NCBI GenBank assembly: GCA_018897435.1
Contig: JAHIKI010000062.1
Location: forward strand, 1 to 57,343
DNA from: Acidobacteriota bacterium
Lineage (GTDB): Bacteria; Acidobacteriota; Aminicenantia; UBA2199
DNA: 57,343 nt
Direction of reading: 5' to 3'
Each line of letters begins with the position of its first letter. The first letter of the stretch is position 1. The notes beneath the pieces are model-generated. The model saw only the letters and a list, made by a program, of their open reading frames with translations, ran no database searches and was not told the DNA's origin. The position numbers and the translations under genes were made by a program. Below are positions 1-57,343 of the stretch, piece by piece.

Positions 1-189
1 AAAGAAACCTCCCTGCTTTGCTTACTTCTATGTCTCAATTCGATACTCTTAAAATCCCCTGGCTAAAAAATAAAAGTTTAATCTTTTCCGGCTTATCTCA
101 CTCGTAAATTTATGGCTTATTCCTTTCCGTGAAAATCTATGTTTAAGGCTCTTATCCAGCTCTGCTGGGTTAATTTGAGTTTGTACGGC

Positions 190-219
190 GCCTGCCTTCT
201 TGCGGAAGATGGTGCAGGC
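190..219 (+). other. two-tier hairpin ahead of the first gene
   Basis: The outer stem GCCTGC (190-195) pairs with GCAGGC (214-219). An inner 4-bp stem CTTC/GAAG (196-199 with 205-208) lies inside it. The hairpin is followed by a short T-containing run and then the GGGAGG ribosome site of the first gene. It could be an upstream terminator or a leader structure; sequence alone does not decide. The rest of bases 1-254 shows no gene or clear promoter. Confidence 0.35.
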
Positions 220-254
220 AGCCGTTTTCTCGACAGTAAGGGAGGTACCATCTC

Positions 255-467
255 ATGAAACTTGCAGGCATTGTTTTGATCGTTCTAGGAGCCTTGGCTC
301 TGGCCTACCAGGGTATACGCTATACGACCCAGGAGAAGCTGATCGACATCGGATCCCTCCATGTCACAACTACGGAGAAGAAGACCATTCCGCTGCCGCC
401 GATCGTGGGCGGAGTGGCGATCGTCGCCGGTATCGCGCTGATCCTTGCCGAGCGCAGGAAGAAATAA
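255..467 (+). CDS. small two-helix membrane protein (DUF3185-like)
   Basis: A 70-residue protein with hydrophobic segments at about residues 3-18 and 48-64, joined by a polar stretch with an IDIGSL motif, and ending in basic residues (ERRKK). This matches the layout of the small DUF3185-type membrane proteins known from many bacteria, recognised by pattern only. A GGGAGG site lies 9 bases before the ATG, which supports the start. It sits directly upstream of an OmpA-type lipoprotein and a GlsB-like protein, so a role in envelope stress is plausible but not shown. The molecular function is unknown. Confidence 0.7.
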   Translation: MKLAGIVLIVLGALALAYQGIRYTTQEKLIDIGSLHVTTTEKKTIPLPPIVGGVAIVAGIALILAERRKK

Positions 468-550
468 GGGATTTTCGCGCAATCCAGCGTGTCGTTCACT
501 AACAGCTGGGGACATGATGGCGCGAGGTCAAGAGAAAGAAGGAGGACATT

Positions 551-1210
551 ATGAAGAGAATTGTGACCCTGTTTGTTGTGGTGGTTTTCTTATTGGCGGC
601 CGTTAGCTGCGCGTCCTGGAGCAAGACCGCAAAGGGTGGCGTGATCGGCGGCGCCGTCCTCGGCGGCTTGATCGGCCATGCCGCCGGGAACACCGTGCTT
701 GGCGCGATCATCGGAGCGGCTGTCGGCGGAGCGGCCGGCGCCGTTATCGGGAGTTACATGGACAAGCAAGCCGCGGAAATGCAGCGCGATATTGCAGGGG
801 CCGAAGTCCAGCGCATCGGGGAAGGCATCAAGATCACCTTCGATAGCGGGATTCTTTATGATATTGACAAGTCAGACCTGCGGCCGGCCAGCAAAACAAG
901 CCTGGCCAAGCTGGCCAAGATCCTGAATAAATATCCCGATACCAACATCCTGATCGAAGGCCACACCGACGACAGCGGATCGGAGGACCACAACATGACG
1001 CTAGCGAAGGAGCGCGCCCAGTCCGTGTCCTTCTACCTGGCGACAATGAATGTGCAGTCGGCGAGATTTTCCGTAACAGGCTACGGCGAAGCGCAACCGA
1101 TCGTTACCAATGATACGGTTGCGGGCAGGCAGAAAAACCGCCGGGTGGATATCGCGGTGATCGCCAATGACAAGTTGAAAAAGGCAGCGCAGGACAAAGT
1201 GAAAGGCTGA
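551..1210 (+). CDS. OmpA-family lipoprotein with glycine-zipper segment
   Basis: 219 residues. The signal peptide ends in lipobox AVSC, so Cys20 should be lipidated. Residues about 28-72 are a Gly/Ala-rich glycine zipper (GGAVLGG, GAAVGGAAGAV type repeats). Residues about 95-205 are an OmpA C-terminal peptidoglycan-binding domain, with the conserved GHTDDSG, the LAKERAQSV helix and NRRVDI at the end. The family (YiaD/Pal-like) anchors the outer membrane to peptidoglycan; the zipper probably embeds in or oligomerises at the membrane. AGGAGG lies just before the ATG. It is followed 27 bases later by a GlsB-like gene in the same direction and is probably cotranscribed with it. Confidence 0.92.
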   Translation: MKRIVTLFVVVVFLLAAVSCASWSKTAKGGVIGGAVLGGLIGHAAGNTVLGAIIGAAVGGAAGAVIGSYMDKQAAEMQRDIAGAEVQRIGEGIKITFDSGILYDIDKSDLRPASKTSLAKLAKILNKYPDTNILIEGHTDDSGSEDHNMTLAKERAQSVSFYLATMNVQSARFSVTGYGEAQPIVTNDTVAGRQKNRRVDIAVIANDKLKKAAQDKVKG

Positions 1211-1237
1211 ATCTTGTAATCATATAAAGGAGGCCCC

Positions 1238-1483
1238 ATGAATATTTTATGGATCATCATAATCGGTTTTGTGGTCGGGTTCATCGCCAAGTTGCTCATG
1301 CCGGGAAGGGATCCGGGCGGATTCATCATTACGATCCTTCTCGGCATTGCCGGCTCCTTCGTGGCGACCTACATCGGGCAGCACTTCGGCTGGTACAGGC
1401 AAGGCCAGCCGGCGGGGTTCATCGGGGCGATCCTGGGAGCCATCCTGATCCTGGCCGTTTACCGATTGCTTACAAGGAGATAA
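1238..1483 (+). CDS. GlsB/YeaQ/YmgE-family stress membrane protein
   Basis: 81 residues with three hydrophobic helices. It shows the family pattern GFVVGFIAKLLMPGRDPGGF near the start, then an ILLGIAGSFVATYIG helix and a final GFIGAILGAILILAVYRL helix. These proteins (also called transglycosylase-associated) are small inner-membrane proteins induced by stress, with no known enzymatic activity. AAAGGAGG lies 5 bases before the ATG. Its place between an OmpA lipoprotein and a protease lipoprotein suggests an envelope stress cluster. Confidence 0.9.
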   Translation: MNILWIIIIGFVVGFIAKLLMPGRDPGGFIITILLGIAGSFVATYIGQHFGWYRQGQPAGFIGAILGAILILAVYRLLTRR

Positions 1484-1556
1484 TGACAGCCTGGTTCATC
1501 GTGCCGGCAAACAGGTTGGGCACGATAATGAGAAGCACAAGAAAAAGGGGGTAGGC

Positions 1557-1654
1557 ATGATTTTTAAATATTCGTCACCATTGGCGCGATCTGTGCTATG
1601 GGATTTTTTACATACCACTTTGCTCGGCTGCTTATAGGGAGAAGAACCTTCTAG
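1557..1654 (+). pseudogene. possible small membrane ORF broken by one base
   Basis: A GGGGG ribosome site precedes ATG 1557, which reads MIFK. One base out of frame the sequence reads FVTIGAICAMGFFTYHFARL and then a basic tail, ending at TAG 1652-1654: one hydrophobic helix followed by arginines. The total length (98 bases) is one short of a whole number of codons, so a single A lost from the AAA run at 1566-1568 would explain it. It may be a real small gene with a sequencing error or a decayed one. The rest of 1484-1678 holds nothing else. Confidence 0.3.
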
Positions 1655-1678
1655 GGAAGAAACTTAAAAGAGGTGGTC

Positions 1679-2482
1679 ATGGAAAAAATACAAACCAGAT
1701 TGTTTGTCATTGTGATCGCGGCGTTCCTGTTCCAATCCTGCAGCCTCGTGCCGCTCACCGGCAGGCGCCAGCTCTCGCTCGTTTCTGATGCCGACATGCT
1801 TTCCATGAGCTATGGCCAGTACGACCAGTTCCAGAAGGAAAACAGGATGAGTTCCAACTCGGCGGATACGAATGAAGTGAAACGTGTCGGCAGGAACATC
1901 CAGAACGCGGTGACAACCTATTTCGCCCGGAACAATATGTCACAGGGTCTCAATGGGTTCGCCTGGGAATTCAACCTTGTCGAGAACAAGGAAGCAAACG
2001 CCTGGTGCATGCCGGGAGGGAAAGTGATGGTGTATTCCGGCATCCTGCCCTTCACGCGGAACGAAACCGGCCTGGCCGTCGTCATGGGGCACGAGATCGC
2101 CCACGCCGTGGCCAAGCACAGCAACGAGCGAATGAGCCAGGCACTGGTCGAGCAGCTGGGCGGACAGGTGCTCGCCCAAGCGCTCAAGCAGAAGCCCAAG
2201 CAGACCCAGCAGATCTGGATGGGCCTATTCGGCGTCGGGGTCCAGCTGGGCGCGGTCCTGCCCTACAATCGTCTCCAGGAAGGCGAAGCCGACCGCCTCG
2301 GGCTGATCTTCATGGCCATGGCCGGGTACGACCCCCATGCCGCCATCGGGTTCTGGCAGCGCATGTCCCAGAAAGCAGGGAAGCAGCCGCCGGAGTTCCT
2401 GAGCACGCACCCCACCGACAAGAAGCGGATGACGAAGATCATAGCCGCGATGCCGGAGGCGATGAGGTACTATAAGAAATAG
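1679..2482 (+). CDS. M48-family metalloprotease lipoprotein
   Basis: 267 residues from ATG 1679; AGAGG 5 bases upstream favours this over the in-frame GTG at 1673. An N-terminal signal with QSC gives a probable lipid-anchored Cys21. The zinc motif HEIAH is at residues 138-142, and the third ligand is probably Glu203 in EGEAD. This is the M48 (Oma1/LoiP/BepA-like) signature. Such lipoproteins act in the periplasm in outer-membrane protein quality control. It lacks the TPR region of BepA, so it is closer to the short LoiP-like type. It follows the OmpA/GlsB genes and is trailed by two tiny membrane ORFs. Confidence 0.93.
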   Translation: MEKIQTRLFVIVIAAFLFQSCSLVPLTGRRQLSLVSDADMLSMSYGQYDQFQKENRMSSNSADTNEVKRVGRNIQNAVTTYFARNNMSQGLNGFAWEFNLVENKEANAWCMPGGKVMVYSGILPFTRNETGLAVVMGHEIAHAVAKHSNERMSQALVEQLGGQVLAQALKQKPKQTQQIWMGLFGVGVQLGAVLPYNRLQEGEADRLGLIFMAMAGYDPHAAIGFWQRMSQKAGKQPPEFLSTHPTDKKRMTKIIAAMPEAMRYYKK

Positions 2483-2484
2483 CG

Positions 2485-2619
2485 ATGAAAAGCCGCAGTT
2501 TTACCCAGACCAGGGTCTATTTCACAGCCGGCGTGCTTGCCGTTAGCGGCATGTTCATCATGCTGGTCCGAAAAAAGGCCCGTCAAGACAATGGAGAAGC
2601 AAGAGAAAATGGGAGGTAG
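2485..2619 (+). CDS. possible 44-residue single-helix protein
   Basis: ATG 2485 lies two bases after the stop of the M48 protease gene, an arrangement that allows translational coupling. The product has one hydrophobic segment (about residues 12-27, VYFTAGVLAVSGMFIMLV) followed by a charged tail rich in Lys, Arg and Glu. I do not recognise it. The short length and absence of a clear ribosome site keep confidence low. Confidence 0.35.
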   Translation: MKSRSFTQTRVYFTAGVLAVSGMFIMLVRKKARQDNGEARENGR

Positions 2620-2689
2620 ACATATTCTTATTAAAAATTTTTGCGGTTCATTATGTTCCAATGAAAAGTAAAAAAAGGAGGGTAACAAA

Positions 2690-2854
2690 ATGAGTAGATT
2701 TAGACTGACAAAGAGCATGGGGATGATCCTATTGGGCATCTGGCTCATCATGACCGGGCTGATTCCGCTGCTCCATTTGAGCTTTGAGGGCCTTTCCTTG
2801 ATCATGGCGATCCTGGCCATTGTATCCGGAGCTTTGGTCTTACTCGGCCGTTAA
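2690..2854 (+). CDS. 54-residue two-helix membrane protein
   Basis: ATG 2690 is preceded by AGGAGGG with 7-base spacing, a strong site. The 54 residues form two hydrophobic segments (MGMILLGIWLIMTGLIPLL and LSLIMAILAIVSGALVLLG) around a short turn, ending GR. No family function is known to me, but the start signal and amphipathic layout make it a credible small gene. It ends in front of a perfect hairpin. Confidence 0.6.
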   Translation: MSRFRLTKSMGMILLGIWLIMTGLIPLLHLSFEGLSLIMAILAIVSGALVLLGR

Positions 2855-2859
2855 ATCCA

Positions 2860-2880
2860 TGAGCCTCTGTATGAGGCTCA
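2860..2880 (+). terminator. perfect 8-bp hairpin after the small membrane gene
   Basis: TGAGCCTC (2860-2867), a 5-base loop, then GAGGCTCA (2873-2880), starting 6 bases past the stop at 2854. It is followed by G residues rather than a U tract, so it is not a classical rho-independent terminator. It may stabilise the 3' end or terminate with help. The remaining bases to 3031 show only the ribosome site of the next gene. Confidence 0.4.
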
Positions 2881-3031
2881 GGGGGGAGGATAATTTATCT
2901 CAACCCTGCGGAAACAGAAGAAGGGCGGTGATCAGTCTGATGATTCAGCACCGGTCCGCTTTGTCCGGGCCAATGGTTGACATTACAGCCGATTTTTCCT
3001 ACCATCCATTCATTGGAGGAGTCGATCTTCA

Positions 3032-4048
3032 ATGATCATGAATAATAAGGGCTTGGACTTGAATGGCAAGAAGATCCTGGTGACCGGAGCGGCCGGGTTC
3101 ATCGGCAGCAATCTCGTGCCCGAGCTGCTGCGCAGAGGCAACCGCGTGGTTTGCCTGGCCAGGCTGGACGAAGACACTTCCCGTATTCAGGGTCTCGATT
3201 GCCGGATCGTTTACGGGGACCTTCTCGAAAAAACTTCTCTTGCGGAGGCCGTACGCGGTGCTGAGTACATTTTTCATCTGGCGGCCCTGCTGGGCGGGGG
3301 AACCCCCGAGGCATTTTTGCGGGTCAATTATGAGGGGACAAAAAATCTCATCGATGTCTGCCGCGAGCAGGGCGTGGTACCGGAACGGTTCCTGTTCGCT
3401 TCCAGCGCCACGGTCATGGGGCCTTCGGGGAAAAATGATTTGTTGAATGAAGGTGCGCCCTGCCGGCCGGTGAGCGCCTACGGCAGAAGCAAACTGGCAG
3501 CGGAAGAATACCTGGCTTCCTTGAAAAACACCTTGCCGTATACGATCATCCGCCTGCCCGTGGTCTATGGCCCCGGGAGCGACGGGGGGTTGTACATTTT
3601 TTTCAAGCTGCTGAGCAAAGGCCTGCAAGTGAATGTCGGCAGGTTGGAGGCGACTGTCTGTTTCGTCTGGGACGTGGTCCAGGGGATGATCGATGCTGCC
3701 GAGAACCCCAAGGCCCAGGGAGAAATCTATATCCTGGGTGAAGAAAAAGCCTATCACCTGAAGCAGATATATCAAACGATTGCCTCGATCCTGGGCAAGC
3801 ACCCTGTCAAATTGCCGCTGCCCTATTTCGTGCTTCACTTCCTTACGTTTTTTATTGAAATCGTTTCCAAGCTGACGAAATCCGTCCCGGTCCTGACCCG
3901 GGAGGAATTGACCGTGTATTTGAAATACCGTTACTGGAAGTATGATACCCGCAAGGCGAGCCGGGATTTCGGTTTTCAAAGCCGCTACCCTTTTGTGCAG
4001 GGGGCGAAGATCACGATCGATTGGTACCGCCAGCAGGGCTACATTTAA
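3032..4048 (+). CDS. NAD-dependent epimerase/dehydratase (extended SDR)
   Basis: 338 residues. The Rossmann dinucleotide motif GAAGFIG is near residues 19-25. The catalytic Ser and YxxxK are in FASSATVMG and SAYGRSKLAAEEY, and RLPVVYGPG is the family substrate-side motif. The extended SDR fold acts on NDP-sugars, sterol-like or other carbonyl substrates; the substrate cannot be read from sequence. GGAGGAG upstream supports ATG 3032, though ATG 3038 is also possible. The next gene is a paralog in the same direction 18 bases away, so the pair is probably an operon arising from tandem duplication. Confidence 0.9.
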   Translation: MIMNNKGLDLNGKKILVTGAAGFIGSNLVPELLRRGNRVVCLARLDEDTSRIQGLDCRIVYGDLLEKTSLAEAVRGAEYIFHLAALLGGGTPEAFLRVNYEGTKNLIDVCREQGVVPERFLFASSATVMGPSGKNDLLNEGAPCRPVSAYGRSKLAAEEYLASLKNTLPYTIIRLPVVYGPGSDGGLYIFFKLLSKGLQVNVGRLEATVCFVWDVVQGMIDAAENPKAQGEIYILGEEKAYHLKQIYQTIASILGKHPVKLPLPYFVLHFLTFFIEIVSKLTKSVPVLTREELTVYLKYRYWKYDTRKASRDFGFQSRYPFVQGAKITIDWYRQQGYI

Positions 4049-4066
4049 AGGCGTTTTTCATTTGTA

Positions 4067-5062
4067 ATGAGAAATAAAATGAAAGCGCTGGTGACCGGGA
4101 GCAGCGGATTTATCGGCGGCCACCTGGTGCGGCACTTATTGGAACGGGGATACGCTGTATCCTGTCTTGTCCGGCCCGCCAGCGAGCCACGTGCCTTGGC
4201 AGGACTTGCTGTTACCCGCATCAGCGGCAGCTATTTTGACCTTGATACCCTGCGCCGTGCTGTAGAGGGCATGGAGTATATATTTCACGCCGGGGCCGTG
4301 CTGAGCGCTCCGGATTGGCCGGGCTACTTCAGGACCAACGTGGAAGGCACGACCAATATACTGGAGGCCTGCGCGCAGGCAAATCCCGGGCTGAGGAAAT
4401 TGGTCGTTGTTTCCAGCATTTCAGCCGTTGGTCCGGCCCTTGATAAAAAACCTCTGCGTGAAGGGGACGATTGTCGGCCCGTGTCGCTGTATGGAAAAAG
4501 CAAATACCTGGCCGAACAGGCGGCGATCGCTTTTTTCGACAGGCTGCCGATCGTGATCGTGCGCCCGGCGAACGTGCTGGGGGCCGGGCAAAGGGAGTTG
4601 CTTGCCGTCATGAACCTGCTGCGGCGGCGGATCGTGCCTCTGATCAGCCGTGGCGAGAAACAGACCAGCATCTGCTTCGTGCAGGACCTGGTCCGGGCAC
4701 TGGTTTTGGTTGCGGAAAATGAGTCGGTCAGGGGCAGAACCTATTTCGTGGCGGCAAAGGAATTTTACTCATGGCGGGAAATTCTAAATCAGCTGCTTCT
4801 GGAAATGAATCTGAAATTCGTGCTGAAGATACCCCATCCGCTTATGCTGAGCGTGGCATTTGTTTCCGAGGCCATCTCAAGGCTGACGGGAAATGCGCCC
4901 CTGGTTACACGCAGCGATTTGCGCAGCGCCCGCAACAATTACTGGCTATGCGACACCAGCTTGATCCGTGAGGAACTCGGCTTCCGGATCGAGGTGGAAT
5001 TTGGCCAGGGGATCAGGGATATCGTGCGGCAGTTCAAAGCTTTACGGTCGCTGCGAAGATAA
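4067..5062 (+). CDS. NAD-dependent epimerase/dehydratase paralog
   Basis: 331 residues. It has GSSGFIGGHLV at the N terminus, VVSSISAVGP with the catalytic Ser region, the active-site SLYGKSKYLAEQ and IVRPANVLGAG. Layout and C-terminal pattern (LTREEL in the first gene, VTRSDL here; a W-Y-DTS/DTR motif near the end) match the preceding gene, so the two are tandem paralogs. No strong ribosome site precedes ATG 4067, and ATG 4079 (MKALVTG) is an equally good start. Sugar or lipid-head-group modification is likely; the exact substrate is unknown. Confidence 0.9.
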   Translation: MRNKMKALVTGSSGFIGGHLVRHLLERGYAVSCLVRPASEPRALAGLAVTRISGSYFDLDTLRRAVEGMEYIFHAGAVLSAPDWPGYFRTNVEGTTNILEACAQANPGLRKLVVVSSISAVGPALDKKPLREGDDCRPVSLYGKSKYLAEQAAIAFFDRLPIVIVRPANVLGAGQRELLAVMNLLRRRIVPLISRGEKQTSICFVQDLVRALVLVAENESVRGRTYFVAAKEFYSWREILNQLLLEMNLKFVLKIPHPLMLSVAFVSEAISRLTGNAPLVTRSDLRSARNNYWLCDTSLIREELGFRIEVEFGQGIRDIVRQFKALRSLRR

Positions 5063-5162
5063 CATCCAGCGTCAGGTCATGGTCGGAACGAAAAATATTT
5101 GAGAAATATGATTTTTTTAAATATTCCTGTATGTTCTCTGGATTTATTAAGGGAAGTTAAAG

Positions 5163-5236
<74 letters not shown>

Positions 5237-5342
5237 ACGAGAATATCAATATACCATAAATCGGGGGCCAAAGCAACAGGGTTCAAAGTCAAGGAATCGG
5301 TGGACGGTGGACGGCGTAGGGAAGAAAAAGGGAATAGGTAGG

Positions 5343-5368
5343 GTAGGGGCGGCCCCCCGTGGCCGCCC
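5343..5368. repeat. GTAGGGGC-type palindrome, copy 1
   Basis: GTAGGGGCGGCC (5343-5354) faces GGCCGCCC (5361-5368), with an 8-bp perfect stem and short loop. It is one of several palindromes in this window that share GTAGGGG/CCCCTAC-like ends but differ in the centre. Confidence 0.6.
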
Positions 5369-5417
5369 TTTTTCCCCAAAATCCCAAACACCAGATCCCA
5401 AAAAAGGAATTAAGGAA

Positions 5418-5443
5418 GGGCGAACACGGGGGTTCGCCCCTAC
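5418..5443. repeat. GTAGGGGC-type palindrome, copy 2
   Basis: GGGCGAAC (5418-5425) pairs with GTTCGCCC (5432-5439), followed by CTAC. Same family as the element 50 bases upstream. Both lie in the gap before the histidine kinase gene. Confidence 0.6.
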
Positions 5444-5503
5444 ACTTGCCCTGTCCTTGACAAAAAAAACGCTACTGGATACCATGTTTCAACACGGAGC
5501 GAG

Positions 5504-6664
5504 GTGCCGCCGCCAATGGATGAAAAAGAAACCACTCGCGAACTGGTCGTCGTCGACGTCAAGCGCTATAAAAAGGTCAAGCGCGCCCTGTTGGATAGCG
5601 AGGAGCGCTATCGCCAGCTTTTTGAAAACGTGCCCATCGGCATCTACCGCACCACACCCGGCGGCCAAATCGTGGACGCCAATCCGGCCCTGGTCAAGAT
5701 GCTGGGGTACGAATCTTTTGATGAACTGGCCGCCAGGAATCTTGAAAAGGATTTTTTTGACACCGAGTATCCACGCGCCCACTACCTGGCCATACTGGAG
5801 CACGAGGGCGAGATCAAGGGATCGGAAGCGGTTTGGCGCAAGAAAGACGGCTCCATGATCCATGTCCGTGAAAACGTGAAATCAACCTCCAGCCCCGACG
5901 GGGAAGTTTTTTTCGAGGGTACCATTGAGGACATCAGCGAGCGCAAGGAGGCCGAAACCAAACTGCTGGCCTACCAGGAGCAGTTGCGGGCCCTGACCTC
6001 GGAACTGACCCTGATCGAGGAGAAGGAGCGGCGGCGCATCGCCTGCGAGATCCATGACCAGATCGGGCAGAACCTGGCCCTGTGCAAATTAAAAGTCGCG
6101 GCTATGGAAAAAAACATGCCGAAAGCTGCCATGAAATTGGAGCTGGCTGCCGTCCGCCGCCTGCTGGAGTGCAGCATCCAGGACGCCCGCTCCCTGATCT
6201 TCGATCTCAGCCCGCCGGTCCTGTATGAACTGGGCTTCACGGCCGCGCTGGAATGGCTGGCCGAAAGGATCCAGGAGCAGTTCCATGTCCCGGTCGAATT
6301 CGAAAGCCGCTTCGGGGATCCTGAATTGGATAATGACCGGCAGGTGATCCTGTTCCAGGTAGTGCGCGAACTGCTGGTCAATGTTGGCAAGCACTCGCAA
6401 GCCAGCCAGGCCAAGGTCATCCTGTCTCATCAGGAGCCGTTCCTGAAGATCCAGGTCAACGATGACGGGGTGGGGTTCGATGCGTCGCGGATATTCAGTC
6501 CCAAGGATCAGAACAGTGGCTTCGGCTTTTTCAGCATGCGCGAACGCTTGAATTATCTTGGCGGCGGCTTGGAGGTTAAATCCAAGCCCGGGAAGGGTTC
6601 GCAGATCATCCTGACCGTTCCGCTGCCTGGCCCCGGGCTTGTTGCCAAAAAGGAGAATTCATGA
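5504..6664 (+). CDS. PAS-domain sensor histidine kinase (NarX/DegS-type)
   Basis: Up to 386 residues. There is a PAS domain at about 31-150 with a PAC-like end (FEGTIEDISERKEAE), then a HisKA_3 dimerisation box with ERRRIACEIHDQIGQ (His184, phosphoacceptor). A HATPase_c domain follows, with LLVNVGKHS, DDGVGFD and GFGFFSMRERL. No transmembrane helix is present, so it is a soluble cytoplasmic sensor. The ligand or cofactor of the PAS domain is unknown. GTG 5504 has GGAG 5 bases upstream; ATG 5516 is the alternative. The stop overlaps the start of the response regulator by 4 bases, so they form a translationally coupled two-component pair. Confidence 0.93.
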   Translation: MPPPMDEKETTRELVVVDVKRYKKVKRALLDSEERYRQLFENVPIGIYRTTPGGQIVDANPALVKMLGYESFDELAARNLEKDFFDTEYPRAHYLAILEHEGEIKGSEAVWRKKDGSMIHVRENVKSTSSPDGEVFFEGTIEDISERKEAETKLLAYQEQLRALTSELTLIEEKERRRIACEIHDQIGQNLALCKLKVAAMEKNMPKAAMKLELAAVRRLLECSIQDARSLIFDLSPPVLYELGFTAALEWLAERIQEQFHVPVEFESRFGDPELDNDRQVILFQVVRELLVNVGKHSQASQAKVILSHQEPFLKIQVNDDGVGFDASRIFSPKDQNSGFGFFSMRERLNYLGGGLEVKSKPGKGSQIILTVPLPGPGLVAKKENS

Positions 6665-7305
6665 GCGTGAAGATCATCATCGCCGATGACCACCAGATCA
6701 TGCGTGACGGCTTGCGCACCCTGCTCGAAAAGGAAAAAGGCCTGGAAGTGATCGCCGAAGCCAAGAACGGCCGTGAAGCCATCCGCCTGGTCGAGCAGCT
6801 GCGCCCCGACATCATCATCATGGACATCTCCATGGATGACCTGAACGGCATGGACGCCACGCGCCACATCGTGGCCAAGGAATGGGGCTGCCGGGTCATT
6901 GCCTTGTCCATGCACGCCGACAAACGCTTTGTGGCCGGGATGTTCGAAGCCGGGGCCATGGGCTACCTGCTCAAGGACTGCGCCTTTGACGAAATGATCC
7001 AGGCCATTCGCCAGGTGGTTTCGGGGCGGACGTACCTTTGTTCCATGATCTCGGGTGTAGTGATCCGCGATTACATCCAGCGCATGCGCAAAAGCAATCC
7101 CTCATTGCTCAGCCCGCGCGAAAAAGAAATCCTGCAGCTCCTGGCTGAAGGCAGCACCACCAAGCGCATCGCCAACCAGCTATGCGTGTCGGTCAAGACC
7201 GTTGAAACGCACCGCCAGCACGTCATGGACAAGCTCAAAATATTCAGCATCGCCGACCTGACCAAATACGCCATCAAGGAGGGGATCACCTCCCTGGATA
7301 TGTGA
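6661..7305 (+). CDS. NarL/FixJ-family response regulator
   Basis: 214 residues. The receiver domain (about 1-120) has acidic DD at 9-10, phosphoacceptor Asp55 in IIIMDISM, and the Lys of YLLKD. A LuxR-type helix-turn-helix follows at about 145-205 (LSPREKEILQLLAEGSTTKRIA and VSVKTVETHRQHVMDKL). It binds DNA as a transcription factor when phosphorylated, here by the kinase whose gene overlaps it (ATGA). Targets cannot be inferred from position, because the downstream 800 bases hold only repeats and the next gene is a peptidoglycan amidase. Confidence 0.95.
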   Translation: MSVKIIIADDHQIMRDGLRTLLEKEKGLEVIAEAKNGREAIRLVEQLRPDIIIMDISMDDLNGMDATRHIVAKEWGCRVIALSMHADKRFVAGMFEAGAMGYLLKDCAFDEMIQAIRQVVSGRTYLCSMISGVVIRDYIQRMRKSNPSLLSPREKEILQLLAEGSTTKRIANQLCVSVKTVETHRQHVMDKLKIFSIADLTKYAIKEGITSLDM

Positions 7306-7454
7306 TGCCTAGTAGACAGTAGTTGGTAGTCAGTAGGAAGAGGCTAGGGGCGATAGACAATGGGTCATGGGTCACAGATGAAAATCGGTGTAAGGTGTAC
7401 GGTGCACGGTTGACGGTGAAGAAAAAAACGAGGCTTGGGATGGAGACAGAAATT

Positions 7455-7573
7455 GTAAATGGGTGAAAGGGTAAACGAGTGGAAGGGGAAGAAAATCGTT
7501 CGAATTATTGCCATTTCCCGTCTACTCGTACACGCGTTTACCCGTCTACCATTTCACCATTCTACTCATTTAC
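7455..7573. repeat. long imperfect inverted repeat in an 800-bp gap
   Basis: The purine-rich arm starting GTAAATGGGTGAAAGGGTAA (7455) is mirrored by the pyrimidine arm ending in CATTTCACCATTCTACTCATTTAC near 7550-7573, with GTTTACCC in the middle of both. Flanking bases repeat short words such as GTACGGTGCACGGTTGACGG (about 7390-7420) and TTGGAATTTGAGATTTGGAA (about 7589-7615). Bases 7306-7850 show no convincing gene, so this looks like degenerate repeat DNA. Confidence 0.4.
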
Positions 7574-7850
7574 TTCCTGGTTTAGAACATTGGAATTTGA
7601 GATTTGGAATTTGAGTCTTCTCTCGTTATGCGTCACGAAAGTTCGTTTAAACTGCACTTCGGCCCTAAGGTTTTTCGAATGCCGGAATCAGGTATTTCCC
7701 GATTGTTTTGCCGTTCGCTTCCAAGTATGTAATGACTAAGTATTTTTTAAGGGTCACAATGAAAAGGGGGGAGAGCGGGATTTTTCGAGGTGCCTGACCG
7801 CTCCAATCGCAAATTCCATTGAATCGTGGTATGATCACGGCTGGAGAAAC

Positions 7851-8042
7851 ATGGGCGCCAAAAATTTTGTCAACCAGTTCAAAAACACCCGCCGCCAGGC
7901 GGGACTTCATGGCCGCCATCCCCTTGGGGGACAGGCGCGGGTGCAAATGAGTAAAAGCGAAAAAAAATCCGGCCGCGCCAACAACAATCCGCATACGGCG
8001 CAACGGCCGTTTAAAAAATATTCCGGACCCCAGGGCAAATAA
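7851..8042 (+). CDS. possible 63-residue basic protein
   Basis: ATG 7851 has GGAG 5 bases upstream, and a TATGAT hexamer lies at 7830-7835. The 63 residues are strongly basic (KNTRRQAG, KSEKKSGRANN, RPFKKYSG) without a hydrophobic segment. I recognise no family. It could be a small nucleic-acid-binding protein or chance; a shorter start at M33 (MSKSEKKSG) also exists. It points toward the amidase gene 70 bases on. Confidence 0.3.
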   Translation: MGAKNFVNQFKNTRRQAGLHGRHPLGGQARVQMSKSEKKSGRANNNPHTAQRPFKKYSGPQGK

Positions 8043-8112
8043 GCGCGACCCGATTCCCTGCTTTTGTGCGACTGATATTGATTTCTGGTTAAATATTTAG
8101 TACATTATAATC

Positions 8113-9282
8113 GTGTTGAAACGCTTATTGGGAATATACTTCATGCTGACGGCCTGCCTTTCCCTGCCGGCCAGGGGGCCCGTCAATCTGCAGAACATTC
8201 GTTACTATTCTTATCCCGAGTACACGCGCGTGGTCCTGGATCTCAGCGCCGATATCAAGATCGCCGAAAAAACCCTCAAGGGCAGCAGCAGCGGCCGCCT
8301 TTTTTTTGACCTGAAAAACTGCCGCTTTGCCGCGGATTACCCTTTTGAAAAGAAAAATGAGATCAAGATCCAGGCCGGGAACCTGCAGAGGATACGTATC
8401 GGCAAATGGAACGCCCAGACCATCCGCGTGGTCTTTGATTTCGACAAGATCGGCAAATACAACCGTTTTTATTTGACCTCCCCCTTCCGCATCGTCTTTG
8501 ACATATATAGTCAGGCCGAATTCGTCAGCCATGCCCAGCAGGCGCGGGAGCAGAATCTCCCCGTGGTAGAAGGCAGCCCATCCATCGCCCGCCAGCTCGG
8601 GCTGGGCGTGCACCGCATCGTCATTGATCCGGGCCACGGCGGCAAGGATCCCGGTACGATCAACCGTCGCCTGGACTTGCAGGAAAAGAATATCACCCTG
8701 GATATCGGCAAAAGGCTGAACGCCATTTTAAATGAACATGCGGAATTCGAGATCATTCTCACCCGCTGCCGCGACGAATATGTGCCGTTGGAGGAGCGGG
8801 CGGCCATCGCCAACTTCAACCAGGGCGACATTTTCGTTTCTATCCATACCAACTCGGCGCCGCGCCAGACCGCCCGCGGCGTGGAATCGTATTACCTGAA
8901 CATCACCGCCGACCCCCGGGCCATGGAAGTGGCCGCCCAGGAAAATGCCATGAGCAGCAAGTCCATGGCCGATATGCGTACCATCCTGAACCAGATACTG
9001 CAGAACAGCAAGATTTCCGAATCCAGGATCCTTGCCCAGTCGATCCAGAGGGGCATGGTCGCCAACCTGAAGCAAAAATACGATGCCGTCGACGATCTGG
9101 GAGTGAAGAAGGCGCCTTTCTACGTTCTGTTGGGCGCGCAGATGCCATCGGCGCTGATTGAGGTCTCCTTTCTCAGCAACCTGAACGAGGCCAAACGGTT
9201 GGCCTCGCCCTCGTACCGCCAGGCCGTTGCCGCCGGGCTGTACCTGGGAATCATCAATTTTATTCAAAGTCTGGGCAAATGA
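8113..9282 (+). CDS. N-acetylmuramoyl-L-alanine amidase with AMIN domain
   Basis: 389 residues. The signal peptide (about 1-20) is followed by an AMIN domain (about 25-135), which targets the septum or cell wall, and an Amidase_3 domain (about 167-385). Zinc ligands are visible as IDPGHGG (His175), LQEKN (Glu191) and SIHTN (His245). The catalytic Glu is in ALIEVSFLSN. It cleaves the amide between MurNAc and the stem peptide in the periplasm during cell separation, as AmiC does. The start is GTG 8113 with a weak ribosome site; ATG 8143 would still leave part of the signal. The next gene is an HtrA protease in the same direction. Confidence 0.93.
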   Translation: MLKRLLGIYFMLTACLSLPARGPVNLQNIRYYSYPEYTRVVLDLSADIKIAEKTLKGSSSGRLFFDLKNCRFAADYPFEKKNEIKIQAGNLQRIRIGKWNAQTIRVVFDFDKIGKYNRFYLTSPFRIVFDIYSQAEFVSHAQQAREQNLPVVEGSPSIARQLGLGVHRIVIDPGHGGKDPGTINRRLDLQEKNITLDIGKRLNAILNEHAEFEIILTRCRDEYVPLEERAAIANFNQGDIFVSIHTNSAPRQTARGVESYYLNITADPRAMEVAAQENAMSSKSMADMRTILNQILQNSKISESRILAQSIQRGMVANLKQKYDAVDDLGVKKAPFYVLLGAQMPSALIEVSFLSNLNEAKRLASPSYRQAVAAGLYLGIINFIQSLGK

Positions 9283-9304
9283 TGAAACTTTATCAGGTTT
9301 TTTT
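9280..9304 (+). terminator. weak AU-rich hairpin plus T run
   Basis: TGATGAAA and TTTATCA form a short stem with one bulge right at the amidase stop, followed by GG and seven T residues. It may give partial termination before the protease gene. Confidence 0.3.
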
Positions 9305-9341
9305 ACGTCTTGATATTTCTAGATAAGATAAGGAGGATCGC

Positions 9342-10766
9342 ATGAAAAAAATAGGTTTAATCGCCGGGACCAGTTTTTTGGCCGGCGCGCTTTTTTTCGC
9401 CTTAAGTTTCGGTTTCCTGCAAAAATCAGTCAATAATGAGCCTGTCATCAGCCCGGCCGTAGTCAGGGCTGAATCCGTTTCCCAGTCGGTCGTTCCCAAC
9501 AGTTTCGTCGACATCGTCCGCAAAGTCAAACCGGCGGTGCTCAAGGTGATATCTGAATCGATTGTGGAAAGGCGCTCCAGGTTCGGCGACGATTTCTTCG
9601 ACCAGTTTTTCAACGCTCCGCGGCGCCAGGAAAAGCGTTCCGGCGAGGGCTCGGGATTTTTCATCTCGGCCGACGGCTATATCCTGACCAACAACCATGT
9701 GGTCAAGGATGCCGTCAAAGTGAAGATTTTTAATATCGATAATGCGGAATTCACCGCCAAGATCATCGGCACCGATCCCAAAACCGATCTGGCGTTGCTG
9801 AAGATCAGTACCAAAAACGTCCCCTTCATTGATCTGGGTGACTCCAATGCCGTGGAAGTAGGTGAGTGGGTGCTGGCCATCGGCAACCCCTTCGGCCAGG
9901 ACCTGACGGTCACTTCGGGGATCATTTCGGCTACGGGCCGGCATCTCGGCCTGGCCCAATACGAGGACTTCCTGCAGACCGATGCTGCCATCAACATGGG
10001 CAACTCGGGCGGGCCGTTGATCAATATGAAGGGTGAGGCCATCGGCATCAACTCCACAATCCTCACCCCCAGCGCCGGCAACATCGGCATCGGCTTCGCC
10101 ATTCCGGCCAACATGGCCAAGAAAGTGGTGGCCGACCTGAAAACCAAGGGCAAGGTGGTACGCGGCTGGTTCGGCATCCAGATCCAGAACATCAGCGCAA
10201 GCGATGCCAAGGACCTGCCCACCGCCGGCGTACTGGTTTCCAGAGTGGAGGAGAATTCCCCGGCCCAGAAAGCCGGTTTGAAGCGCTATGATCTGATCGT
10301 GGCCATCAACGGCAAGGCGATCAAAGCTGCTGCCGACCTGCAGATGGAGATCGCCAATTCGGCTCCCGGTGATGAGATCACCACCACCATTTACCGTAAC
10401 CGCGAAAAACAGGTGCTTAAGGTCAAGGTGATCGAGGCCCCGGATGCGGTCCGCGAGCAGGCCGCGGCCGAGAGCAAAAGCATGAGCCTGGGCATGGCCC
10501 TGGTCAAGAACACTCCGGGCCTGGCCCGCGAATACGGATTGAAGACGGCCAAGGGCCTGGTGGTCGAGAATGTGGAGCGGGGCGGCGCGGCCGCCGAGAA
10601 CGGGATCAAAACAGGTGACGTGATCCTGGCCGTCAACCGCACTGCAGTAGAGAGTGTGGCTCAATTAAGAAGCTTCCTGGCCGGACGGCGCAGCGGTTCC
10701 ATGGTCCTGCTGCTGATCAACCGCGACGGCGATGAGGTGTACATCCGCTTTGCCCTGCCGGAATGA
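9342..10766 (+). CDS. degP: Do/HtrA-family periplasmic serine protease, two PDZ domains
   Basis: 474 residues. An N-terminal signal or anchor (about 5-27) is followed by a trypsin-like domain with triad His119 (LTNNHVV), Asp149 (KTDLALL) and Ser222 (GNSGGPL). Two PDZ domains follow, at about 275-365 and 385-470. The enzyme degrades misfolded envelope proteins in the periplasm. AAGGAGG lies before the ATG. Its stop overlaps the start of the next gene (ATGA), a DapF-like protein, which is an unusual translational coupling. The symbol is used in the broad family sense (DegP/DegQ/MucD are not distinguishable here). Confidence 0.93.
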   Translation: MKKIGLIAGTSFLAGALFFALSFGFLQKSVNNEPVISPAVVRAESVSQSVVPNSFVDIVRKVKPAVLKVISESIVERRSRFGDDFFDQFFNAPRRQEKRSGEGSGFFISADGYILTNNHVVKDAVKVKIFNIDNAEFTAKIIGTDPKTDLALLKISTKNVPFIDLGDSNAVEVGEWVLAIGNPFGQDLTVTSGIISATGRHLGLAQYEDFLQTDAAINMGNSGGPLINMKGEAIGINSTILTPSAGNIGIGFAIPANMAKKVVADLKTKGKVVRGWFGIQIQNISASDAKDLPTAGVLVSRVEENSPAQKAGLKRYDLIVAINGKAIKAAADLQMEIANSAPGDEITTTIYRNREKQVLKVKVIEAPDAVREQAAAESKSMSLGMALVKNTPGLAREYGLKTAKGLVVENVERGGAAAENGIKTGDVILAVNRTAVESVAQLRSFLAGRRSGSMVLLLINRDGDEVYIRFALPE

Positions 10767-11575
10767 TCTTTTACAAGACCAGTTCCTTCGGCAACGATTT
10801 CATCGAGATCGATGCCAGGGACCTGCCGGTCGGGGCGGCCGACAAGGGCGCCCTGGCCGAACGGATCTGCGACCGCCAGCGCGGGGTCGGCGCTGATGGC
10901 GCGGTCTTTTACCGGGTCGAGAAGCAAGGATTTCATTTTGAGATATTCAACCGTGACGGCGGCGCGGCCGAATTGTCGGGCAATGGCATGGCCGGACTGG
11001 CTGCGGTCCTGTTCCAGCGCCGCCTGGCGGCTTCGCCGCTGCGGCTCCTTACCGCCGTCGGTTCGCGGCGGATCGATCTCCTGGCCCGCCGGGGTCCGGT
11101 CTTCCAACTCGATGTGGAAATCGGCCGGCCCGATTTTTCCCAGCGCCGGTTTTTTCCTTTTCTAAAGGACGGGCAGGAGAGTTCCACCTGCGCCGGCCTG
11201 AAATTTTTTCCGGTTTCCGTAGGCAATCCCCATGCCGTGGTCCTTTGCCGGGACCGGTTTGCCCCCGGGCGGTTGGCCGCCCTGGGGAAAAAACTGGAAT
11301 GCCACCCCATGTTCCCCGGGCGGGTCAACGTGGAATTCGTCAATTTCAGCAGCGCCGAAAAATGCCGGGTCTTTTTTTACGAGAGGGGAGTCGGGGCGAC
11401 CCTGGCTTCTTCGACCGGCAGCGCCGCCGTGTTCGCCGTTTTACGGCGGCAGGGAAAGGTCCGGGACCGACTGGCCATCGACTGCGGCGCTGAAAAGATC
11501 GCCGTCAGCTGGAAGCAGGGAATTTTTGTTCACAATTTCACTCGCCTGATCTGCCGTGGCAATTACTTCGGATAA
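10763..11575 (+). CDS. dapF: diaminopimelate epimerase-like protein lacking both catalytic cysteines
   Basis: 270 residues along the full DapF length. It has GNDF at 10-13, the IFNRDG motif at 61-66, GNPH at 154-157 and YERG at 206-209. True DapF interconverts LL- and meso-diaminopimelate with two cysteines, in the contexts xCGNGxRC and TxACGTG. Here both positions are serine (LSGNG, Ser72; LASSTG, Ser216), and the second Cys of the first motif is Gly. So the fold is clear but the racemase chemistry is not expected to be normal. It could be an altered epimerase, another isomerase or an inactive homolog. It starts inside the protease stop codon. A decayed copy of its 3' end lies at about 20331-20480. 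Confidence 0.8.
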   Translation: MIFYKTSSFGNDFIEIDARDLPVGAADKGALAERICDRQRGVGADGAVFYRVEKQGFHFEIFNRDGGAAELSGNGMAGLAAVLFQRRLAASPLRLLTAVGSRRIDLLARRGPVFQLDVEIGRPDFSQRRFFPFLKDGQESSTCAGLKFFPVSVGNPHAVVLCRDRFAPGRLAALGKKLECHPMFPGRVNVEFVNFSSAEKCRVFFYERGVGATLASSTGSAAVFAVLRRQGKVRDRLAIDCGAEKIAVSWKQGIFVHNFTRLICRGNYFG

Positions 11576-11583
11576 TTGGGGCG

Positions 11584-11793
11584 AACTTTCATCTGCAAGT
11601 TTGCATGATGGCTGGGAGGGAGATCCATGCTGTCTAAGATATTCAAGGGGCTGTTGGCTTTCATTGGTTTGTTGGCACTTTTTGTTTTGGCTTACCTGGC
11701 GTTCATGTGCGCAACGGACTTCAGACCAGAGGCAGAGACCAATCTGGACATTCAGAACAATAGGGCCGCAATACTGAAAAAAGGTATGCCGAT
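11584..11793. repeat. 210-bp direct repeat, left copy
   Basis: Same length as, and all but about six bases identical to, 15063-15272 with no gaps. It contains the ribosome site and first 56 codons of the endonuclease/phosphatase-fold gene. The two copies bracket the AT-rich insert. Confidence 0.9.
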
Positions 11794-11809
11794 GTTTCAA
11801 GGAATATAA
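11627..11809 (+). pseudogene. truncated 5' copy of endonuclease/phosphatase-fold gene
   Basis: 60 codons starting MLSKIFKGLLAFIGLLALFVL, nearly the same as the first 56 residues of the full gene at 15106. It then leaves the homology at 11793 and stops after MFQGI. Only the membrane anchor remains and none of the catalytic motifs, so it is a duplication scar. The ribosome site (GGGAGGGAG) is kept, so a short membrane peptide could still be made. Confidence 0.85.
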
Positions 11810-11857
11810 TTTGTTTTTCAGCAGACCCTAATTAATCGACTTCAACAAAGGTCTTTA

Positions 11858-13315
11858 TTAATCCAGTAGTTCGAGTTTTTGATTAAAATACTTGTTAAAT
11901 ATTACTCGGAATGTATTTATTGTTTTTGACGAATCGGTAAGTAATGAATAATCTTTGTCGGGAAAATAAAAACAATTTAAAACCGAGAATTCTATTTCAC
12001 TTTTATCTTCCCCTTCAAATGCCCTGAAGCCATGATCGCCCTGAACTACTATGATTGGCGGCTCTTCAGCGGAAATGAAAATATTGTTTATCGTTTCTAT
12101 TAAAAGTTTATTTGTATACTTTAATTGCTCTAAGTAGTTGTACTTATTCTTAATGTCGCTTGCATAGCTAAAATCGGTTTCGTTCCCTTCGGCATCAAAA
12201 TAATAAGGTGGATGAGGCATCATTATATGAGCGTAAATAAATTTTGGCTTTTCGTTAAATGTGCTTCGTATCGTTCTTAATCTATTAAAAATATCGAGGT
12301 TTATATTAGCCATGTCAGCTGTGTTCTCATTGTAAATCTCATAAATGTAACCATATATTGTACGAGCTTGATAAATGTTCCCTTTTTTTAAGAAGTAGAT
12401 GTCCTGATAAAACTTCTTCTCACTCAAAATATCGAAAAATGATAGATTAATAAAATCATAACCTAATTCATAAAAGTGCTTAACGACTATATTGTTTTTG
12501 ATAAGTTCAGCCAAGGATAAGTAGCTGCTCTTGGCATATAAATAAGTTGTATCGATATTGAGTTCAGCCATGTTGAATGTAGATGCTATTGAATAATTGG
12601 TAATTTTGTAAATTGTTTTTCCATTTTCAGCAACGAAGAAGCCATTTTCAATCAAGAATTTTTTTAGTTCACCATTAGCGAAATTCCAATGTTTTTGTAA
12701 GACGTTAAATCCGCTATAACCATCAAGTATGATGAAATAGATATCCGGTTTAGTTGTTATATTATTCAAAGACTGCTTTAATTCTATTTTGTTTTTTAAC
12801 TCGACTTTAGATATTTCTAAAAAACCGCAACCAATAATTTCAATAAATAAAAAAATTGTGGTCAATAAGTTTAAGTAGGAATTCAGTTTTAATAGTTTCA
12901 GCTTAGTTTTATATAGCCATAAAGTTAAAGCAAATAATAAAATAATTACTAATGCGACAGTAAAAAACAATTCTCCAATAAAAGTTGAAAATAGACTGAT
13001 TGCGTTTGTAATTTTGACATAAGCACGAACTTCAACTATATCTCTGAAAAAGAGTGTAACAAACAATGTGTAACTCAAGATCAAAGATGATTTTATACGG
13101 TCTTTAATCATCCATTTAATAACAAAAAATGCTGCGAGCCCCAAAGCAAAAATGATAAGCAACGAGATTATCGCTTCGTAAAAGTTGATCGAAAGACCAG
13201 CCTTAAATTTTAATAAGCTTGTATTAATGAAAAAAAGGAGAATTAAGTTCAGAGGGTGAACAGAGGTGGTATTGCTTGTCAATACCATTTGAAGCCGCGA
13301 ATAAAGTGTCCCCAT
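11858..13315 (-). CDS. membrane-anchored sulfatase/phosphotransferase-like protein
   Basis: Up to 485 residues. The N-terminal half has about four hydrophobic helices. The C-terminal half resembles the alkaline-phosphatase/sulfatase superfamily seen in LtaS and phosphoethanolamine transferases, with IYFIILDGYSG, HIMMPHPPYYF and VVQGDHGFRA. DGYSG would supply the metal site and nucleophile region and GDHG a metal site, so it probably acts outside the membrane on phospholipid-derived or glycan substrates. The coding sequence is markedly AT-rich compared with neighbours, a sign of transfer. The start is uncertain: the first codons run into an IS-type stub, and M11 (13285) may be the real start. 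Confidence 0.7.
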   Translation of the reverse strand: MGTLYSRLQMVLTSNTTSVHPLNLILLFFINTSLLKFKAGLSINFYEAIISLLIIFALGLAAFFVIKWMIKDRIKSSLILSYTLFVTLFFRDIVEVRAYVKITNAISLFSTFIGELFFTVALVIILLFALTLWLYKTKLKLLKLNSYLNLLTTIFLFIEIIGCGFLEISKVELKNKIELKQSLNNITTKPDIYFIILDGYSGFNVLQKHWNFANGELKKFLIENGFFVAENGKTIYKITNYSIASTFNMAELNIDTTYLYAKSSYLSLAELIKNNIVVKHFYELGYDFINLSFFDILSEKKFYQDIYFLKKGNIYQARTIYGYIYEIYNENTADMANINLDIFNRLRTIRSTFNEKPKFIYAHIMMPHPPYYFDAEGNETDFSYASDIKNKYNYLEQLKYTNKLLIETINNIFISAEEPPIIVVQGDHGFRAFEGEDKSEIEFSVLNCFYFPDKDYSLLTDSSKTINTFRVIFNKYFNQKLELLD

Positions 13316-13398
13316 TTTTATCCAGCTTTCAGCGCCACCTTGGCCTTGAATTGTTCGTCATACACCTTTCTAAGTCTCAATCGGTCCTCCTTGCTCAT
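13315..13398 (-). pseudogene. N-terminal stub of an IS3-type transposase OrfA
   Basis: Read leftward from ATG 13398 with AAGGAGG close behind it, the frame gives MSKEDRLRLRKVYDEQFKAK then VALKAG and stop. The YDEQFKAKVAL pattern is the start of IS3-family OrfA proteins. Only about 26 codons survive, fused to the sulfatase-like gene. Confidence 0.6.
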
Positions 13399-13607
13399 TG
13401 TAAGGAGTACACTTTAAATTAGCAACTTTTTGGTCTAAATAAGTGGGACCATTACAATTCCGTCTTTTGCCTGTACTGTTCACTACCCATGAGAGGCTCC
13501 TGTTTGACATTTTCAACAGACTTGGTATCATTTGATTATTGATGGCAGACACAATAAATGGAGCAAAAACTGAGATATACAGTCTGTTGATGATGAGAGG
13601 AAATTCT

Positions 13608-14717
13608 GTGACGGAACAATCAAGAAGACAATTTATTCAATCATGTCTATGTTTCACACTATCAGGATTAAGTCCAACCTTTGTATTTCTCTGCACTGGG
13701 TGCAAAAAAAATGAAAAATCGACATCCCTTCCTGACGTTCTTGAATATGAAAAGAAAGAGCGACTTGTTGTTGAAAGGGCAGCAAAAATTGATCCGAATT
13801 ATGAACCAGCTTATCTAAAATTACACAGAACCGGAGAGTTGAAAAAACGCGGAGAAGAACTTTGGAACATAATGGAAAGCTGTAAGCTTTGTCCCAGAAT
13901 GTGTGGATTCAACCGTTTAGCTGGAAAAAAAGGATTCTGTCAGGCAACTTCCAAACTTTTTGTTGCATCATATCATCCCCATTTCGGAGAGGAGAGGTCC
14001 CTTGTAGGAAGAGGAGGCTCAGGAGCCATATTCTTCAGTAATTGCGGCTTAAGATGTGTCTTTTGTATAAACTGGGAAATCAGCCAGGGAGGTAAAGGTA
14101 AGCTTACGAGTATTGAAGAATTGGCGCAGATGATGCTTAGCCTCCAAAAAAGGGGCTGCCATAATATTAACTTGGTTACACCAACCCATTATTCTGCACA
14201 CATTCTTCTTGCCGTGGATATCGCCGCCGGCAAAGGTCTGAGGTTACCTCTTGTCTACAATACCTGTGGATTGGAACGCCTGGAGATAATAAAGATGCTT
14301 GACGGAATAATCGATATTTATCTACCTGATTTTAAGTATGGGGATGGTAAGATGGCTGCAAAACATCTATCGGCAGCAGCGACCTATCCAGAGATTACAG
14401 AGCAGGCAATCTTAGAGATGCAACGTCAGGTGGGCGTAGCAAGACCAGCTAAGGATGGCCTTATGTTTAGAGGGTTGATGATCCGGCATCTAGTTATGCC
14501 CAATAGGGTTGCCGGAACAAAGGAAATTATTGAATGGATAGCGCAAAATTTACCCAAAGATACCTATTTTAACATTATGCAGCAATATACGCCGACACAC
14601 AAAGCATTTGAATATCCAGAGATATCCCGTAGAATTACCCAGGAAGAATTTAAGGAAGCGGTAAGATGGGCAAAGGCAGCCGGCCTTACCAATCTGGATA
14701 TTCAAGGATGGCGATAA
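13608..14717 (+). CDS. radical SAM protein of the PflX-like (COG1313) type with Tat-like signal
   Basis: 369 residues from GTG 13608, chosen because AGAGG lies 7 bases upstream and the product then begins MTEQSRRQFIQS, a twin-arginine-like signal followed by a hydrophobic stretch and a CTGC sequence. A cysteine-rich segment CKLCPRMCG (Cys92, 95, 99) precedes the radical SAM cluster CGLRCVFC (Cys146, 150, 153), which binds 4Fe-4S and SAM. The family is annotated as putative pyruvate formate-lyase activating proteins, but no glycyl-radical partner is nearby. An exported radical SAM enzyme would be unusual. Base composition differs from the core genes and it lies inside the bracketed insert. In-frame starts upstream exist at 13539-13590. 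Confidence 0.8.
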   Translation: MTEQSRRQFIQSCLCFTLSGLSPTFVFLCTGCKKNEKSTSLPDVLEYEKKERLVVERAAKIDPNYEPAYLKLHRTGELKKRGEELWNIMESCKLCPRMCGFNRLAGKKGFCQATSKLFVASYHPHFGEERSLVGRGGSGAIFFSNCGLRCVFCINWEISQGGKGKLTSIEELAQMMLSLQKRGCHNINLVTPTHYSAHILLAVDIAAGKGLRLPLVYNTCGLERLEIIKMLDGIIDIYLPDFKYGDGKMAAKHLSAAATYPEITEQAILEMQRQVGVARPAKDGLMFRGLMIRHLVMPNRVAGTKEIIEWIAQNLPKDTYFNIMQQYTPTHKAFEYPEISRRITQEEFKEAVRWAKAAGLTNLDIQGWR

Positions 14718-14719
14718 AG

Positions 14720-14800
14720 ATGAGAAGAACAAAGAGATACTTTTTAATCTTAACTGTAGCCATTGGTGCTTTTGCCGATGAGGCAGTTAGGAAGTTTTAA
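14720..14800 (+). pseudogene. 26-codon signal-peptide-like stub after the radical SAM gene
   Basis: ATG 14720 is two bases past the upstream stop. It reads MRRTKRYFLILTVAIGAFAD and then EAVRKF and stop. It looks like the beginning of an exported protein cut short. Bases 14801-15062 show AT-rich sequence with no convincing gene. This suggests an operon partner lost when the insert was made. Confidence 0.3.
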
Positions 14801-15062
14801 AATGGCCAAGAAGAGCCCCTTTATTTAATGCCGGTGGGAAAGAAATAATTACTTTTGGGACTTCCACAAATGAAAAGAAAGCAAAGCTATAAGCCAAAGA
14901 TTAAGACAGTAGCGTTGACAATCTTTATTATCAGGAAAAGAGGCAAGGATGTGCAATGTCTCAAGTATTTAGATAAGTTTCTTCCTTTGTCTGAACGTTT
15001 TCATCATGTTAATGCCCATCACAACAGAGAACTGTATTTTAAGCAATATATTACACTCATCC

Positions 15063-15272
15063 AACTTTCATCTGCAAGTTCGGATGATGGCTGGGAGGGA
15101 GATCCATGCTGCCTAAGATATTCAAGGGGCTGTTGGCTTTCATTGGTTTGTTGGTACTTTTTGTTTTGGCTTACCTGGCGTTCATGAGCGCCACGGACTT
15201 CAGACCAGAGGCAGAGACCAATCTGGACATTCAGAACAATAGGGCCGCAATACTGAAAAAAGGTATGCCGAT
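15063..15272. repeat. 210-bp direct repeat, right copy
   Basis: Partner of 11584-11793. Identity ends a few codons into the mature part of the downstream gene. The start-to-start distance of 3479 bases defines the inserted segment. Confidence 0.9.
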
Positions 15273-16167
15273 ATCTGTCTTGACCTTTAATGTCGGTTAT
15301 TGCGGGTTGGACGCGGCCGAGGACTTTTTTATGGATGGCGGAACTCGGTCCCGCTGTAAAAGCCTTGAACAGACACTGATCAATCTGGATCATATCACAA
15401 ATTTCTTGTCCAAGGAAAAGCCGGATTTGATCGTGTTGCAGGAAGTGGACATCAGATCCTCAAGGAGCCATCAGGTCAATGAATTGGATCATCTGCAAAA
15501 AAAAATTGTCGGCTACGCCAGTATTTTTGCTGTCAACTATAAAGTGCCATGGGTGCCGGTACCGCTCACCCGGCCAATGGGCTCGGTATACAGCGGCTTG
15601 CTGATCTTTTCCCGATATAATGTGCAAGCGGCGACCAGATATCAGTTCCCGGGCCGTGAACCATGGCCGCGGCAATTGGCCGAGCTGGACAGATGTTTCA
15701 TAGAATGCAGGCTGCAGCTGGAAGATGGCAAGGAATTGCTGCTGATTAACGCTCATTTGTCCGCCTATGACAAGGGGGGTCGGATCAGGAAACTGCAGTT
15801 GGCATTCTTGAAGAAGCGGATAATCGCTGAATTTAAAAATGGCAACCATGTGATTGTCGGTGCTGACTGGAACCATGGACTTCCGGGTAGCGATCCAAAG
15901 TTTTTTAATTCAGCATGGCCATGGCCCAGCTGGTATGCGACGCTAGCGGAAGATTTTACACCGCCAGGGTTTGCCTGGGCATTGGACAAAACCGTCCCTA
16001 CGGTGAGAGACAATGCTTTTGCCTACCAGGAAGGTAAAAATTTTGTCGCTGTTGTAGACGGTTTCCTGGTATCTGCCAATGTCGAAATACTGAGGGTGTT
16101 AGGGCACGACCTGGGTTTCCAAAACAGCGATCACAACCCGGTATCGGCAGTATTTGTTTTAAAATAA
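15106..16167 (+). CDS. membrane-anchored endonuclease/exonuclease/phosphatase-family protein
   Basis: 353 residues. A signal anchor (about 5-27) is followed by an EEP fold with TFNVGYCG, the metal-binding Glu in VLQEVD, INAHLSAYD, the Asn/Asp of GADWNH and the terminal SDHNPVSA. Members include DNases, sphingomyelinase-like lipases and inositol phosphatases. With the anchor facing outward, a lipid or phosphodiester substrate outside the membrane is more likely than DNA, but this is inference. GGGAGGGAG precedes the ATG. The first 56 codons are duplicated at 11627. Confidence 0.87.
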   Translation: MLPKIFKGLLAFIGLLVLFVLAYLAFMSATDFRPEAETNLDIQNNRAAILKKGMPISVLTFNVGYCGLDAAEDFFMDGGTRSRCKSLEQTLINLDHITNFLSKEKPDLIVLQEVDIRSSRSHQVNELDHLQKKIVGYASIFAVNYKVPWVPVPLTRPMGSVYSGLLIFSRYNVQAATRYQFPGREPWPRQLAELDRCFIECRLQLEDGKELLLINAHLSAYDKGGRIRKLQLAFLKKRIIAEFKNGNHVIVGADWNHGLPGSDPKFFNSAWPWPSWYATLAEDFTPPGFAWALDKTVPTVRDNAFAYQEGKNFVAVVDGFLVSANVEILRVLGHDLGFQNSDHNPVSAVFVLK

Positions 16168-16331
16168 AGACTAAAAAAGTTTTTAGAAGTTGGATATGTC
16201 TCGGATTTTCATTAAAACCTGGGAAAAAATGAAGCATTTGATTTTTAGCCATTTTTCAGGCAAATTTCTAAAAGCGCACCCGCTTTTGATAAAAATTCTT
16301 TTTTAATAATTGTAATTGTCCACAAAAACTA

Positions 16332-16360
16332 TTGACATTTCAGATCATTATCTTCAAGAT
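16332..16360 (+). promoter_or_regulatory. possible promoter of the RNA ligase gene
   Basis: An exact TTGACA (16332-16337) is followed after 17 bases by CAAGAT (16355-16360), a 3 of 6 match to the -10 box. It lies 40 bases before the RNA ligase start. The remainder of 16168-16399 is AT-rich without a gene. Confidence 0.35.
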
Positions 16361-16399
16361 GTCAGCGGCATAGTGATGCTATTGATTTTCCTATGAGTC

Positions 16400-17152
16400 A
16401 TGGAAATGGAAACACTCAGTGACTTCCCGAAACTTTACTGCCCGTTCATTCGTCAGACCTTCAAGATCAACAAAGACCATTTCAAGCAGTTCGGACGCAG
16501 CTATCAGCTCCGCGCTCCTGAAGTCTATCTGGTAATTGATAGAGTAAATCCCGGCTATGAATGGGTTTTTGAGGATCCAGAAACTATAGCCGTCGAAAAA
16601 CTCAATGGCACAAATATCAAGCTTAAAACCGAGAACGGACGCCTGGTCGCCCTGCAGAACCGCAAAAATGTTATCGACCCCCTGCAGATTATCAAAGGGA
16701 AAACATTTATCATTGAAGGTGTTTTCCGCTCTGTTGCCAAGGGGTATATGAAAAATGACGGCGAGCAGGCTGGCGAGTTGATCGGGCCGAGTGTCAACGG
16801 CAATCCCTACAAGATGGATTTTCATGAATGGTATCCTTTCGAAAAGTCAATTGCCGACCTGCGCTATAAATCATTCGCTGAGCACGAGCGGACATTCGGC
16901 AATTGGAGCCGATGGTTTAAAGACTGGCTCTTTTCCCGCCACTATACCAAACTGGCGTCAAAGAAGGGAATTGACGATAAAGTTTTTGCTGAAGGAGTAG
17001 TTTTTTACAACCTCAAACGCAAAGCTGAAGGCAAGGTATACATGGCTAAGCTGCGCCGTGATATGTTTGACTGGTTCTACGATAAAATTGAAATATTCAA
17101 CTTCAATGTAAAGGGCAAGGATGAAATTGAAGATCAGGAGAAATTCGATTGA
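16400..17152 (+). CDS. RNA ligase (Rnl2-like nucleotidyltransferase fold)
   Basis: 250 residues. Motif I is EKLNGTN with Lys67 as the expected AMP-accepting residue, close to the KxHGTN form of T4 Rnl2. Later come a TFIIEGVFR segment (motif III-like, 102-110), AEGVVFY (motif IV, Glu198) and AKLRRD (motif V, Lys217). The family seals nicked or broken RNA using ATP. No OB-fold or kinase-phosphatase partner is attached or adjacent, so it is an orphan. No strong ribosome site is seen; ATG 16406 is an alternative start. The neighbours (EEP hydrolase, sensor) give no pathway clue. Confidence 0.75.
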   Translation: MEMETLSDFPKLYCPFIRQTFKINKDHFKQFGRSYQLRAPEVYLVIDRVNPGYEWVFEDPETIAVEKLNGTNIKLKTENGRLVALQNRKNVIDPLQIIKGKTFIIEGVFRSVAKGYMKNDGEQAGELIGPSVNGNPYKMDFHEWYPFEKSIADLRYKSFAEHERTFGNWSRWFKDWLFSRHYTKLASKKGIDDKVFAEGVVFYNLKRKAEGKVYMAKLRRDMFDWFYDKIEIFNFNVKGKDEIEDQEKFD

Positions 17153-17186
17153 TCGTAGACGGGGACAAGGGACAGGTTACATATAG

Positions 17187-17215
17187 TTGACAGAGTAAAT
17201 TTGTTGCAATATAAT
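17187..17215 (+). promoter_or_regulatory. perfect sigma70-type promoter before the propeller sensor
   Basis: TTGACA (17187-17192), exactly 17 bases, then TATAAT (17210-17215). The predicted transcript start is near 17222, giving a very short leader to ATG 17236 with AGGGA in front. Confidence 0.85.
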
Positions 17216-17235
17216 TTAATTGTGATCAGGGAAAA

Positions 17236-19923
17236 ATGAATAGAAATAGATTATTATTTAGGCATGAAATCATTGCCCTGATCTTATTGGCTGTTTTTCT
17301 GTTTCTACCATCAAATAGCTTGGCCCTTGATCCACGAAGGGAGATTGACCAGTACAGCTTGAACACCTGGTCAATTGAAAACGGATTACCGCAGAGTTCG
17401 GTGCTGTCAGTGCTTCAGAGCAAGGATGGATACATCTGGGCCGGGACCTATGAAGGCCTTACCAGATTTGACGGAAAAAAATTTGACATTTTTGACAAGA
17501 CCAACACTCCTGAGATTAAAACCAATGGGGTCAATACCATTTTTCTGGATCGTAAAGAAATTCTGTGGATCGGAACTTCGGACGGTTTGATTTCTTATTC
17601 CAAAGGATCTTTCAGAAGATATTCCACAGAAGACGGGTTGTTTAACAATTATATCTCTGCCATATGCGAGGATCAAAAAGGCATCTTATGGGTGGGTACC
17701 ACAGGCGGACTCAACTGGCTTAAACAGGAGAGATTTCAAGGTTTTAAATCTGGGGATGGATTGTCCCATAATTATATTTCTTCCATTGTGGATGACATGA
17801 ATGGCAATTTATGGATTGGCACAAATGGCGGCGGGTTGAACAGATTCATTGATGGCCAATTCATCCAATATACTGAAAAAGGAGGGTTCCCCGGTCGTGA
17901 AGTCTGGTCATTGTGCAGAAAGCGGGATGGTGGGATTTGGGCTGCCACATCCAATGGTCTGGTATTGATGAGAAATGACCGCATGAAGATTTTTTCCAAA
18001 AAAGATGGGTTATCCAGCAATGATATCAGGGCATTGTTTGAAGACAGCCACGGTGTCCTTTGGCTGGGAACCATGGATGGCGACCTGAACCGGCTACATA
18101 ACGGGGTGTTCTCATCAATTGCCCTGAAAACGGTAATTCACGATAAGATCTGCTCAATATACGAAGACCGTGAAGGAAGTCTGTGGATTGGAACCTACAA
18201 GAATGGAATAGCCCAGTTGAAGGATGACAAGTTTATCCTTTACAATTCCCGTCATGGTTTGCCAGTTGATGTGGTGCGGTCGATCTACGCGGATGCGGAT
18301 GGGAACTTATGGATCGGAACTGTAGGTGGGGGATTGGTTCGATTTTCAAATGGCCAATTCTTTACTTATGGCCTTCAACAGGGTTTGAAAAACAACCGGA
18401 TCTGGTCCATTTGCCAGGGCCTGGATAAATCGATCTGGTTCGGAACCTATGGTGGTGGGCTGCACCGCTTGAAAAATGGAAAAATAGATGTGATTTCGAC
18501 ACGCAATGGTCTTGCCAACGATGTGGTCCGTGTGGTCTTTGCCGATTCGAAAGGCAGGATTTGGGTTGGAACCAACGGTGGCGGGATCGATGTGATCCAG
18601 AGAAAAAAAATCACTAATTACAGTACCAAGAATGGCTTGATCGACAATTATATTTATGCCATCAATGAAGACCGGGAAGGAACCATCTGGATCGGAACCT
18701 TTGGCGGCAGGATTGGAAGGTTCAAAAATGGAAAATTCTATTTTTTCAGCAGGCAGGAGCTCAAGGTCACCAGCGCTGTCTGGGCAATATACCCTGATCC
18801 TGAGGGGGCTGTCTGGTTTGGAACCAATGATGGAGGTCTGCTCTGTTTCAGAAACAACCATTTTTCACATTTTACCACAAGAGATGGCCTTTACAGTGAT
18901 CTTGCCTTTCAAATCTTAGAGGATCAGAAAGGCAGCCTCTGGATGAATAGCAACAATGGTATCTATGCAGTGAAAAAAAGCGATTTGACAAGGTTTGAGA
19001 CTGGCAAAATCAAGCGAATTCCCTGCATAGCATATGGACGGAGCGAGGGAATTAAGTACACCGAAGGGAGTGGCCCGGCACAGCCGGCGGGTTATGTCTA
19101 CGGGAAGGGAAGGCTATGTTTTCCAACAACCAGTGGGATTGTTCTCATTGAGCCCGAACATATTCCCGTAAACCGTATTTCCCCTCCAGTTGAGATCGAA
19201 AGGGTTGTGATCGAAGGAAAAGGATATCCTCCAAAGCCATTCATTCATTTGCCTGCTGGAAAGAAAAACCTGGAAATTCAATATACGGGATTGAGTTTCG
19301 TGCTTCCAGACCAAGTTCTCTTCAAATATCAACTTGAAGGCTTTGACCCGGATTGGATCGATGCCGGACAGCGCCGGACAGCTTACTATACCAATATCCC
19401 GCCCGGTTCCTATAAATTCAAGGTCATAGCCTGCAACAACGATGGGGTTTGGAACACGATCGGGGATTCCTTTTCCTTTTATCTCAAGCCCCATTTTTAT
19501 CAAACCAAAGTGTTTTACTTGCTTCTGGGTTTTTTATTTGTTGTTCTTGGATTTACAACCTATCGGATGAGAATCAACCATTTGAAAAAGGGTGAAAAGA
19601 GACTTCAGCGGATTGTGAATGAGAGCACGACAGAATTGCAGGAAAAGAACAGCAGGCTCGAAATCGAGATTTCAGAAAGAAAGAAGACAGAAAAGGAGAA
19701 AGAAAAATTAATCACAGATCTGAGTGAAGCATTTGCAAATATCAAGAACCTCAAGGGCTTGCTGCCGATTTGTGCGAGTTGCAAGAAAATTCGTGATGAC
19801 AAGGGATACTGGAACCAGATCGAGGTCTATATTATGCAGCATTCGGAAGCAGATTTCAGCCATAGTCTGTGCCCTGAATGCGCCAAGAAAATTTATCCAG
19901 AAATGAAGCTGGATAAGAAGTGA
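17236..19923 (+). CDS. two-component-type propeller sensor with Y_Y_Y domain and Cys4 output, no kinase
   Basis: 895 residues. A signal or anchor (about 10-30) leads to roughly 14 Reg_prop beta-propeller repeats (W-x-GT-x-GGL pattern, about 35-600). A Y_Y_Y domain follows (about 665-750), then one transmembrane helix (about 760-778), a coiled coil (about 790-835) and a terminal module with CASC (Cys846, 849) and CPEC (Cys879, 882). The periplasmic part matches hybrid two-component sensors that read glycans or other ligands. Where those carry a histidine kinase, this protein has only the cysteine module seen at the end of some PAS and receiver proteins. Output mechanism unknown. Confidence 0.9.
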   Translation: MNRNRLLFRHEIIALILLAVFLFLPSNSLALDPRREIDQYSLNTWSIENGLPQSSVLSVLQSKDGYIWAGTYEGLTRFDGKKFDIFDKTNTPEIKTNGVNTIFLDRKEILWIGTSDGLISYSKGSFRRYSTEDGLFNNYISAICEDQKGILWVGTTGGLNWLKQERFQGFKSGDGLSHNYISSIVDDMNGNLWIGTNGGGLNRFIDGQFIQYTEKGGFPGREVWSLCRKRDGGIWAATSNGLVLMRNDRMKIFSKKDGLSSNDIRALFEDSHGVLWLGTMDGDLNRLHNGVFSSIALKTVIHDKICSIYEDREGSLWIGTYKNGIAQLKDDKFILYNSRHGLPVDVVRSIYADADGNLWIGTVGGGLVRFSNGQFFTYGLQQGLKNNRIWSICQGLDKSIWFGTYGGGLHRLKNGKIDVISTRNGLANDVVRVVFADSKGRIWVGTNGGGIDVIQRKKITNYSTKNGLIDNYIYAINEDREGTIWIGTFGGRIGRFKNGKFYFFSRQELKVTSAVWAIYPDPEGAVWFGTNDGGLLCFRNNHFSHFTTRDGLYSDLAFQILEDQKGSLWMNSNNGIYAVKKSDLTRFETGKIKRIPCIAYGRSEGIKYTEGSGPAQPAGYVYGKGRLCFPTTSGIVLIEPEHIPVNRISPPVEIERVVIEGKGYPPKPFIHLPAGKKNLEIQYTGLSFVLPDQVLFKYQLEGFDPDWIDAGQRRTAYYTNIPPGSYKFKVIACNNDGVWNTIGDSFSFYLKPHFYQTKVFYLLLGFLFVVLGFTTYRMRINHLKKGEKRLQRIVNESTTELQEKNSRLEIEISERKKTEKEKEKLITDLSEAFANIKNLKGLLPICASCKKIRDDKGYWNQIEVYIMQHSEADFSHSLCPECAKKIYPEMKLDKK

Positions 19924-20085
19924 AAATTCTTTTCATTTGACCGGTCCGGATATCGAGCTCAGAACCGAAAGCAGAGTGGGGAACCAGATAAACTACAATC
20001 GTCAGCACAGATGCTGTAATGACAAACCAGGATGAGACAAGGGACAGTCTTTTAGATTTTTAGAATTTGATGATATATTACTGCC

Positions 20086-20309
20086 ATGAGGCAGGCACGA
20101 TTGACTTGGCTGGGCGCTTTTCATCATGTTATGAATCGGGGCTTGGGCCGGGAAGCGATTGCGGTGGGGAATTGTTGGTCTATCTAAGAAATATGTGCGG
20201 ACTGAAATATTCGCAAATAGCAGAGATCGATTTTTTCAGAGATTTAAAATTCAATTTCTTGGGAAATCTTTACGGTACGGCGAAAAAAAAATTGCAAGAA
20301 AAAAACTAA
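20086..20309 (+). pseudogene. remnant of a Y1 (REP-associated, IS200-like) transposase
   Basis: From ATG 20086 the frame reads MRQARLTWLGAFHHVMNRGL, the N-terminal signature of REP-associated tyrosine transposases. After about 25 codons a different frame gives the C-terminal part (YLRNMCGLKYSQIAEIDFFR, then DLKFNFLGNLY). The catalytic Tyr domain in between is missing and the two ends are out of frame, so it is a deletion scar. Confidence 0.6.
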
Positions 20310-20330
20310 AATTATAAAAGACCGCCCCTC

Positions 20331-20482
20331 TTCTTCGTTTTTTCTATGAGCGGGGAGTCGGTGTGACCCCGGCTTCTTCGACCGGCAGCGCCGCTGAAAA
20401 GATCGCCGTTAGCTGGAAGCAGGGAATTTTTGTTCACAACCTCACCCGCCTGATCTGCCGCGGTAATTTTTTTCGCTAAACC
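20331..20482 (+). pseudogene. decayed copy of the dapF 3' end
   Basis: Aligns with 11369-11575: same TTCTTCGACCGGCAGCGCC, then GAAAAGATCGCCGT, AGCTGGAAGCAGGGAATTTT and CTGATCTGCCG. A 63-base in-frame segment present in the intact gene is absent here. The Ser-Ser version of the second active-site motif is retained. It has no start and is not expressed as an enzyme. Confidence 0.8.
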
Positions 20483-20781
20483 GGTCCCACAGCGGGTTCC
20501 ATGCTTTTGAACGGAAATACTGGAATGCGGACTTCTCCCTGATGGATGCGCTGCATTCAGAAATGGGGAACATTCCCCACATGGAAATCGCGGCCGGCAA
20601 GAAAAATCACTTTGGCAGGTTTATATATGTTGAAAAATGTGTTAAGATAGCGATGCGAAGGAGTCACCCACTGACCGCAGAAAGTCCCCCGGAGCTGCCA
20701 AAGGTCCGAAACATGCGGGACTCCGTAGTACGAAAACGCAGGAAGCGATTCGCTGGCATGGAATTTGCTAAGGAGGCGTTC

Positions 20782-21408
20782 ATGAAAAAGCCGATAGGCT
20801 TGGTTTTACTTGTGCTTCTTTTTTCGGGCATTGCGACCGCTGCGGGGGACAGAGTCATCCTCACATTTTACGGCAACTATTTGAACCTGGCCGAGAACAA
20901 TTTCACAGGCCAGGCCAGTCAAAGCAAAGTTTTTTTTGAAGCCAAGGCTGCGGTCGCCATTTCCGGGAACATATATTTATGGGCCAGCCACGGCTATTTC
21001 CCGTTGCGCGACAGCTGGACCGGCTGGAATTCGAAAAATTCGTTCGACGCGGACATCAGCATGAAACGAACGTTGGCCAAGAGGGTCATCGCAGGGGGCT
21101 GCGGATTTTTTGCCGGTTATTTCGAAGAGAAGCAGATCGCGATCAGGACGGAAGTCGGTATCTGCTCCATCAGCAATGACATCGAATCGACAATCAGCAA
21201 AATAGACACGAATGAACGGCTCCGTTCCGAATCAGCCAAGCAGTCAGGTATCGGCGTGCGGGGAAATCTGGCTTTCACCTACGGGCTTTACAAGAATATT
21301 TTCGCAGAGGCATCCATGGGTTACATGTATGCGTCCGATAAAATTGATGACGTGCGCAGCAATTTGGGCGGCTTCCATCTGGCGCTGGGTCTGGGGATAC
21401 AGCTGTAG
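20782..21408 (+). CDS. small outer-membrane beta-barrel protein
   Basis: 208 residues from ATG 20782, chosen because AGGAGG lies 5 bases upstream and a clean signal peptide follows (MKKPIGLVLLVLLFSGIATA). The rest alternates short amphipathic strands (VILTFYGNYLNLA, FFEAKAAVAISGNIYLWASHGYF) and ends in GGFHLALGLGIQL, the terminal strand pattern of an eight-stranded barrel such as the OmpX/OprF-N type. Longer in-frame starts back to 20542 would bury the signal. It is followed 18 bases on by a lipoprotein and probably shares its transcript. Function unknown. Confidence 0.7.
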   Translation: MKKPIGLVLLVLLFSGIATAAGDRVILTFYGNYLNLAENNFTGQASQSKVFFEAKAAVAISGNIYLWASHGYFPLRDSWTGWNSKNSFDADISMKRTLAKRVIAGGCGFFAGYFEEKQIAIRTEVGICSISNDIESTISKIDTNERLRSESAKQSGIGVRGNLAFTYGLYKNIFAEASMGYMYASDKIDDVRSNLGGFHLALGLGIQL

Positions 21409-21426
21409 ATCCTGGAGAGGGCAAAA

Positions 21427-22311
21427 ATGATAAGAAAAACAATTCCGGTCTTGGCCGCGGTCCTGCTGGCGGCGATTTTTTTGTTTGACGCTTGCAAGAA
21501 AGCGGCTGTGGAAACCTACACGGTTACGGTTACGGTATCCGTTGGTGTTTCCGGAACACCGCTTGCAGGAACATATTATTTAGATGCAGGCAATCAATTG
21601 ACATACAGCTACGAACTGAATGAAGGGTATGCAAAATTGACGGTGCTTTTGGATGGCAAGGAAGTCGAGGCCAGTGGAACGATCACCGTATCCGGCGATC
21701 ACACCATGCGGGCATATTCGGACGCTAACACCGAATTCACTCTGACAGTTACCAGGGGAACCGGAGTAAACGGAACTCCGGAGACGGGAACCTATACCTA
21801 CGCGCAGGGCGCTTTGGTCGATTACAGTTATGTTCTTGCCGATGGGTACTCCTACCTGCTCGTGAAACTGGACGGAGTCGATGTCGAGAGCCATGGCACC
21901 ATCACGATGTCGGAAGATTACAGCTTGAACGCCAGCGCTGTAGCAACAGACAATATCCAGGGCTCCTGGTCACTTTCCGAGTCCTATAACGATAACAGTT
22001 CATTCAATGTCACACTTGTATTCGTTGGGACCCATAAAAGCGGCACTGTGACCGACAGTGACGGCGGCAGTGGAACCTATACTTTCAACGAAGGCATGGA
22101 CGACGAAGTTGTATTCACCCTGGTATTTCCCGACGTCACCTATGAATATACGGGAAGTTTTTCTGATGCAAACACGATGAGCGGGACCTGTAAACGTTAC
22201 CGGACATCCGACAACGTTATCAGCGGCACCTGGAGCGCGAGCCGAATCACTGTGGCGGCCGCTGCCAGTTCATCGTCCCCTACAGCCAATCCGCGCCGAC
22301 GTCGTTTTTAA
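21427..22311 (+). CDS. lipoprotein with two tandem beta repeats
   Basis: 294 residues. The signal ends in FDAC (Cys23), a probable lipid anchor. Residues about 33-98 and 99-165 are two copies of a repeat: a VTVTVSVGVSGTP or LTVTRGTGVNGTP strand, then G(T)YxYxxGxxxxYSYxLxxGY, LDG(K/V)xVExxGTIT and a final strand. A unique C-terminal domain (about 170-280) starts with IQGSWSLSE, a lipocalin-like or META-like pattern. It is probably surface exposed. The tail is low-complexity (AAAASSSSP, then RRRRF). No function assigned. Confidence 0.72.
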   Translation: MIRKTIPVLAAVLLAAIFLFDACKKAAVETYTVTVTVSVGVSGTPLAGTYYLDAGNQLTYSYELNEGYAKLTVLLDGKEVEASGTITVSGDHTMRAYSDANTEFTLTVTRGTGVNGTPETGTYTYAQGALVDYSYVLADGYSYLLVKLDGVDVESHGTITMSEDYSLNASAVATDNIQGSWSLSESYNDNSSFNVTLVFVGTHKSGTVTDSDGGSGTYTFNEGMDDEVVFTLVFPDVTYEYTGSFSDANTMSGTCKRYRTSDNVISGTWSASRITVAAAASSSSPTANPRRRRF

Positions 22312-22378
22312 GGTTACGTTCGACGAAATTTAAAAGATCATTTCTTCCGGTTTATGGGGCTGTTGCAAAAAAAATGAT

Positions 22379-23296
22379 TCAGTTGCCGGGCTCGCTTTCG
22401 GGAATGACCAGGTAGGGCTTGAAGCTCATGGACTTGGCTTCCTTTTGGGCGATGGCCAGCAGCTTACCCTCATCGTCAAAGATGCGAAAATAAGCGGTAT
22501 TCGGGGCCGGGAATATTTTCAGGATATCCGCGGCTTTCAGCGCCATGCCGTTGCAGATACAGCGCCGTCCGGTCTGGTTGACGATCATTTTGGGATATTC
22601 ATCCAGGAGCGATTCGATGGGGATGACCGCCTGCAGCCCGCTCCCGGTTTCCGCCAGGGTTGCGATCTCGGCCAGTGTCTTTGCCTGTTCCAGGCTGAAA
22701 GAACCGATCCTTTCCCTTTTCAATTCCAACAGATATGCCCCGACGCCGACTTTCTGGCCGAGATCGTGAGCCAGGGAGCGGATGTATGTTCCCGACGATG
22801 TCAAGGCCCTGAATTCCAGGGTATCATGGTCGATCACCCGCCCGGTTAACTCGTGGATGCTGACTTCAACCGGATTAATGGGGACCTCCTGCTGACGGCG
22901 GGCATACGTATACAGCGGTTTGCCCTTGAATTTCTTTGCGGAAAATGCCGGTGGCATTTGCATTTGTTTGCCCCGGAATCCGGCCAGCAGGGTTTCCAGG
23001 TTGATTTGTTGAAGGTCGATGCTCTGCTTGGCTTTCTGGGGCTTGCCTTCGGAATCATAAGTGCTGGTGGCAAACCCGAAACGGATGAGGCCGGAATACA
23101 ATTTGTTCTGTTTGACGTAAAAATCGAAAAAGCGGGTGGCGTGGCCCAGGGCTATGAGCAGCAGGCCGGTGGCGGTGGGATCGAGGGTGCCGAAATGGCC
23201 CGCTTTTTTGGTTTTAAAGAGCCGGCGAATGCTGGTCACCAGCGCATGGGAACTGACGCCCTTTTCCTTGTTGACAGCTATCAGGCCATGGATCAT
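22379..23296 (-). CDS. truB: tRNA pseudouridine(55) synthase
   Basis: 305 residues. The start MIHGLIAVNKEKGVSS and the catalytic motif GHFGTLDPTATG (Asp39) are diagnostic. The YSGLIRFG strand, SGTYIRSLAHDLG and a C-terminal PUA-like region (ICNGMALKAADIL) follow in the normal order. It makes pseudouridine 55 in the T loop of tRNAs. Its ATG overlaps the stop of nrnA by 4 bases; it is the last gene of the leftward nusA-infB operon. Confidence 0.96.
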   Translation of the reverse strand: MIHGLIAVNKEKGVSSHALVTSIRRLFKTKKAGHFGTLDPTATGLLLIALGHATRFFDFYVKQNKLYSGLIRFGFATSTYDSEGKPQKAKQSIDLQQINLETLLAGFRGKQMQMPPAFSAKKFKGKPLYTYARRQQEVPINPVEVSIHELTGRVIDHDTLEFRALTSSGTYIRSLAHDLGQKVGVGAYLLELKRERIGSFSLEQAKTLAEIATLAETGSGLQAVIPIESLLDEYPKMIVNQTGRRCICNGMALKAADILKIFPAPNTAYFRIFDDEGKLLAIAQKEAKSMSFKPYLVIPESEPGN

Positions 23297-24243
23297 TGGA
23301 ACTGGGCAGCGACCAACCGCAGAATCTCCTTTTTGGCGGCAGCCAGGTCGCCGCTGAAAAAGAAACCGGCTGCGTGATGATGGCCGCCGCCATGGAAGGT
23401 CTGGGCGACCCGGCGGGCCGAAAAGTTGTCGCGGGAACGGATAGAGACGCGGAAGTAATTATCGGCGATCTCCTTGAAGAACAACAGTACCTGCACGCCG
23501 TCGATGGAGCGGGCGATGGCGATAATGTCTTCGGTTTCAATGTCTTTCAGCTTGAGCCGGCTTAAGAAATCGCGCTGGAAATGGATCATGGCCACACGTT
23601 CATCAAGGGCCATTTCCAGGGTGGACAAAACCCGGGTCAGCATGCGGATCTTTTCCTGAGGGTTGGAGTTGAACAACAGGTTGCTGACTTCGAAAGGAGT
23701 GAAGCCGCCGCGGATGGTAAGGTCGGAGGCGATGACCAGTGAAGCCGGCGTGGTATTGGAATATTTGAACGAACCGGTGTCCGAGGCGATGGCCGCGTAA
23801 AGGTTGAAGGCGATGTCGCGACTGAAATCCACGGCCAGTTCCAATCCCAGTTCATAGACCAGTTCTCCGACCGCCGCGGCATCGGGGACCACCCAGTTGA
23901 TATCGGCGTCGTCGCTTGAGCTGGCGTGATGATCGATGTTGATGCAAAAATAATTCTTTAGATGTTTCTGGCCGGTTCTATCCTCATTGCCGCCCTCGAT
24001 CAGGATGACCAGTTCGAAGGTTTGCGGATGGATCTGGCCGCTGCGGATATGTTCATAGCCGGGCAAACGGCTGATGGGATAGGGGGCGGGATCGGTATTG
24101 AAAAAAGCTGGGGTTTTGCCCATTTGCCTGAGCATGAGAAACAGGGCCAAACCGCTGCCGATGGAATCGGCGTCGGGGCGGACATGCGAACTAATGGCTA
24201 TGTTGTTGGCTTGCCTGATCTTCTCAGCTATGCGTGTTTTCAT
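23293..24243 (-). CDS. nrnA: DHH-family oligoribonuclease/pAp phosphatase
   Basis: 316 residues from ATG 24243, chosen because AAAGGGATC lies just upstream and the family starts with this MKTRIAEKIRQANNIAISSH pattern; the longer frame adds 23 unlikely residues. RPDADSIGS gives the DHH metal motif region, NIDHHASS the second metal site and GGGHHHAAGF the DHHA1 domain. It degrades nanoRNAs and dephosphorylates pAp. It overlaps rbfA by about 20 bases and truB by 4, so the chain is translationally coupled. Confidence 0.93.
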   Translation of the reverse strand: MKTRIAEKIRQANNIAISSHVRPDADSIGSGLALFLMLRQMGKTPAFFNTDPAPYPISRLPGYEHIRSGQIHPQTFELVILIEGGNEDRTGQKHLKNYFCINIDHHASSSDDADINWVVPDAAAVGELVYELGLELAVDFSRDIAFNLYAAIASDTGSFKYSNTTPASLVIASDLTIRGGFTPFEVSNLLFNSNPQEKIRMLTRVLSTLEMALDERVAMIHFQRDFLSRLKLKDIETEDIIAIARSIDGVQVLLFFKEIADNYFRVSIRSRDNFSARRVAQTFHGGGHHHAAGFFFSGDLAAAKKEILRLVAAQFQ

Positions 24244-24571
24244 GATCCCTTTCTTTTTGTAGGCGGGAAATTTGTTGCTCGAGTTCCTGGGCCGTATCTT
24301 TGACAAATTCAAGTTCGGGCATGTGGCGCAGGATCATTTTCCGGTCAAGCTGCCGTTTGATGAAGCCCCGGGATCGGTTGAGCTGCTGCAGCACGTGATC
24401 CTCTTTGCCCGGTGGGCAGGAGATGGCAACGGTTGCCTTTTTCAGGTCGCGGCCGAGCTGGACCCTCAGGATGCTGACAAGCTTGAAATCCGGATTCAAA
24501 CTGTCCCGGGTGAGAATCTCTGCCAAGGTTTGCTGCAGCGTGCTGGTGAATTTTTCCAGGCGGTAGGACAT
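24224..24571 (-). CDS. rbfA: ribosome-binding factor A
   Basis: 115 residues, normal for RbfA. It has MSYRLEKFTSTLQQTLAEIL at the start, then VSILRVQLGRDLKKATVAIS and RGFIKRQLDRKMILRHMPEL, the conserved KH-like fold pattern. It assists 30S maturation of the 16S 5' end, in the usual place downstream of infB. The tail extends over the start of nrnA. Confidence 0.93.
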   Translation of the reverse strand: MSYRLEKFTSTLQQTLAEILTRDSLNPDFKLVSILRVQLGRDLKKATVAISCPPGKEDHVLQQLNRSRGFIKRQLDRKMILRHMPELEFVKDTAQELEQQISRLQKERDHENTHS

Positions 24572-24572
24572 T

Positions 24573-24854
24573 TTAAAAATACTGAATATTTATTTTACTG
24601 ATCTGCAAAGCGTAGTTCAGGAAAATAAAATCTTCGATCTGCTTGAATGTATTTTCCAGGATAGACCGGTTCGGTCCCAGGGAAACGACCGACAACTGGG
24701 CTTGTTGCCACAGGTCCTGATAAGCGCTTTCCAACACGGCGATGTTGAATTTGTTTTTCAAACGTTCCTTCAGGCTGGAAAGCAGCCGCCGTTTTTCCTT
24801 CAGGCTGTGAAATTGTTCGCTGAACAAATCAATCTCCAACAGGCCGATTATCAT
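24573..24854 (-). CDS. DUF503 (YlxP-like) protein
   Basis: 93 residues. The [10 protein letters not shown] start, SLKEKRRLLSSLKERLKNKF and the VSLGPNRSILENTFKQIEDF region match DUF503, a small family encoded next to infB and rbfA in many bacteria. Its role is unclear but linked by position to ribosome maturation. Its ATG overlaps the infB stop by 4 bases; rbfA follows after one base. Confidence 0.9.
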   Translation of the reverse strand: MIIGLLEIDLFSEQFHSLKEKRRLLSSLKERLKNKFNIAVLESAYQDLWQQAQLSVVSLGPNRSILENTFKQIEDFIFLNYALQISKINIQYF

Positions 24855-27355
24855 GGGATGATGGACGTTTCAAATATTTCCAGGATATCTCCTGGTTCAA
24901 TGTTGCTGAAATTTTTTATGCGGATGCCGCACTCGGTCCCGGCCCGAACCTCGGAAACTTCATCCTTGATGCGCTTCAGGGATTCGATCTCGCCTGCAAA
25001 GACCAGGTCGCTTTCGCGCATGACCTTGATCTTGGATTTGCGTGTGACCTTGCCTTCGCGGACCACGCATCCGGCTACAATGCCCACCTTGGAGATCTTG
25101 AATTTCTGCAGGATCTCCACTTTGCCGATCAGGGTTTCCTGGTATTGCGGGCCGATCTTCCCCTTGACGGCCTTTTCAATGTCCTCGACCAGGTGGTAGA
25201 TCACGCTGTATAACCGGATCTCCACTTTTTCCATCTTGGCCATGGAGAGAATTTTTTGCGGTGCCTTGACGTTAAAGCCGAGAATAACCGCGCCGGCGGC
25301 CGAAGCCAGCAGGATATCGCCTTCGGTGATGTTGCCGAGGCCGCTGTGCATAATTTCAATTTTCAATTTTTCCTGGCTGAGACGGTCGAGGATCTGTCCC
25401 AGAACTTCCGCACTGCCGAAGTTGTCGGCTTTGACGATCACCGGAAAAGCCTGGATCTTCTCCAGCTCGACCATCTGGAAAAGGTTCTGCAGGCTCAGTT
25501 TCTTTTCGGCCAAAAAGTCCTTGTTTTTGGAAGCTTTCTGATTGATCTGCCGCATCTCAATGATCTTTTTCGCTTTTTCCAGGTCATCAACGACCTGGAA
25601 TATGTCACCGGCCTGGGGGACGGCCTCAAAACCCATGATCTCGATCGGATCGGGAACCTGAGCTGAGTTCAGCATGTTGCCGTTGTCATCGTAGATCGAT
25701 TTGATCTTGCCCAGGGAACTGCCGCAAATGAAATAATCCCCTTTTTTCAATTGACCGTGCTGGATCAGCACAGTGCCGATCGGTCCCAGCTGGGGATCGA
25801 GTCGCGATTCGATGATGGTACCCCGGGCCGGAATATGGGGGAAGGCTTGCAGCTCCTGTATCTGGGCGGTGAGCTGGATCATTTCCAGCAAAGTGTCCAG
25901 GTTTATATTGTTTTTGGCCGATATTTCAACGGAAACCACTTTGCCGCCCCAGCTTTCTACCAGAATATTGTTCTTGTTCAGGTCCTGCTTGATCTTTTCT
26001 ATGTCGGCGCCCTGGATGTCTATCTTGTTGATGGCTACGATCATCGGTACACCGGCGGCCTGGGCATGGTGAATGGCCTCAATGGTTTGCGGCTGCACGC
26101 CGTCGTTGGCGGCCACGACCAGGATGACCAGATCGGTGACCTTGGCTCCCCGGGCCCGCAGATTGGTGAATGCTTCGTGTCCCGGTGTGTCGACAAAGAC
26201 AATAGTCCCCTCAGGTGTGCGCAGTTTGTAAGCACCGATCTTCTGGGTGATGCCGCCGGCTTCCTTTTCGGCCACGCGCGTCTTGCGCAGTGTGTCCAGC
26301 AGAGTGGTCTTGCCGTGGTCCACATGGCCCATGACGGTGACCACCGGCGGCCGCGGGGACATTTTTCCGCCGCTCTTGGCCACCTGGGTCTGGAAGACGA
26401 AATCCTCATAGGTGAGGATCTCGAGGGCCACTCCGAAATCGGCGCACAATTTATCGATGTCGGCGCTTTCCATGATCTGGTTGCCCAGGTAGTTCATTTT
26501 CAGCTGGGCAATTTTATCTTCCAGGAGCTTCAATTTAATGGTCAGTTTTTCGGCCAGTTCCTTGACCGTGCAGAAATCGGTGATCTGGATCTTGGCCGGC
26601 AGGGACAAGGGTTCCACGATTATTTCCTTTTTCGGCCGCGGTGCCGGCCGTGGTTCGGAACGGCGCTGGGATTGCTGGTAAGGTGGTCTTCTGCCATGCT
26701 GCGGTGTCGGCCTGAAAATCCTTTGTGGTCCTGGGAAGGGCCTGGGGACCGCAGGGGGGGCGGGCCTGGGTGCCGGAGCGGCGGCCGGCTTGGCCACTAC
26801 CGGGGGCGCAGCCGAGTGGGCGGCGGGAGGCGCCGCAGCGGGCTTGGGCGCCGAGGCAACGGACGGTTTGTCCGCAGGCGCCGCGGCTTGTTTTTCAGGG
26901 ACAGCTTTCTTGGCTCCTGAAGGGAGCTTGTCCTCTTTGGGGGACGTGCCACCTTTAGGTGGTGAAGCGGCCGCTGTTTTTTCGAACGCTTTCTTTTCCG
27001 GAGCCTTTTTTTCGTGAACTTTTATTTCAGCCGGTTTTTTGGCGCTTTCCTTTTTTTCCGGCGCCGGCTTCTTGCCGGCCGCTTTCTTTGTTTCCGTGGG
27101 CCCTTTGCTGTCCACTTTAGGGGATGATGCCGCCGGCGCTTTTTTTCCGGTTCCGCCTTTGGCGAGTTCGGCTTCCAGAGTGCTGATTTTTTTCGGATTG
27201 GCGGTCAATTCACGCAACAATTCGAGTTGATCGACCGTTATGACCGAGGAGTGCGACTTGACCGGCAGATTGATCTTTTCCAAAAAGTGCATGGCCAGTT
27301 TATTCGAGATCTTGAATTGCTTGGTGGCTTCATGAAGCTTGATTGTGGTAGACAT
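24851..27355 (-). CDS. infB: translation initiation factor IF-2
   Basis: 834 residues. An IF2_N domain starts the protein ([15 protein letters not shown]). A long Lys/Ala/Pro-rich linker (about 65-235) is followed by a second IF2_N-like segment, and the G domain starts with [12 protein letters not shown] near residue 343, with DTPGHEAF and NKID. Domains II-IV complete it, including [15 protein letters not shown] near the end. It is a GTPase that places fMet-tRNA on the 30S subunit. It lies 12 bases after nusA. Confidence 0.97.
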
Positions 27356-27367
27356 ATTCTCGCCCTC

Positions 27368-28429
27368 CTATTGTTTGGTTTGCTTTTCTTCGCTGTGTTC
27401 GCTTTTGCGGTTGGCGATTTGGATATCCCACTGGGTAAGTTTGGAAGCAAGTTTTATATTGACTCCCTTTTTGCCGATGGCCGCAGATAGAGTTTCGTCC
27501 TTGACGATCACTTCGGCCACGTGGTTGATCGGGTCGACCAGGTGAACGCTGACCACTTCGGCAGGCGTCAATGCAGAAGCGATAAACCTTTCCGGGACAT
27601 TGCTCCAGGCGATAACATCGATGCGTTCGCCCCGCAGTTCCTTGGTGATGGCCAGAACCCGGTTGCCGTTCATGCCCACGATGGCCCCCACCGGGTCAAT
27701 GGCCTTGTCTGTCGAATACACGGCCACTTTGGACTTGATCCCCGGTTCGCGGGAAATGGCGAATATCCTGACGATGTTTTCGGAGACTTCCGGCACTTCC
27801 TTCTTGATCAGTTCGGCAACGAAATCATTCATGTAACGGGTGGCCAGGACCAGGGGCCCCTTGCCTTCGGAAAAAACCCTTTTGATCAGGAAATGGATGA
27901 CCTCGCCGCGCTGGAAATTGTCCTTGGGAGAAAGTTCTTTGGGCGGTAGGATGGCTTCGCCCCACTCCAGGCCCAAGATGATGTTGTTGTTTTCGATGCG
28001 GCGGATCTCGCCCGACATCAGGGTGCCGGCCAGCTGGAAATACTTTTCGTAGATATTCTCCTGCTCGGCCTTCAGGATCTTCTGCATGATGATCTGCTTG
28101 GCCGATTGGGCGGCTATGCGGCCCAGGGTCTCACTTGGGAGGTGTATTTTGATGACATCGCCTTCGCGGGCCTTGGAATCGTATTTCAAGGCCTCTTTCC
28201 AGTTGATCTCGGCCAGGGGATCGCTGACTTCTTTGACCACCAGCTTGGAGACAAAAACTTCGATGATGCCTTTGTTCTCGTCTATTTCGATCTGGATGGT
28301 GGCGTCGGGATCAAAATACTTCTTGGATACGGTCAGTAGGGCTTCTTTTATGGCAGAAAAAAAGATGTCGGGATTGATGCCGCGCTCCCGGCTGATCTGC
28401 TTGATGCTTTTCAACAATTCTTCTGCCAT
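27368..28429 (-). CDS. nusA: transcription termination/antitermination factor NusA
   Basis: 353 residues, the short form without the acidic C-terminal repeats of E. coli. It has the N-terminal polymerase-binding domain (ISRERGINPDIFFSAIKEAL), S1 domain (about 135-200) and KH domains with VGMNGNRVLAITKELRGERI and AAIGKKGVNIKLASKLTQWD. It modulates pausing, termination and antitermination. No rimP gene precedes it, contrary to the common rimP-nusA-infB order. A promoter is visible upstream. Confidence 0.96.
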   Translation of the reverse strand: MAEELLKSIKQISRERGINPDIFFSAIKEALLTVSKKYFDPDATIQIEIDENKGIIEVFVSKLVVKEVSDPLAEINWKEALKYDSKAREGDVIKIHLPSETLGRIAAQSAKQIIMQKILKAEQENIYEKYFQLAGTLMSGEIRRIENNNIILGLEWGEAILPPKELSPKDNFQRGEVIHFLIKRVFSEGKGPLVLATRYMNDFVAELIKKEVPEVSENIVRIFAISREPGIKSKVAVYSTDKAIDPVGAIVGMNGNRVLAITKELRGERIDVIAWSNVPERFIASALTPAEVVSVHLVDPINHVAEVIVKDETLSAAIGKKGVNIKLASKLTQWDIQIANRKSEHSEEKQTKQ

Positions 28430-28464
28430 TGAATTTCCTCAATTTGCTCATATTTTTACGGTTA

Positions 28465-28493
28465 ATTATAAAGGATTTTTCGCCAAAAAGCAA
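28465..28493 (-). promoter_or_regulatory. promoter of the nusA-infB operon
   Basis: On the reverse strand TTGCTT (28493-28488), 17 bases, TATAAT (28470-28465). The leader to the nusA ATG is about 30 bases. Confidence 0.6.
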
Positions 28494-28563
28494 ATTCGCG
28501 GCCAGGCAGGGCCAAACCGGCCGGATTGCTGGAGTCGGCCATGATGTTTTTTTATTGTGGGTA

Positions 28564-28592
28564 TTGACTTTCGGTTGCTTTTGAGGTAAATT
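28564..28592 (+). promoter_or_regulatory. promoter of hup and the downstream superoperon
   Basis: TTGACT (28564-28569), 17 bases, TAAATT (28587-28592). Predicted start near 28599; TAGGAGGA follows as ribosome site of the HU gene. Divergent from the nusA promoter. Confidence 0.6.
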
Positions 28593-28621
28593 CACCTTTG
28601 TCGATTAGGAGGAATTAAAAA

Positions 28622-28897
28622 ATGAACAAAAATGAAATCGCCCAGCTGATGGTAAAAGATTCCAGTATTATCAAGAGCAACGCGCTTAAGGTCATCGATA
28701 CACTGGTTACGGTGGTTGGTGATGTGCTGAAAAAGAAGCAAGGCAAAGTGACATTGGTCGGCTTTGGAACCTTCAAGGTGATCGATAAAAAAGCCAAGGT
28801 GGGCAGAAACCCCAAGACGGGCGCCAAGATCAATATTCCCAAGAAAAGAGTACCCAAATTCGTAGCTGGCAAAGTACTGAAAACACTGGTCAAATAA
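28622..28897 (+). CDS. hup: HU/IHF-family DNA-binding protein
   Basis: 91 residues with the standard HU layout. Helical N terminus MNKNEIAQLMVKDSSIIKS, then LKKKQGKVTLVGFGTFKVID, the DNA-binding arm with GRNPKTGAKINIPKKRVPKF and the final VAGKVLKTLVK. It bends and compacts DNA as a dimer. AGGAGG lies before the ATG. The gene is directly followed by tRNA-Val and thrS with no visible terminator. Confidence 0.96.
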   Translation: MNKNEIAQLMVKDSSIIKSNALKVIDTLVTVVGDVLKKKQGKVTLVGFGTFKVIDKKAKVGRNPKTGAKINIPKKRVPKFVAGKVLKTLVK

Positions 28898-28910
28898 ACG
28901 GGAAAGATAC

Positions 28911-28984
28911 AGGCGCGTAGCCCAGTTGGTTAGAGCGCTACCTTGACACGGTAGAGGTCGGCGGTTCGAGCCCGCCCGCGCCTA
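28911..28984 (+). tRNA. tRNA-Val(GAC)
   Basis: Complete cloverleaf. Acceptor AGGCGCG pairs perfectly with CGCGCCT. The anticodon stem CTACC/GGTAG carries loop TTGACAC with anticodon GAC, and the T stem is GGCGG/CCGCC around TTCGAGC. The discriminator is A and no CCA is encoded. Only 13 bases separate it from the HU stop and 8 from the thrS start. Confidence 0.96.
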
Positions 28985-28992
28985 TTTTATTC

Positions 28993-30849
28993 ATGGAAAA
29001 AGAAAAGGCGATTTTGCTTAAAATAAATGGCGAACTGAAAGAGATCGGTGCGCCATCCGTTCCCGGCGCCAGCGTGGAGGAAATTTATCCTCATTCGCCC
29101 GAGGCCCTGGACGTCTATCGCCATTCCGGTTCCCACCTTCTGGCCCAGGCCGTGCTCGAATTGTTTCCCGGAACGCAGTACGGCATAGGTCCGGCCGTGG
29201 AAAACGGTTTTTACTATGATTTCCTAACCGCCCGGCCGTTCAGCGAAGACGATCTGACGGAAATCTCAAAGAAGATGGCGCACCTGGTCAAGCAGAATCA
29301 GCCGATAGGCAGGGAGATCTGGTCGAAAGATCAGGCCAGGGAGTATTTCCTCGAGCGCCGGCAGATGTTGAAGGTGGAATTGCTGGAAGAGAAAGTCAGC
29401 GGTGACGAGGTTTCGGTTTTTAAGCAGGGCGATTTTGTCGATCTATGCCGCGGACCGCACCTTCCCTCGACCGGATTGCTGAAGCATTTCAAGCTGCTCA
29501 GCGTGGCCGCCGCTTACTGGAAGGGCGATGAGAAGAATCATTCCCTGCAGCGGATCTACGGTGCGGTTTTTGCCGACGCCGAGGCCTTGCAAGAGCACTT
29601 GCGATTTCTAAAGGAAGCCCGGGAGCGCGATCACCGGTTGCTGGGCAGAACACTGGACCTTTTCTCGCTCCAGGAAGAAGCGGGCCCGGGGCTGGTATAC
29701 TGGCATCCGCGCGGGGCGCGCATCCGCCACGTGATCGAGTCCTACTGGAAGCAGCGGCATTACGAAGGCGGGTACGAACTTCTTTATACTCCTCATATTG
29801 GCCGCGAGTGGCTATGGCAGACCTCGGGTCACCTGGATTTTTACAAGGATTCCATGTATGCCCCCATGGCCATCGATGACCTGAATTACTACCTGAAGCC
29901 CATGAATTGTCCGTTCCATATCATGGTCTACAAGTCCGGGCAGCGCTCCTACCGCGACCTGCCCCTGCGCTGGGCCGAACTGGGGACGGTTTACCGCTAT
30001 GAGCGCAGCGGCACGCTGCATGGACTTTTACGTGTACGCGGCTTCACCCAGGATGACGCCCATATCATCTGCACACCCGAGCAGATCGATGATGAGATCC
30101 TGCGCGTGCTCGATTTCTCGCTCGATTTGCTCAAATCGTTCGGTTTCAGTGAATTTAAAATTGAACTTTCGGTCCGCGACCCCCGGATCACCGGCAAGTA
30201 CGCCGGCAGCGACGAAATGTGGGTCCAGGCCGAAGCGTCCCTGGTCAAGGCCTTGACGGTCCGCCAGCTACTGTACCAGCGCATGGAGGGCGAAGCCGTT
30301 TTCTACGGCCCCAAGATCGACATCAAGATCAAGGACGCCCTGGGCCGCTTCTGGCAGTGCACCACCATCCAGTTCGATTTCAATATGCCGGCACGTTTCG
30401 CCATGAAGTATATCGGCGCCGACGGCGCCGCCCACCAGCCCTACATGGTGCACCGGGCTCTGCTCGGTTCCCTGGAACGTTTTTTCGGGGTGTTGATTGA
30501 ACATTACCGGGGCTTTTTCCCGCTTTGGCTGGCGCCGGTGCAGGCCCTCATCGCTCCGCTCAACGACGATTGCCTGCCTTATGCTCGCGGCGTGCTGGAA
30601 AAGCTGCGCCACGGCGGCATACGCGTTGAACTCGATGCACGCGCCGAGGGGGTCAACCGCAAGATCCGTGATGCTGAAATGCAAAAAATTCCCTATATCA
30701 TCGTGCTCGGTGCCCGGGAGCAGAAGGAGGAGAACATTTCTTACCGTATTCATAAAAAAGGAGATCAAGGCAAGATAAACTTGGCCGAATTCATGCAAAA
30801 AATTAAAATCAAAATCGAGGAAAAGAATTTAAATTATGAGATACAGTAA
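28993..30849 (+). CDS. thrS: threonyl-tRNA synthetase with shortened TGS domain
   Basis: 618 residues. The editing domain starts at YRHSGSHLLAQAV (about 42), and the zinc His/Cys and catalytic core include MNCPFHIM, LRWAELGTVYRYE, RVRGFTQDDAHI and a class II motif 3 near YMVHRALLGSLERF. The anticodon domain ends the protein. Only about 40 residues precede the editing domain versus about 65 in E. coli, so the TGS domain is cut. ATG 28993 lies 8 bases after the tRNA-Val 3' end and has no ribosome site between, so translation may start on an almost leaderless, RNase Z-trimmed message. It overlaps infC by 14 bases. Confidence 0.95.
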   Translation: MEKEKAILLKINGELKEIGAPSVPGASVEEIYPHSPEALDVYRHSGSHLLAQAVLELFPGTQYGIGPAVENGFYYDFLTARPFSEDDLTEISKKMAHLVKQNQPIGREIWSKDQAREYFLERRQMLKVELLEEKVSGDEVSVFKQGDFVDLCRGPHLPSTGLLKHFKLLSVAAAYWKGDEKNHSLQRIYGAVFADAEALQEHLRFLKEARERDHRLLGRTLDLFSLQEEAGPGLVYWHPRGARIRHVIESYWKQRHYEGGYELLYTPHIGREWLWQTSGHLDFYKDSMYAPMAIDDLNYYLKPMNCPFHIMVYKSGQRSYRDLPLRWAELGTVYRYERSGTLHGLLRVRGFTQDDAHIICTPEQIDDEILRVLDFSLDLLKSFGFSEFKIELSVRDPRITGKYAGSDEMWVQAEASLVKALTVRQLLYQRMEGEAVFYGPKIDIKIKDALGRFWQCTTIQFDFNMPARFAMKYIGADGAAHQPYMVHRALLGSLERFFGVLIEHYRGFFPLWLAPVQALIAPLNDDCLPYARGVLEKLRHGGIRVELDARAEGVNRKIRDAEMQKIPYIIVLGAREQKEENISYRIHKKGDQGKINLAEFMQKIKIKIEEKNLNYEIQ

Positions 30850-31405
30850 ACCCATCCCCAATAAAAAAAGGAATCCGCACCGGATCAACGAAGAGATCCC
30901 GGCCAAGGAAGTCCGCCTGATCGATGAGGAGAAGAACCAGGTCGGGATTGTTCCCATTGCTCAGGCCCTGGAAATCGCCAGGGAAAAAGATCTGGACCTG
31001 GTCGAGATCTCCCCGGAAGCCAAGCCGCCGGTCTGCCGCATCCTGGATTACGGAAAATTTCTCTATTCACTGCAGAAAAAAGCCCACGAAGCCCAGCGCC
31101 ATCAACGCAAGGTTCTGGTCAAGGAAATCAAGTTCACACCGGTGATCGGTGAGCACGACGTGGAAGTCAAGCTGAAAAAGATCAGGGAATTCCTGGCCGA
31201 GGGCAACAAGGTCAAGGTGACGGTCTGGCTGAAAGGCCGCCAGAAAAGAAAACCGGAAATGCTCGAAGTGATGGTCAATCGCATCATGGAAATTTTAAAA
31301 GAGATGTCGGAGATCGAATCGCCTCCCAAGCGGGAGGGTTTTTTCTGTCATATCATGATTGGAGCGAAAAAAGGAGGCAAGGATGCCAAAACTAAAAACC
31401 CATAA
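30836..31405 (+). CDS. infC: translation initiation factor IF-3
   Basis: 189 residues. N domain with [20 protein letters not shown] and the [24 protein letters not shown] segment; C domain with [20 protein letters not shown] and [18 protein letters not shown]. It blocks premature 50S joining and proofreads the start codon. An ATG start is used in place of the rare AUU of many infC genes, and it lies inside the thrS end. rpmI starts within its 3' end. Confidence 0.96.
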
Positions 31406-31583
31406 AGGTGCCAGCAAGCGGTTAAGAGTAACCGCTACTGGGAAAATCAAGCGCAGCAAGGCTTTCGGTTCACACTTACTGACCAAGAAGAGTTCCAAGC
31501 GCAAACGCAACCTGAAGCAATCTACGCTGGTGGTTAAATCGGAATTCAAAAAAATGAAGGAAATGCTACCGTATTCAAAATAG
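31383..31583 (+). CDS. rpmI: 50S ribosomal protein L35
   Basis: 66 residues from ATG 31383 with AGGAGG before it; the frame opens earlier but [20 protein letters not shown] is the universal L35 start. [15 protein letters not shown] is conserved. The start lies 23 bases inside infC, so L35 translation is coupled to IF-3. Standard infC-rpmI-rplT cluster. Confidence 0.96.
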
Positions 31584-31592
31584 GAGGGCACT

Positions 31593-31946
31593 ATGCCGCG
31601 AGTTACCAGAGGAAACAAAAAACTTTTACGCCGCAAAAAAATACTGGCCATGGCCAAGGGGTTTTGGGGCGCCAAACGCAAGAATTACCGTTCGGCCAAG
31701 GAATCGGTGGAGCGGGCAATGGTCTATGCCTACCGGGACCGGCGCAACCGCAAGCGGGATTTCCGCACCCTGTGGAATGTCCGCATCAATGCGGCCATCC
31801 GTGAATTTGACATGAGCTACTCGGTGTTCATCTGCAAATTGAAAAAAGCCAATATTCAGTTGAATCGCAAAATGCTGGCCAACCTGGCTGCCACTGAACC
31901 CGAAACGTTCAAGTCCATTGTCGATAAAGCCAAATCAGTGGCATGA
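31593..31946 (+). CDS. rplT: 50S ribosomal protein L20
   Basis: 117 residues. It begins MPRVTRGNKKLLRRKKILAM and continues with KGFWGAKRKNYRSAKESVER and YRDRRNRKRDFRTLWNVRIN, invariant L20 blocks. An AGGAGG site precedes it. The protein binds 23S rRNA early in assembly and autoregulates the operon in other bacteria. Its stop overlaps the pheS ATG by 4 bases. Confidence 0.97.
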   Translation: MPRVTRGNKKLLRRKKILAMAKGFWGAKRKNYRSAKESVERAMVYAYRDRRNRKRDFRTLWNVRINAAIREFDMSYSVFICKLKKANIQLNRKMLANLAATEPETFKSIVDKAKSVA

Positions 31947-33034
31947 TCGATGGACTTAAAAAAGAGATTGAAGGAGTCCGACGGTCTTTTTTAAATGAAA
32001 TAGCACAAATTCAATCTCCCGAAAAGCTGGCCGCCCTGAAGGAGCGGTTCCTTAGCCGCAAAAAAGGGATTGTCAGCCAGCAGCTTCTGAAACTCCGCGA
32101 TTGCGCCGCCGCAGAAAAACCCGTTGCCGGGCAACTCATCAATCAGCTCAAGATGTTCATTGAGACCGAGCTGGCCCGGATCGAGGAAAAAATCGGCGCC
32201 CGCCGCGGCACGCAGGAGCAATGGAGCGACTGCTCCCTGCCAGCGTCCGATCTGCCCATCGGCCGTTTTCATTTGATTGCCGAAATCCAGCGGCAGATCG
32301 AGGACATATTCCTGAATCTTGGCTATGAGATCGCTTCGGGGCCGGAAGTGGAACTTGAAGAATACAATTTCACGGCCTTGAACATTCCCGAATACCATCC
32401 TGCCCGCGACGAGCAAGACACTTTTTTTATTGAGGGTTTTGCCAACATGGTGCTGCGCACCCAGACTTCTCCCATGCAGATCCGCTATATGCTCGACCAC
32501 CAGCCGCCGCTCAAGATCATCTCCCCGGGCAAAGTGTGCCGCAAGGATGACCCCGATGCCACGCATACGCCGGTCTTCCACCAAGTGGAAGGCCTGCTGG
32601 TGGACCAGGGCATCCATTTTTCCCATTTGAAGGGGACGCTGGAAGTTTTTTGCCGTTCATTTTTCGGCCCCGACGTGAACCTGCGCTTCCGCCCGGGTTA
32701 TTTCCCATTCACCGAACCGTCGGCCGAGGTCGACATCAGCTGCTTCATGTGTTCCCCCCGACAGGGGATTCCCCCTGCGGGGACTTCGGCCGCTGACGCG
32801 GCCTCGCGGGTACAGTCTGACTGCAAAGTCTGCAAGGGCAGCGGTTGGTTGGAAATTCTGGGCAGCGGCATGGTCCATCCCCAGGTCTTACTTAACTGCC
32901 ACATCGATCCTGAGATCTATTCCGGGTTCGCTTTCGGCATGGGCATCGAAAGGGTGGCTATGATCAAGCTCGGTGTCCCCGATTTGCGTATGCTGTACGA
33001 AAATGATTTGCGCCTGCTGGGGCAGTTCGGATGA
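31943..33034 (+). CDS. pheS: phenylalanyl-tRNA synthetase alpha chain with extra loop
   Basis: 363 residues. An N-terminal coiled coil is followed by the class II core: motif 2 with LRTQTSPMQIRYM, FHQVEGLLVDQGIHFSHLKG, then FRPGYFPFTEPSAEVD and motif 3 near FGMGIERVAMIKLG. The zinc-type loop has CFMC (Cys267, 270) and CKVC (Cys294, 297), normally only a few residues apart. Here about 23 extra residues lie between them, encoded by two back-to-back palindromes (32762-32803). The enzyme charges tRNA-Phe with the beta chain encoded next. Confidence 0.95.
   Translation: MIDGLKKEIEGVRRSFLNEIAQIQSPEKLAALKERFLSRKKGIVSQQLLKLRDCAAAEKPVAGQLINQLKMFIETELARIEEKIGARRGTQEQWSDCSLPASDLPIGRFHLIAEIQRQIEDIFLNLGYEIASGPEVELEEYNFTALNIPEYHPARDEQDTFFIEGFANMVLRTQTSPMQIRYMLDHQPPLKIISPGKVCRKDDPDATHTPVFHQVEGLLVDQGIHFSHLKGTLEVFCRSFFGPDVNLRFRPGYFPFTEPSAEVDISCFMCSPRQGIPPAGTSAADAASRVQSDCKVCKGSGWLEILGSGMVHPQVLLNCHIDPEIYSGFAFGMGIERVAMIKLGVPDLRMLYENDLRLLGQFG
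32762..32803. repeat. two adjacent palindromes inserted in frame in pheS
   Basis: CAGGGG-ATTC-CCCCTG (32762-32777) and GGCCGC-TGAC-GCGGCC (32788-32803). They fall exactly between the two cysteine pairs of pheS and keep its reading frame. Confidence 0.65.
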
Positions 33035-33037
33035 ACC

Positions 33038-35062
33038 ATGAGAATCAACATTGATTACCTGCGGAAATTCATTTCCTTTGAGCAGGACACGAAGGCCTTG
33101 CAAGATTTGCTGACTGTTAGCGGTTTGGAAGTGGCTGAGGTCATGACTGTCGAAGGCCAGACCGTTTTTGAGATCGAGATCACCCCCAACCGACCCGATT
33201 GGCTTTCCCATTATGGCGTAGCCCGGGAAATCGCAGCCGCGAACGGGCAGGCGCGTTTCTTGCCCCTGATGGTTGACGGAATAGCCCTGGTCGGGGGTGA
33301 AAAAAGGTTTGCCATCGCCATCGAAGACGCCTCGGATTGTTGGCGTTATTCCGGTGCCATAGTTCGTGATGTCCGGGTGGGGGAGTCGGATCCCGCCGTG
33401 CAAAAGCTGCTGATCAGCCTTGGTTTGCGGCCGATCAACAATATTGTTGACGTTTCCAACCTGGTGATGATGACCTGCGGACAGCCGCTGCATATTTTTG
33501 ACCTTGGGCAGCTGCAGGGGGAACAGATCCGGGTCCGCCGCGCCAAAAAGAATGAAAAGATCCGCTTGTTGGATGAACGCGAAGTCGCCTTGAACGAGGA
33601 TTTCCTCCTGATCGCCGACGCTTCGCGGCCCCTGGCCCTAGCCGGCATTATGGGCGGTCTGGAATCGGGCATCAGCCCCCGAACCCGCCATATTTTTATC
33701 GAGAGTGCCTGCTTCAATCCGCTGGTCATACGCCGCGCTTCGCGCCTTCTTGGTTTTAAGACAGACGCCAGTTACCGCTTTGAAAGGGGTATGGACGTCG
33801 AAGCCACCATCCCGGCTTTGAAAATGGCTTTGCTCCTGCTCGGCCAGACGCAGCCGCCCTCCTATTTTCAAGATGTCTATCCCCGGCCGCTGCCTCCCAC
33901 GGTGGTCCCTTTGGACAAAGATTACCCCAGCCGGCTGACCGGTATCAATATTGAACCGGAAACCAGTTCGGCCATTTTGCAGCGCCTGGGATTTCAACTG
34001 CAGGACCAGGGCAGCCGCTGGCAGGTGCAGGTGCCCAGCCATCGCGTCGACGTCTCCTGCAAACAGGACCTTGTCGAGGAGATCATCCGCATCCACGGCT
34101 ACGGCCACCTGCAGGCGCAGATGCCGCTGTCGACCAATCCGTTTTTGCGCATCGATCGCGAGCGGGAGATCGTACAGCGCTTGAAGAACCAACTGGCCGC
34201 CAGTGGTTTCAACGAAGTGATCAATTACGTTTTTCAGAGTCCGGAAGAAAACGCGCTGTACGACCCGCAGCTGCCGCCTCTGGCCCTGAAGAATCCTTTG
34301 GGGAAAGATTTTTCCGTGATGAAGAATTCCCTGCTGGCCGGCATGCTGAAGAATACCGCTTTCAACGCCAACCAGTACTGGGAAAGGATCGCCATTTTTG
34401 AAATCGGCAATGTATTCGGCCAGCACGAGGGCAGGATCCTGGAAGAAAAAAAACTGGCCATCAGTGCCTATGGCCTGAAGCAGAAAAAGGATTGGCGCAG
34501 CCGGGAAGAGGCATTCGATTTTTCTTATTTCAAATCCCTGCTGGCCATGCTCGGCAGGCTCATGCGCCTGGACTTCGCTTTTAAAAAGCAAGCGCACCCG
34601 GCTTATATCGACACCTGCAGCTTCGCCATTGAAATTGCCGGCCGGCCGTGCGCTCGGCTCGGGGAAGTGGCCCCTGAGTTCTGCCGCTATTACAAACTGG
34701 AGCGGCCGGTTTTTGCTGCCGAGATCGATCTGCAGGCTTTGGTCGCGGCAGTGGGTGAAAAGCGCTTCAGCGGCACGAATCGTTTTCCGGCCGTGCGCCG
34801 CGATTTCACTTTTCTGATGGCCAAAACCGTCAGTTATGAGGAGTTGCGCTCCTGCCTCGAACGTTTGCAGCCCGAGGTCCTCGAAAGTTTCGAGTTGACC
34901 GATGTTTTTCAGGGACCATCTGTCCCGGCCGACAAGGTCAGCTTTTCCATGGGATTCACCTACCGGGCCCAGGACCGCACCCTGACCGGAGATGAGGTGA
35001 ACGCCATCCATCTGGAATTTACCGCGAAAATGGTGGAACAGATGCATTTAATTCAAAGATAA
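33038..35062 (+). CDS. pheT: phenylalanyl-tRNA synthetase beta chain lacking the tRNA-binding OB domain
   Basis: 674 residues against about 795 in E. coli. B1 begins MRINIDYLRKFISFEQD and runs through TVSGLEVAEVMTVEGQTV straight into FEIEITPNRPDWLSHYGVAR. The EMAP/OB insertion that normally lies between GLE and TPNR (about 110 residues) is absent. The B3/B4 editing region, B5 (RLTGINIEPETSSAILQRLG), the class II-like core and the C-terminal anticodon fold (FPAVRRDFTFLM) are present. It completes the alpha2-beta2 enzyme, starting 3 bases after pheS. Confidence 0.95.
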   Translation: MRINIDYLRKFISFEQDTKALQDLLTVSGLEVAEVMTVEGQTVFEIEITPNRPDWLSHYGVAREIAAANGQARFLPLMVDGIALVGGEKRFAIAIEDASDCWRYSGAIVRDVRVGESDPAVQKLLISLGLRPINNIVDVSNLVMMTCGQPLHIFDLGQLQGEQIRVRRAKKNEKIRLLDEREVALNEDFLLIADASRPLALAGIMGGLESGISPRTRHIFIESACFNPLVIRRASRLLGFKTDASYRFERGMDVEATIPALKMALLLLGQTQPPSYFQDVYPRPLPPTVVPLDKDYPSRLTGINIEPETSSAILQRLGFQLQDQGSRWQVQVPSHRVDVSCKQDLVEEIIRIHGYGHLQAQMPLSTNPFLRIDREREIVQRLKNQLAASGFNEVINYVFQSPEENALYDPQLPPLALKNPLGKDFSVMKNSLLAGMLKNTAFNANQYWERIAIFEIGNVFGQHEGRILEEKKLAISAYGLKQKKDWRSREEAFDFSYFKSLLAMLGRLMRLDFAFKKQAHPAYIDTCSFAIEIAGRPCARLGEVAPEFCRYYKLERPVFAAEIDLQALVAAVGEKRFSGTNRFPAVRRDFTFLMAKTVSYEELRSCLERLQPEVLESFELTDVFQGPSVPADKVSFSMGFTYRAQDRTLTGDEVNAIHLEFTAKMVEQMHLIQR

Positions 35063-35073
35063 GGAGTACGAAG

Positions 35074-35277
35074 ATGAGTTTCAAAGAGTTCGATAAACTT
35101 GAAGAAAAGATCAACCGCTTGATTGCCGGACTGAAAGCCCTGCGGGATGAAAACCAGAAGTTGAAAAAGGAATTGCAGGGAGTCAAGCAAGATTCTTCCC
35201 AGCGTGACAGTGAAAAGAGCGAGATCCGCAAAAAAATCGCTTCGCTGATCGACCTGGTTGATTCGATCGGGGAATAA
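35074..35277 (+). CDS. small coiled-coil protein (ZapB-like)
   Basis: 67 residues, nearly all heptad-patterned coiled coil (FKEFDKLEEKINRLIAGLKA, LRDENQKLKKELQG) and no hydrophobic helix. AAGGAG precedes it, and its stop overlaps the start of zapA by one base. Size, coiled coil and partnership with zapA suggest a ZapB-type divisome protein, but sequence identity to ZapB is not evident. Confidence 0.65.
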   Translation: MSFKEFDKLEEKINRLIAGLKALRDENQKLKKELQGVKQDSSQRDSEKSEIRKKIASLIDLVDSIGE

Positions 35278-35582
35278 TGTCCAGAGAAATTGAAGTTCAG
35301 ATCACCGGCAAGAAATTCGTTTTTCAGCTGGCCGACGATGTCCAGCCAGAGGAATTCCTGCAGGTGGTTGAATATGTGGAAAACAAGATCAACAAAATCA
35401 AGAGCAGGATGAACGAATTGGACTCCCTGAAATTGGGATTGTTAACTTCGATAAACATTGCCCAGGACCTGTTTTCTTTGAAAAAGGAAAATGCGAAACT
35501 GGCGCAGATACTTGGGAGAATCGACACGTTGTTGTCGCCTGAAAGTGAGGATGGAAAGTTAACTGTCAGTTTGTCATCCTGA
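35277..35582 (+). CDS. zapA: cell division protein ZapA
   Basis: 101 residues. SREIEVQITGKKFVFQLADD matches the N-terminal beta part of ZapA. The central EYVENKINKIKSRMNEL and the LKLGLLTSINIAQDLFSLKK helix form the dimer/tetramer coiled coil. It bundles FtsZ filaments at the Z ring. Located right before rny, a common order in several phyla. Confidence 0.85.
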   Translation: MSREIEVQITGKKFVFQLADDVQPEEFLQVVEYVENKINKIKSRMNELDSLKLGLLTSINIAQDLFSLKKENAKLAQILGRIDTLLSPESEDGKLTVSLSS

Positions 35583-35597
35583 AAAAGGAGGAAGACA

Positions 35598-37151
35598 ATG
35601 TCCGAGATCGCTTTTTTGCTGTTCGGCATTTTACTGGGCGGCGGTGCGATATTTTTATTTAAAAAGAAGATCTTTGCCGGTGAATACAAAAAAGTACAGG
35701 TTTATAAAAATCAACTGGAGGCCAGGAACCTGGAAGAACTGGAGCGGGCCAAGAAACAATCCCTGCTTGAGGTGAAGGAAGAATTCGCCGAATGGAAGAA
35801 CGAATACAACAGCCGGCACAACGAAAAAATCAACCGCCTGAATGTCATGGAGAAACGTCTTATCCAGAAGGAAGAAAATCTGGACAAGCGCTACACCAAC
35901 CTGGAAAACAAAGAAAAGGATTTAAAGAAAAAAGAAAGGGACTTGGCCATTCAGGAAGAGGAAAACGCGGCCGTAAAAAGCAGCGTCAACAAACTTTATG
36001 AAGAGCAGCAGCTGAAGTTGGAAAAAATATCCGGGCTTTCCGTTCAGGAGGCTAAGGAATTGATCATCAAGCAATATGAAAGTGAAGCCAGGCTCGAATC
36101 GGCGCAAAGATTGAAACTGATCGAAGAAGAGTTAAAGGAAAAAAGCCAACAACTGGCCAAGGATGTAATTTCCAACGCTGTGCAGCGTATCGCGACCGAG
36201 CACGTGGTTTCCTCTTCGGTTACGGTCATCGATCTGCCTTCGGATGAGATGAAGGGCCGGATCATCGGCCGCGAAGGCAGGAATATACGCGCCCTGGAAA
36301 ATGCCACGGGAGTGGATTTCATCGTCGACGACACCCCGGAAGCGATCCTGGTCTCTTCTTTCGATCCCATCCGCCGCGAAATTGCCAAGCAGGCCATTGA
36401 AACGCTGATCGCAGACGGACGCATCCATCCGGCCCGGATCGAAGAGGTCGTCGACCGCATCAAGGGCAATTTCGATACTTACCTGCGCAAGCAAGGCGAA
36501 GCCGCGGTCACGGAGCTCGGAATCAGGGATCTGAACACTGAGCTGTATTTCTACCTGGGCAAGCTGAAATTCAGGACTTCCTTCGGCCAGAACGTGCTGG
36601 AGCATTCCAAGGATGTGGCCATGATCGCCGCCATGCTGGCCCGCGAGATCGGCGCCAATGTCAATATCTGCAAGCGCGCCGGTTTGCTGCATGACGTGGG
36701 CAAGGCCATTGACCGCGAAACCGAAGGCACGCACACGTCGTTGTCAGTTGACCTTACCAAGAAGTTCGGAGAATCCACAGCGGTCCAGGACGCCATCGCC
36801 TCTCACCACATGGACACCGAGTTCACTTCTATCGAAGCGGTCCTGATCCAGGCCGCGGACAGCATTTCCGCCGCCCGGCCCGGGGCCAGGCGCGAGATCC
36901 TGGAAACCTACATCAAGAGGTTGGAGAAACTGGAAGAACTGAGTAAATCCTTTGCCGGGGTGACCAAGGCCTTCGCCTTGCAGGCCGGGCGCGAGATCCG
37001 CGTCATCGTTAACGCCAACGAGCTCGATGACAACCGTACCTTTCTGATCTGCAAGGACATCGCCAAAAAAATCCAGGAAGAGATGGAATATCCAGGACAG
37101 ATCAAGGTTTCCGTGATCAGAGAAGTGCGGGCCATCGAATATGCCAAGTAA
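35598..37151 (+). CDS. rny: ribonuclease Y
   Basis: 517 residues. N-terminal membrane helix (IAFLLFGILLGGGAIFLF), long coiled coil (about 30-200), KH domain (RIIGREGRNIRALENATGVD) and HD phosphohydrolase domain (LEHSKDVAMIAAMLAREIG and AGLLHDVGKAID). It is the membrane-bound endoribonuclease starting mRNA decay in bacteria lacking RNase E dominance. AAGGAGG lies before the ATG. It overlaps ymdB by 11 bases. Confidence 0.96.
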   Translation: MSEIAFLLFGILLGGGAIFLFKKKIFAGEYKKVQVYKNQLEARNLEELERAKKQSLLEVKEEFAEWKNEYNSRHNEKINRLNVMEKRLIQKEENLDKRYTNLENKEKDLKKKERDLAIQEEENAAVKSSVNKLYEEQQLKLEKISGLSVQEAKELIIKQYESEARLESAQRLKLIEEELKEKSQQLAKDVISNAVQRIATEHVVSSSVTVIDLPSDEMKGRIIGREGRNIRALENATGVDFIVDDTPEAILVSSFDPIRREIAKQAIETLIADGRIHPARIEEVVDRIKGNFDTYLRKQGEAAVTELGIRDLNTELYFYLGKLKFRTSFGQNVLEHSKDVAMIAAMLAREIGANVNICKRAGLLHDVGKAIDRETEGTHTSLSVDLTKKFGESTAVQDAIASHHMDTEFTSIEAVLIQAADSISAARPGARREILETYIKRLEKLEELSKSFAGVTKAFALQAGREIRVIVNANELDDNRTFLICKDIAKKIQEEMEYPGQIKVSVIREVRAIEYAK

Positions 37152-37956
37152 AAAAGTCCGGCTCATCCTGATCGGCGACGTGGTTGGTCGCTTCGGCCGC
37201 AAATTCGTCCAGGCGGTCCTGCCGCTGATCAAAGCCAAATTCAGTCCCGACGTGGTGATCGCCAACGGTGAAAATTCGGCCGGCGGCATGGGCATCATCA
37301 AACGTACAGCTGACGAATTGTTTGAAACCGGGGTCAATGTCCTGACCGGAGGTAACCATATCTGGGATAAAAAAGAAGCCTTGGAACTGTTGAAAACGGA
37401 AAAACGTATTCTCAGACCTCTGAACTATCATTTCTCCACGCCGGGCAACGGCTCCATGGTCTACAAAACCGCTGAGGGTTACCCGGTGGTGATCATCAGC
37501 CTGCAGGGACGGGTGTTCATGGAACCGGTGGTGGACAACCCGTTCACAACCATAGACGAATTTTTAAAAAAGAATTCCCACCCGATCGTGCTGGTCGATT
37601 TTCATGCCGAGGCCACGGCCGAAAAACAGGCTATGGGGTTTTTTCTTGACGGCCGGGTCAGCGCCGTACTGGGCACCCACACGCACGTACCCACCGGCGA
37701 CGCCCGCATCCTGGAAAACGGCACGGCCTACCAAACCGATGTCGGCATGACCGGCGCCCTGGATTCGATCATCGGCATGAAACGCGAACCCATAATCAGC
37801 AAGTTCTACAACGGTATCCACCAGAAATTCGAAGTGGCCGGCGGCAACCAGGTGCTGGACATGACCCTGGTCGACGTCGACGCAACAAGCGGCAAAGCGC
37901 TGTATATCGAGGCCTGCCGCTACCACGAGGCGACTTACGGCCAGCAGCTTGCCTGA
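37141..37956 (+). CDS. ymdB: YmdB-family metallophosphoesterase
   Basis: 271 residues. It has LIGDVVGRFGRK, NGENSAGG, the NHIWDKKE pattern, VDFHAEATAEKQ and GTHTHVPTGDARIL, the metal ligands of the TIGR00282 family. Its B. subtilis relative is a 2',3'-cAMP phosphodiesterase needed for biofilm decisions. Overlap with rny and conserved adjacency in other bacteria suggest a link to RNA turnover. It is the last gene of the hup superoperon. Confidence 0.94.
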   Translation: MPSKKVRLILIGDVVGRFGRKFVQAVLPLIKAKFSPDVVIANGENSAGGMGIIKRTADELFETGVNVLTGGNHIWDKKEALELLKTEKRILRPLNYHFSTPGNGSMVYKTAEGYPVVIISLQGRVFMEPVVDNPFTTIDEFLKKNSHPIVLVDFHAEATAEKQAMGFFLDGRVSAVLGTHTHVPTGDARILENGTAYQTDVGMTGALDSIIGMKREPIISKFYNGIHQKFEVAGGNQVLDMTLVDVDATSGKALYIEACRYHEATYGQQLA

Positions 37957-38130
37957 GGAATAAGGCTTCCCGCTGTATTCAATATAGGAATTTGATAAAA
38001 ATTTCTTAGGTATGGATGGCATTTTCACCTATTCGTGTCCCACGTTGCCTGAAGTCACAAAGTCAAGCATCGTCCCCAGATTTCCTATTTGATTTTTTTT
38101 TGGGAACCGCTTAAAATTCCCTTATGATTA

Positions 38131-38160
38131 ACAGGAATTTTCTATAAGCAAAATTCCTGT
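38131..38160. promoter_or_regulatory. perfect 11-bp inverted repeat upstream of the next gene
   Basis: ACAGGAATTTT (38131-38141), 8-base loop, AAAATTCCTGT (38150-38160), 25 bases before the ATG of the 451-residue protein. No T tract follows. It may be an operator or a leader hairpin. Bases 37957-38130 show no gene. Confidence 0.5.
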
Positions 38161-38185
38161 TGGGAGCGAAGGAAAAGGAGGATAC

Positions 38186-39541
38186 ATGAGTTTCCTTTAT
38201 CGAGCCTTCTTCCGTGCCGCTAATTGGCTGGCTTTGGGCATACTGATCATTGTCTTTCTGTGGCCAAACATTCGCAGCCAGGGCGCAATTCTTCAGATTC
38301 CGGCATTATCCATATTCAAGGATGATGTCATCGGTTTCAGTGTCAAACGGCCAGGCGGCTGGCGGCTGCGCTATACCACGGGTGTTATTGCCATCCTCAA
38401 GGATGACCAGGCCAGGGAGGGTGTCCTGATCTACCCGGTAAAGCCGAAAGCAGGTTTCATACTCCAGGATTTTCTGACCAGCTATCTCAATATTCTGAAG
38501 ATGTCTTCGAACCGAACGTCAAGGATCGAATTCTCGAACCTCGCGGCCGACCGGTTCCGGGCCACGGCCCAGGTAACGGGCATGATGGCCGGCACACCGG
38601 TCTCCGGTTTGGCGGAAGCCGCTGCCAGGCCTCCGGATTATGTTCTGACAATTATCTGGGCCCCAGCCACAGAGTTTGCCGCCAAGCGGGCTGGATTGCA
38701 GGCCATCGCCGCCAGCTACCAGCGCACGCCCGGGGTCGCCCTGGTCAGGCTTAAGGGGAAATATTTCGAGACCATGGCCCCTAAAGGGTGGCGGATCATG
38801 GAGGAATCATCCAACTCGGTCAATTTCACCAATGCCGCAGGAGACGCCGGGGTGTTGTCGGGGTATAGCGATTTCGGAAGTGATTCCGCGCCCATGACGA
38901 TTCCCCGCCTCTTTGCGGCCGTGACCAAGCCGTGTTATCCCGGCCAGAAACCCTGCTTCAGCATCGCCAAAATCTACAAGCGTCTGGCGGCCGTCGATGC
39001 TCCCGATTTTAGGGATTCTATGGGCAGGACCTGGAAAGCCCGGGCCGAGGAATTCGAGGCGACCCTGGGCGACGCGGCCGTTTCCCGCGTGCACGGAGTG
39101 TTGACCGGCATGGTCATGTGCGGACGCCACGTCACCGGTCTCTACGGCTGGATCATCGTCACGGCGACCAGAATTTCCCGACCCGAGCGCTGGGAAAGTC
39201 AGGCCGCGGCCACGTCCATTGTCCAGGAGAACATCAAAATTATCCGCGCCAGCGAACTGATCACCAAGCGTATCCTGCCCCGCAACAATCCTTACGATTC
39301 CTCGACCATCATGGGCAGCTGGGCTTATAAAAACAAGGTTGACAGCGAACTTTCCGCGAAACGCCAGGAAGCGATCATGGGCTATGAATCTTATCGCACC
39401 CCCGCGGGAGAACGGGTCGATGTCCCGCTTAACTCAATCCCGGGCGGCAATAACCCGCTCTATTTTAACCCGCAGTCGGGACTCCTCTGGAACTCCACTC
39501 TGAACCCGCCCCCGCAAGGATACGTCATCCTGAAGCGCTAA
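38186..39541 (+). CDS. membrane-anchored two-domain protein of unknown function
   Basis: 451 residues. A single N-terminal helix (about 11-28) is followed by two related domains. The first begins IGFSVKRPGGWRLRY (about 50) and the second YFETMAPKGWRIME (about 194), the pattern of PsbP/DUF1795-like beta-sandwich folds. A proline-rich unfolded tail ends it (residues about 385-451, with NPPPQGY). AAAGGAGG precedes the start. It probably faces the periplasm. A strong inverted repeat stands before it. No catalytic motif is visible and I do not recognise a named family. Confidence 0.75.
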   Translation: MSFLYRAFFRAANWLALGILIIVFLWPNIRSQGAILQIPALSIFKDDVIGFSVKRPGGWRLRYTTGVIAILKDDQAREGVLIYPVKPKAGFILQDFLTSYLNILKMSSNRTSRIEFSNLAADRFRATAQVTGMMAGTPVSGLAEAAARPPDYVLTIIWAPATEFAAKRAGLQAIAASYQRTPGVALVRLKGKYFETMAPKGWRIMEESSNSVNFTNAAGDAGVLSGYSDFGSDSAPMTIPRLFAAVTKPCYPGQKPCFSIAKIYKRLAAVDAPDFRDSMGRTWKARAEEFEATLGDAAVSRVHGVLTGMVMCGRHVTGLYGWIIVTATRISRPERWESQAAATSIVQENIKIIRASELITKRILPRNNPYDSSTIMGSWAYKNKVDSELSAKRQEAIMGYESYRTPAGERVDVPLNSIPGGNNPLYFNPQSGLLWNSTLNPPPQGYVILKR

Positions 39542-39553
39542 GCCGTTGACCGA

Positions 39554-39910
39554 TTAATCGCATATCTGATTGCAGTTGCGCACGCGGTTCAGGCAGTGCT
39601 GGAAGACTCTCGTATACATCCATTTTCTGTTTTTATCGGGCCATTGGCGCGCGCTATGGAAGATGCGCAAGATTTCAAGGCGGTTGCCTTTTACGCGGTA
39701 GATCACGATATAGGGCGTCCCGGCGACAACCAATTCCCGGGTTTTCGCGACTCGTCCGGCCTTGCCCAACGCGGGATTCATTGATAGCAATTCAACTGCT
39801 TCTAAGACCTTATTGATCTCACTTGCGGCTGCCGGTGGATTGTCAAAGCTGATAAACTCATAGGACTCTTCTAAATCTATAGCTGCTTTTTCCAGCCAGC
39901 ATATTTTCAA
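39554..39910 (-). CDS. RelE/ParE-family toxin with C-terminal extension
   Basis: 118 residues. MKICWLEKAAIDLEESYEFI, the NPALGKAGRVAKTRELVVAG pattern, YIVIYRVKGNRLEILRIFHS and ARQWPD are diagnostic of ParE/RelE toxins. The usual protein ends at about residue 95 near RQWP, while this one goes on for some 22 residues. It lies 2 bases downstream of the antitoxin gene. ParE-type toxins poison gyrase and RelE types cleave mRNA on the ribosome; the choice is not certain. Confidence 0.9.
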   Translation of the reverse strand: MKICWLEKAAIDLEESYEFISFDNPPAAASEINKVLEAVELLSMNPALGKAGRVAKTRELVVAGTPYIVIYRVKGNRLEILRIFHSARQWPDKNRKWMYTRVFQHCLNRVRNCNQICD

Positions 39911-39912
39911 GG

Positions 39913-40173
39913 TTATTTCCCTTTCCGTCGCGCCATTCGTGCTTTCATTTTCTTCACCACAACATCATGCTCGATAAATTTGGCCTGAGGTGAATCGGCT
40001 TCTTTTACCGCCTCCTGGATCGCTTGTATTTGCCATTCTTGAGTGGTTACGAACTCTTCTATGGCTTTGGCTGCCAAATAAGCTTTGCTGCGATCGGTAG
40101 CTTGGGCTAAATCTTCAAGTTTGTTCTTTATGGTTTCGGGCAACCTGATGGTCATGGTTGATGTTTGTCCCAT
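39913..40173 (-). CDS. ribbon-helix-helix antitoxin (ParD/CopG type)
   Basis: 86 residues. TSTMTIRLPETIKNKLEDLA begins with the MTIRLP beta strand of ribbon-helix-helix DNA binders, followed by RSKAYLAAKAIEEFVTTQEW. The basic C-terminal part (KKMKARMARRKG) would wrap the toxin. CTCCT on the plus strand gives AGGAG 6 bases before the ATG. It should repress its own promoter with the toxin. Confidence 0.9.
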   Translation of the reverse strand: MGQTSTMTIRLPETIKNKLEDLAQATDRSKAYLAAKAIEEFVTTQEWQIQAIQEAVKEADSPQAKFIEHDVVVKKMKARMARRKGK

Positions 40174-40190
40174 TGTGTTCTCCTGTGTAC

Positions 40191-40218
40191 ATTATAGTAT
40201 AATAAATACAATTTACAA
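40191..40218 (-). promoter_or_regulatory. autoregulated promoter of the toxin-antitoxin pair
   Basis: On the reverse strand TTGTAA (40218-40213), 16 bases, TATAAT (40196-40191). The -10 box is part of a 13-bp perfect palindrome ATTATA-G-TATAAT (40191-40203), a likely antitoxin operator. Confidence 0.65.
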
Positions 40219-40361
40219 CTTTTATTTAAAATAAGTCTGCCGATATTGTCATTTTTGATATGGGTCGGGACTTACGATTATTTTTATTGACATTTGTCGC
40301 AATCACTCCTACAATCCTTTTCAGGTGCAGAAATCATACGTTTTTCGATCGGTTAGCGGAT

Positions 40362-41390
40362 ATGCAGCGTAAAATAATTAAAATTTCAGCCTTCATCTGC
40401 GTGGGCATGTTCCTCTATTTTGTTATCCGCGCCAACCCACGCGAGCTTCTCCTCATCCTCGGCCGCCTCTCGCTGCTGGGCATCGCCTGCCTACTGTCGC
40501 TGCGCATTTTGTTCTGGATGCTGCGTACCCTGTGCTGGCGGATCGTTCTCAGGCAATGCAGCGCCAGCCGCATATCCTTTTTCACCCTGCTCTGGGCCGA
40601 ATTGGCCGGGCATGCGGTGGGACATTTTACCCCGTCGGCCAAGTTGGGAGGCGATGTCATGCGGGCCATGATGGTCGGCCCTGTTCCCAAGAACCAATCT
40701 CTGGCCTCGGTCGTACTGGACAAGTCCATCGAGCTGATGGCCACCGTCCTGATGATGAGCCTGGGTTTGTTCATCGCGCTGGCCCGCATCCGCATGGCCG
40801 CCATGCAGCGCATCCTGTTTTTATCGCTGACCGCCGCGGCCGTTGTCCTGATTTTTTTATTTTTTCGCCGGCAAAAAAAGGGGCTGTTTATCTGGATCCT
40901 GGAGATCTTGAAAAAATTGCGCATCAAATCCAAGTACCTGGAAGCCAAGAGGGAACGGCTGATCGAGACCGACGTGATTATTGCCGACTTCTATTCCCAC
41001 CACCGCCGGTCGTTCCTGCGCGTGTTCATGCTGTATATCGCCATAATCCTGCTTTGGGCGGTGGAGATGCACCTGACATTTCTCTTTATCGGCATGCGCG
41101 AGATCACCCCAATGAAAAGTTTTCTGATCACCACCCTGGGCATCTTGGCCAACATCGTGCCGGTGATCCCGGCCGGCATCGGCATCTATGAAATGACCTT
41201 CATGTCGGTGTTCGCCATCCTGCGCATCCCGCAAAAATCCGGCATCGCGGTAATCCTGGTGCGGCGGTTGCTGAATTTGCTCTTGGCGGTCAGCGGTCTT
41301 ATCCCCATGCTGCGGATGAAATCACGCCCGCCTGTCAATGAGGACGCCACTGTCACTCCTCTCTCCTCCCCGACAGTAAAAATCGGCTGA
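40362..41390 (+). CDS. UPF0104/LPG-synthase-type membrane protein (flippase-like)
   Basis: 342 residues from ATG 40362; an earlier in-frame ATG (40260) adds 34 residues that do not fit the family. Many hydrophobic helices. GHAVGHFTPSAKLGGDVMRAMMVG and IGIYEMTFMSVFAIL are typical of UPF0104, related to the transmembrane domain of lysylphosphatidylglycerol synthases but without the synthase domain. Relatives take part in membrane lipid or glycolipid translocation. The gene stands alone, divergent from the toxin-antitoxin operon. Confidence 0.85.
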   Translation: MQRKIIKISAFICVGMFLYFVIRANPRELLLILGRLSLLGIACLLSLRILFWMLRTLCWRIVLRQCSASRISFFTLLWAELAGHAVGHFTPSAKLGGDVMRAMMVGPVPKNQSLASVVLDKSIELMATVLMMSLGLFIALARIRMAAMQRILFLSLTAAAVVLIFLFFRRQKKGLFIWILEILKKLRIKSKYLEAKRERLIETDVIIADFYSHHRRSFLRVFMLYIAIILLWAVEMHLTFLFIGMREITPMKSFLITTLGILANIVPVIPAGIGIYEMTFMSVFAILRIPQKSGIAVILVRRLLNLLLAVSGLIPMLRMKSRPPVNEDATVTPLSSPTVKIG

Positions 41391-41494
41391 AGCGGCAGAT
41401 CAGATTCAAAACCGTTTTGAAAGCGTTATAGCCATTGCGATTACAGGCGAACAGCCAATATCGAGATCCGGCCCCAATGTGTTTCGATTGACCG

Positions 41495-42238
41495 TTATGC
41501 GGGCTTGGATCTCATTGTTGCGCGCAGGAGGAGATTCAGCGCGAACAATGCCAGGACGGGAATGGCATGCCACCAGAAATTCTTGATGGCCCCGTCGTTG
41601 ACCTTGTACTGCTTCACCAGCAAGGACACGGCGTAAAAGAAGATCCAGTAGCAAGTCGTGTTCATTTCCTTGTAGGCGACTTTGGCCAAGCTGAAGGGTC
41701 GGTCGTTCTTCTGGTACAGGGTTAATCTCGGGATCACTTTGGGGACCGCCCGGCGATACTCGCGGTAGTCGTCCCCGAATTGATTCTCGAGGTAGTTTTC
41801 TTCCGAAAGGATGATAAAATAGTAATTAACGATGAAAAAGGCATTGAAGAATGCCAGGGCGGCCGGGCTCGAGTACGCGACCAGGACGCCGTTGTAGATG
41901 AGAAAATTTCCAATGTACAGGGGATTGCGAACGATCGAGTAAACGCCCCTGGTGTTCAGGTTATCGGCCTTGAGATAGTTTTCCCTGCCCGAAGTAAAGG
42001 GCTTCGAGTATCCCACCGAGGCGATCCGCGTCGCGGCGCCGGTCAAAGCGAGCAGGAAACCGAGGATGTTCAGTATGGGATTGAAGCTTCCGGGATCGAC
42101 GGGTTTAAAGATGAAATAAATGAGTAATATGACCGGTACAACGCTGATCGCCCTAAAGCGGAAGCAGGCAGCGCCGATCGCACGCTTGAGATCCGTTTTT
42201 TCATGCCCTGCCGCGCTTTCGTCGGTTGCAATCTTCAT
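41495..42238 (-). CDS. isoprenylcysteine carboxyl methyltransferase-like membrane enzyme
   Basis: 247 residues. Several transmembrane helices. The SAM-site signature GVYSIVRNPLYIGNFLIYNG near residue 108 and the later EENYLENQFGDDYREYRRAV pattern belong to the ICMT/phospholipid methyltransferase family. It probably methylates a lipid or quinone-like substrate; true prenylcysteine proteins are not expected in bacteria. GGAGG is 13 bases upstream. It is convergent with the UPF0104 gene. Confidence 0.88.
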   Translation of the reverse strand: MKIATDESAAGHEKTDLKRAIGAACFRFRAISVVPVILLIYFIFKPVDPGSFNPILNILGFLLALTGAATRIASVGYSKPFTSGRENYLKADNLNTRGVYSIVRNPLYIGNFLIYNGVLVAYSSPAALAFFNAFFIVNYYFIILSEENYLENQFGDDYREYRRAVPKVIPRLTLYQKNDRPFSLAKVAYKEMNTTCYWIFFYAVSLLVKQYKVNDGAIKNFWWHAIPVLALFALNLLLRATMRSKPA

Positions 42239-42578
42239 GTTTGCTGTCAGCCTCCTATGGATTTCTTTCGGACTCGTTTGTCAACGGTGATCTTCCATGG
42301 GACATTCTACGGCGAAATTGAAATAATTGCAAGTACCTCCGGAGCCAGGTCTCGATATTTAGATATAGATAATTTATTTTTCAGAGTGCTTGGGAATGAT
42401 GTAAAATGAGTTGAAAGTATGTGTCGCACAATACACTGTCGAAGAAATGAGTATGAATACAAAAAAAACTATTTTTCATTTTTATGATTATCCCCACTTT
42501 TTTAAAAAATTAAATGGTGATTCATTATTATCCAATTCATTTGCAGATAAGCATAAGTTGAGGGTGGGCCGATCCGGG

Positions 42579-42607
42579 TTGCCGATTGCCGGCTGATGCG
42601 TTATAAT
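42579..42607 (+). promoter_or_regulatory. promoter of the xseA-dxs operon
   Basis: TTGCCG (42579-42584), 17 bases, TATAAT (42602-42607). Predicted start near 42614. The preceding 340 bases hold an AT-rich segment without a supported gene. Confidence 0.65.
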
Positions 42608-42623
42608 TGAACATGGAGAAAAT

Positions 42624-42644
42624 ATGTCTTTTCCCGAAACGTGA
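42624..42644 (+). other. six-codon leader ORF overlapping a GTG start
   Basis: GGAGAAAAT then ATG TCT TTT CCC GAA ACG TGA; the TGA overlaps a GTG (42641) that is in frame with xseA. The arrangement would couple leader and xseA translation if that GTG is used. Speculative. Confidence 0.25.
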
Positions 42645-42676
42645 GGATCAAGCGGAGAAGGCCTATAATAAGCAAT

Positions 42677-44023
42677 ATGCGGCCCATTGAAGAAAAAATC
42701 TACAAGGTGTCGGAATTGACCCAGCTGGTCAAGCTGACGCTGGAGACCCAGTTTGCTTCCATACAGGTGCTGGGAGAAGCTTCAGGCGTGGTGCTGGCCA
42801 GTTCCGGGCACCTCTATTTCACGCTGAAGGACGGCGCCGGGGCCATGAAAGTGGTCATGTTCCGCGGCCAGCTGCAGAAAAGCGCGCTAAACCGGTTGGA
42901 AAACGGCCAGCAGATCATCGTCCAGGGGACCCTTTCCGTCTACCCCCTGCGCGGTGAGATGCAGATCATTGCCAGCAACATGCGACTGCAGGGCATCGGC
43001 GATATTTTCGCCGCCCTGGAAAAACTAAAGAAAGCCTACCAGGAAAAGGGCTATTTCGATCCGCAAAGGAAGAAACCACTGCCCTTGCTCCCCGGCCGCA
43101 TCGGCGTGGTCACTTCGCCGACCGGGGCAGCCGTGCGCGATATCGTGCGCATCCTGCACCGTCGCTTCCCGGGCATCGCCATCGTCATTTTCCCGGCCAA
43201 GGTGCAGGGGGAGGGCGCTGCCGCCGAGATTGCCTCTGGCATCGAATATTTCAATAACGCCGACCCGGATGAAAAGGTGGACGTCTTGATCGTAGGCCGT
43301 GGCGGGGGCAGTTACGAGGACCTGTGGGCTTTTAACGAGGCGCCTGTGGTCGAAGCCATCTACCACAGCCGCATCCCGGTGATCGCCGCGGTCGGCCATG
43401 AGATCGATTTCACCATCGCCGATTTTGTCGCCGATCTGCGGGCGGCCACGCCGTCGGCCGCGGCTGAACTCGTGGTGGGGAAAAAGGACGAGTTCCTGAA
43501 CCGCATTGATTTTTTGCGCCATAACCTCATGCGCTCCATGGAAAAACTGGTGCACGAAAAAAAATCCACTCTGGCGCAATTGCTTATGGGATCAAGCCTG
43601 GCCGATTTCCCCGGGCACTTGCAGGAGTTGGCCCAGCGCTTGGACGGCAGCGAGTTCGCCATGAACCGCCTTTTCCAGCAGTCCCTGAATCGCGGGCTCA
43701 GCCGCTGGAACCGCGCCGTGCAGCGCTTTGCCGCTTTTGACATGGGCGCCATGCTGAAAAACAGGGACCTGCAGGTTCTGAACCTGGGCACACGCTTGGC
43801 AGCGAATTTTTCCGAACGACTGCAACAGTGGCGGGAAAAGATCAACGTGCTGGATTCCAAGCTGGCCGGCATGAACCCGGAAAATGTTCTAGCTAAGGGC
43901 TATTCCATTACTACCGACCAGAATCAGCGGCTGGTCAAAGATTCGTCCGTTCTGGCCGCGGATGAAAAGATCTCTATCCGTTTTGCCCGCGGCATGGCCG
44001 CCGCCAAAGTGATCAAGGAGTGA
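42677..44023 (+). CDS. xseA: exodeoxyribonuclease VII large subunit
   Basis: 448 residues from ATG 42677, whose MRPIEEKIYKVSELTQLVK is the typical start; GTG 42641 would add 12 basic residues. OB-fold N domain (ASGVVLASSGHLYFTLKDGA), nuclease core with IGVVTSPTGAAVRDI, VLIVGRGGGSYEDLWAFNE and AVGHEIDFTIADFVADLRA, then a long helical region and the KGYSITTD tail. It degrades single-stranded DNA with the small subunit encoded next. Confidence 0.96.
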   Translation: MRPIEEKIYKVSELTQLVKLTLETQFASIQVLGEASGVVLASSGHLYFTLKDGAGAMKVVMFRGQLQKSALNRLENGQQIIVQGTLSVYPLRGEMQIIASNMRLQGIGDIFAALEKLKKAYQEKGYFDPQRKKPLPLLPGRIGVVTSPTGAAVRDIVRILHRRFPGIAIVIFPAKVQGEGAAAEIASGIEYFNNADPDEKVDVLIVGRGGGSYEDLWAFNEAPVVEAIYHSRIPVIAAVGHEIDFTIADFVADLRAATPSAAAELVVGKKDEFLNRIDFLRHNLMRSMEKLVHEKKSTLAQLLMGSSLADFPGHLQELAQRLDGSEFAMNRLFQQSLNRGLSRWNRAVQRFAAFDMGAMLKNRDLQVLNLGTRLAANFSERLQQWREKINVLDSKLAGMNPENVLAKGYSITTDQNQRLVKDSSVLAADEKISIRFARGMAAAKVIKE

Positions 44024-44026
44024 ACC

Positions 44027-44266
44027 ATGAAAAAAGAAACGCTTGATTTTGAAAGCGCGCTCAAAAAACTCGAAGCCATCGTGCAAAAGCTTGAGAATCC
44101 CGAAGTTCCCCTGCAAGAGGGCTTTGCTTTGTATGAAGAAGGTATGAACCTGACCGGGCAGATGAAAAAGGAACTCAACGAAATCGAAAAAAAAGTGAAA
44201 ATACTACAGAAGGGCGCTAAGGGCGACCTGCAGGAAGCCGATTTCGAGCCTTCTGAAAATGACTGA
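44027..44266 (+). CDS. xseB: exodeoxyribonuclease VII small subunit
   Basis: 79 residues. [20 protein letters not shown] and [20 protein letters not shown] are the XseB family pattern. Partner of the subunit ending 3 bases upstream. The next gene starts 8 bases before its stop. Confidence 0.95.
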
Positions 44267-45113
44267 TTACCTGCAGCGCCTGACCACGGCCGTCGATCGC
44301 GAGCTCCTTGACGGCATCCAGCCCGGGAATGGAACGCTGGAAGCTGCCATGCACTACGCGCTGACGGTGCGCGGCAAGCGTCTGCGGCCGCTGCTGTTCC
44401 TCACCCTGCTCGATGCCTGCCGGATCGAGGCGGAGCGCTTCATCGGCCTGGCATCCGCCCTGGAGATCATCCACACCTACTCGCTGATTCACGACGATCT
44501 GCCGGTGATGGACAACGACGACCTGCGCCGCGGCATGCCCACGGTCCACCGCAAGTTCAACGAAGCTGTGGCCCTGCTGGCCGGGGACACGCTGTTGACC
44601 TTTGCTTTTGAAAAGATCGCTTCCGCGCCACTGGCAGCCGAAAAGATTGTGGCCATCATCGGCATCATTACCCGCTGCATCGGCAAGCAGGGCATGGCCC
44701 AGGGGCAGGCCCTTGACCTGGAGTTTTCAGGGCAAGCCGAGACCATTGCCGCCATCCACCGTCTTAAAACGGCCGAATTGATCAAAGGCTCGCTCCTGGC
44801 GGCTGCCCAGGTAGCCGATTTCGAAGACCACCGCCAGCAATTGCTAGCCCGGGCAGGCATCGCCCTGGGCATGGGGTTCCAGCTGACTGACGACCTGCTG
44901 GACATCACCGGCTCCGAAGACAAGGTCGGCAAAAAATTAAACAAGGACCAGGCCAACCGCAGTCCCAACGCCGTTCTGTATTTCGGGTTGCCGGCTATCA
45001 GGGAAAAAATTGACGCGTATCACCGCGAGGCGCAGGCCCTGGTCGGAGATCTGCAGATCGATTTTCCCCCTCTCCTGTTCCTGATGAAAAGTATGTTGTA
45101 CCGGAGCCAATAA
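44259..45113 (+). CDS. ispA: polyprenyl (farnesyl/geranylgeranyl) diphosphate synthase
   Basis: 284 residues. [10 protein letters not shown], the first aspartate motif [14 protein letters not shown], the lysine-containing [13 protein letters not shown] segment and the second aspartate motif DDLLDITG. It condenses isoprenyl diphosphates. The first-motif length and bulky residues favour a short-chain (C15-C20) product. It is directly joined to dxs (TAATG overlap) and behind the exonuclease VII genes, the well-known xseB-ispA-dxs arrangement. Confidence 0.94.
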
Positions 45114-46990
45114 TGGCATTGCTCGAAAAGATCTTTTCCCCAGCCGATATCAAGGAACTTACTCTGGAAGAACTGTCCCGCTTGTCGGCGGAGATCCGGG
45201 AACTGCTGGTTCAGGTGGTCTCGCAGAACGGCGGGCACTTGTCATCCAATCTGGGGGCCGTGGACCTGACCCTGGCCCTGCACCGGGTTTTCGATGCGCC
45301 GCTGGACAAGATCATCTGGGATATCGGACACCAGAGTTATACCCACAAGATCATCACCGGCCGCCGGGAAAAGATATTTTCCATCCGCAAAAAAGATGGC
45401 CTGCTCGGTTTTCCTGACCGTGCTGAAAGCGAGTACGATGTACTGAACACCGGGCATGCCTCGACCTCGCTCGGCTTTGCCTCGGGCCTGGCCATCGCCC
45501 GTGACCGCCGCGGTGAAAAATTCCATATCGTCAGCGTGATTGGTGACGGGGCGCTGACCGGCGGGGTGGCCCTGGAAGCCCTGAACCACATCGGCCAGGT
45601 CAAGCAGCGCCTGATCATCATTCTCAATGACAACAAGATGTCGATCTCTCCCAACGTCGGCGGCATTTCCCGCCACTTGAACTACCTGGTTTCCGGCCGG
45701 CCCTACATCCGCCTGAAGGAAGTGATCCAGAATATTCTCAAGTCCATTCCCGGCCTGGGCCCATCGATGTACGAACTGGCCAAAAAATTGGAAGTGCTGA
45801 TGCGTACCATAATGGTGCCCGGTTCGCTCTTTGATGAGCTGGGCATCAAATATATCGGTCCGGTAAACGGCCATGATTTCGGCGAAATGCTCAAGGAATT
45901 CCAGGCGGCCAAGAAGCACGATTTTCCGGTCCTGCTGCACGTGGTGACCCGCAAAGGCCAGGGCTACGTGCCGGCCTGTGAGGATCCCAGTTCTTTTCAT
46001 TCCTCTGCCCCTTTCAATATCGAAAACGGCAAGTTCATCGGCGGCTGCAAAAGTCCCTCCTATTCGGAAATTTTCGGGCAGACGGTCCGGCGCCTGGTCG
46101 AACAGGACCGCCGACTGGTGGCGCTGACCGCGGCCATGCCTGAAGGCACCGGCCTGGACGCCGTGCAAAAGGAATTCCCGGAAAATTTCTTCGATGTCGG
46201 CATCGCCGAGCAATACATGTTCGATTTCGCCGGCGGCTTGGCCCTGGGTGGTTTCAAGCCGGTGCTGGGTGTGTACTCCACTTTCATGCAGCGGGCCGTG
46301 GACCAGATCATTCACGATATTTCGCTGATGCGCATTCCGATCCTGGTCGGACTGGACCGGGCCGGACTGGTGGGTGGTGACGGCCCGACCCATCAGGGGC
46401 TTTATGACATCGCCCTGCTGAATCCCATCCCGGGTATCGTGCTCATGGCGCCCAAGGATGAAAATGAGCTGCAGCACATGGTTTACTCCGGCAGCCGCCT
46501 GGCCAAGCCCGTTTTTATCCGCTATCCCAAGGAACCGGGTCGGGGCGTGCCCCTGGATAAGGATTTGCTTGAAATTCCCGAGGGCAAGGCGGAAGTGCTG
46601 CGCCGAGGCGGCCACGCCCTGATCCTGGCCGTGGGGCCCCTGGTGTATCGCGCCATGGAAGCAGCCGAGCAGCTGGCTCTTCTGGACAAAATCGAAACAA
46701 CCGTGGTCAATGTCCGTTTCATCAAGCCTCCGGACCGGGAGCTGATCTTTTCCCTGGCGGCCGGGATCAACAAGATCGTCACTATAGAGGATGGAACGGC
46801 CATGGGCGGTTTCGCTTCCATCATCCACAAGGAATTCCTGCAACTCGGGCCGAACGGCCACGAATTTCTCAGCCTGGCCGTCGGGGAAGGAGCCATGCCC
46901 CTGGCTTCCCGGGAAGAACTGTTGGAGCATTTCGGCCTGAACAGCGCCGGCATTTACCGCCAGGTCCGCGCTTTCGTCAAAGGCGGGTAG
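45113..46990 (+). CDS. dxs: 1-deoxy-D-xylulose-5-phosphate synthase
   Basis: 625 residues. N-terminal thiamine domain with GHQSYTHKIITGR, GDGALTGGVALEALNHIG and NDNKMSISPNVGGIS. The transketolase central domain has the catalytic-Glu segment DVGIAEQYMFDFAGGLALGG, then DRAGLVGGDGPTHQGLYDIA. It condenses pyruvate and glyceraldehyde 3-phosphate, the first step of the MEP pathway, upstream of the prenyl synthase encoded before it. The stop codon lies inside a GTAGGGG palindrome. Confidence 0.97.
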   Translation: MALLEKIFSPADIKELTLEELSRLSAEIRELLVQVVSQNGGHLSSNLGAVDLTLALHRVFDAPLDKIIWDIGHQSYTHKIITGRREKIFSIRKKDGLLGFPDRAESEYDVLNTGHASTSLGFASGLAIARDRRGEKFHIVSVIGDGALTGGVALEALNHIGQVKQRLIIILNDNKMSISPNVGGISRHLNYLVSGRPYIRLKEVIQNILKSIPGLGPSMYELAKKLEVLMRTIMVPGSLFDELGIKYIGPVNGHDFGEMLKEFQAAKKHDFPVLLHVVTRKGQGYVPACEDPSSFHSSAPFNIENGKFIGGCKSPSYSEIFGQTVRRLVEQDRRLVALTAAMPEGTGLDAVQKEFPENFFDVGIAEQYMFDFAGGLALGGFKPVLGVYSTFMQRAVDQIIHDISLMRIPILVGLDRAGLVGGDGPTHQGLYDIALLNPIPGIVLMAPKDENELQHMVYSGSRLAKPVFIRYPKEPGRGVPLDKDLLEIPEGKAEVLRRGGHALILAVGPLVYRAMEAAEQLALLDKIETTVVNVRFIKPPDRELIFSLAAGINKIVTIEDGTAMGGFASIIHKEFLQLGPNGHEFLSLAVGEGAMPLASREELLEHFGLNSAGIYRQVRAFVKGG

Positions 46991-47033
46991 GGGAGGGTTT
47001 AACCCCCTGAAGGGGGCGAGCACCCTCCCTTAC
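46987..47033. repeat. GTAGGGG-type palindrome overlapping the dxs stop
   Basis: GTAGGGGAGGGT (46987-46998) and ACCCTCCCTTAC (47022-47033) pair, with an inner CCCCCTGAAGGGGG hairpin. It may also act as the transcription end of dxs. Confidence 0.6.
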
Positions 47034-47089
47034 AAGATCAGCTGGAACGTGACCTTGACAGTTGGTTAATAATTATTTATGATTCAACC

Positions 47090-47422
47090 ATGATTGTGGG
47101 CTACAACACCGATATCAAATACCGCAAAGAGGTCTTTCATATCCAAACCGAGGACAAAGGCCATGGCAATCCCCTGATCGAAACCCTGGTTTACCTCCAC
47201 GGCGAGATCTTGCTCTCCCGCCGCATCTCCTACGCCCACTTGCTGACATCGGCGGAAAAAACCAAAAAGGTCAAGGGCCTAATGAAAAACCAGCACGACC
47301 AGATCATCGCCGAATTGAAAGAGGGACGTTTCTCGCACCTGATGTCCATGGACACCCAGAACATCGAAGACCAAACCCTTGATGAAATGGTGCTGCAATA
47401 TTTAAGCAACGAAACCCCCTGA
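47090..47422 (+). CDS. conserved-looking protein of unknown function between dxs and polA
   Basis: 110 residues, no membrane helix. A beta-rich start, MIVGYNTDIKYRKEVFHIQT, EDKGHGNPLIETLVYLHGEI, then LLSRRISYAHLLTSAEKT and a charged helical tail. I recall similar unnamed proteins from other uncultured and deltaproteobacterial genomes, but no function. It is in the same direction as polA, whose ATG lies 3 bases past its stop, so the two are probably cotranscribed. Confidence 0.7.
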   Translation: MIVGYNTDIKYRKEVFHIQTEDKGHGNPLIETLVYLHGEILLSRRISYAHLLTSAEKTKKVKGLMKNQHDQIIAELKEGRFSHLMSMDTQNIEDQTLDEMVLQYLSNETP

Positions 47423-47425
47423 TTC

Positions 47426-50107
47426 ATGCCCGAAAATATTCTCCTCATCGACGGCATGTACCTGGTTTTCAGTTCCTTTTACTCCTACCACGCCATGCGC
47501 ACCCTCAAGGGCGAGCCCACCGGGGCCCTTTTCGGTTTCATCAGCCGGGTGGAAAGCCTGATCCAGGAATTGCAACCCAACCGGCTGGTGGTGGCCTTTG
47601 ATTCCAAGGAAAAGAATTTCCGCCGCGACCTGTATCCCGAATACAAGGCCAAGCGCCTGCTGCCGCCCGAAGAGCTGATCCAGCAGCTGCCGGCCATCCG
47701 CGAATACCTGACCTGCCGCGGCATCCATTTTTTGGAAAAACCAGGTCTGGAAGCTGACGATATCATTGCCCTGCTGGCGCGGCGTTTCGCCGCCGACGGC
47801 AGCGAAGTGCTGATCTTCAGCGCCGACAAGGACCTGTTTCAATTGGTAGCGGAACGGATATTTATTTTTCACCCCAAACTGAAAAGAAAACTTGATCGCG
47901 GCGATGTCAAGGAATTCTTCGGGGTTTATCCCGAGCAGATCGTCGACTACCTGGCCCTGGCCGGAGATGCTTCGGACAATATTCCCGGCATCCCGGGCAT
48001 CGGCGATAAAACCGCGACCAAACTGATTGAAAAGTTCGGCAGCCTGGCGGCCATGCTTGCAGGACTCGACCAGGTCGAAGTCAAGTTGCAGGAAAAAATC
48101 AGGGCCAACATCCACCTTTTCGAACTGTGGTACCGCTTGCTCGATTTTTCCAAAATCCCGGCCGTGGATCTTGACCTGCAGGTGCCGCCTTTTGTGGCCC
48201 GCGCCGACGAGCGCCTGCTGGAGTTGTACCGCCGCTTCCAGTTCAACAGTTTGCTGAAAAAAATGGACGCCGCTCCCCGGGCTGCCAATGCGGAACCTGC
48301 CATAGCCGCCCGCCTGGTTGAGAATCCCGCCCAACTAAAGGAGCTCGCCGGAAAAATAAAGGCGGCCGGAAGCTTTGCCTGGGATATCGAGACCACGGCG
48401 ATCGAATTTTTCAAGGCCGGGCTTGTCGGCCTTTCGGTTTTCGTTGACGGCGGGGGGTATTATGTTCCCTTTTTGGTTCCCAGCGCGGCCGCGGCGCGTT
48501 TCCGATTGACCATAGCAGATTTTCATAAGGAAATGGCCGGACTTTTCCATGACGCGAAGATCAAAAAAACCGGGCACAACCTGAAGTTCGATATGCTGCA
48601 CCTGTTACGGGAGGGAATGCCGGCCGGCGGCATCGAACACGACACCATGATCATGTCTTATCTTCTCTTTCCCAACCGCCGTACCCACCAGTTAAAGGAG
48701 TTGAGCGCCGAATTCCTGGGGGTCAGACAGACAACTTATGATGAATTGGTCGGCAAGGGCAAAAGCCGGGTCAAAATCACTGAAGTGGATGTGGAACAGG
48801 TCGGAAGCTACTGCGTGGCCGATTCCCGGAATTCCTGGCAATTGGTGGAGAAGCTGCTGCCGCAGCTGCGGGACAAACAACTACTGGACCTTTATCGCGA
48901 AATCGAAATGCCGCTGCTCCACGTTCTGCTGAACATGGAATGGCACGGCATCGCCATCGACCGCGCTTTCCTGAAAAAGGCCGCCACTCGTTTGCAGGAA
49001 CAGATCGCCTCGACCGAAAAAGAGGTCCAGGAGCTGGCGGGCTATGAATTCAATCTGAACTCTTCCCAGCAGCTGGCCGAACTGCTTTTTGAGAAAATGA
49101 ACCTGCCGCTGAATAAAAAAACCCGCAAGACCAAGGTCCAATCCACCGATATCGACGTGCTGAACGAGTTGAAGGGCTTTCCCATCGTCGAAAAGCTCAT
49201 CGCCTACCGGACTTATAAAAAACTGCATTCCACCTACGTCCAGGGCCTGCTGGACAATCACGATGAAAATGACCGCGTCCATACGTCGTTCAACCAAACG
49301 GTCACGGCCACCGGACGTCTCTCTTCTTCCAATCCCAACCTGCAGAACATCCCGGTCGGTGAGATCGCCGGGCTCAACCTGAGGCGGGCATTTGTAGCCG
49401 CCAAGGACAAGCTGCTGCTGTCGGCCGATTATTCCCAGATCGAACTGCGGGTCATGGCCCATTTTTCCGGGGATAAAAACCTGCTACAGGCTTTTACTGA
49501 AGGTATGGACATCCACCAGCACACCGCCGACCTGGTCTTTGCCGCCGACCTTTTTTCACCGCGGGGCGAGTTGCGCCGGCGCGCCAAGATCATCAATTTT
49601 TCGATCATTTACGGCAGCGGCGCCTATTCTCTGGCCAGGGAGCTGGGTGTGAGTTTTGCCGAGGCCAAGGCATTCATCGACCGTTATTTTGAAAAATACA
49701 GCGGCGTCAGACTCTTCATGGACAAAGTAATCGCCGCCGCGGAGAAGGATCCCGAAGTGAGGACCATTTCCGGACGCGTCCGTCCCATTCCCGAAATTCT
49801 AAGCTCCAACCGTACGGTCAAGGAGAACGGCAACCGCATGGCCATCAACACTATCATCCAGGGCAGCGCCGCCGATATCATCAAGATCGCCATGATCCGC
49901 ATCCACGGGCATCTGCGCTCCATGCAAAGCCGCCTGATCCTGCAGGTGCACGACGAATTGGTTTTTGAATACCCTGCCGCCGAAGAAAAACGGTTGCTCA
50001 CCATGGTCAAAAGCGAAATGGAAAACGCATTGCCGCTGCAGGTGCCGCTGCAGATCAGTTTGAAAAAAGGCCTGAACTGGGCCGATATGGAAGAGATTAA
50101 AGGCTGA
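47426..50107 (+). CDS. polA: DNA polymerase I
   Basis: 893 residues with all three domains. 5'-3' exonuclease (about 1-290; LLIDGMYLVFSSFY, AGDASDNIPGIPGIGDKTA). 3'-5' exonuclease (about 300-500) with intact-looking DIET, HNLKFDM and YCVADSRNS sites. Polymerase (about 500-893) with SADYSQIELRVMAHFSGD (motif A), RRRAKIINFSIIYGSG (motif B) and VHDELVFEYP (motif C). It functions in Okazaki fragment processing and repair. Confidence 0.97.
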   Translation: MPENILLIDGMYLVFSSFYSYHAMRTLKGEPTGALFGFISRVESLIQELQPNRLVVAFDSKEKNFRRDLYPEYKAKRLLPPEELIQQLPAIREYLTCRGIHFLEKPGLEADDIIALLARRFAADGSEVLIFSADKDLFQLVAERIFIFHPKLKRKLDRGDVKEFFGVYPEQIVDYLALAGDASDNIPGIPGIGDKTATKLIEKFGSLAAMLAGLDQVEVKLQEKIRANIHLFELWYRLLDFSKIPAVDLDLQVPPFVARADERLLELYRRFQFNSLLKKMDAAPRAANAEPAIAARLVENPAQLKELAGKIKAAGSFAWDIETTAIEFFKAGLVGLSVFVDGGGYYVPFLVPSAAAARFRLTIADFHKEMAGLFHDAKIKKTGHNLKFDMLHLLREGMPAGGIEHDTMIMSYLLFPNRRTHQLKELSAEFLGVRQTTYDELVGKGKSRVKITEVDVEQVGSYCVADSRNSWQLVEKLLPQLRDKQLLDLYREIEMPLLHVLLNMEWHGIAIDRAFLKKAATRLQEQIASTEKEVQELAGYEFNLNSSQQLAELLFEKMNLPLNKKTRKTKVQSTDIDVLNELKGFPIVEKLIAYRTYKKLHSTYVQGLLDNHDENDRVHTSFNQTVTATGRLSSSNPNLQNIPVGEIAGLNLRRAFVAAKDKLLLSADYSQIELRVMAHFSGDKNLLQAFTEGMDIHQHTADLVFAADLFSPRGELRRRAKIINFSIIYGSGAYSLARELGVSFAEAKAFIDRYFEKYSGVRLFMDKVIAAAEKDPEVRTISGRVRPIPEILSSNRTVKENGNRMAINTIIQGSAADIIKIAMIRIHGHLRSMQSRLILQVHDELVFEYPAAEEKRLLTMVKSEMENALPLQVPLQISLKKGLNWADMEEIKG

Positions 50108-50133
50108 TCCAGCAACTTTATCTGCGGTCGCTA

Positions 50134-50691
50134 TTACGATTTATCGCGCCAAGACCGGCGCTGGTTATACATCCTCTCCGTGAATCCGCCCTCTTCGAGG
50201 AATTTCCGCTCCAGGCTCTGCATTTGCCTGTGCAGCAGGTAACTCGCCTGGTTGATTAGGCAGATCATTGTGTTGGCCGCGGTTTCCTCAGAACTTTTTT
50301 TGAAAGAGTCGGACCGGTCTGACTTGTCGGACTCGTCTGACAAGAACTTTCTTGCTTCAAGTGCTTCCGGGGAGTTCTTGTCCCACAGGCGCAAGCCGCG
50401 TTGGCGCAGGAAGTCTTCGTAGTCCAGCAGGAGTTCCTCCAGGCTGGCCCGGGCCACTCCCGTCAGCTTCAATTCGGTCTTCTTGGATGTGCCAGAAGCC
50501 ATACTCCCCTCGGCGATGTTCTGAACACCGCTTCGCGCTGCCTGCACCATCTGGTCATGAGTACGTGAGCGCTTATCAATGAAACGGTTGCAAAAAACAA
50601 CCGTCAAATCATATGCCAGTTGGGCGCTTTGAAAACTGCGCAGCTTGCGGTAGCCGCCGTGGGGAGGGATAAGGGTTGTGTCGTTATCCAT
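50134..50691 (-). CDS. four-helix-bundle protein (S23-related)
   Basis: 185 residues. GGYRKLRSFQSAQLAYDLTV, RSRTHDQMVQAARSGVQNIA, EGSMASGTSKKTELKLTGVA and ARASLEELLLDYEDFLRQRG match the four-helix bundle family derived from rRNA intervening-sequence proteins, with the longer suffix form. An SDESDKSDRSD insertion (residues about 115-128) is encoded by a short DNA repeat (50306-50343), which also appears 5' of the gene. Function unknown; often in accessory DNA. Confidence 0.85.
   Translation of the reverse strand: MDNDTTLIPPHGGYRKLRSFQSAQLAYDLTVVFCNRFIDKRSRTHDQMVQAARSGVQNIAEGSMASGTSKKTELKLTGVARASLEELLLDYEDFLRQRGLRLWDKNSPEALEARKFLSDESDKSDRSDSFKKSSEETAANTMICLINQASYLLHRQMQSLERKFLEEGGFTERMYNQRRSWRDKS
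50306..50343. repeat. GTCTGACTTGTCGGACTCG-type repeat inside the four-helix gene
   Basis: Units of about 9-10 bases (GTCGGACCG, GTCTGACTT, GTCGGACTC, GTCTGAC), encoding Ser-Asp-Lys/Arg runs. A related tract lies at 50703-50736 outside the gene. Confidence 0.55.
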
Positions 50692-50702
50692 TTGTTCTCC
50701 TC

Positions 50703-50736
50703 TTGTCTGACTTGTCGCTTGGTCCGATTTGTCCTA
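50703..50736. repeat. related repeat tract upstream of the four-helix gene
   Basis: TTGTCTGACTTGTCGCTTGG followed by TCCGATTTGTCC, the same unit as inside the gene but degenerate. Confidence 0.5.
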
Positions 50737-50887
50737 CTCTCTGCTTCCCCGAAAGGGATTGCCCCCCATTTTACAGAGAATTATTAATTATTCAATGTGC
50801 TTTCATACACCGGGATTGTTCAATTTTACATATTGCGAATGAAATATTTCAAATTGCAATCAAAATTAAAATAAAGTTTTCAAATTG

Positions 50888-50917
50888 TTGACAAATAGTA
50901 TCAAATATAGTACTAAT
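50888..50917 (+). promoter_or_regulatory. promoter and operator of the HicAB operon
   Basis: TTGACA (50888-50893), 18 bases, ACTAAT (50912-50917). The palindrome TAGTACTA (50908-50915) sits on the -10 region with a further TAGTA upstream (50897), a plausible HicB operator. Only 9 bases separate the -10 from the HicA start. Confidence 0.5.
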
Positions 50918-50926
50918 ATATTACGC

Positions 50927-51163
50927 ATGTCAAAAAAGGAGGAATTGATTGAGCGGCTTTTGCGCAAACCTGTCGATATGCGTTTTGAGGAGGTTGCTGT
51001 GATCCTCGAACATTACGGGTTTACTTTGGACAAAAAGAACCAAAAAGGCAGCCATTTTGTTTATTTTAAAGGAGATAAATTGATTACAATTCCGGTTCAC
51101 AATCACATGGTCAAAAGAACCTACTTGCAGATGATTATTGAAATGCTTGATTTGGAGGAATAA
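50927..51163 (+). CDS. hicA: HicA-type toxin
   Basis: 78 residues from ATG 50927. RKPVDMRFEEVAVILEHYGF and KGSHFVYFKGDKLITIPVHN show the HicA double-stranded RNA-binding-like fold, with the catalytic His in GSH. The toxin cleaves mRNA when freed from HicB. An earlier in-frame ATG at 50885 lies inside the promoter and is not used here. HicB follows after 3 bases. Confidence 0.88.
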   Translation: MSKKEELIERLLRKPVDMRFEEVAVILEHYGFTLDKKNQKGSHFVYFKGDKLITIPVHNHMVKRTYLQMIIEMLDLEE

Positions 51164-51166
51164 GCC

Positions 51167-51565
51167 ATGGAAAAGAAAGACATCTCTTATTACCTTTCCC
51201 TGCCATACAGCATCCATATCCAATCGGAAGCTGAGGGAGGCTTTTTTGCCCGGGTAGAGGAGCTGAAGGGATGTATGACCCAGGGAGAGAGCTTGGAGGA
51301 AGTTGCCGGCAACATCTGCGACGCCATGGAGGCCTGGTTGACGACGGCGCTGGACAGGGGAATCGCCATTCCCGAGCCGGAAACCCACAGCGGCAAGTTC
51401 GTGTTGCGGGTCCCCAGATCACTCCACCGTAAGCTGGCTGAAAATGCCCGCAGGGAAAACCTGAGCCTGAACCAATTCTTGATCTATCTGTTAACCGAGC
51501 AGAACACGATTTACGACATGAAACAAGTTCAAATGCCCATTAGTACCAAGAACAAGAAGAAATAA
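51167..51565 (+). CDS. hicB: HicB-type antitoxin
   Basis: 132 residues. YSIHIQSEAEGGFFARVEEL, KGCMTQGESLEEVAGNICDA and MEAWLTTALDRGIAIPEP form the partial RNase H fold of HicB. The C-terminal part, KFVLRVPRSLHRKLAENARR, then ENLSLNQFLIYLL, is a ribbon-helix-helix/Arc-type DNA-binding tail. It neutralises HicA and represses the operon. Its stop overlaps the start of the DUF3800 gene by one base (TAATG). Confidence 0.92.
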   Translation: MEKKDISYYLSLPYSIHIQSEAEGGFFARVEELKGCMTQGESLEEVAGNICDAMEAWLTTALDRGIAIPEPETHSGKFVLRVPRSLHRKLAENARRENLSLNQFLIYLLTEQNTIYDMKQVQMPISTKNKKK

Positions 51566-52221
51566 TGTACCTGTATCTGGATGAATCGGGCGATCTGGGC
51601 TTTAATCCTGATAAAAAGGGTAGTTCCAAGAAATTCGTCATAACTGTTCTGGTCTGCTCTTCTGACCTGTCCAGGCGCAATATTCGCCAGGCCATCCGAC
51701 GAACCATCAAATGCAAAATCAACAAAGGTAAAAAAAAGAAGCAATTGCAGGAACTGAAAGGATCTAAAACCGATTTCAAAATAAAAAAATACTTTTTTGA
51801 AAAAGTAAAAAACAATGGCTGGGAGATTTTTACATTGGCTTTGAACAAAAGCCGGGTACACGATGATTTGAAAACAAAAACCGGCAAGAAAAAACTTTAT
51901 AATTTCCTTTCAAGAATTTTAATTGAAAAAATGGCGCCGCGGCTGCAAACTTCCAAACAACATATTGAGCTCATTGTAGATAAATCTAAAAACTCTGAAG
52001 AAATACGAGACTTCAATATCTATTTGGCCAATCAACTGGAAGCATATTTGCCTTTGAACATTTTCCTGCATATTCGTCATCTATCTTCAACCGAATCCTT
52101 TGAATTGCAGGCCGTCGATCTGTTTTGTTGGGGGATTTTTCGCAAATACGAACAGAAAGACTTGGAATGGTATGATTTGTTCAAAAAGAAAATCGCATAT
52201 GAAACGGAATATTTGAAATAA
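51565..52221 (+). CDS. DUF3800 protein in the HicAB operon
   Basis: 218 residues. MYLYLDESGDLGF starts with the D-E-SGD motif (Asp6, Glu7, Asp10) of DUF3800, and IELIVDKSKNSEEIRDFNIY and SFELQAVDLFCWGIFRKYEQ give later acidic residues. The fold is thought to be RNase H-like with acidic metal ligands; a nuclease role is plausible but unproven. Coding composition is more AT-rich than core genes. The TAATG overlap with hicB means it is translated from the toxin-antitoxin message. Confidence 0.85.
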   Translation: MYLYLDESGDLGFNPDKKGSSKKFVITVLVCSSDLSRRNIRQAIRRTIKCKINKGKKKKQLQELKGSKTDFKIKKYFFEKVKNNGWEIFTLALNKSRVHDDLKTKTGKKKLYNFLSRILIEKMAPRLQTSKQHIELIVDKSKNSEEIRDFNIYLANQLEAYLPLNIFLHIRHLSSTESFELQAVDLFCWGIFRKYEQKDLEWYDLFKKKIAYETEYLK

Positions 52222-52430
52222 GGGGTAAAAAAAATGCGGACCCTGTAATGCTGATTCCTCCGGGCTCAGGGCCAACCTATGGAAGGAAGCACCCGAAGGA
52301 CATCACAGGACTTACCCGCACAGATATTATATTCAATATTTTTCTTTTGTCAACTTTTAGAGGCAAAAACTGGCATGACAGTATAAAAAAAAATAACAAT
52401 GTAAGACCTGGCACCAATGTCTATTCTGGC

Positions 52431-52453
52431 GTAGGGGCGGGGTTATCCCGCCC
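52431..52453. repeat. GTAGGGGC-type palindrome, copy 4
   Basis: GTAGGGGCGGG (52431-52441) and CCCGCCC (52447-52453). Lies in a gap with no gene (52222-52650). Confidence 0.55.
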
Positions 52454-52516
52454 TTCTTCAAAATCATCGATCCGGAATTGGAAAATTTGTGTGGTGACTA
52501 GGGACACGATGACAAT

Positions 52517-52540
52517 GGGCACGGCGAGCCGTGCCCCTAC
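52517..52540. repeat. GTAGGGGC-type palindrome, copy 5
   Basis: GGGCACGGC (52517-52525), GA, GCCGTGCCC (52528-52536), CTAC. Confidence 0.65.
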
Positions 52541-52650
52541 GGTTTGACAATTTCTGCCCCATTTAATATGATGTTTTTGCTTGGTCGCCAGGCGGGAATA
52601 AGAGATAAAAAAGGATCTGCAGTATGAATGAAAAATGAACTGAGGCATCC

Positions 52651-52932
52651 ATGAAAAAGAAGATTCCTGAGGGCGAATTGATCCGCTTTCACCTAACCCC
52701 TGCCGAGCGTACACTCGTTCGCGATGAGACACTTTACGATCCCGATTTTGCCAACTTGGCCGATTGTGAAGGAAATGGATTCGTCGTGCCGATGACGTTG
52801 CTTGATATTGAAGAACTCCAGGGAGATGTTGCGGCCGCGGCTAACCACTGCTCAGACAAGAAGGTCCAAGCCAGGCTGGACCGCTTTTTCGAAAAACTGC
52901 AGCGCTGCCTGAATAAGTACGAAGAGGTGTAA
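52651..52932 (+). CDS. unknown 93-residue protein
   Basis: MKKKIPEGELIRFHLTPAER, then TLVRDETLYDPDFANLADCE, GNGFVVPMTLLDIEELQGDV and a helical end with KKVQARLDRFFEKLQRCLNK. No membrane segment. GAGG about 7 bases before the ATG is a weak but usable site. It sits between two palindromes, the second of which begins right at its stop. I do not recognise a family; the composition is protein-like. Confidence 0.55.
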   Translation: MKKKIPEGELIRFHLTPAERTLVRDETLYDPDFANLADCEGNGFVVPMTLLDIEELQGDVAAAANHCSDKKVQARLDRFFEKLQRCLNKYEEV

Positions 52933-52956
52933 GGGCACGGCGCGCCGTGCCCCTAC
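52933..52956. repeat. GTAGGGGC-type palindrome, copy 6
   Basis: GGGCACGGCGCGCCGTGCCC is a perfect 20-base palindrome (52933-52952) followed by CTAC. The 17-base word AAGACCTGGCACCAATG occurs nearby at 52403-52419 and 53029-53045. Confidence 0.7.
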
Positions 52957-53149
52957 ACACGGACCACGTCCAACTACTTGCACTGCACCCGGTTCTTATC
53001 TCTTCAATGTAATATTGAAAGACCTGGCACCAATGCCTCTCCAAGGGTATGTATAATTTGTACTTACCCTTTAACAATATTCCTTTACCGATGTATAGCT
53101 TTAATGATTAATCAAGGGGGGTACAAATTGTACCCCAGTTGGCAAGAAG

Positions 53150-53306
53150 TTACGGATCACGGTTGCGCATTTTTTTAATATATTGCACCGGATCGGCACT
53201 ATCGGATAATACCTCTACCACATCCACGACCGCGAACCACCACTCACTATTATGGATTGTCTTGCGTATCGATTTTCCCTTGAAAACCGCGATCCTTGTT
53301 TCCATG
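53150..53306 (-). pseudogene. remnant of a Bro-N/DinD-type phage antirepressor
   Basis: Reading leftward from ATG 53306 gives METRIAVFKGK, then one extra A in an AAAA run shifts the frame. After correction it continues SIRKTIHNSEWWFAVVDVVE and VLSDSADPVQYIKKMRNRD before a stop. This is the start of Bro-N-domain antirepressors. Most of the domain is missing. Bases 52957-53149 hold no gene. Confidence 0.55.
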
Positions 53307-53364
53307 ATCACCTCTTATTATTAATCCCCAAAATGCCATCCTGACTTCGCTCTCCTCTTATCCA

Positions 53365-54006
53365 TTATTGCGTTTCAGGGAAGCTCATTGAACTTTTTAT
53401 CCAATTTTCAATTTCATAATTAGTCATAAAAAAGAGTAGTAATTTTTCGTGAGATTTATCTATTATTGTCTGATTGTAAAAGGCAAAGACAAGTCCTGGT
53501 GCCTGCTTATCCCCACCTTTTGCTTTTTCAATTTGATCGTTGATTATTTCTAGATCCCATATTAATTCAAATATTTGATCGAATGGAGGTTTTGAGGCAA
53601 GCAATAGAAAATCTTTTTCTTTCTTCAAAAAAGACCAGTATCTCAAATCTAATTTTGGAGGCAAAATGGATTGCGCATTAAAAGGTAAATTTTTCGCGTT
53701 TTGCATATTTTTATATTGCCAAAATGTTCGATAAACCCCTTTTGCATCATCTTTTAATAACTTTAAGGAAGATTTTCTCAACCTCATCTTGTAGTGATAC
53801 TCATCAAAACTACGCTTCATTATATCTGCGGTAAAACCTAAAACGACACCAAGAACAATACCAATTACAACTTGAAATGTCTGTTTATCTTTTATATTTG
53901 TTAATTTGAATAAAAAAATAATCGAGAGGATTAAAAAGAGTATTGGTACCCAAAATGACTCTATGATTTCAATTAATAAATGCTTAATATTTCTGAATTT
54001 CTTCAT
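53365..54006 (-). CDS. two-helix membrane protein with cytoplasmic helical domain
   Basis: 213 residues from ATG 54006 with AAGGTG upstream. Hydrophobic helices at about 15-34 and 42-60, then a Lys-rich alpha-helical domain (SSLKLLKDDAKGVYRTFWQY, WDLEIINDQIEKAKGG). No family recognised. AT-rich coding sequence. It is the last gene of the leftward operon with the GIY-YIG protein 12 bases upstream and the broken methylase, so a role in defence is possible by context only. Confidence 0.65.
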   Translation of the reverse strand: MKKFRNIKHLLIEIIESFWVPILFLILSIIFLFKLTNIKDKQTFQVVIGIVLGVVLGFTADIMKRSFDEYHYKMRLRKSSLKLLKDDAKGVYRTFWQYKNMQNAKNLPFNAQSILPPKLDLRYWSFLKKEKDFLLLASKPPFDQIFELIWDLEIINDQIEKAKGGDKQAPGLVFAFYNQTIIDKSHEKLLLFFMTNYEIENWIKSSMSFPETQ

Positions 54007-54017
54007 ATTCACTCACC

Positions 54018-54818
54018 TTATAATGCTTCCGCCAGTGTACGCGCGTTTTTCAATTTTTCCATCAGGGTCAGCCGGGATGCCTGCATGTTTATCCCGGGAG
54101 AATAAACGATCGGGCCGATCATTTTGGCCTTGCCACTCAGCTTGACCATGTATTTCCCACTGTCCTGGTAGGGTTGGATCGAGTCGATCCGGCCATAGTG
54201 TGTGATTTTATGCAATGGAGATGTCATATAGATCGCAATATATTTAAGATTGGGGATTACTTTTTTTGACAGACGTATTGCATACCAGCGATTTTTCCCG
54301 AGAAATTCCTCTTCGAATCCCTCTGGATGGGCGGGACAAACGATGGTATCGTATTCACCGAGCCGGCGGCGCTCGGCTCGATCCTTTGATATTTCCGCAG
54401 GTCCATCCCCCGTAATTTCAAAAAGTTCCTTACGTTGCATATGTTGGACTTTCTGCTTAAAAAATTTGAATAGGTCTCTTGATTCTGAGAACTTCCCAGC
54501 CACTCGGTTTCCTTTTGGCATCGCGATCCTTAAAACGAGTGATTCGAGTTCTTTCAAATGTTCATCACCTTGAGTTAAATATATACTGAAGCGATTCCAT
54601 TCTTGAGCGTGACGGTCAGTTAAATGATCTCGCAAACGAGTACGAAGATTCTTGGCCAGTCCAACATAATGCAAAGTGTTCCCTTTATATAGGGCATAAA
54701 CTCCACTTTTCCTTCGCGCGAACTCAGTGACAATCTCAGGATAACGTTTTATTGCTGTTCTTGAAATACCTTCAAGATGTTCCATAACAAGCGGAGTCCG
54801 TTTTAGTTTCTTGTTCAT
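54018..54818 (-). CDS. GIY-YIG nuclease-domain protein
   Basis: 266 residues. KSGVYALYKGNTLHYVGLAK, then NLRTRLRDHLTD is the GIY-YIG core (GVY at 39-41, YVG at 51-53, Arg on the following helix). Residues about 100-266 are an unassigned domain with KELFEITGDGPAEISKDRAE and a C-terminal part resembling a predicted transport or restriction subunit. Its ATG overlaps the stop of the methylase fragment by 4 bases. It could be the cleavage module or a nicking accessory of the restriction system. Confidence 0.82.
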   Translation of the reverse strand: MNKKLKRTPLVMEHLEGISRTAIKRYPEIVTEFARRKSGVYALYKGNTLHYVGLAKNLRTRLRDHLTDRHAQEWNRFSIYLTQGDEHLKELESLVLRIAMPKGNRVAGKFSESRDLFKFFKQKVQHMQRKELFEITGDGPAEISKDRAERRRLGEYDTIVCPAHPEGFEEEFLGKNRWYAIRLSKKVIPNLKYIAIYMTSPLHKITHYGRIDSIQPYQDSGKYMVKLSGKAKMIGPIVYSPGINMQASRLTLMEKLKNARTLAEAL

Positions 54819-56044
54819 TTGGCTACTCCATCTTCTATAATCTTTATTTCTTCGTCAGTCAAACCATACAATTCAAAAACTAGCCCGTCAATTTCTTTGT
54901 CGATTGCTTCGATTTGTTTACTTATTGTATTTTTTTGCATTTCGGAATTCGAAGAAATATATTGAACATGCATTTCTAACATTGAATTAGCCAGCAAAGT
55001 TAGTCTGATATATTTTGAGTTTTCTAACTGAGAAGAAAAATCTATCAAAAGTAAAGGCAGGTCTCGTACCATTTTTGGCAAAACATCTGTGTAATCACCT
55101 TGCAGGTTTTTTGTAGCAATAAAATTAGCAAAATAAAATTTAATAAGTTTGGAATTTAATAATGCCAAATGAAATACCTCGGATTCAGTGCATTTTGATT
55201 TTTCATAACCAGGAAAATCCATTTTTAGATTGGTTCCTTCAAGAAAATGATATCGAACTAAACAAATTGAACGTTGGTCAGAATAAAATTTATTAATATC
55301 ATAGGTCGCCATAAGCCCAAAACCCTTACTGCTAGTTTTATTAATAATAATTTTTGGAGATTCAAAAAAATACGGATGCCTTGGTCCATACATAATCTTG
55401 GGTTGATAATTCAGATAATAATTATTCCATTTAAGAGCATAACGTTTAATATCTGTGCCGCGTAAACATTTTTTGGCATTACCTATAGCTTTATTGCCAA
55501 GTAGGGCCTCTTGAGAGAAAGCTCCTTTTTCCTTACTACAAATTTGTGCACCATAATTCACATAATAGACGTTTCCAACTTTAATTGATTGCTTGGTTAC
55601 TTTATTCTTTAATGCAATAGAAATATTTGATGTATTTATATCAAACATATAGTTGTGATTGTGCAACCAAAGAAGCGGCCTGATTCTAGTTTCTTTAATT
55701 ATTATGCCCTCTTCAAAATAGTCAACTTGTGATTCCGTATGTTTTCCTTTGGGCTCCAGAATTAATATGCATATTTTTCTGGAAACATTAGAAAACACTC
55801 TCTCTTGACCAAACACTGCTAGTTGAACAAGTTTATTTTTATGCACAATATCTTTGCGAATTTCCTTAGCATACAACTCGGTTAAAATGGAAGTTGGATA
55901 AACAAATGCATTCATTCCATGTGGATTTAAAATCTGAAATGAACGTAAAAGGAAAGCAAGATACTGGTCCCAATGACCAATTAAACTAGATTCTCTTTTT
56001 AAAATATAATTTCGAAAAAGATCATCACTTGTCCATGCACTAAT
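54815..56044 (-). CDS. C-terminal (specificity) part of a Type IIG-like methylase, separated by a frameshift
   Basis: An open frame whose first ATG is 55915 but whose sense continues upstream as ISAWTSDDLFRNYILKRESS, then LIGHWDQYLAFLLRSFQILN. It matches the region that follows NPPY in Eco57I/PglX-like methylases (NAFVYPTSILTELYAKEIRK, IDIKRYALKWNNYYLNYQPK style target-recognition segment). It is one base off the frame of the upstream methylase part, and much more AT-rich. It could be made as a separate polypeptide from ATG 55915 or be part of a dead gene. Confidence 0.7.
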   Translation of the reverse strand: MSAWTSDDLFRNYILKRESSLIGHWDQYLAFLLRSFQILNPHGMNAFVYPTSILTELYAKEIRKDIVHKNKLVQLAVFGQERVFSNVSRKICILILEPKGKHTESQVDYFEEGIIIKETRIRPLLWLHNHNYMFDINTSNISIALKNKVTKQSIKVGNVYYVNYGAQICSKEKGAFSQEALLGNKAIGNAKKCLRGTDIKRYALKWNNYYLNYQPKIMYGPRHPYFFESPKIIINKTSSKGFGLMATYDINKFYSDQRSICLVRYHFLEGTNLKMDFPGYEKSKCTESEVFHLALLNSKLIKFYFANFIATKNLQGDYTDVLPKMVRDLPLLLIDFSSQLENSKYIRLTLLANSMLEMHVQYISSNSEMQKNTISKQIEAIDKEIDGLVFELYGLTDEEIKIIEDGVAK

Positions 56045-57343
56045 CCAAAGGCGGATTGCCGATCACGCAATCAAACCCACCGGACTTCATGGCATCGGGG
56101 AATTCGCGGGTCCAGTCGAAGGGATTGACGCGCTTCATTTCCTCGGGGTCGGGGATCAGGCGACCGGAAAAGTAATCGGGACCGATGAGCGAATTACCAC
56201 ATTTAATATTATTAGAGAGATTGGGCAAAGCCCTTTCGTGGAAGAGCTGTCGGGACTGGCCGACGGTTTCGTCGGTTTCCCCTTCCAGAACCTTGAGCAG
56301 CAAAGACAGTTTCGAGACCTCGACCGCCTGGAGATCGATGTCCACGCCAAAAATATGCGTTATCAGGATGCGCTTTTTTTCGGCGATGGCGAGGCGCCAA
56401 TACTTGCCGCGGCTGTCCAGATAAACGGCTTGCTTATGTTTTGCCGGGTGGTTTTCCAGGTACCATTTAAGACAGTGGTCGAGAAGGTATTGGTAGGCGC
56501 CGAGAAGGAAAGAGCCGGAACCGCAGGCCATGTCCAGGACGCGCAGCGGCTGGCCGTTTTTGCCGCCGGCGAGCTGCGCCGGGCTCTTGCCTTCGATCAT
56601 CTTGCCCACGGTGTTCTTAACGATGTAATCTACAATATAAGCAGGAGTGTAATAGACGCCTCCCGCCTTGCGCACCTCGGGCTTTTCCTCGACCTTGGCC
56701 CGGTGCTCGGGAGTCAGGCGAATCACCTTGCCCAGGAAACGTTCATAGACCGTACCCAGAATCTCAACTGGCAGGACGCCGAAATGGTAGGGCGAACCAT
56801 GCTCGAAGTAGAGATTCTGCAGAATGGGTTTGATCACCTTGTCATCGATGGTCAGCGCCGGAGTAAGGCGGTCGTGCTGTTCAGATACCCCATCCTCTTT
56901 CTGGAAATGGAAGATGCCTGAATTGTATTTCTCATCGGCCTTGCGGCACAGTTTCATAAATTGGGCATAAATTTCCGGCTGTTCACAGAGCTTGAGCAAC
57001 TGACCGTAAGATTCACTGCCGCGATCCTCGGCTATGCGCAGGAAAATGAGGCGGTCGATGGTACGCTGCACGGCGGTGTTCAGATCGTCATAGCCCAGGT
57101 ACAGATTGCGCAGGGCGATATTGCGGGCCAGGGAATCGCGCCAGCCCTCAATTTCCTTCAGGAACTCGCTGTCCACCTCCGAGGTGCCGCGCTTGCGCTT
57201 GGAAGCGGCGAACTTGTCGTACGATCCCGCCCACACCGCCTCGCGTGAAAAAATATCCCACAACTCTCGCCAGCGGTCAGGGTATTCTTCAGAACGAAAA
57301 TACTGGATGCGGCCGTAACTGGCTTTGTCAACGGGCCGCGGCC
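56040..57343 (-). CDS. Type IIG-like N6-adenine DNA methylase, N-terminal part (runs off the window)
   Basis: The frame is open to the window edge (VDKASYGRIQYFRSEEYPDR precedes MWDIFS), so the gene starts outside. It has RNLYLGYDDLNTAVQRTIDR, VYYTPAYIVDYIVKNTVGKM, SAM motif I VLDMACGSGSFLLGAYQYLL and IFGVDIDLQAVEVSKLSLLL. The catalytic motif reaches FDCVIGNPPLD and stops at 56040. The usual NPPY/F plus specificity domain is continued out of frame in the next ORF. Such enzymes methylate adenine and often also cleave or guard a site. Confidence 0.85.
   Translation of the reverse strand, partial: PRPVDKASYGRIQYFRSEEYPDRWRELWDIFSREAVWAGSYDKFAASKRKRGTSEVDSEFLKEIEGWRDSLARNIALRNLYLGYDDLNTAVQRTIDRLIFLRIAEDRGSESYGQLLKLCEQPEIYAQFMKLCRKADEKYNSGIFHFQKEDGVSEQHDRLTPALTIDDKVIKPILQNLYFEHGSPYHFGVLPVEILGTVYERFLGKVIRLTPEHRAKVEEKPEVRKAGGVYYTPAYIVDYIVKNTVGKMIEGKSPAQLAGGKNGQPLRVLDMACGSGSFLLGAYQYLLDHCLKWYLENHPAKHKQAVYLDSRGKYWRLAIAEKKRILITHIFGVDIDLQAVEVSKLSLLLKVLEGETDETVGQSRQLFHERALPNLSNNIKCGNSLIGPDYFSGRLIPDPEEMKRVNPFDWTREFPDAMKSGGFDCVIGNPPLD

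Follow-up and report, generated by a model that had tools for sequence, protein, structure and literature searches.

The window, the whole 57,343-nucleotide stretch of DNA analysed here, is the entire contig G000:C27:1-57343 of a MAG (2.19 Mb in 105 contigs, 60% complete). The last gene on its minus strand is a type IIG restriction-modification (R-M) gene whose 5' end is truncated by the contig end. The N-terminal part of this gene (N-half; 56040..57341, minus strand) is an ORF of 433 visible codons (57341-56040) that is open at the contig end, encodes a helical part followed by methylase motifs as far as GNPP, and terminates in GNPPLD-TAG. The C-terminal part (C-half; 54815..56062, minus strand) lies in another frame, ISAWTSDDLFRNY..., which runs without a stop over 408 codons down to 54815. 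It encodes the rest of the methylase fold, a TaqI_C-type specificity domain, and a conserved C-terminal tail (54827..55045, minus strand; profile match E 1.4e-28) that is the 3' constant block. The window tail has 32-49% amino acid identity to the other 15 tails in alignment A2. The alternative frames across the C-half stretch contain 29 and 42 stops. The ORF ends and these stop counts confirm the initial annotation, which described a GC-rich part ending in GNPPLD-stop with the rest one base out of frame. It also correctly placed a broken gene at 54815-57343, except that 54815 is the stop of the C-half and not a start.

Profile matches assign both frames to one enzyme. The N-half contains LDMACGSGSF (motif I) ahead of GNPP (motif IV), which is itself split by the frame change. 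The Pfam Eco57I profile of 171 positions is correspondingly divided, with positions 2-83 in the N-half and 96-171 in the C-half. PADLOC identifies the N-half as REase_MTase_IIG (PDLC03604, 355 bits), and the C-half additionally matches N6_Mtase and TaqI_C (7.3e-14). The assignment of a C-terminal specificity domain to the C-half frame comes from this TaqI_C match and from the type IIG models of PADLOC.

The frame change can be located precisely. Upstream, a TGA at 56065-56063 bounds the C-half frame; the N-half frame ends with the TAG at 56042-56040, and the change is therefore confined to 23 nt that include the NPP codons. This joint (56040..56065, minus strand) also contains the best GC change point of 54815-57343, at 56050, which falls within the NPP codons, 8 nt from the N codon. 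The GC fraction drops here from 0.556 to 0.314, with a log-likelihood gain of 75.7 compared to at most 9.5 in 50 triplet shuffles, which bears out the earlier observation that composition changes exactly at NPP. Residues missing from the joint were considered and rejected. Aligned to L059, L060, L063 and L037, the C-half matches from 9-11 residues onward and is not too short at NPP, which indicates that the frame alone is off. The joint sequence has only short homopolymers and no repeat tract.

As assembled, the window copy should be dead, since the out-of-frame join stops the chain at NPP. The excerpts of PMC4833311 report that the motif IV aromatic residue of MmeI stacks on the flipped adenine, so a chain ending at NPP should be inactive. 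The suggestion of an inactivated defence gene consequently holds for the assembled sequence, to judge from the lost motif and recognition domain.

The gene directly downstream (54018..54818, minus strand) has an ATG that overlaps the C-half stop and a weak GIY-YIG match (21.3 bits, under the 22.6 cut-off). Its relatives lie downstream of 4 of 100 related loci; in L024 the relative is a 124-codon frame, and in L028 it is 555 nt away. Further down the window are a DUF3800 gene and a HicA/HicB pair, and the HicA/HicB stretch recurs at 84% beside one of the sibling genes described next (C92).

The same genome carries four more copies of the type IIG gene. From the contig end to 56050, the window matches three of them at the DNA level (C92 at 88%, C71 at 78% and C2 at 77%); beyond 56050, C92 alone matches again, at the tail (72% over 180 nt). 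These three siblings are full length, with single open frames of 1030, 965 and 995 codons, respectively. The fourth, C46, is more distant (48% amino acid identity). C92 is 95% identical to the window N-half in amino acid sequence. Comparing N-half with C-half identity gives 94% and 25% for C92 and the window, and 95% and 33% for C71 and C2. Of 428 codons compared between the window and C92 N-halves, 119 differ synonymously and 23 nonsynonymously, which points to selection until recently.

C92 provides a view of the intact protein. It matches Pfam Eco57I with 152 bits and TaqI_C with 24.8 bits, slightly under the cut-off of 26.5, and Pfam finds a single TaqI_C stretch in both C92 and the window C-half. 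Its putative N-terminal nuclease region has a weak HSDR_N match (26.0 bits against a cut-off of 25.1); the corresponding region of the window gene lies beyond the contig end. A PDY...EAKK pattern is conserved in alignment A3. In a structural model of C92 (mean pLDDT 76, pTM 0.46), strands at residues 621-627, 649-654 and 668-674 are located after NPP, and the exchanged part therefore appears to complete the methylase fold. The modelled tail consists of long helices (960-985, 989-1013 and 1018-1029), and residues 566-570 at the start of GNPP have low confidence.

An alignment of 14 N-half proteins (A1) was used to search for relatives, and the best 80 of at least 551 relatives (at least 589 candidates) were kept. 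These best 80 are 53-77% identical and occur in planctomycetes, chloroflexi, nitrospirae, proteobacteria, spirochaetes, archaea and other hosts. The family is patchy, with a match at E <=1e-60 in 14 of 396 genomes of the phylum; this phylum survey gave 18 matches besides the window, overlapping in part with the genes examined below, and 16 of them extend to NPP in frames of at least 687 codons. Among the 100 loci examined (L024-L123), 96 have an open frame and NPP followed by Y, F, W, L or H. The counts leave out L032, L033 and L113, which are cut by contig ends, and L119, which has GIPPY. The resulting set of 97 genes comprises 18 usable loci from the same order, 78 of the 80 best relatives (of at least 551) and the window copy.

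Single linkage of the 97 genes at 45% identity places all N-halves in one cluster and divides the C-halves into 38. The C-halves are nevertheless distant homologues, because blastp reports 4476 of 4656 C-half pairs with a median identity of 30% over about the full length. Close pairs were defined by at least 75% DNA identity in the 150 nt before NPP, which yields 91 pairs that involve 53 of the 97 genes and are not independent as counted. In 79 of these pairs, identity falls sharply between -1 and +16 nt from the NPP codons, mostly to 0.2-0.4, which is near chance, and in a few to about 0.5. When the C-halves of these 79 pairs were compared by gapped blastn without their last 240 nt, 75 had no match and 78 had less than 10% coverage. 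The 12 close pairs that do not fall at NPP have related C-halves. The most similar pairs make the same point, since those with 87-99% DNA identity in the N-half have a C-half identity of 0.25-0.41 from -1 to +8 nt of NPP. N-half and C-half amino acid identities are 96% and 26% for G008:C151/C153, and 96% and 30% for G026:C147/G025:C314. Grouping C-halves within N-half clusters gives a threshold-dependent lower bound of at least 26 exchanges.

As a control, we examined 30 loci that match an HsdM profile (11 of the 30 above the cut-off), of which 26 were usable. They contain 9 pairs that pass the 75% threshold; no control pair falls at NPP, and identity in the next 60 nt is 0.70-1.00. At 65-75% identity, several control pairs fall 128-137 nt past NPP in gapless alignment and none at NPP. 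The falls at NPP in 79 of 91 family pairs and in 0 of 9 control pairs argue that the C-half is a cassette open to exchange, with a conserved tail behind it. Finer mapping of the crossovers from third codon positions was uninformative and was dropped. The mismatch at the four GNPP codons is 0.46, 0.00, 0.46 and 0.38 against a background of 0.27, a mapping too coarse for crossovers inside NPP, and another step criterion classified the pairs L037/L038 and L059/L060 as having no step.

The composition step of the window gene also recurs in the family. It is strong in 28 of 85 relatives and lies within 60 nt of NPP in 23 of these 28; the remaining 57 have no strong step. In all 28 relatives with a strong step the N-half is the GC-richer side. 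An assembly chimera, which had been proposed as one source of the composition change, is unsupported, because intact relatives step alike at the same place. A target-recognition domain (TRD) swap unique to the window is rejected as the source of this step for the same reason.

On the N-half tree, C92 is the sister of the window copy (97, starred), and both belong to a clade of five genes with four C-half types. This tree was built by a quick method, and 36 of its 93 inner branches are open, which inflates counts of change. The number of C-half type changes on it is 25 at the 45% threshold (22-25 in shuffles), 36 at 50% (36-44 in shuffles) and 18 at 60% (21-26 in shuffles). C-half types are somewhat associated with the tree at the 50 and 60% thresholds. 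Overall, the counts are near those of shuffled data, which suggests that C-halves track the N-half tree weakly.

A close donor of the window C-half was not found. The search of genome contigs with the window C-half gave no relative, plasmids gave 5 records with about 22% identity or less, and there were none in phages or in viral contigs. A search of 34 genomes of the order gave, outside its own genome, a top match by E-value with 41% identity over residues 288-407, at the end of the protein.

The right boundary of the exchanged part was compared in 22 pairs. In most of them the sequences become similar again (about 65-94%) at 58-245 nt before the stop, and several pairs with 87-99% N-half identity are back to 83-94% in the tail. 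The shortest returning similarities are those of the window, at 58 nt with C92, 77 nt with G025:C314 and 101 nt with G015:C18. L024 and L028 regain similarity only at the last 5 nt, and returning tail similarity is absent in L067/L083 and L068/L077, pairs in which one gene is truncated by its contig end.

The window locus has a single tail. Extra tail copies on the same strand occur in 12 of 100 loci; they lie downstream of the gene in 11, whereas in L072 they lie upstream of it. The gene of L081 is broken, and of the two tails there, one is its own. L092 has four tails spaced 922, 1080 and 1162 nt apart with 66-100% identity to the first. Between them are a DUF4258 gene with an MqsA-like gene, a DUF433 gene with a DUF5615-like gene, and TumE (the MqsA and DUF5615 matches are below cut-offs). 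TIR and DUF3800 genes lie between the tails of L066, and in L112 a TIR gene lies between tails and an AAA_15 gene follows one of them. The layout of L092, L066 and L112, with cargo followed by copies of one repeat, looks somewhat like an integron cassette array; unlike in integrons, which have an integrase and attC sites, the repeat here is the gene's own coding tail.

The nearest solved folds to the C92 model are CamA (7rfl, E 1.2e-24), M.BseCI, PglX (8q56, E 5.7e-16), MmeI and BpuSI (3s1s, E 6.3e-14). CamA and PglX are among the best of these, with TM-scores by query length of just 0.32-0.36. Scanned as separate halves, the window protein scores 24-42 bits with the NCBIfam PglX models, far from the cut-offs of 400-900, and it is not assigned to BREX PglX. 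The type IIG enzymes Eco57I and BpuSI share its plan of a single chain with a gamma-class methylase, an NPP motif IV and a specificity domain at the C-terminal end. They differ in that the exchange point of the present family is inside the catalytic motif, so that half of the methylase fold moves along. In MmeI and other type IIL enzymes, one recognition domain serves both cutting and methylation according to the excerpts of PMC4833311, which makes a one-step change of specificity possible; according to the same excerpts, NPPF is conserved across 341 aligned members, and an exchange at motif IV is not among what they describe.

That recognition domains are exchanged is already known. To judge from parts of two reports (PMC3077401, PMC3983042), the nearest known process by analogy is TRD movement in the S subunits of Helicobacter pylori (DOMO), in which constant flanks likewise recombine and a specificity-determining sequence is exchanged. 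In H. pylori, S-subunit TRDs shift between two positions via flanking repeats, whereas the family described here consists of single-chain enzymes whose left flank is the motif IV codons. Polymorphic toxins (PMC3482391) also combine a constant N-terminal part with an exchangeable C-terminal part, but no toxin part was identified in the present genes. Exchange at motif IV is undescribed in the literature searched, which included parts of PMC3983042, PMC3077401, PMC3874165 and PMC4833311 and left subscription journals mostly uncovered, so that absence is unproven. New here are the motif IV exchange in a single-chain enzyme and the extra tails in 12 of 100 loci, some of them around defence genes.

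The window gene belongs to this multicopy type IIG family, has its constant and variable blocks and its joint position, and has lost frame at the joint. We consider it probable, at roughly three chances in four, that it is a copy with an exchanged C-half whose joint is out of frame and which is dead as assembled. Of the options in the initial annotation, the best fit is a TRD swap in which the join went out of frame, amended in that the exchange takes everything between motif IV (NPP-Y/W) and the conserved tail, not the TRD alone, and in that the joint, although out of frame in the window copy, is not unique to it and is used by the whole family. The window copy is the only one of the 97 genes that is out of frame at the joint. 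None of the other 96 has a stop within 100 codons after NPP, and several break later or leave their contigs.

A random indel among the 2,527 visible nucleotides would land in the 23 nt of the joint with a chance of 0.9%. This low chance favours a link between frame loss and joint, either biological or in the assembly, and since both halves are otherwise open, the window copy would be either the defunct product of a recent exchange or an error introduced locally by the assembly. The exchange joint could be real and the gene intact in the cell, with the frame lost to a one-base assembly or consensus error. This account is possible but the less probable of the two. The contig ends in the N-half, the MAG holds the four further copies, and assemblers err in repeated genes; both visible halves otherwise look intact, and frame is kept across the joint in all 96 other genes. 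However, no frame-split genes were found in the 26,165 window bases covered by ORFs of genus mates (at least 60% amino acid identity). C92 and C71 share exact runs of at most 71 and 62 nt with the window gene, and these longest runs are 770-1090 nt from the joint, so a repeat-driven misjoin with these copies is not expected at this base. An ordinary pseudogene, broken by an indel that came later and had nothing to do with the exchange, has precedents in L099 (an in-frame stop in the N-half), L119 (GIPPY for GNPPY) and L081 (a break in the C-half), but the coincidence of placement just given makes this unlikely. A programmed frameshift or phase variation at the joint would fit an offset of a single base at a functional junction; the lack of a repeat tract and of any such offset in the other 96 genes makes it very improbable. 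Even less credible is rapid C-half evolution under diversifying selection without recombination. Recognition domains are known to vary and the C-halves are distant homologues, but the abrupt falls at NPP in pairs with closely similar N-halves, followed in several of them by recovery in the tail, refute this in the main, and GC steps occur at the same place.

Genes of this family have a constant 5' block of N-terminal region and methylase motifs that reaches to the NPP codons, a constant tail at the 3' end, and an exchangeable middle between them. The middle comprises the motif IV aromatic residue, the remaining methylase fold and the specificity domain. In the preferred reading of an exchanged C-half, recombination would replace this middle, with the left end at the motif IV codons and the right end probably in or near the tail, and a new middle is predicted to change, in one step, the sequence recognised for both cutting and methylation. 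The window copy would have received an AT-rich C-half joined one base off at NPP, where the chain stops. Its frame was presumably lost during or soon after the exchange, leaving a copy that is probably inactive. Crossovers anywhere in the 1.7 kb of shared N-half would scatter breakpoints through it, and the close pairs contain no such scatter. This argues that crossovers are biased to NPP, that donors share only the NPP codons, or that selection acts against other joints. More tentatively, and on balance doubtfully, these genes may be platforms, anchored on the left at the motif IV codons and on the right at the coding tail, on which specificity halves are swapped between distant methylases. 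Recombination from tail to tail would gather toxin-antitoxin, TIR and other defence cargo in arrays separated by repeats, and the window copy would be a fresh out-of-frame product. Such a product would indicate end joining at motif IV and not homologous recombination via the long N-half.

It is a long-standing question how a bifunctional restriction enzyme can acquire a new specificity and the cell survive. In this family, natural exchange at a single codon-level joint is estimated to have happened at least 26 times; its natural chimaeras mark where such enzymes tolerate being cut and rejoined, and they offer a direct test of the mutual dependence between the two halves of the methylase fold. 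The family may also show why defence cargo collects downstream of genes of this kind.

Past the broken methylase, window 50882-52931 encodes HicA and HicB as a pair, together with a DUF3800 protein and one small ORF. Two parts of this stretch match sequence adjoining the C92 copy, the methylase's closest sibling on another contig of the same genome, at 84% (window 50882-51536) and 92% (window 52632-52931). A palindromic repeat around GGGCACGGCGCGCCGTGCCC lies at window 52928-52956; in L024 and L028 it recurs no more than 80 nt upstream of the type IIG gene, and further copies are present elsewhere in the loci from this genus.

Additional copies of the methylase C-terminal tail occur in L029, L059, L062, L066, L072, L080, L081, L084, L092, L093, L110 and L112, and in 11 of these 12 loci they are positioned downstream. 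Toxin-antitoxin, TIR or other defence-type genes stand between the tail copies of L092, L066 and L112. Two identical copies of a perfect 36-nt palindrome (L066:7542-7577 and 9802-9837) flank the tail-and-TIR array of L066, one on each side.

Inside the methylase at L027:7729-10719 (G000:C46), Pfam identifies an in-frame Y1 transposase domain of the IS200-like type with 59 bits, and a similar stretch was recognized by eye in the methylase of L040 (G025:C306, from another genome). In both, this stretch is in frame a few dozen residues N-terminal of GNPPY and is adjoined by the palindrome AAGGGGCTTAAGCCCCTT. Allowing at most one mismatch, this palindrome is found in G000 only on C46 (three times) and C59.

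The motif itself varies in L119, a full-length family member in which GIPPY replaces GNPPY, and this enzyme is probably catalytically dead.
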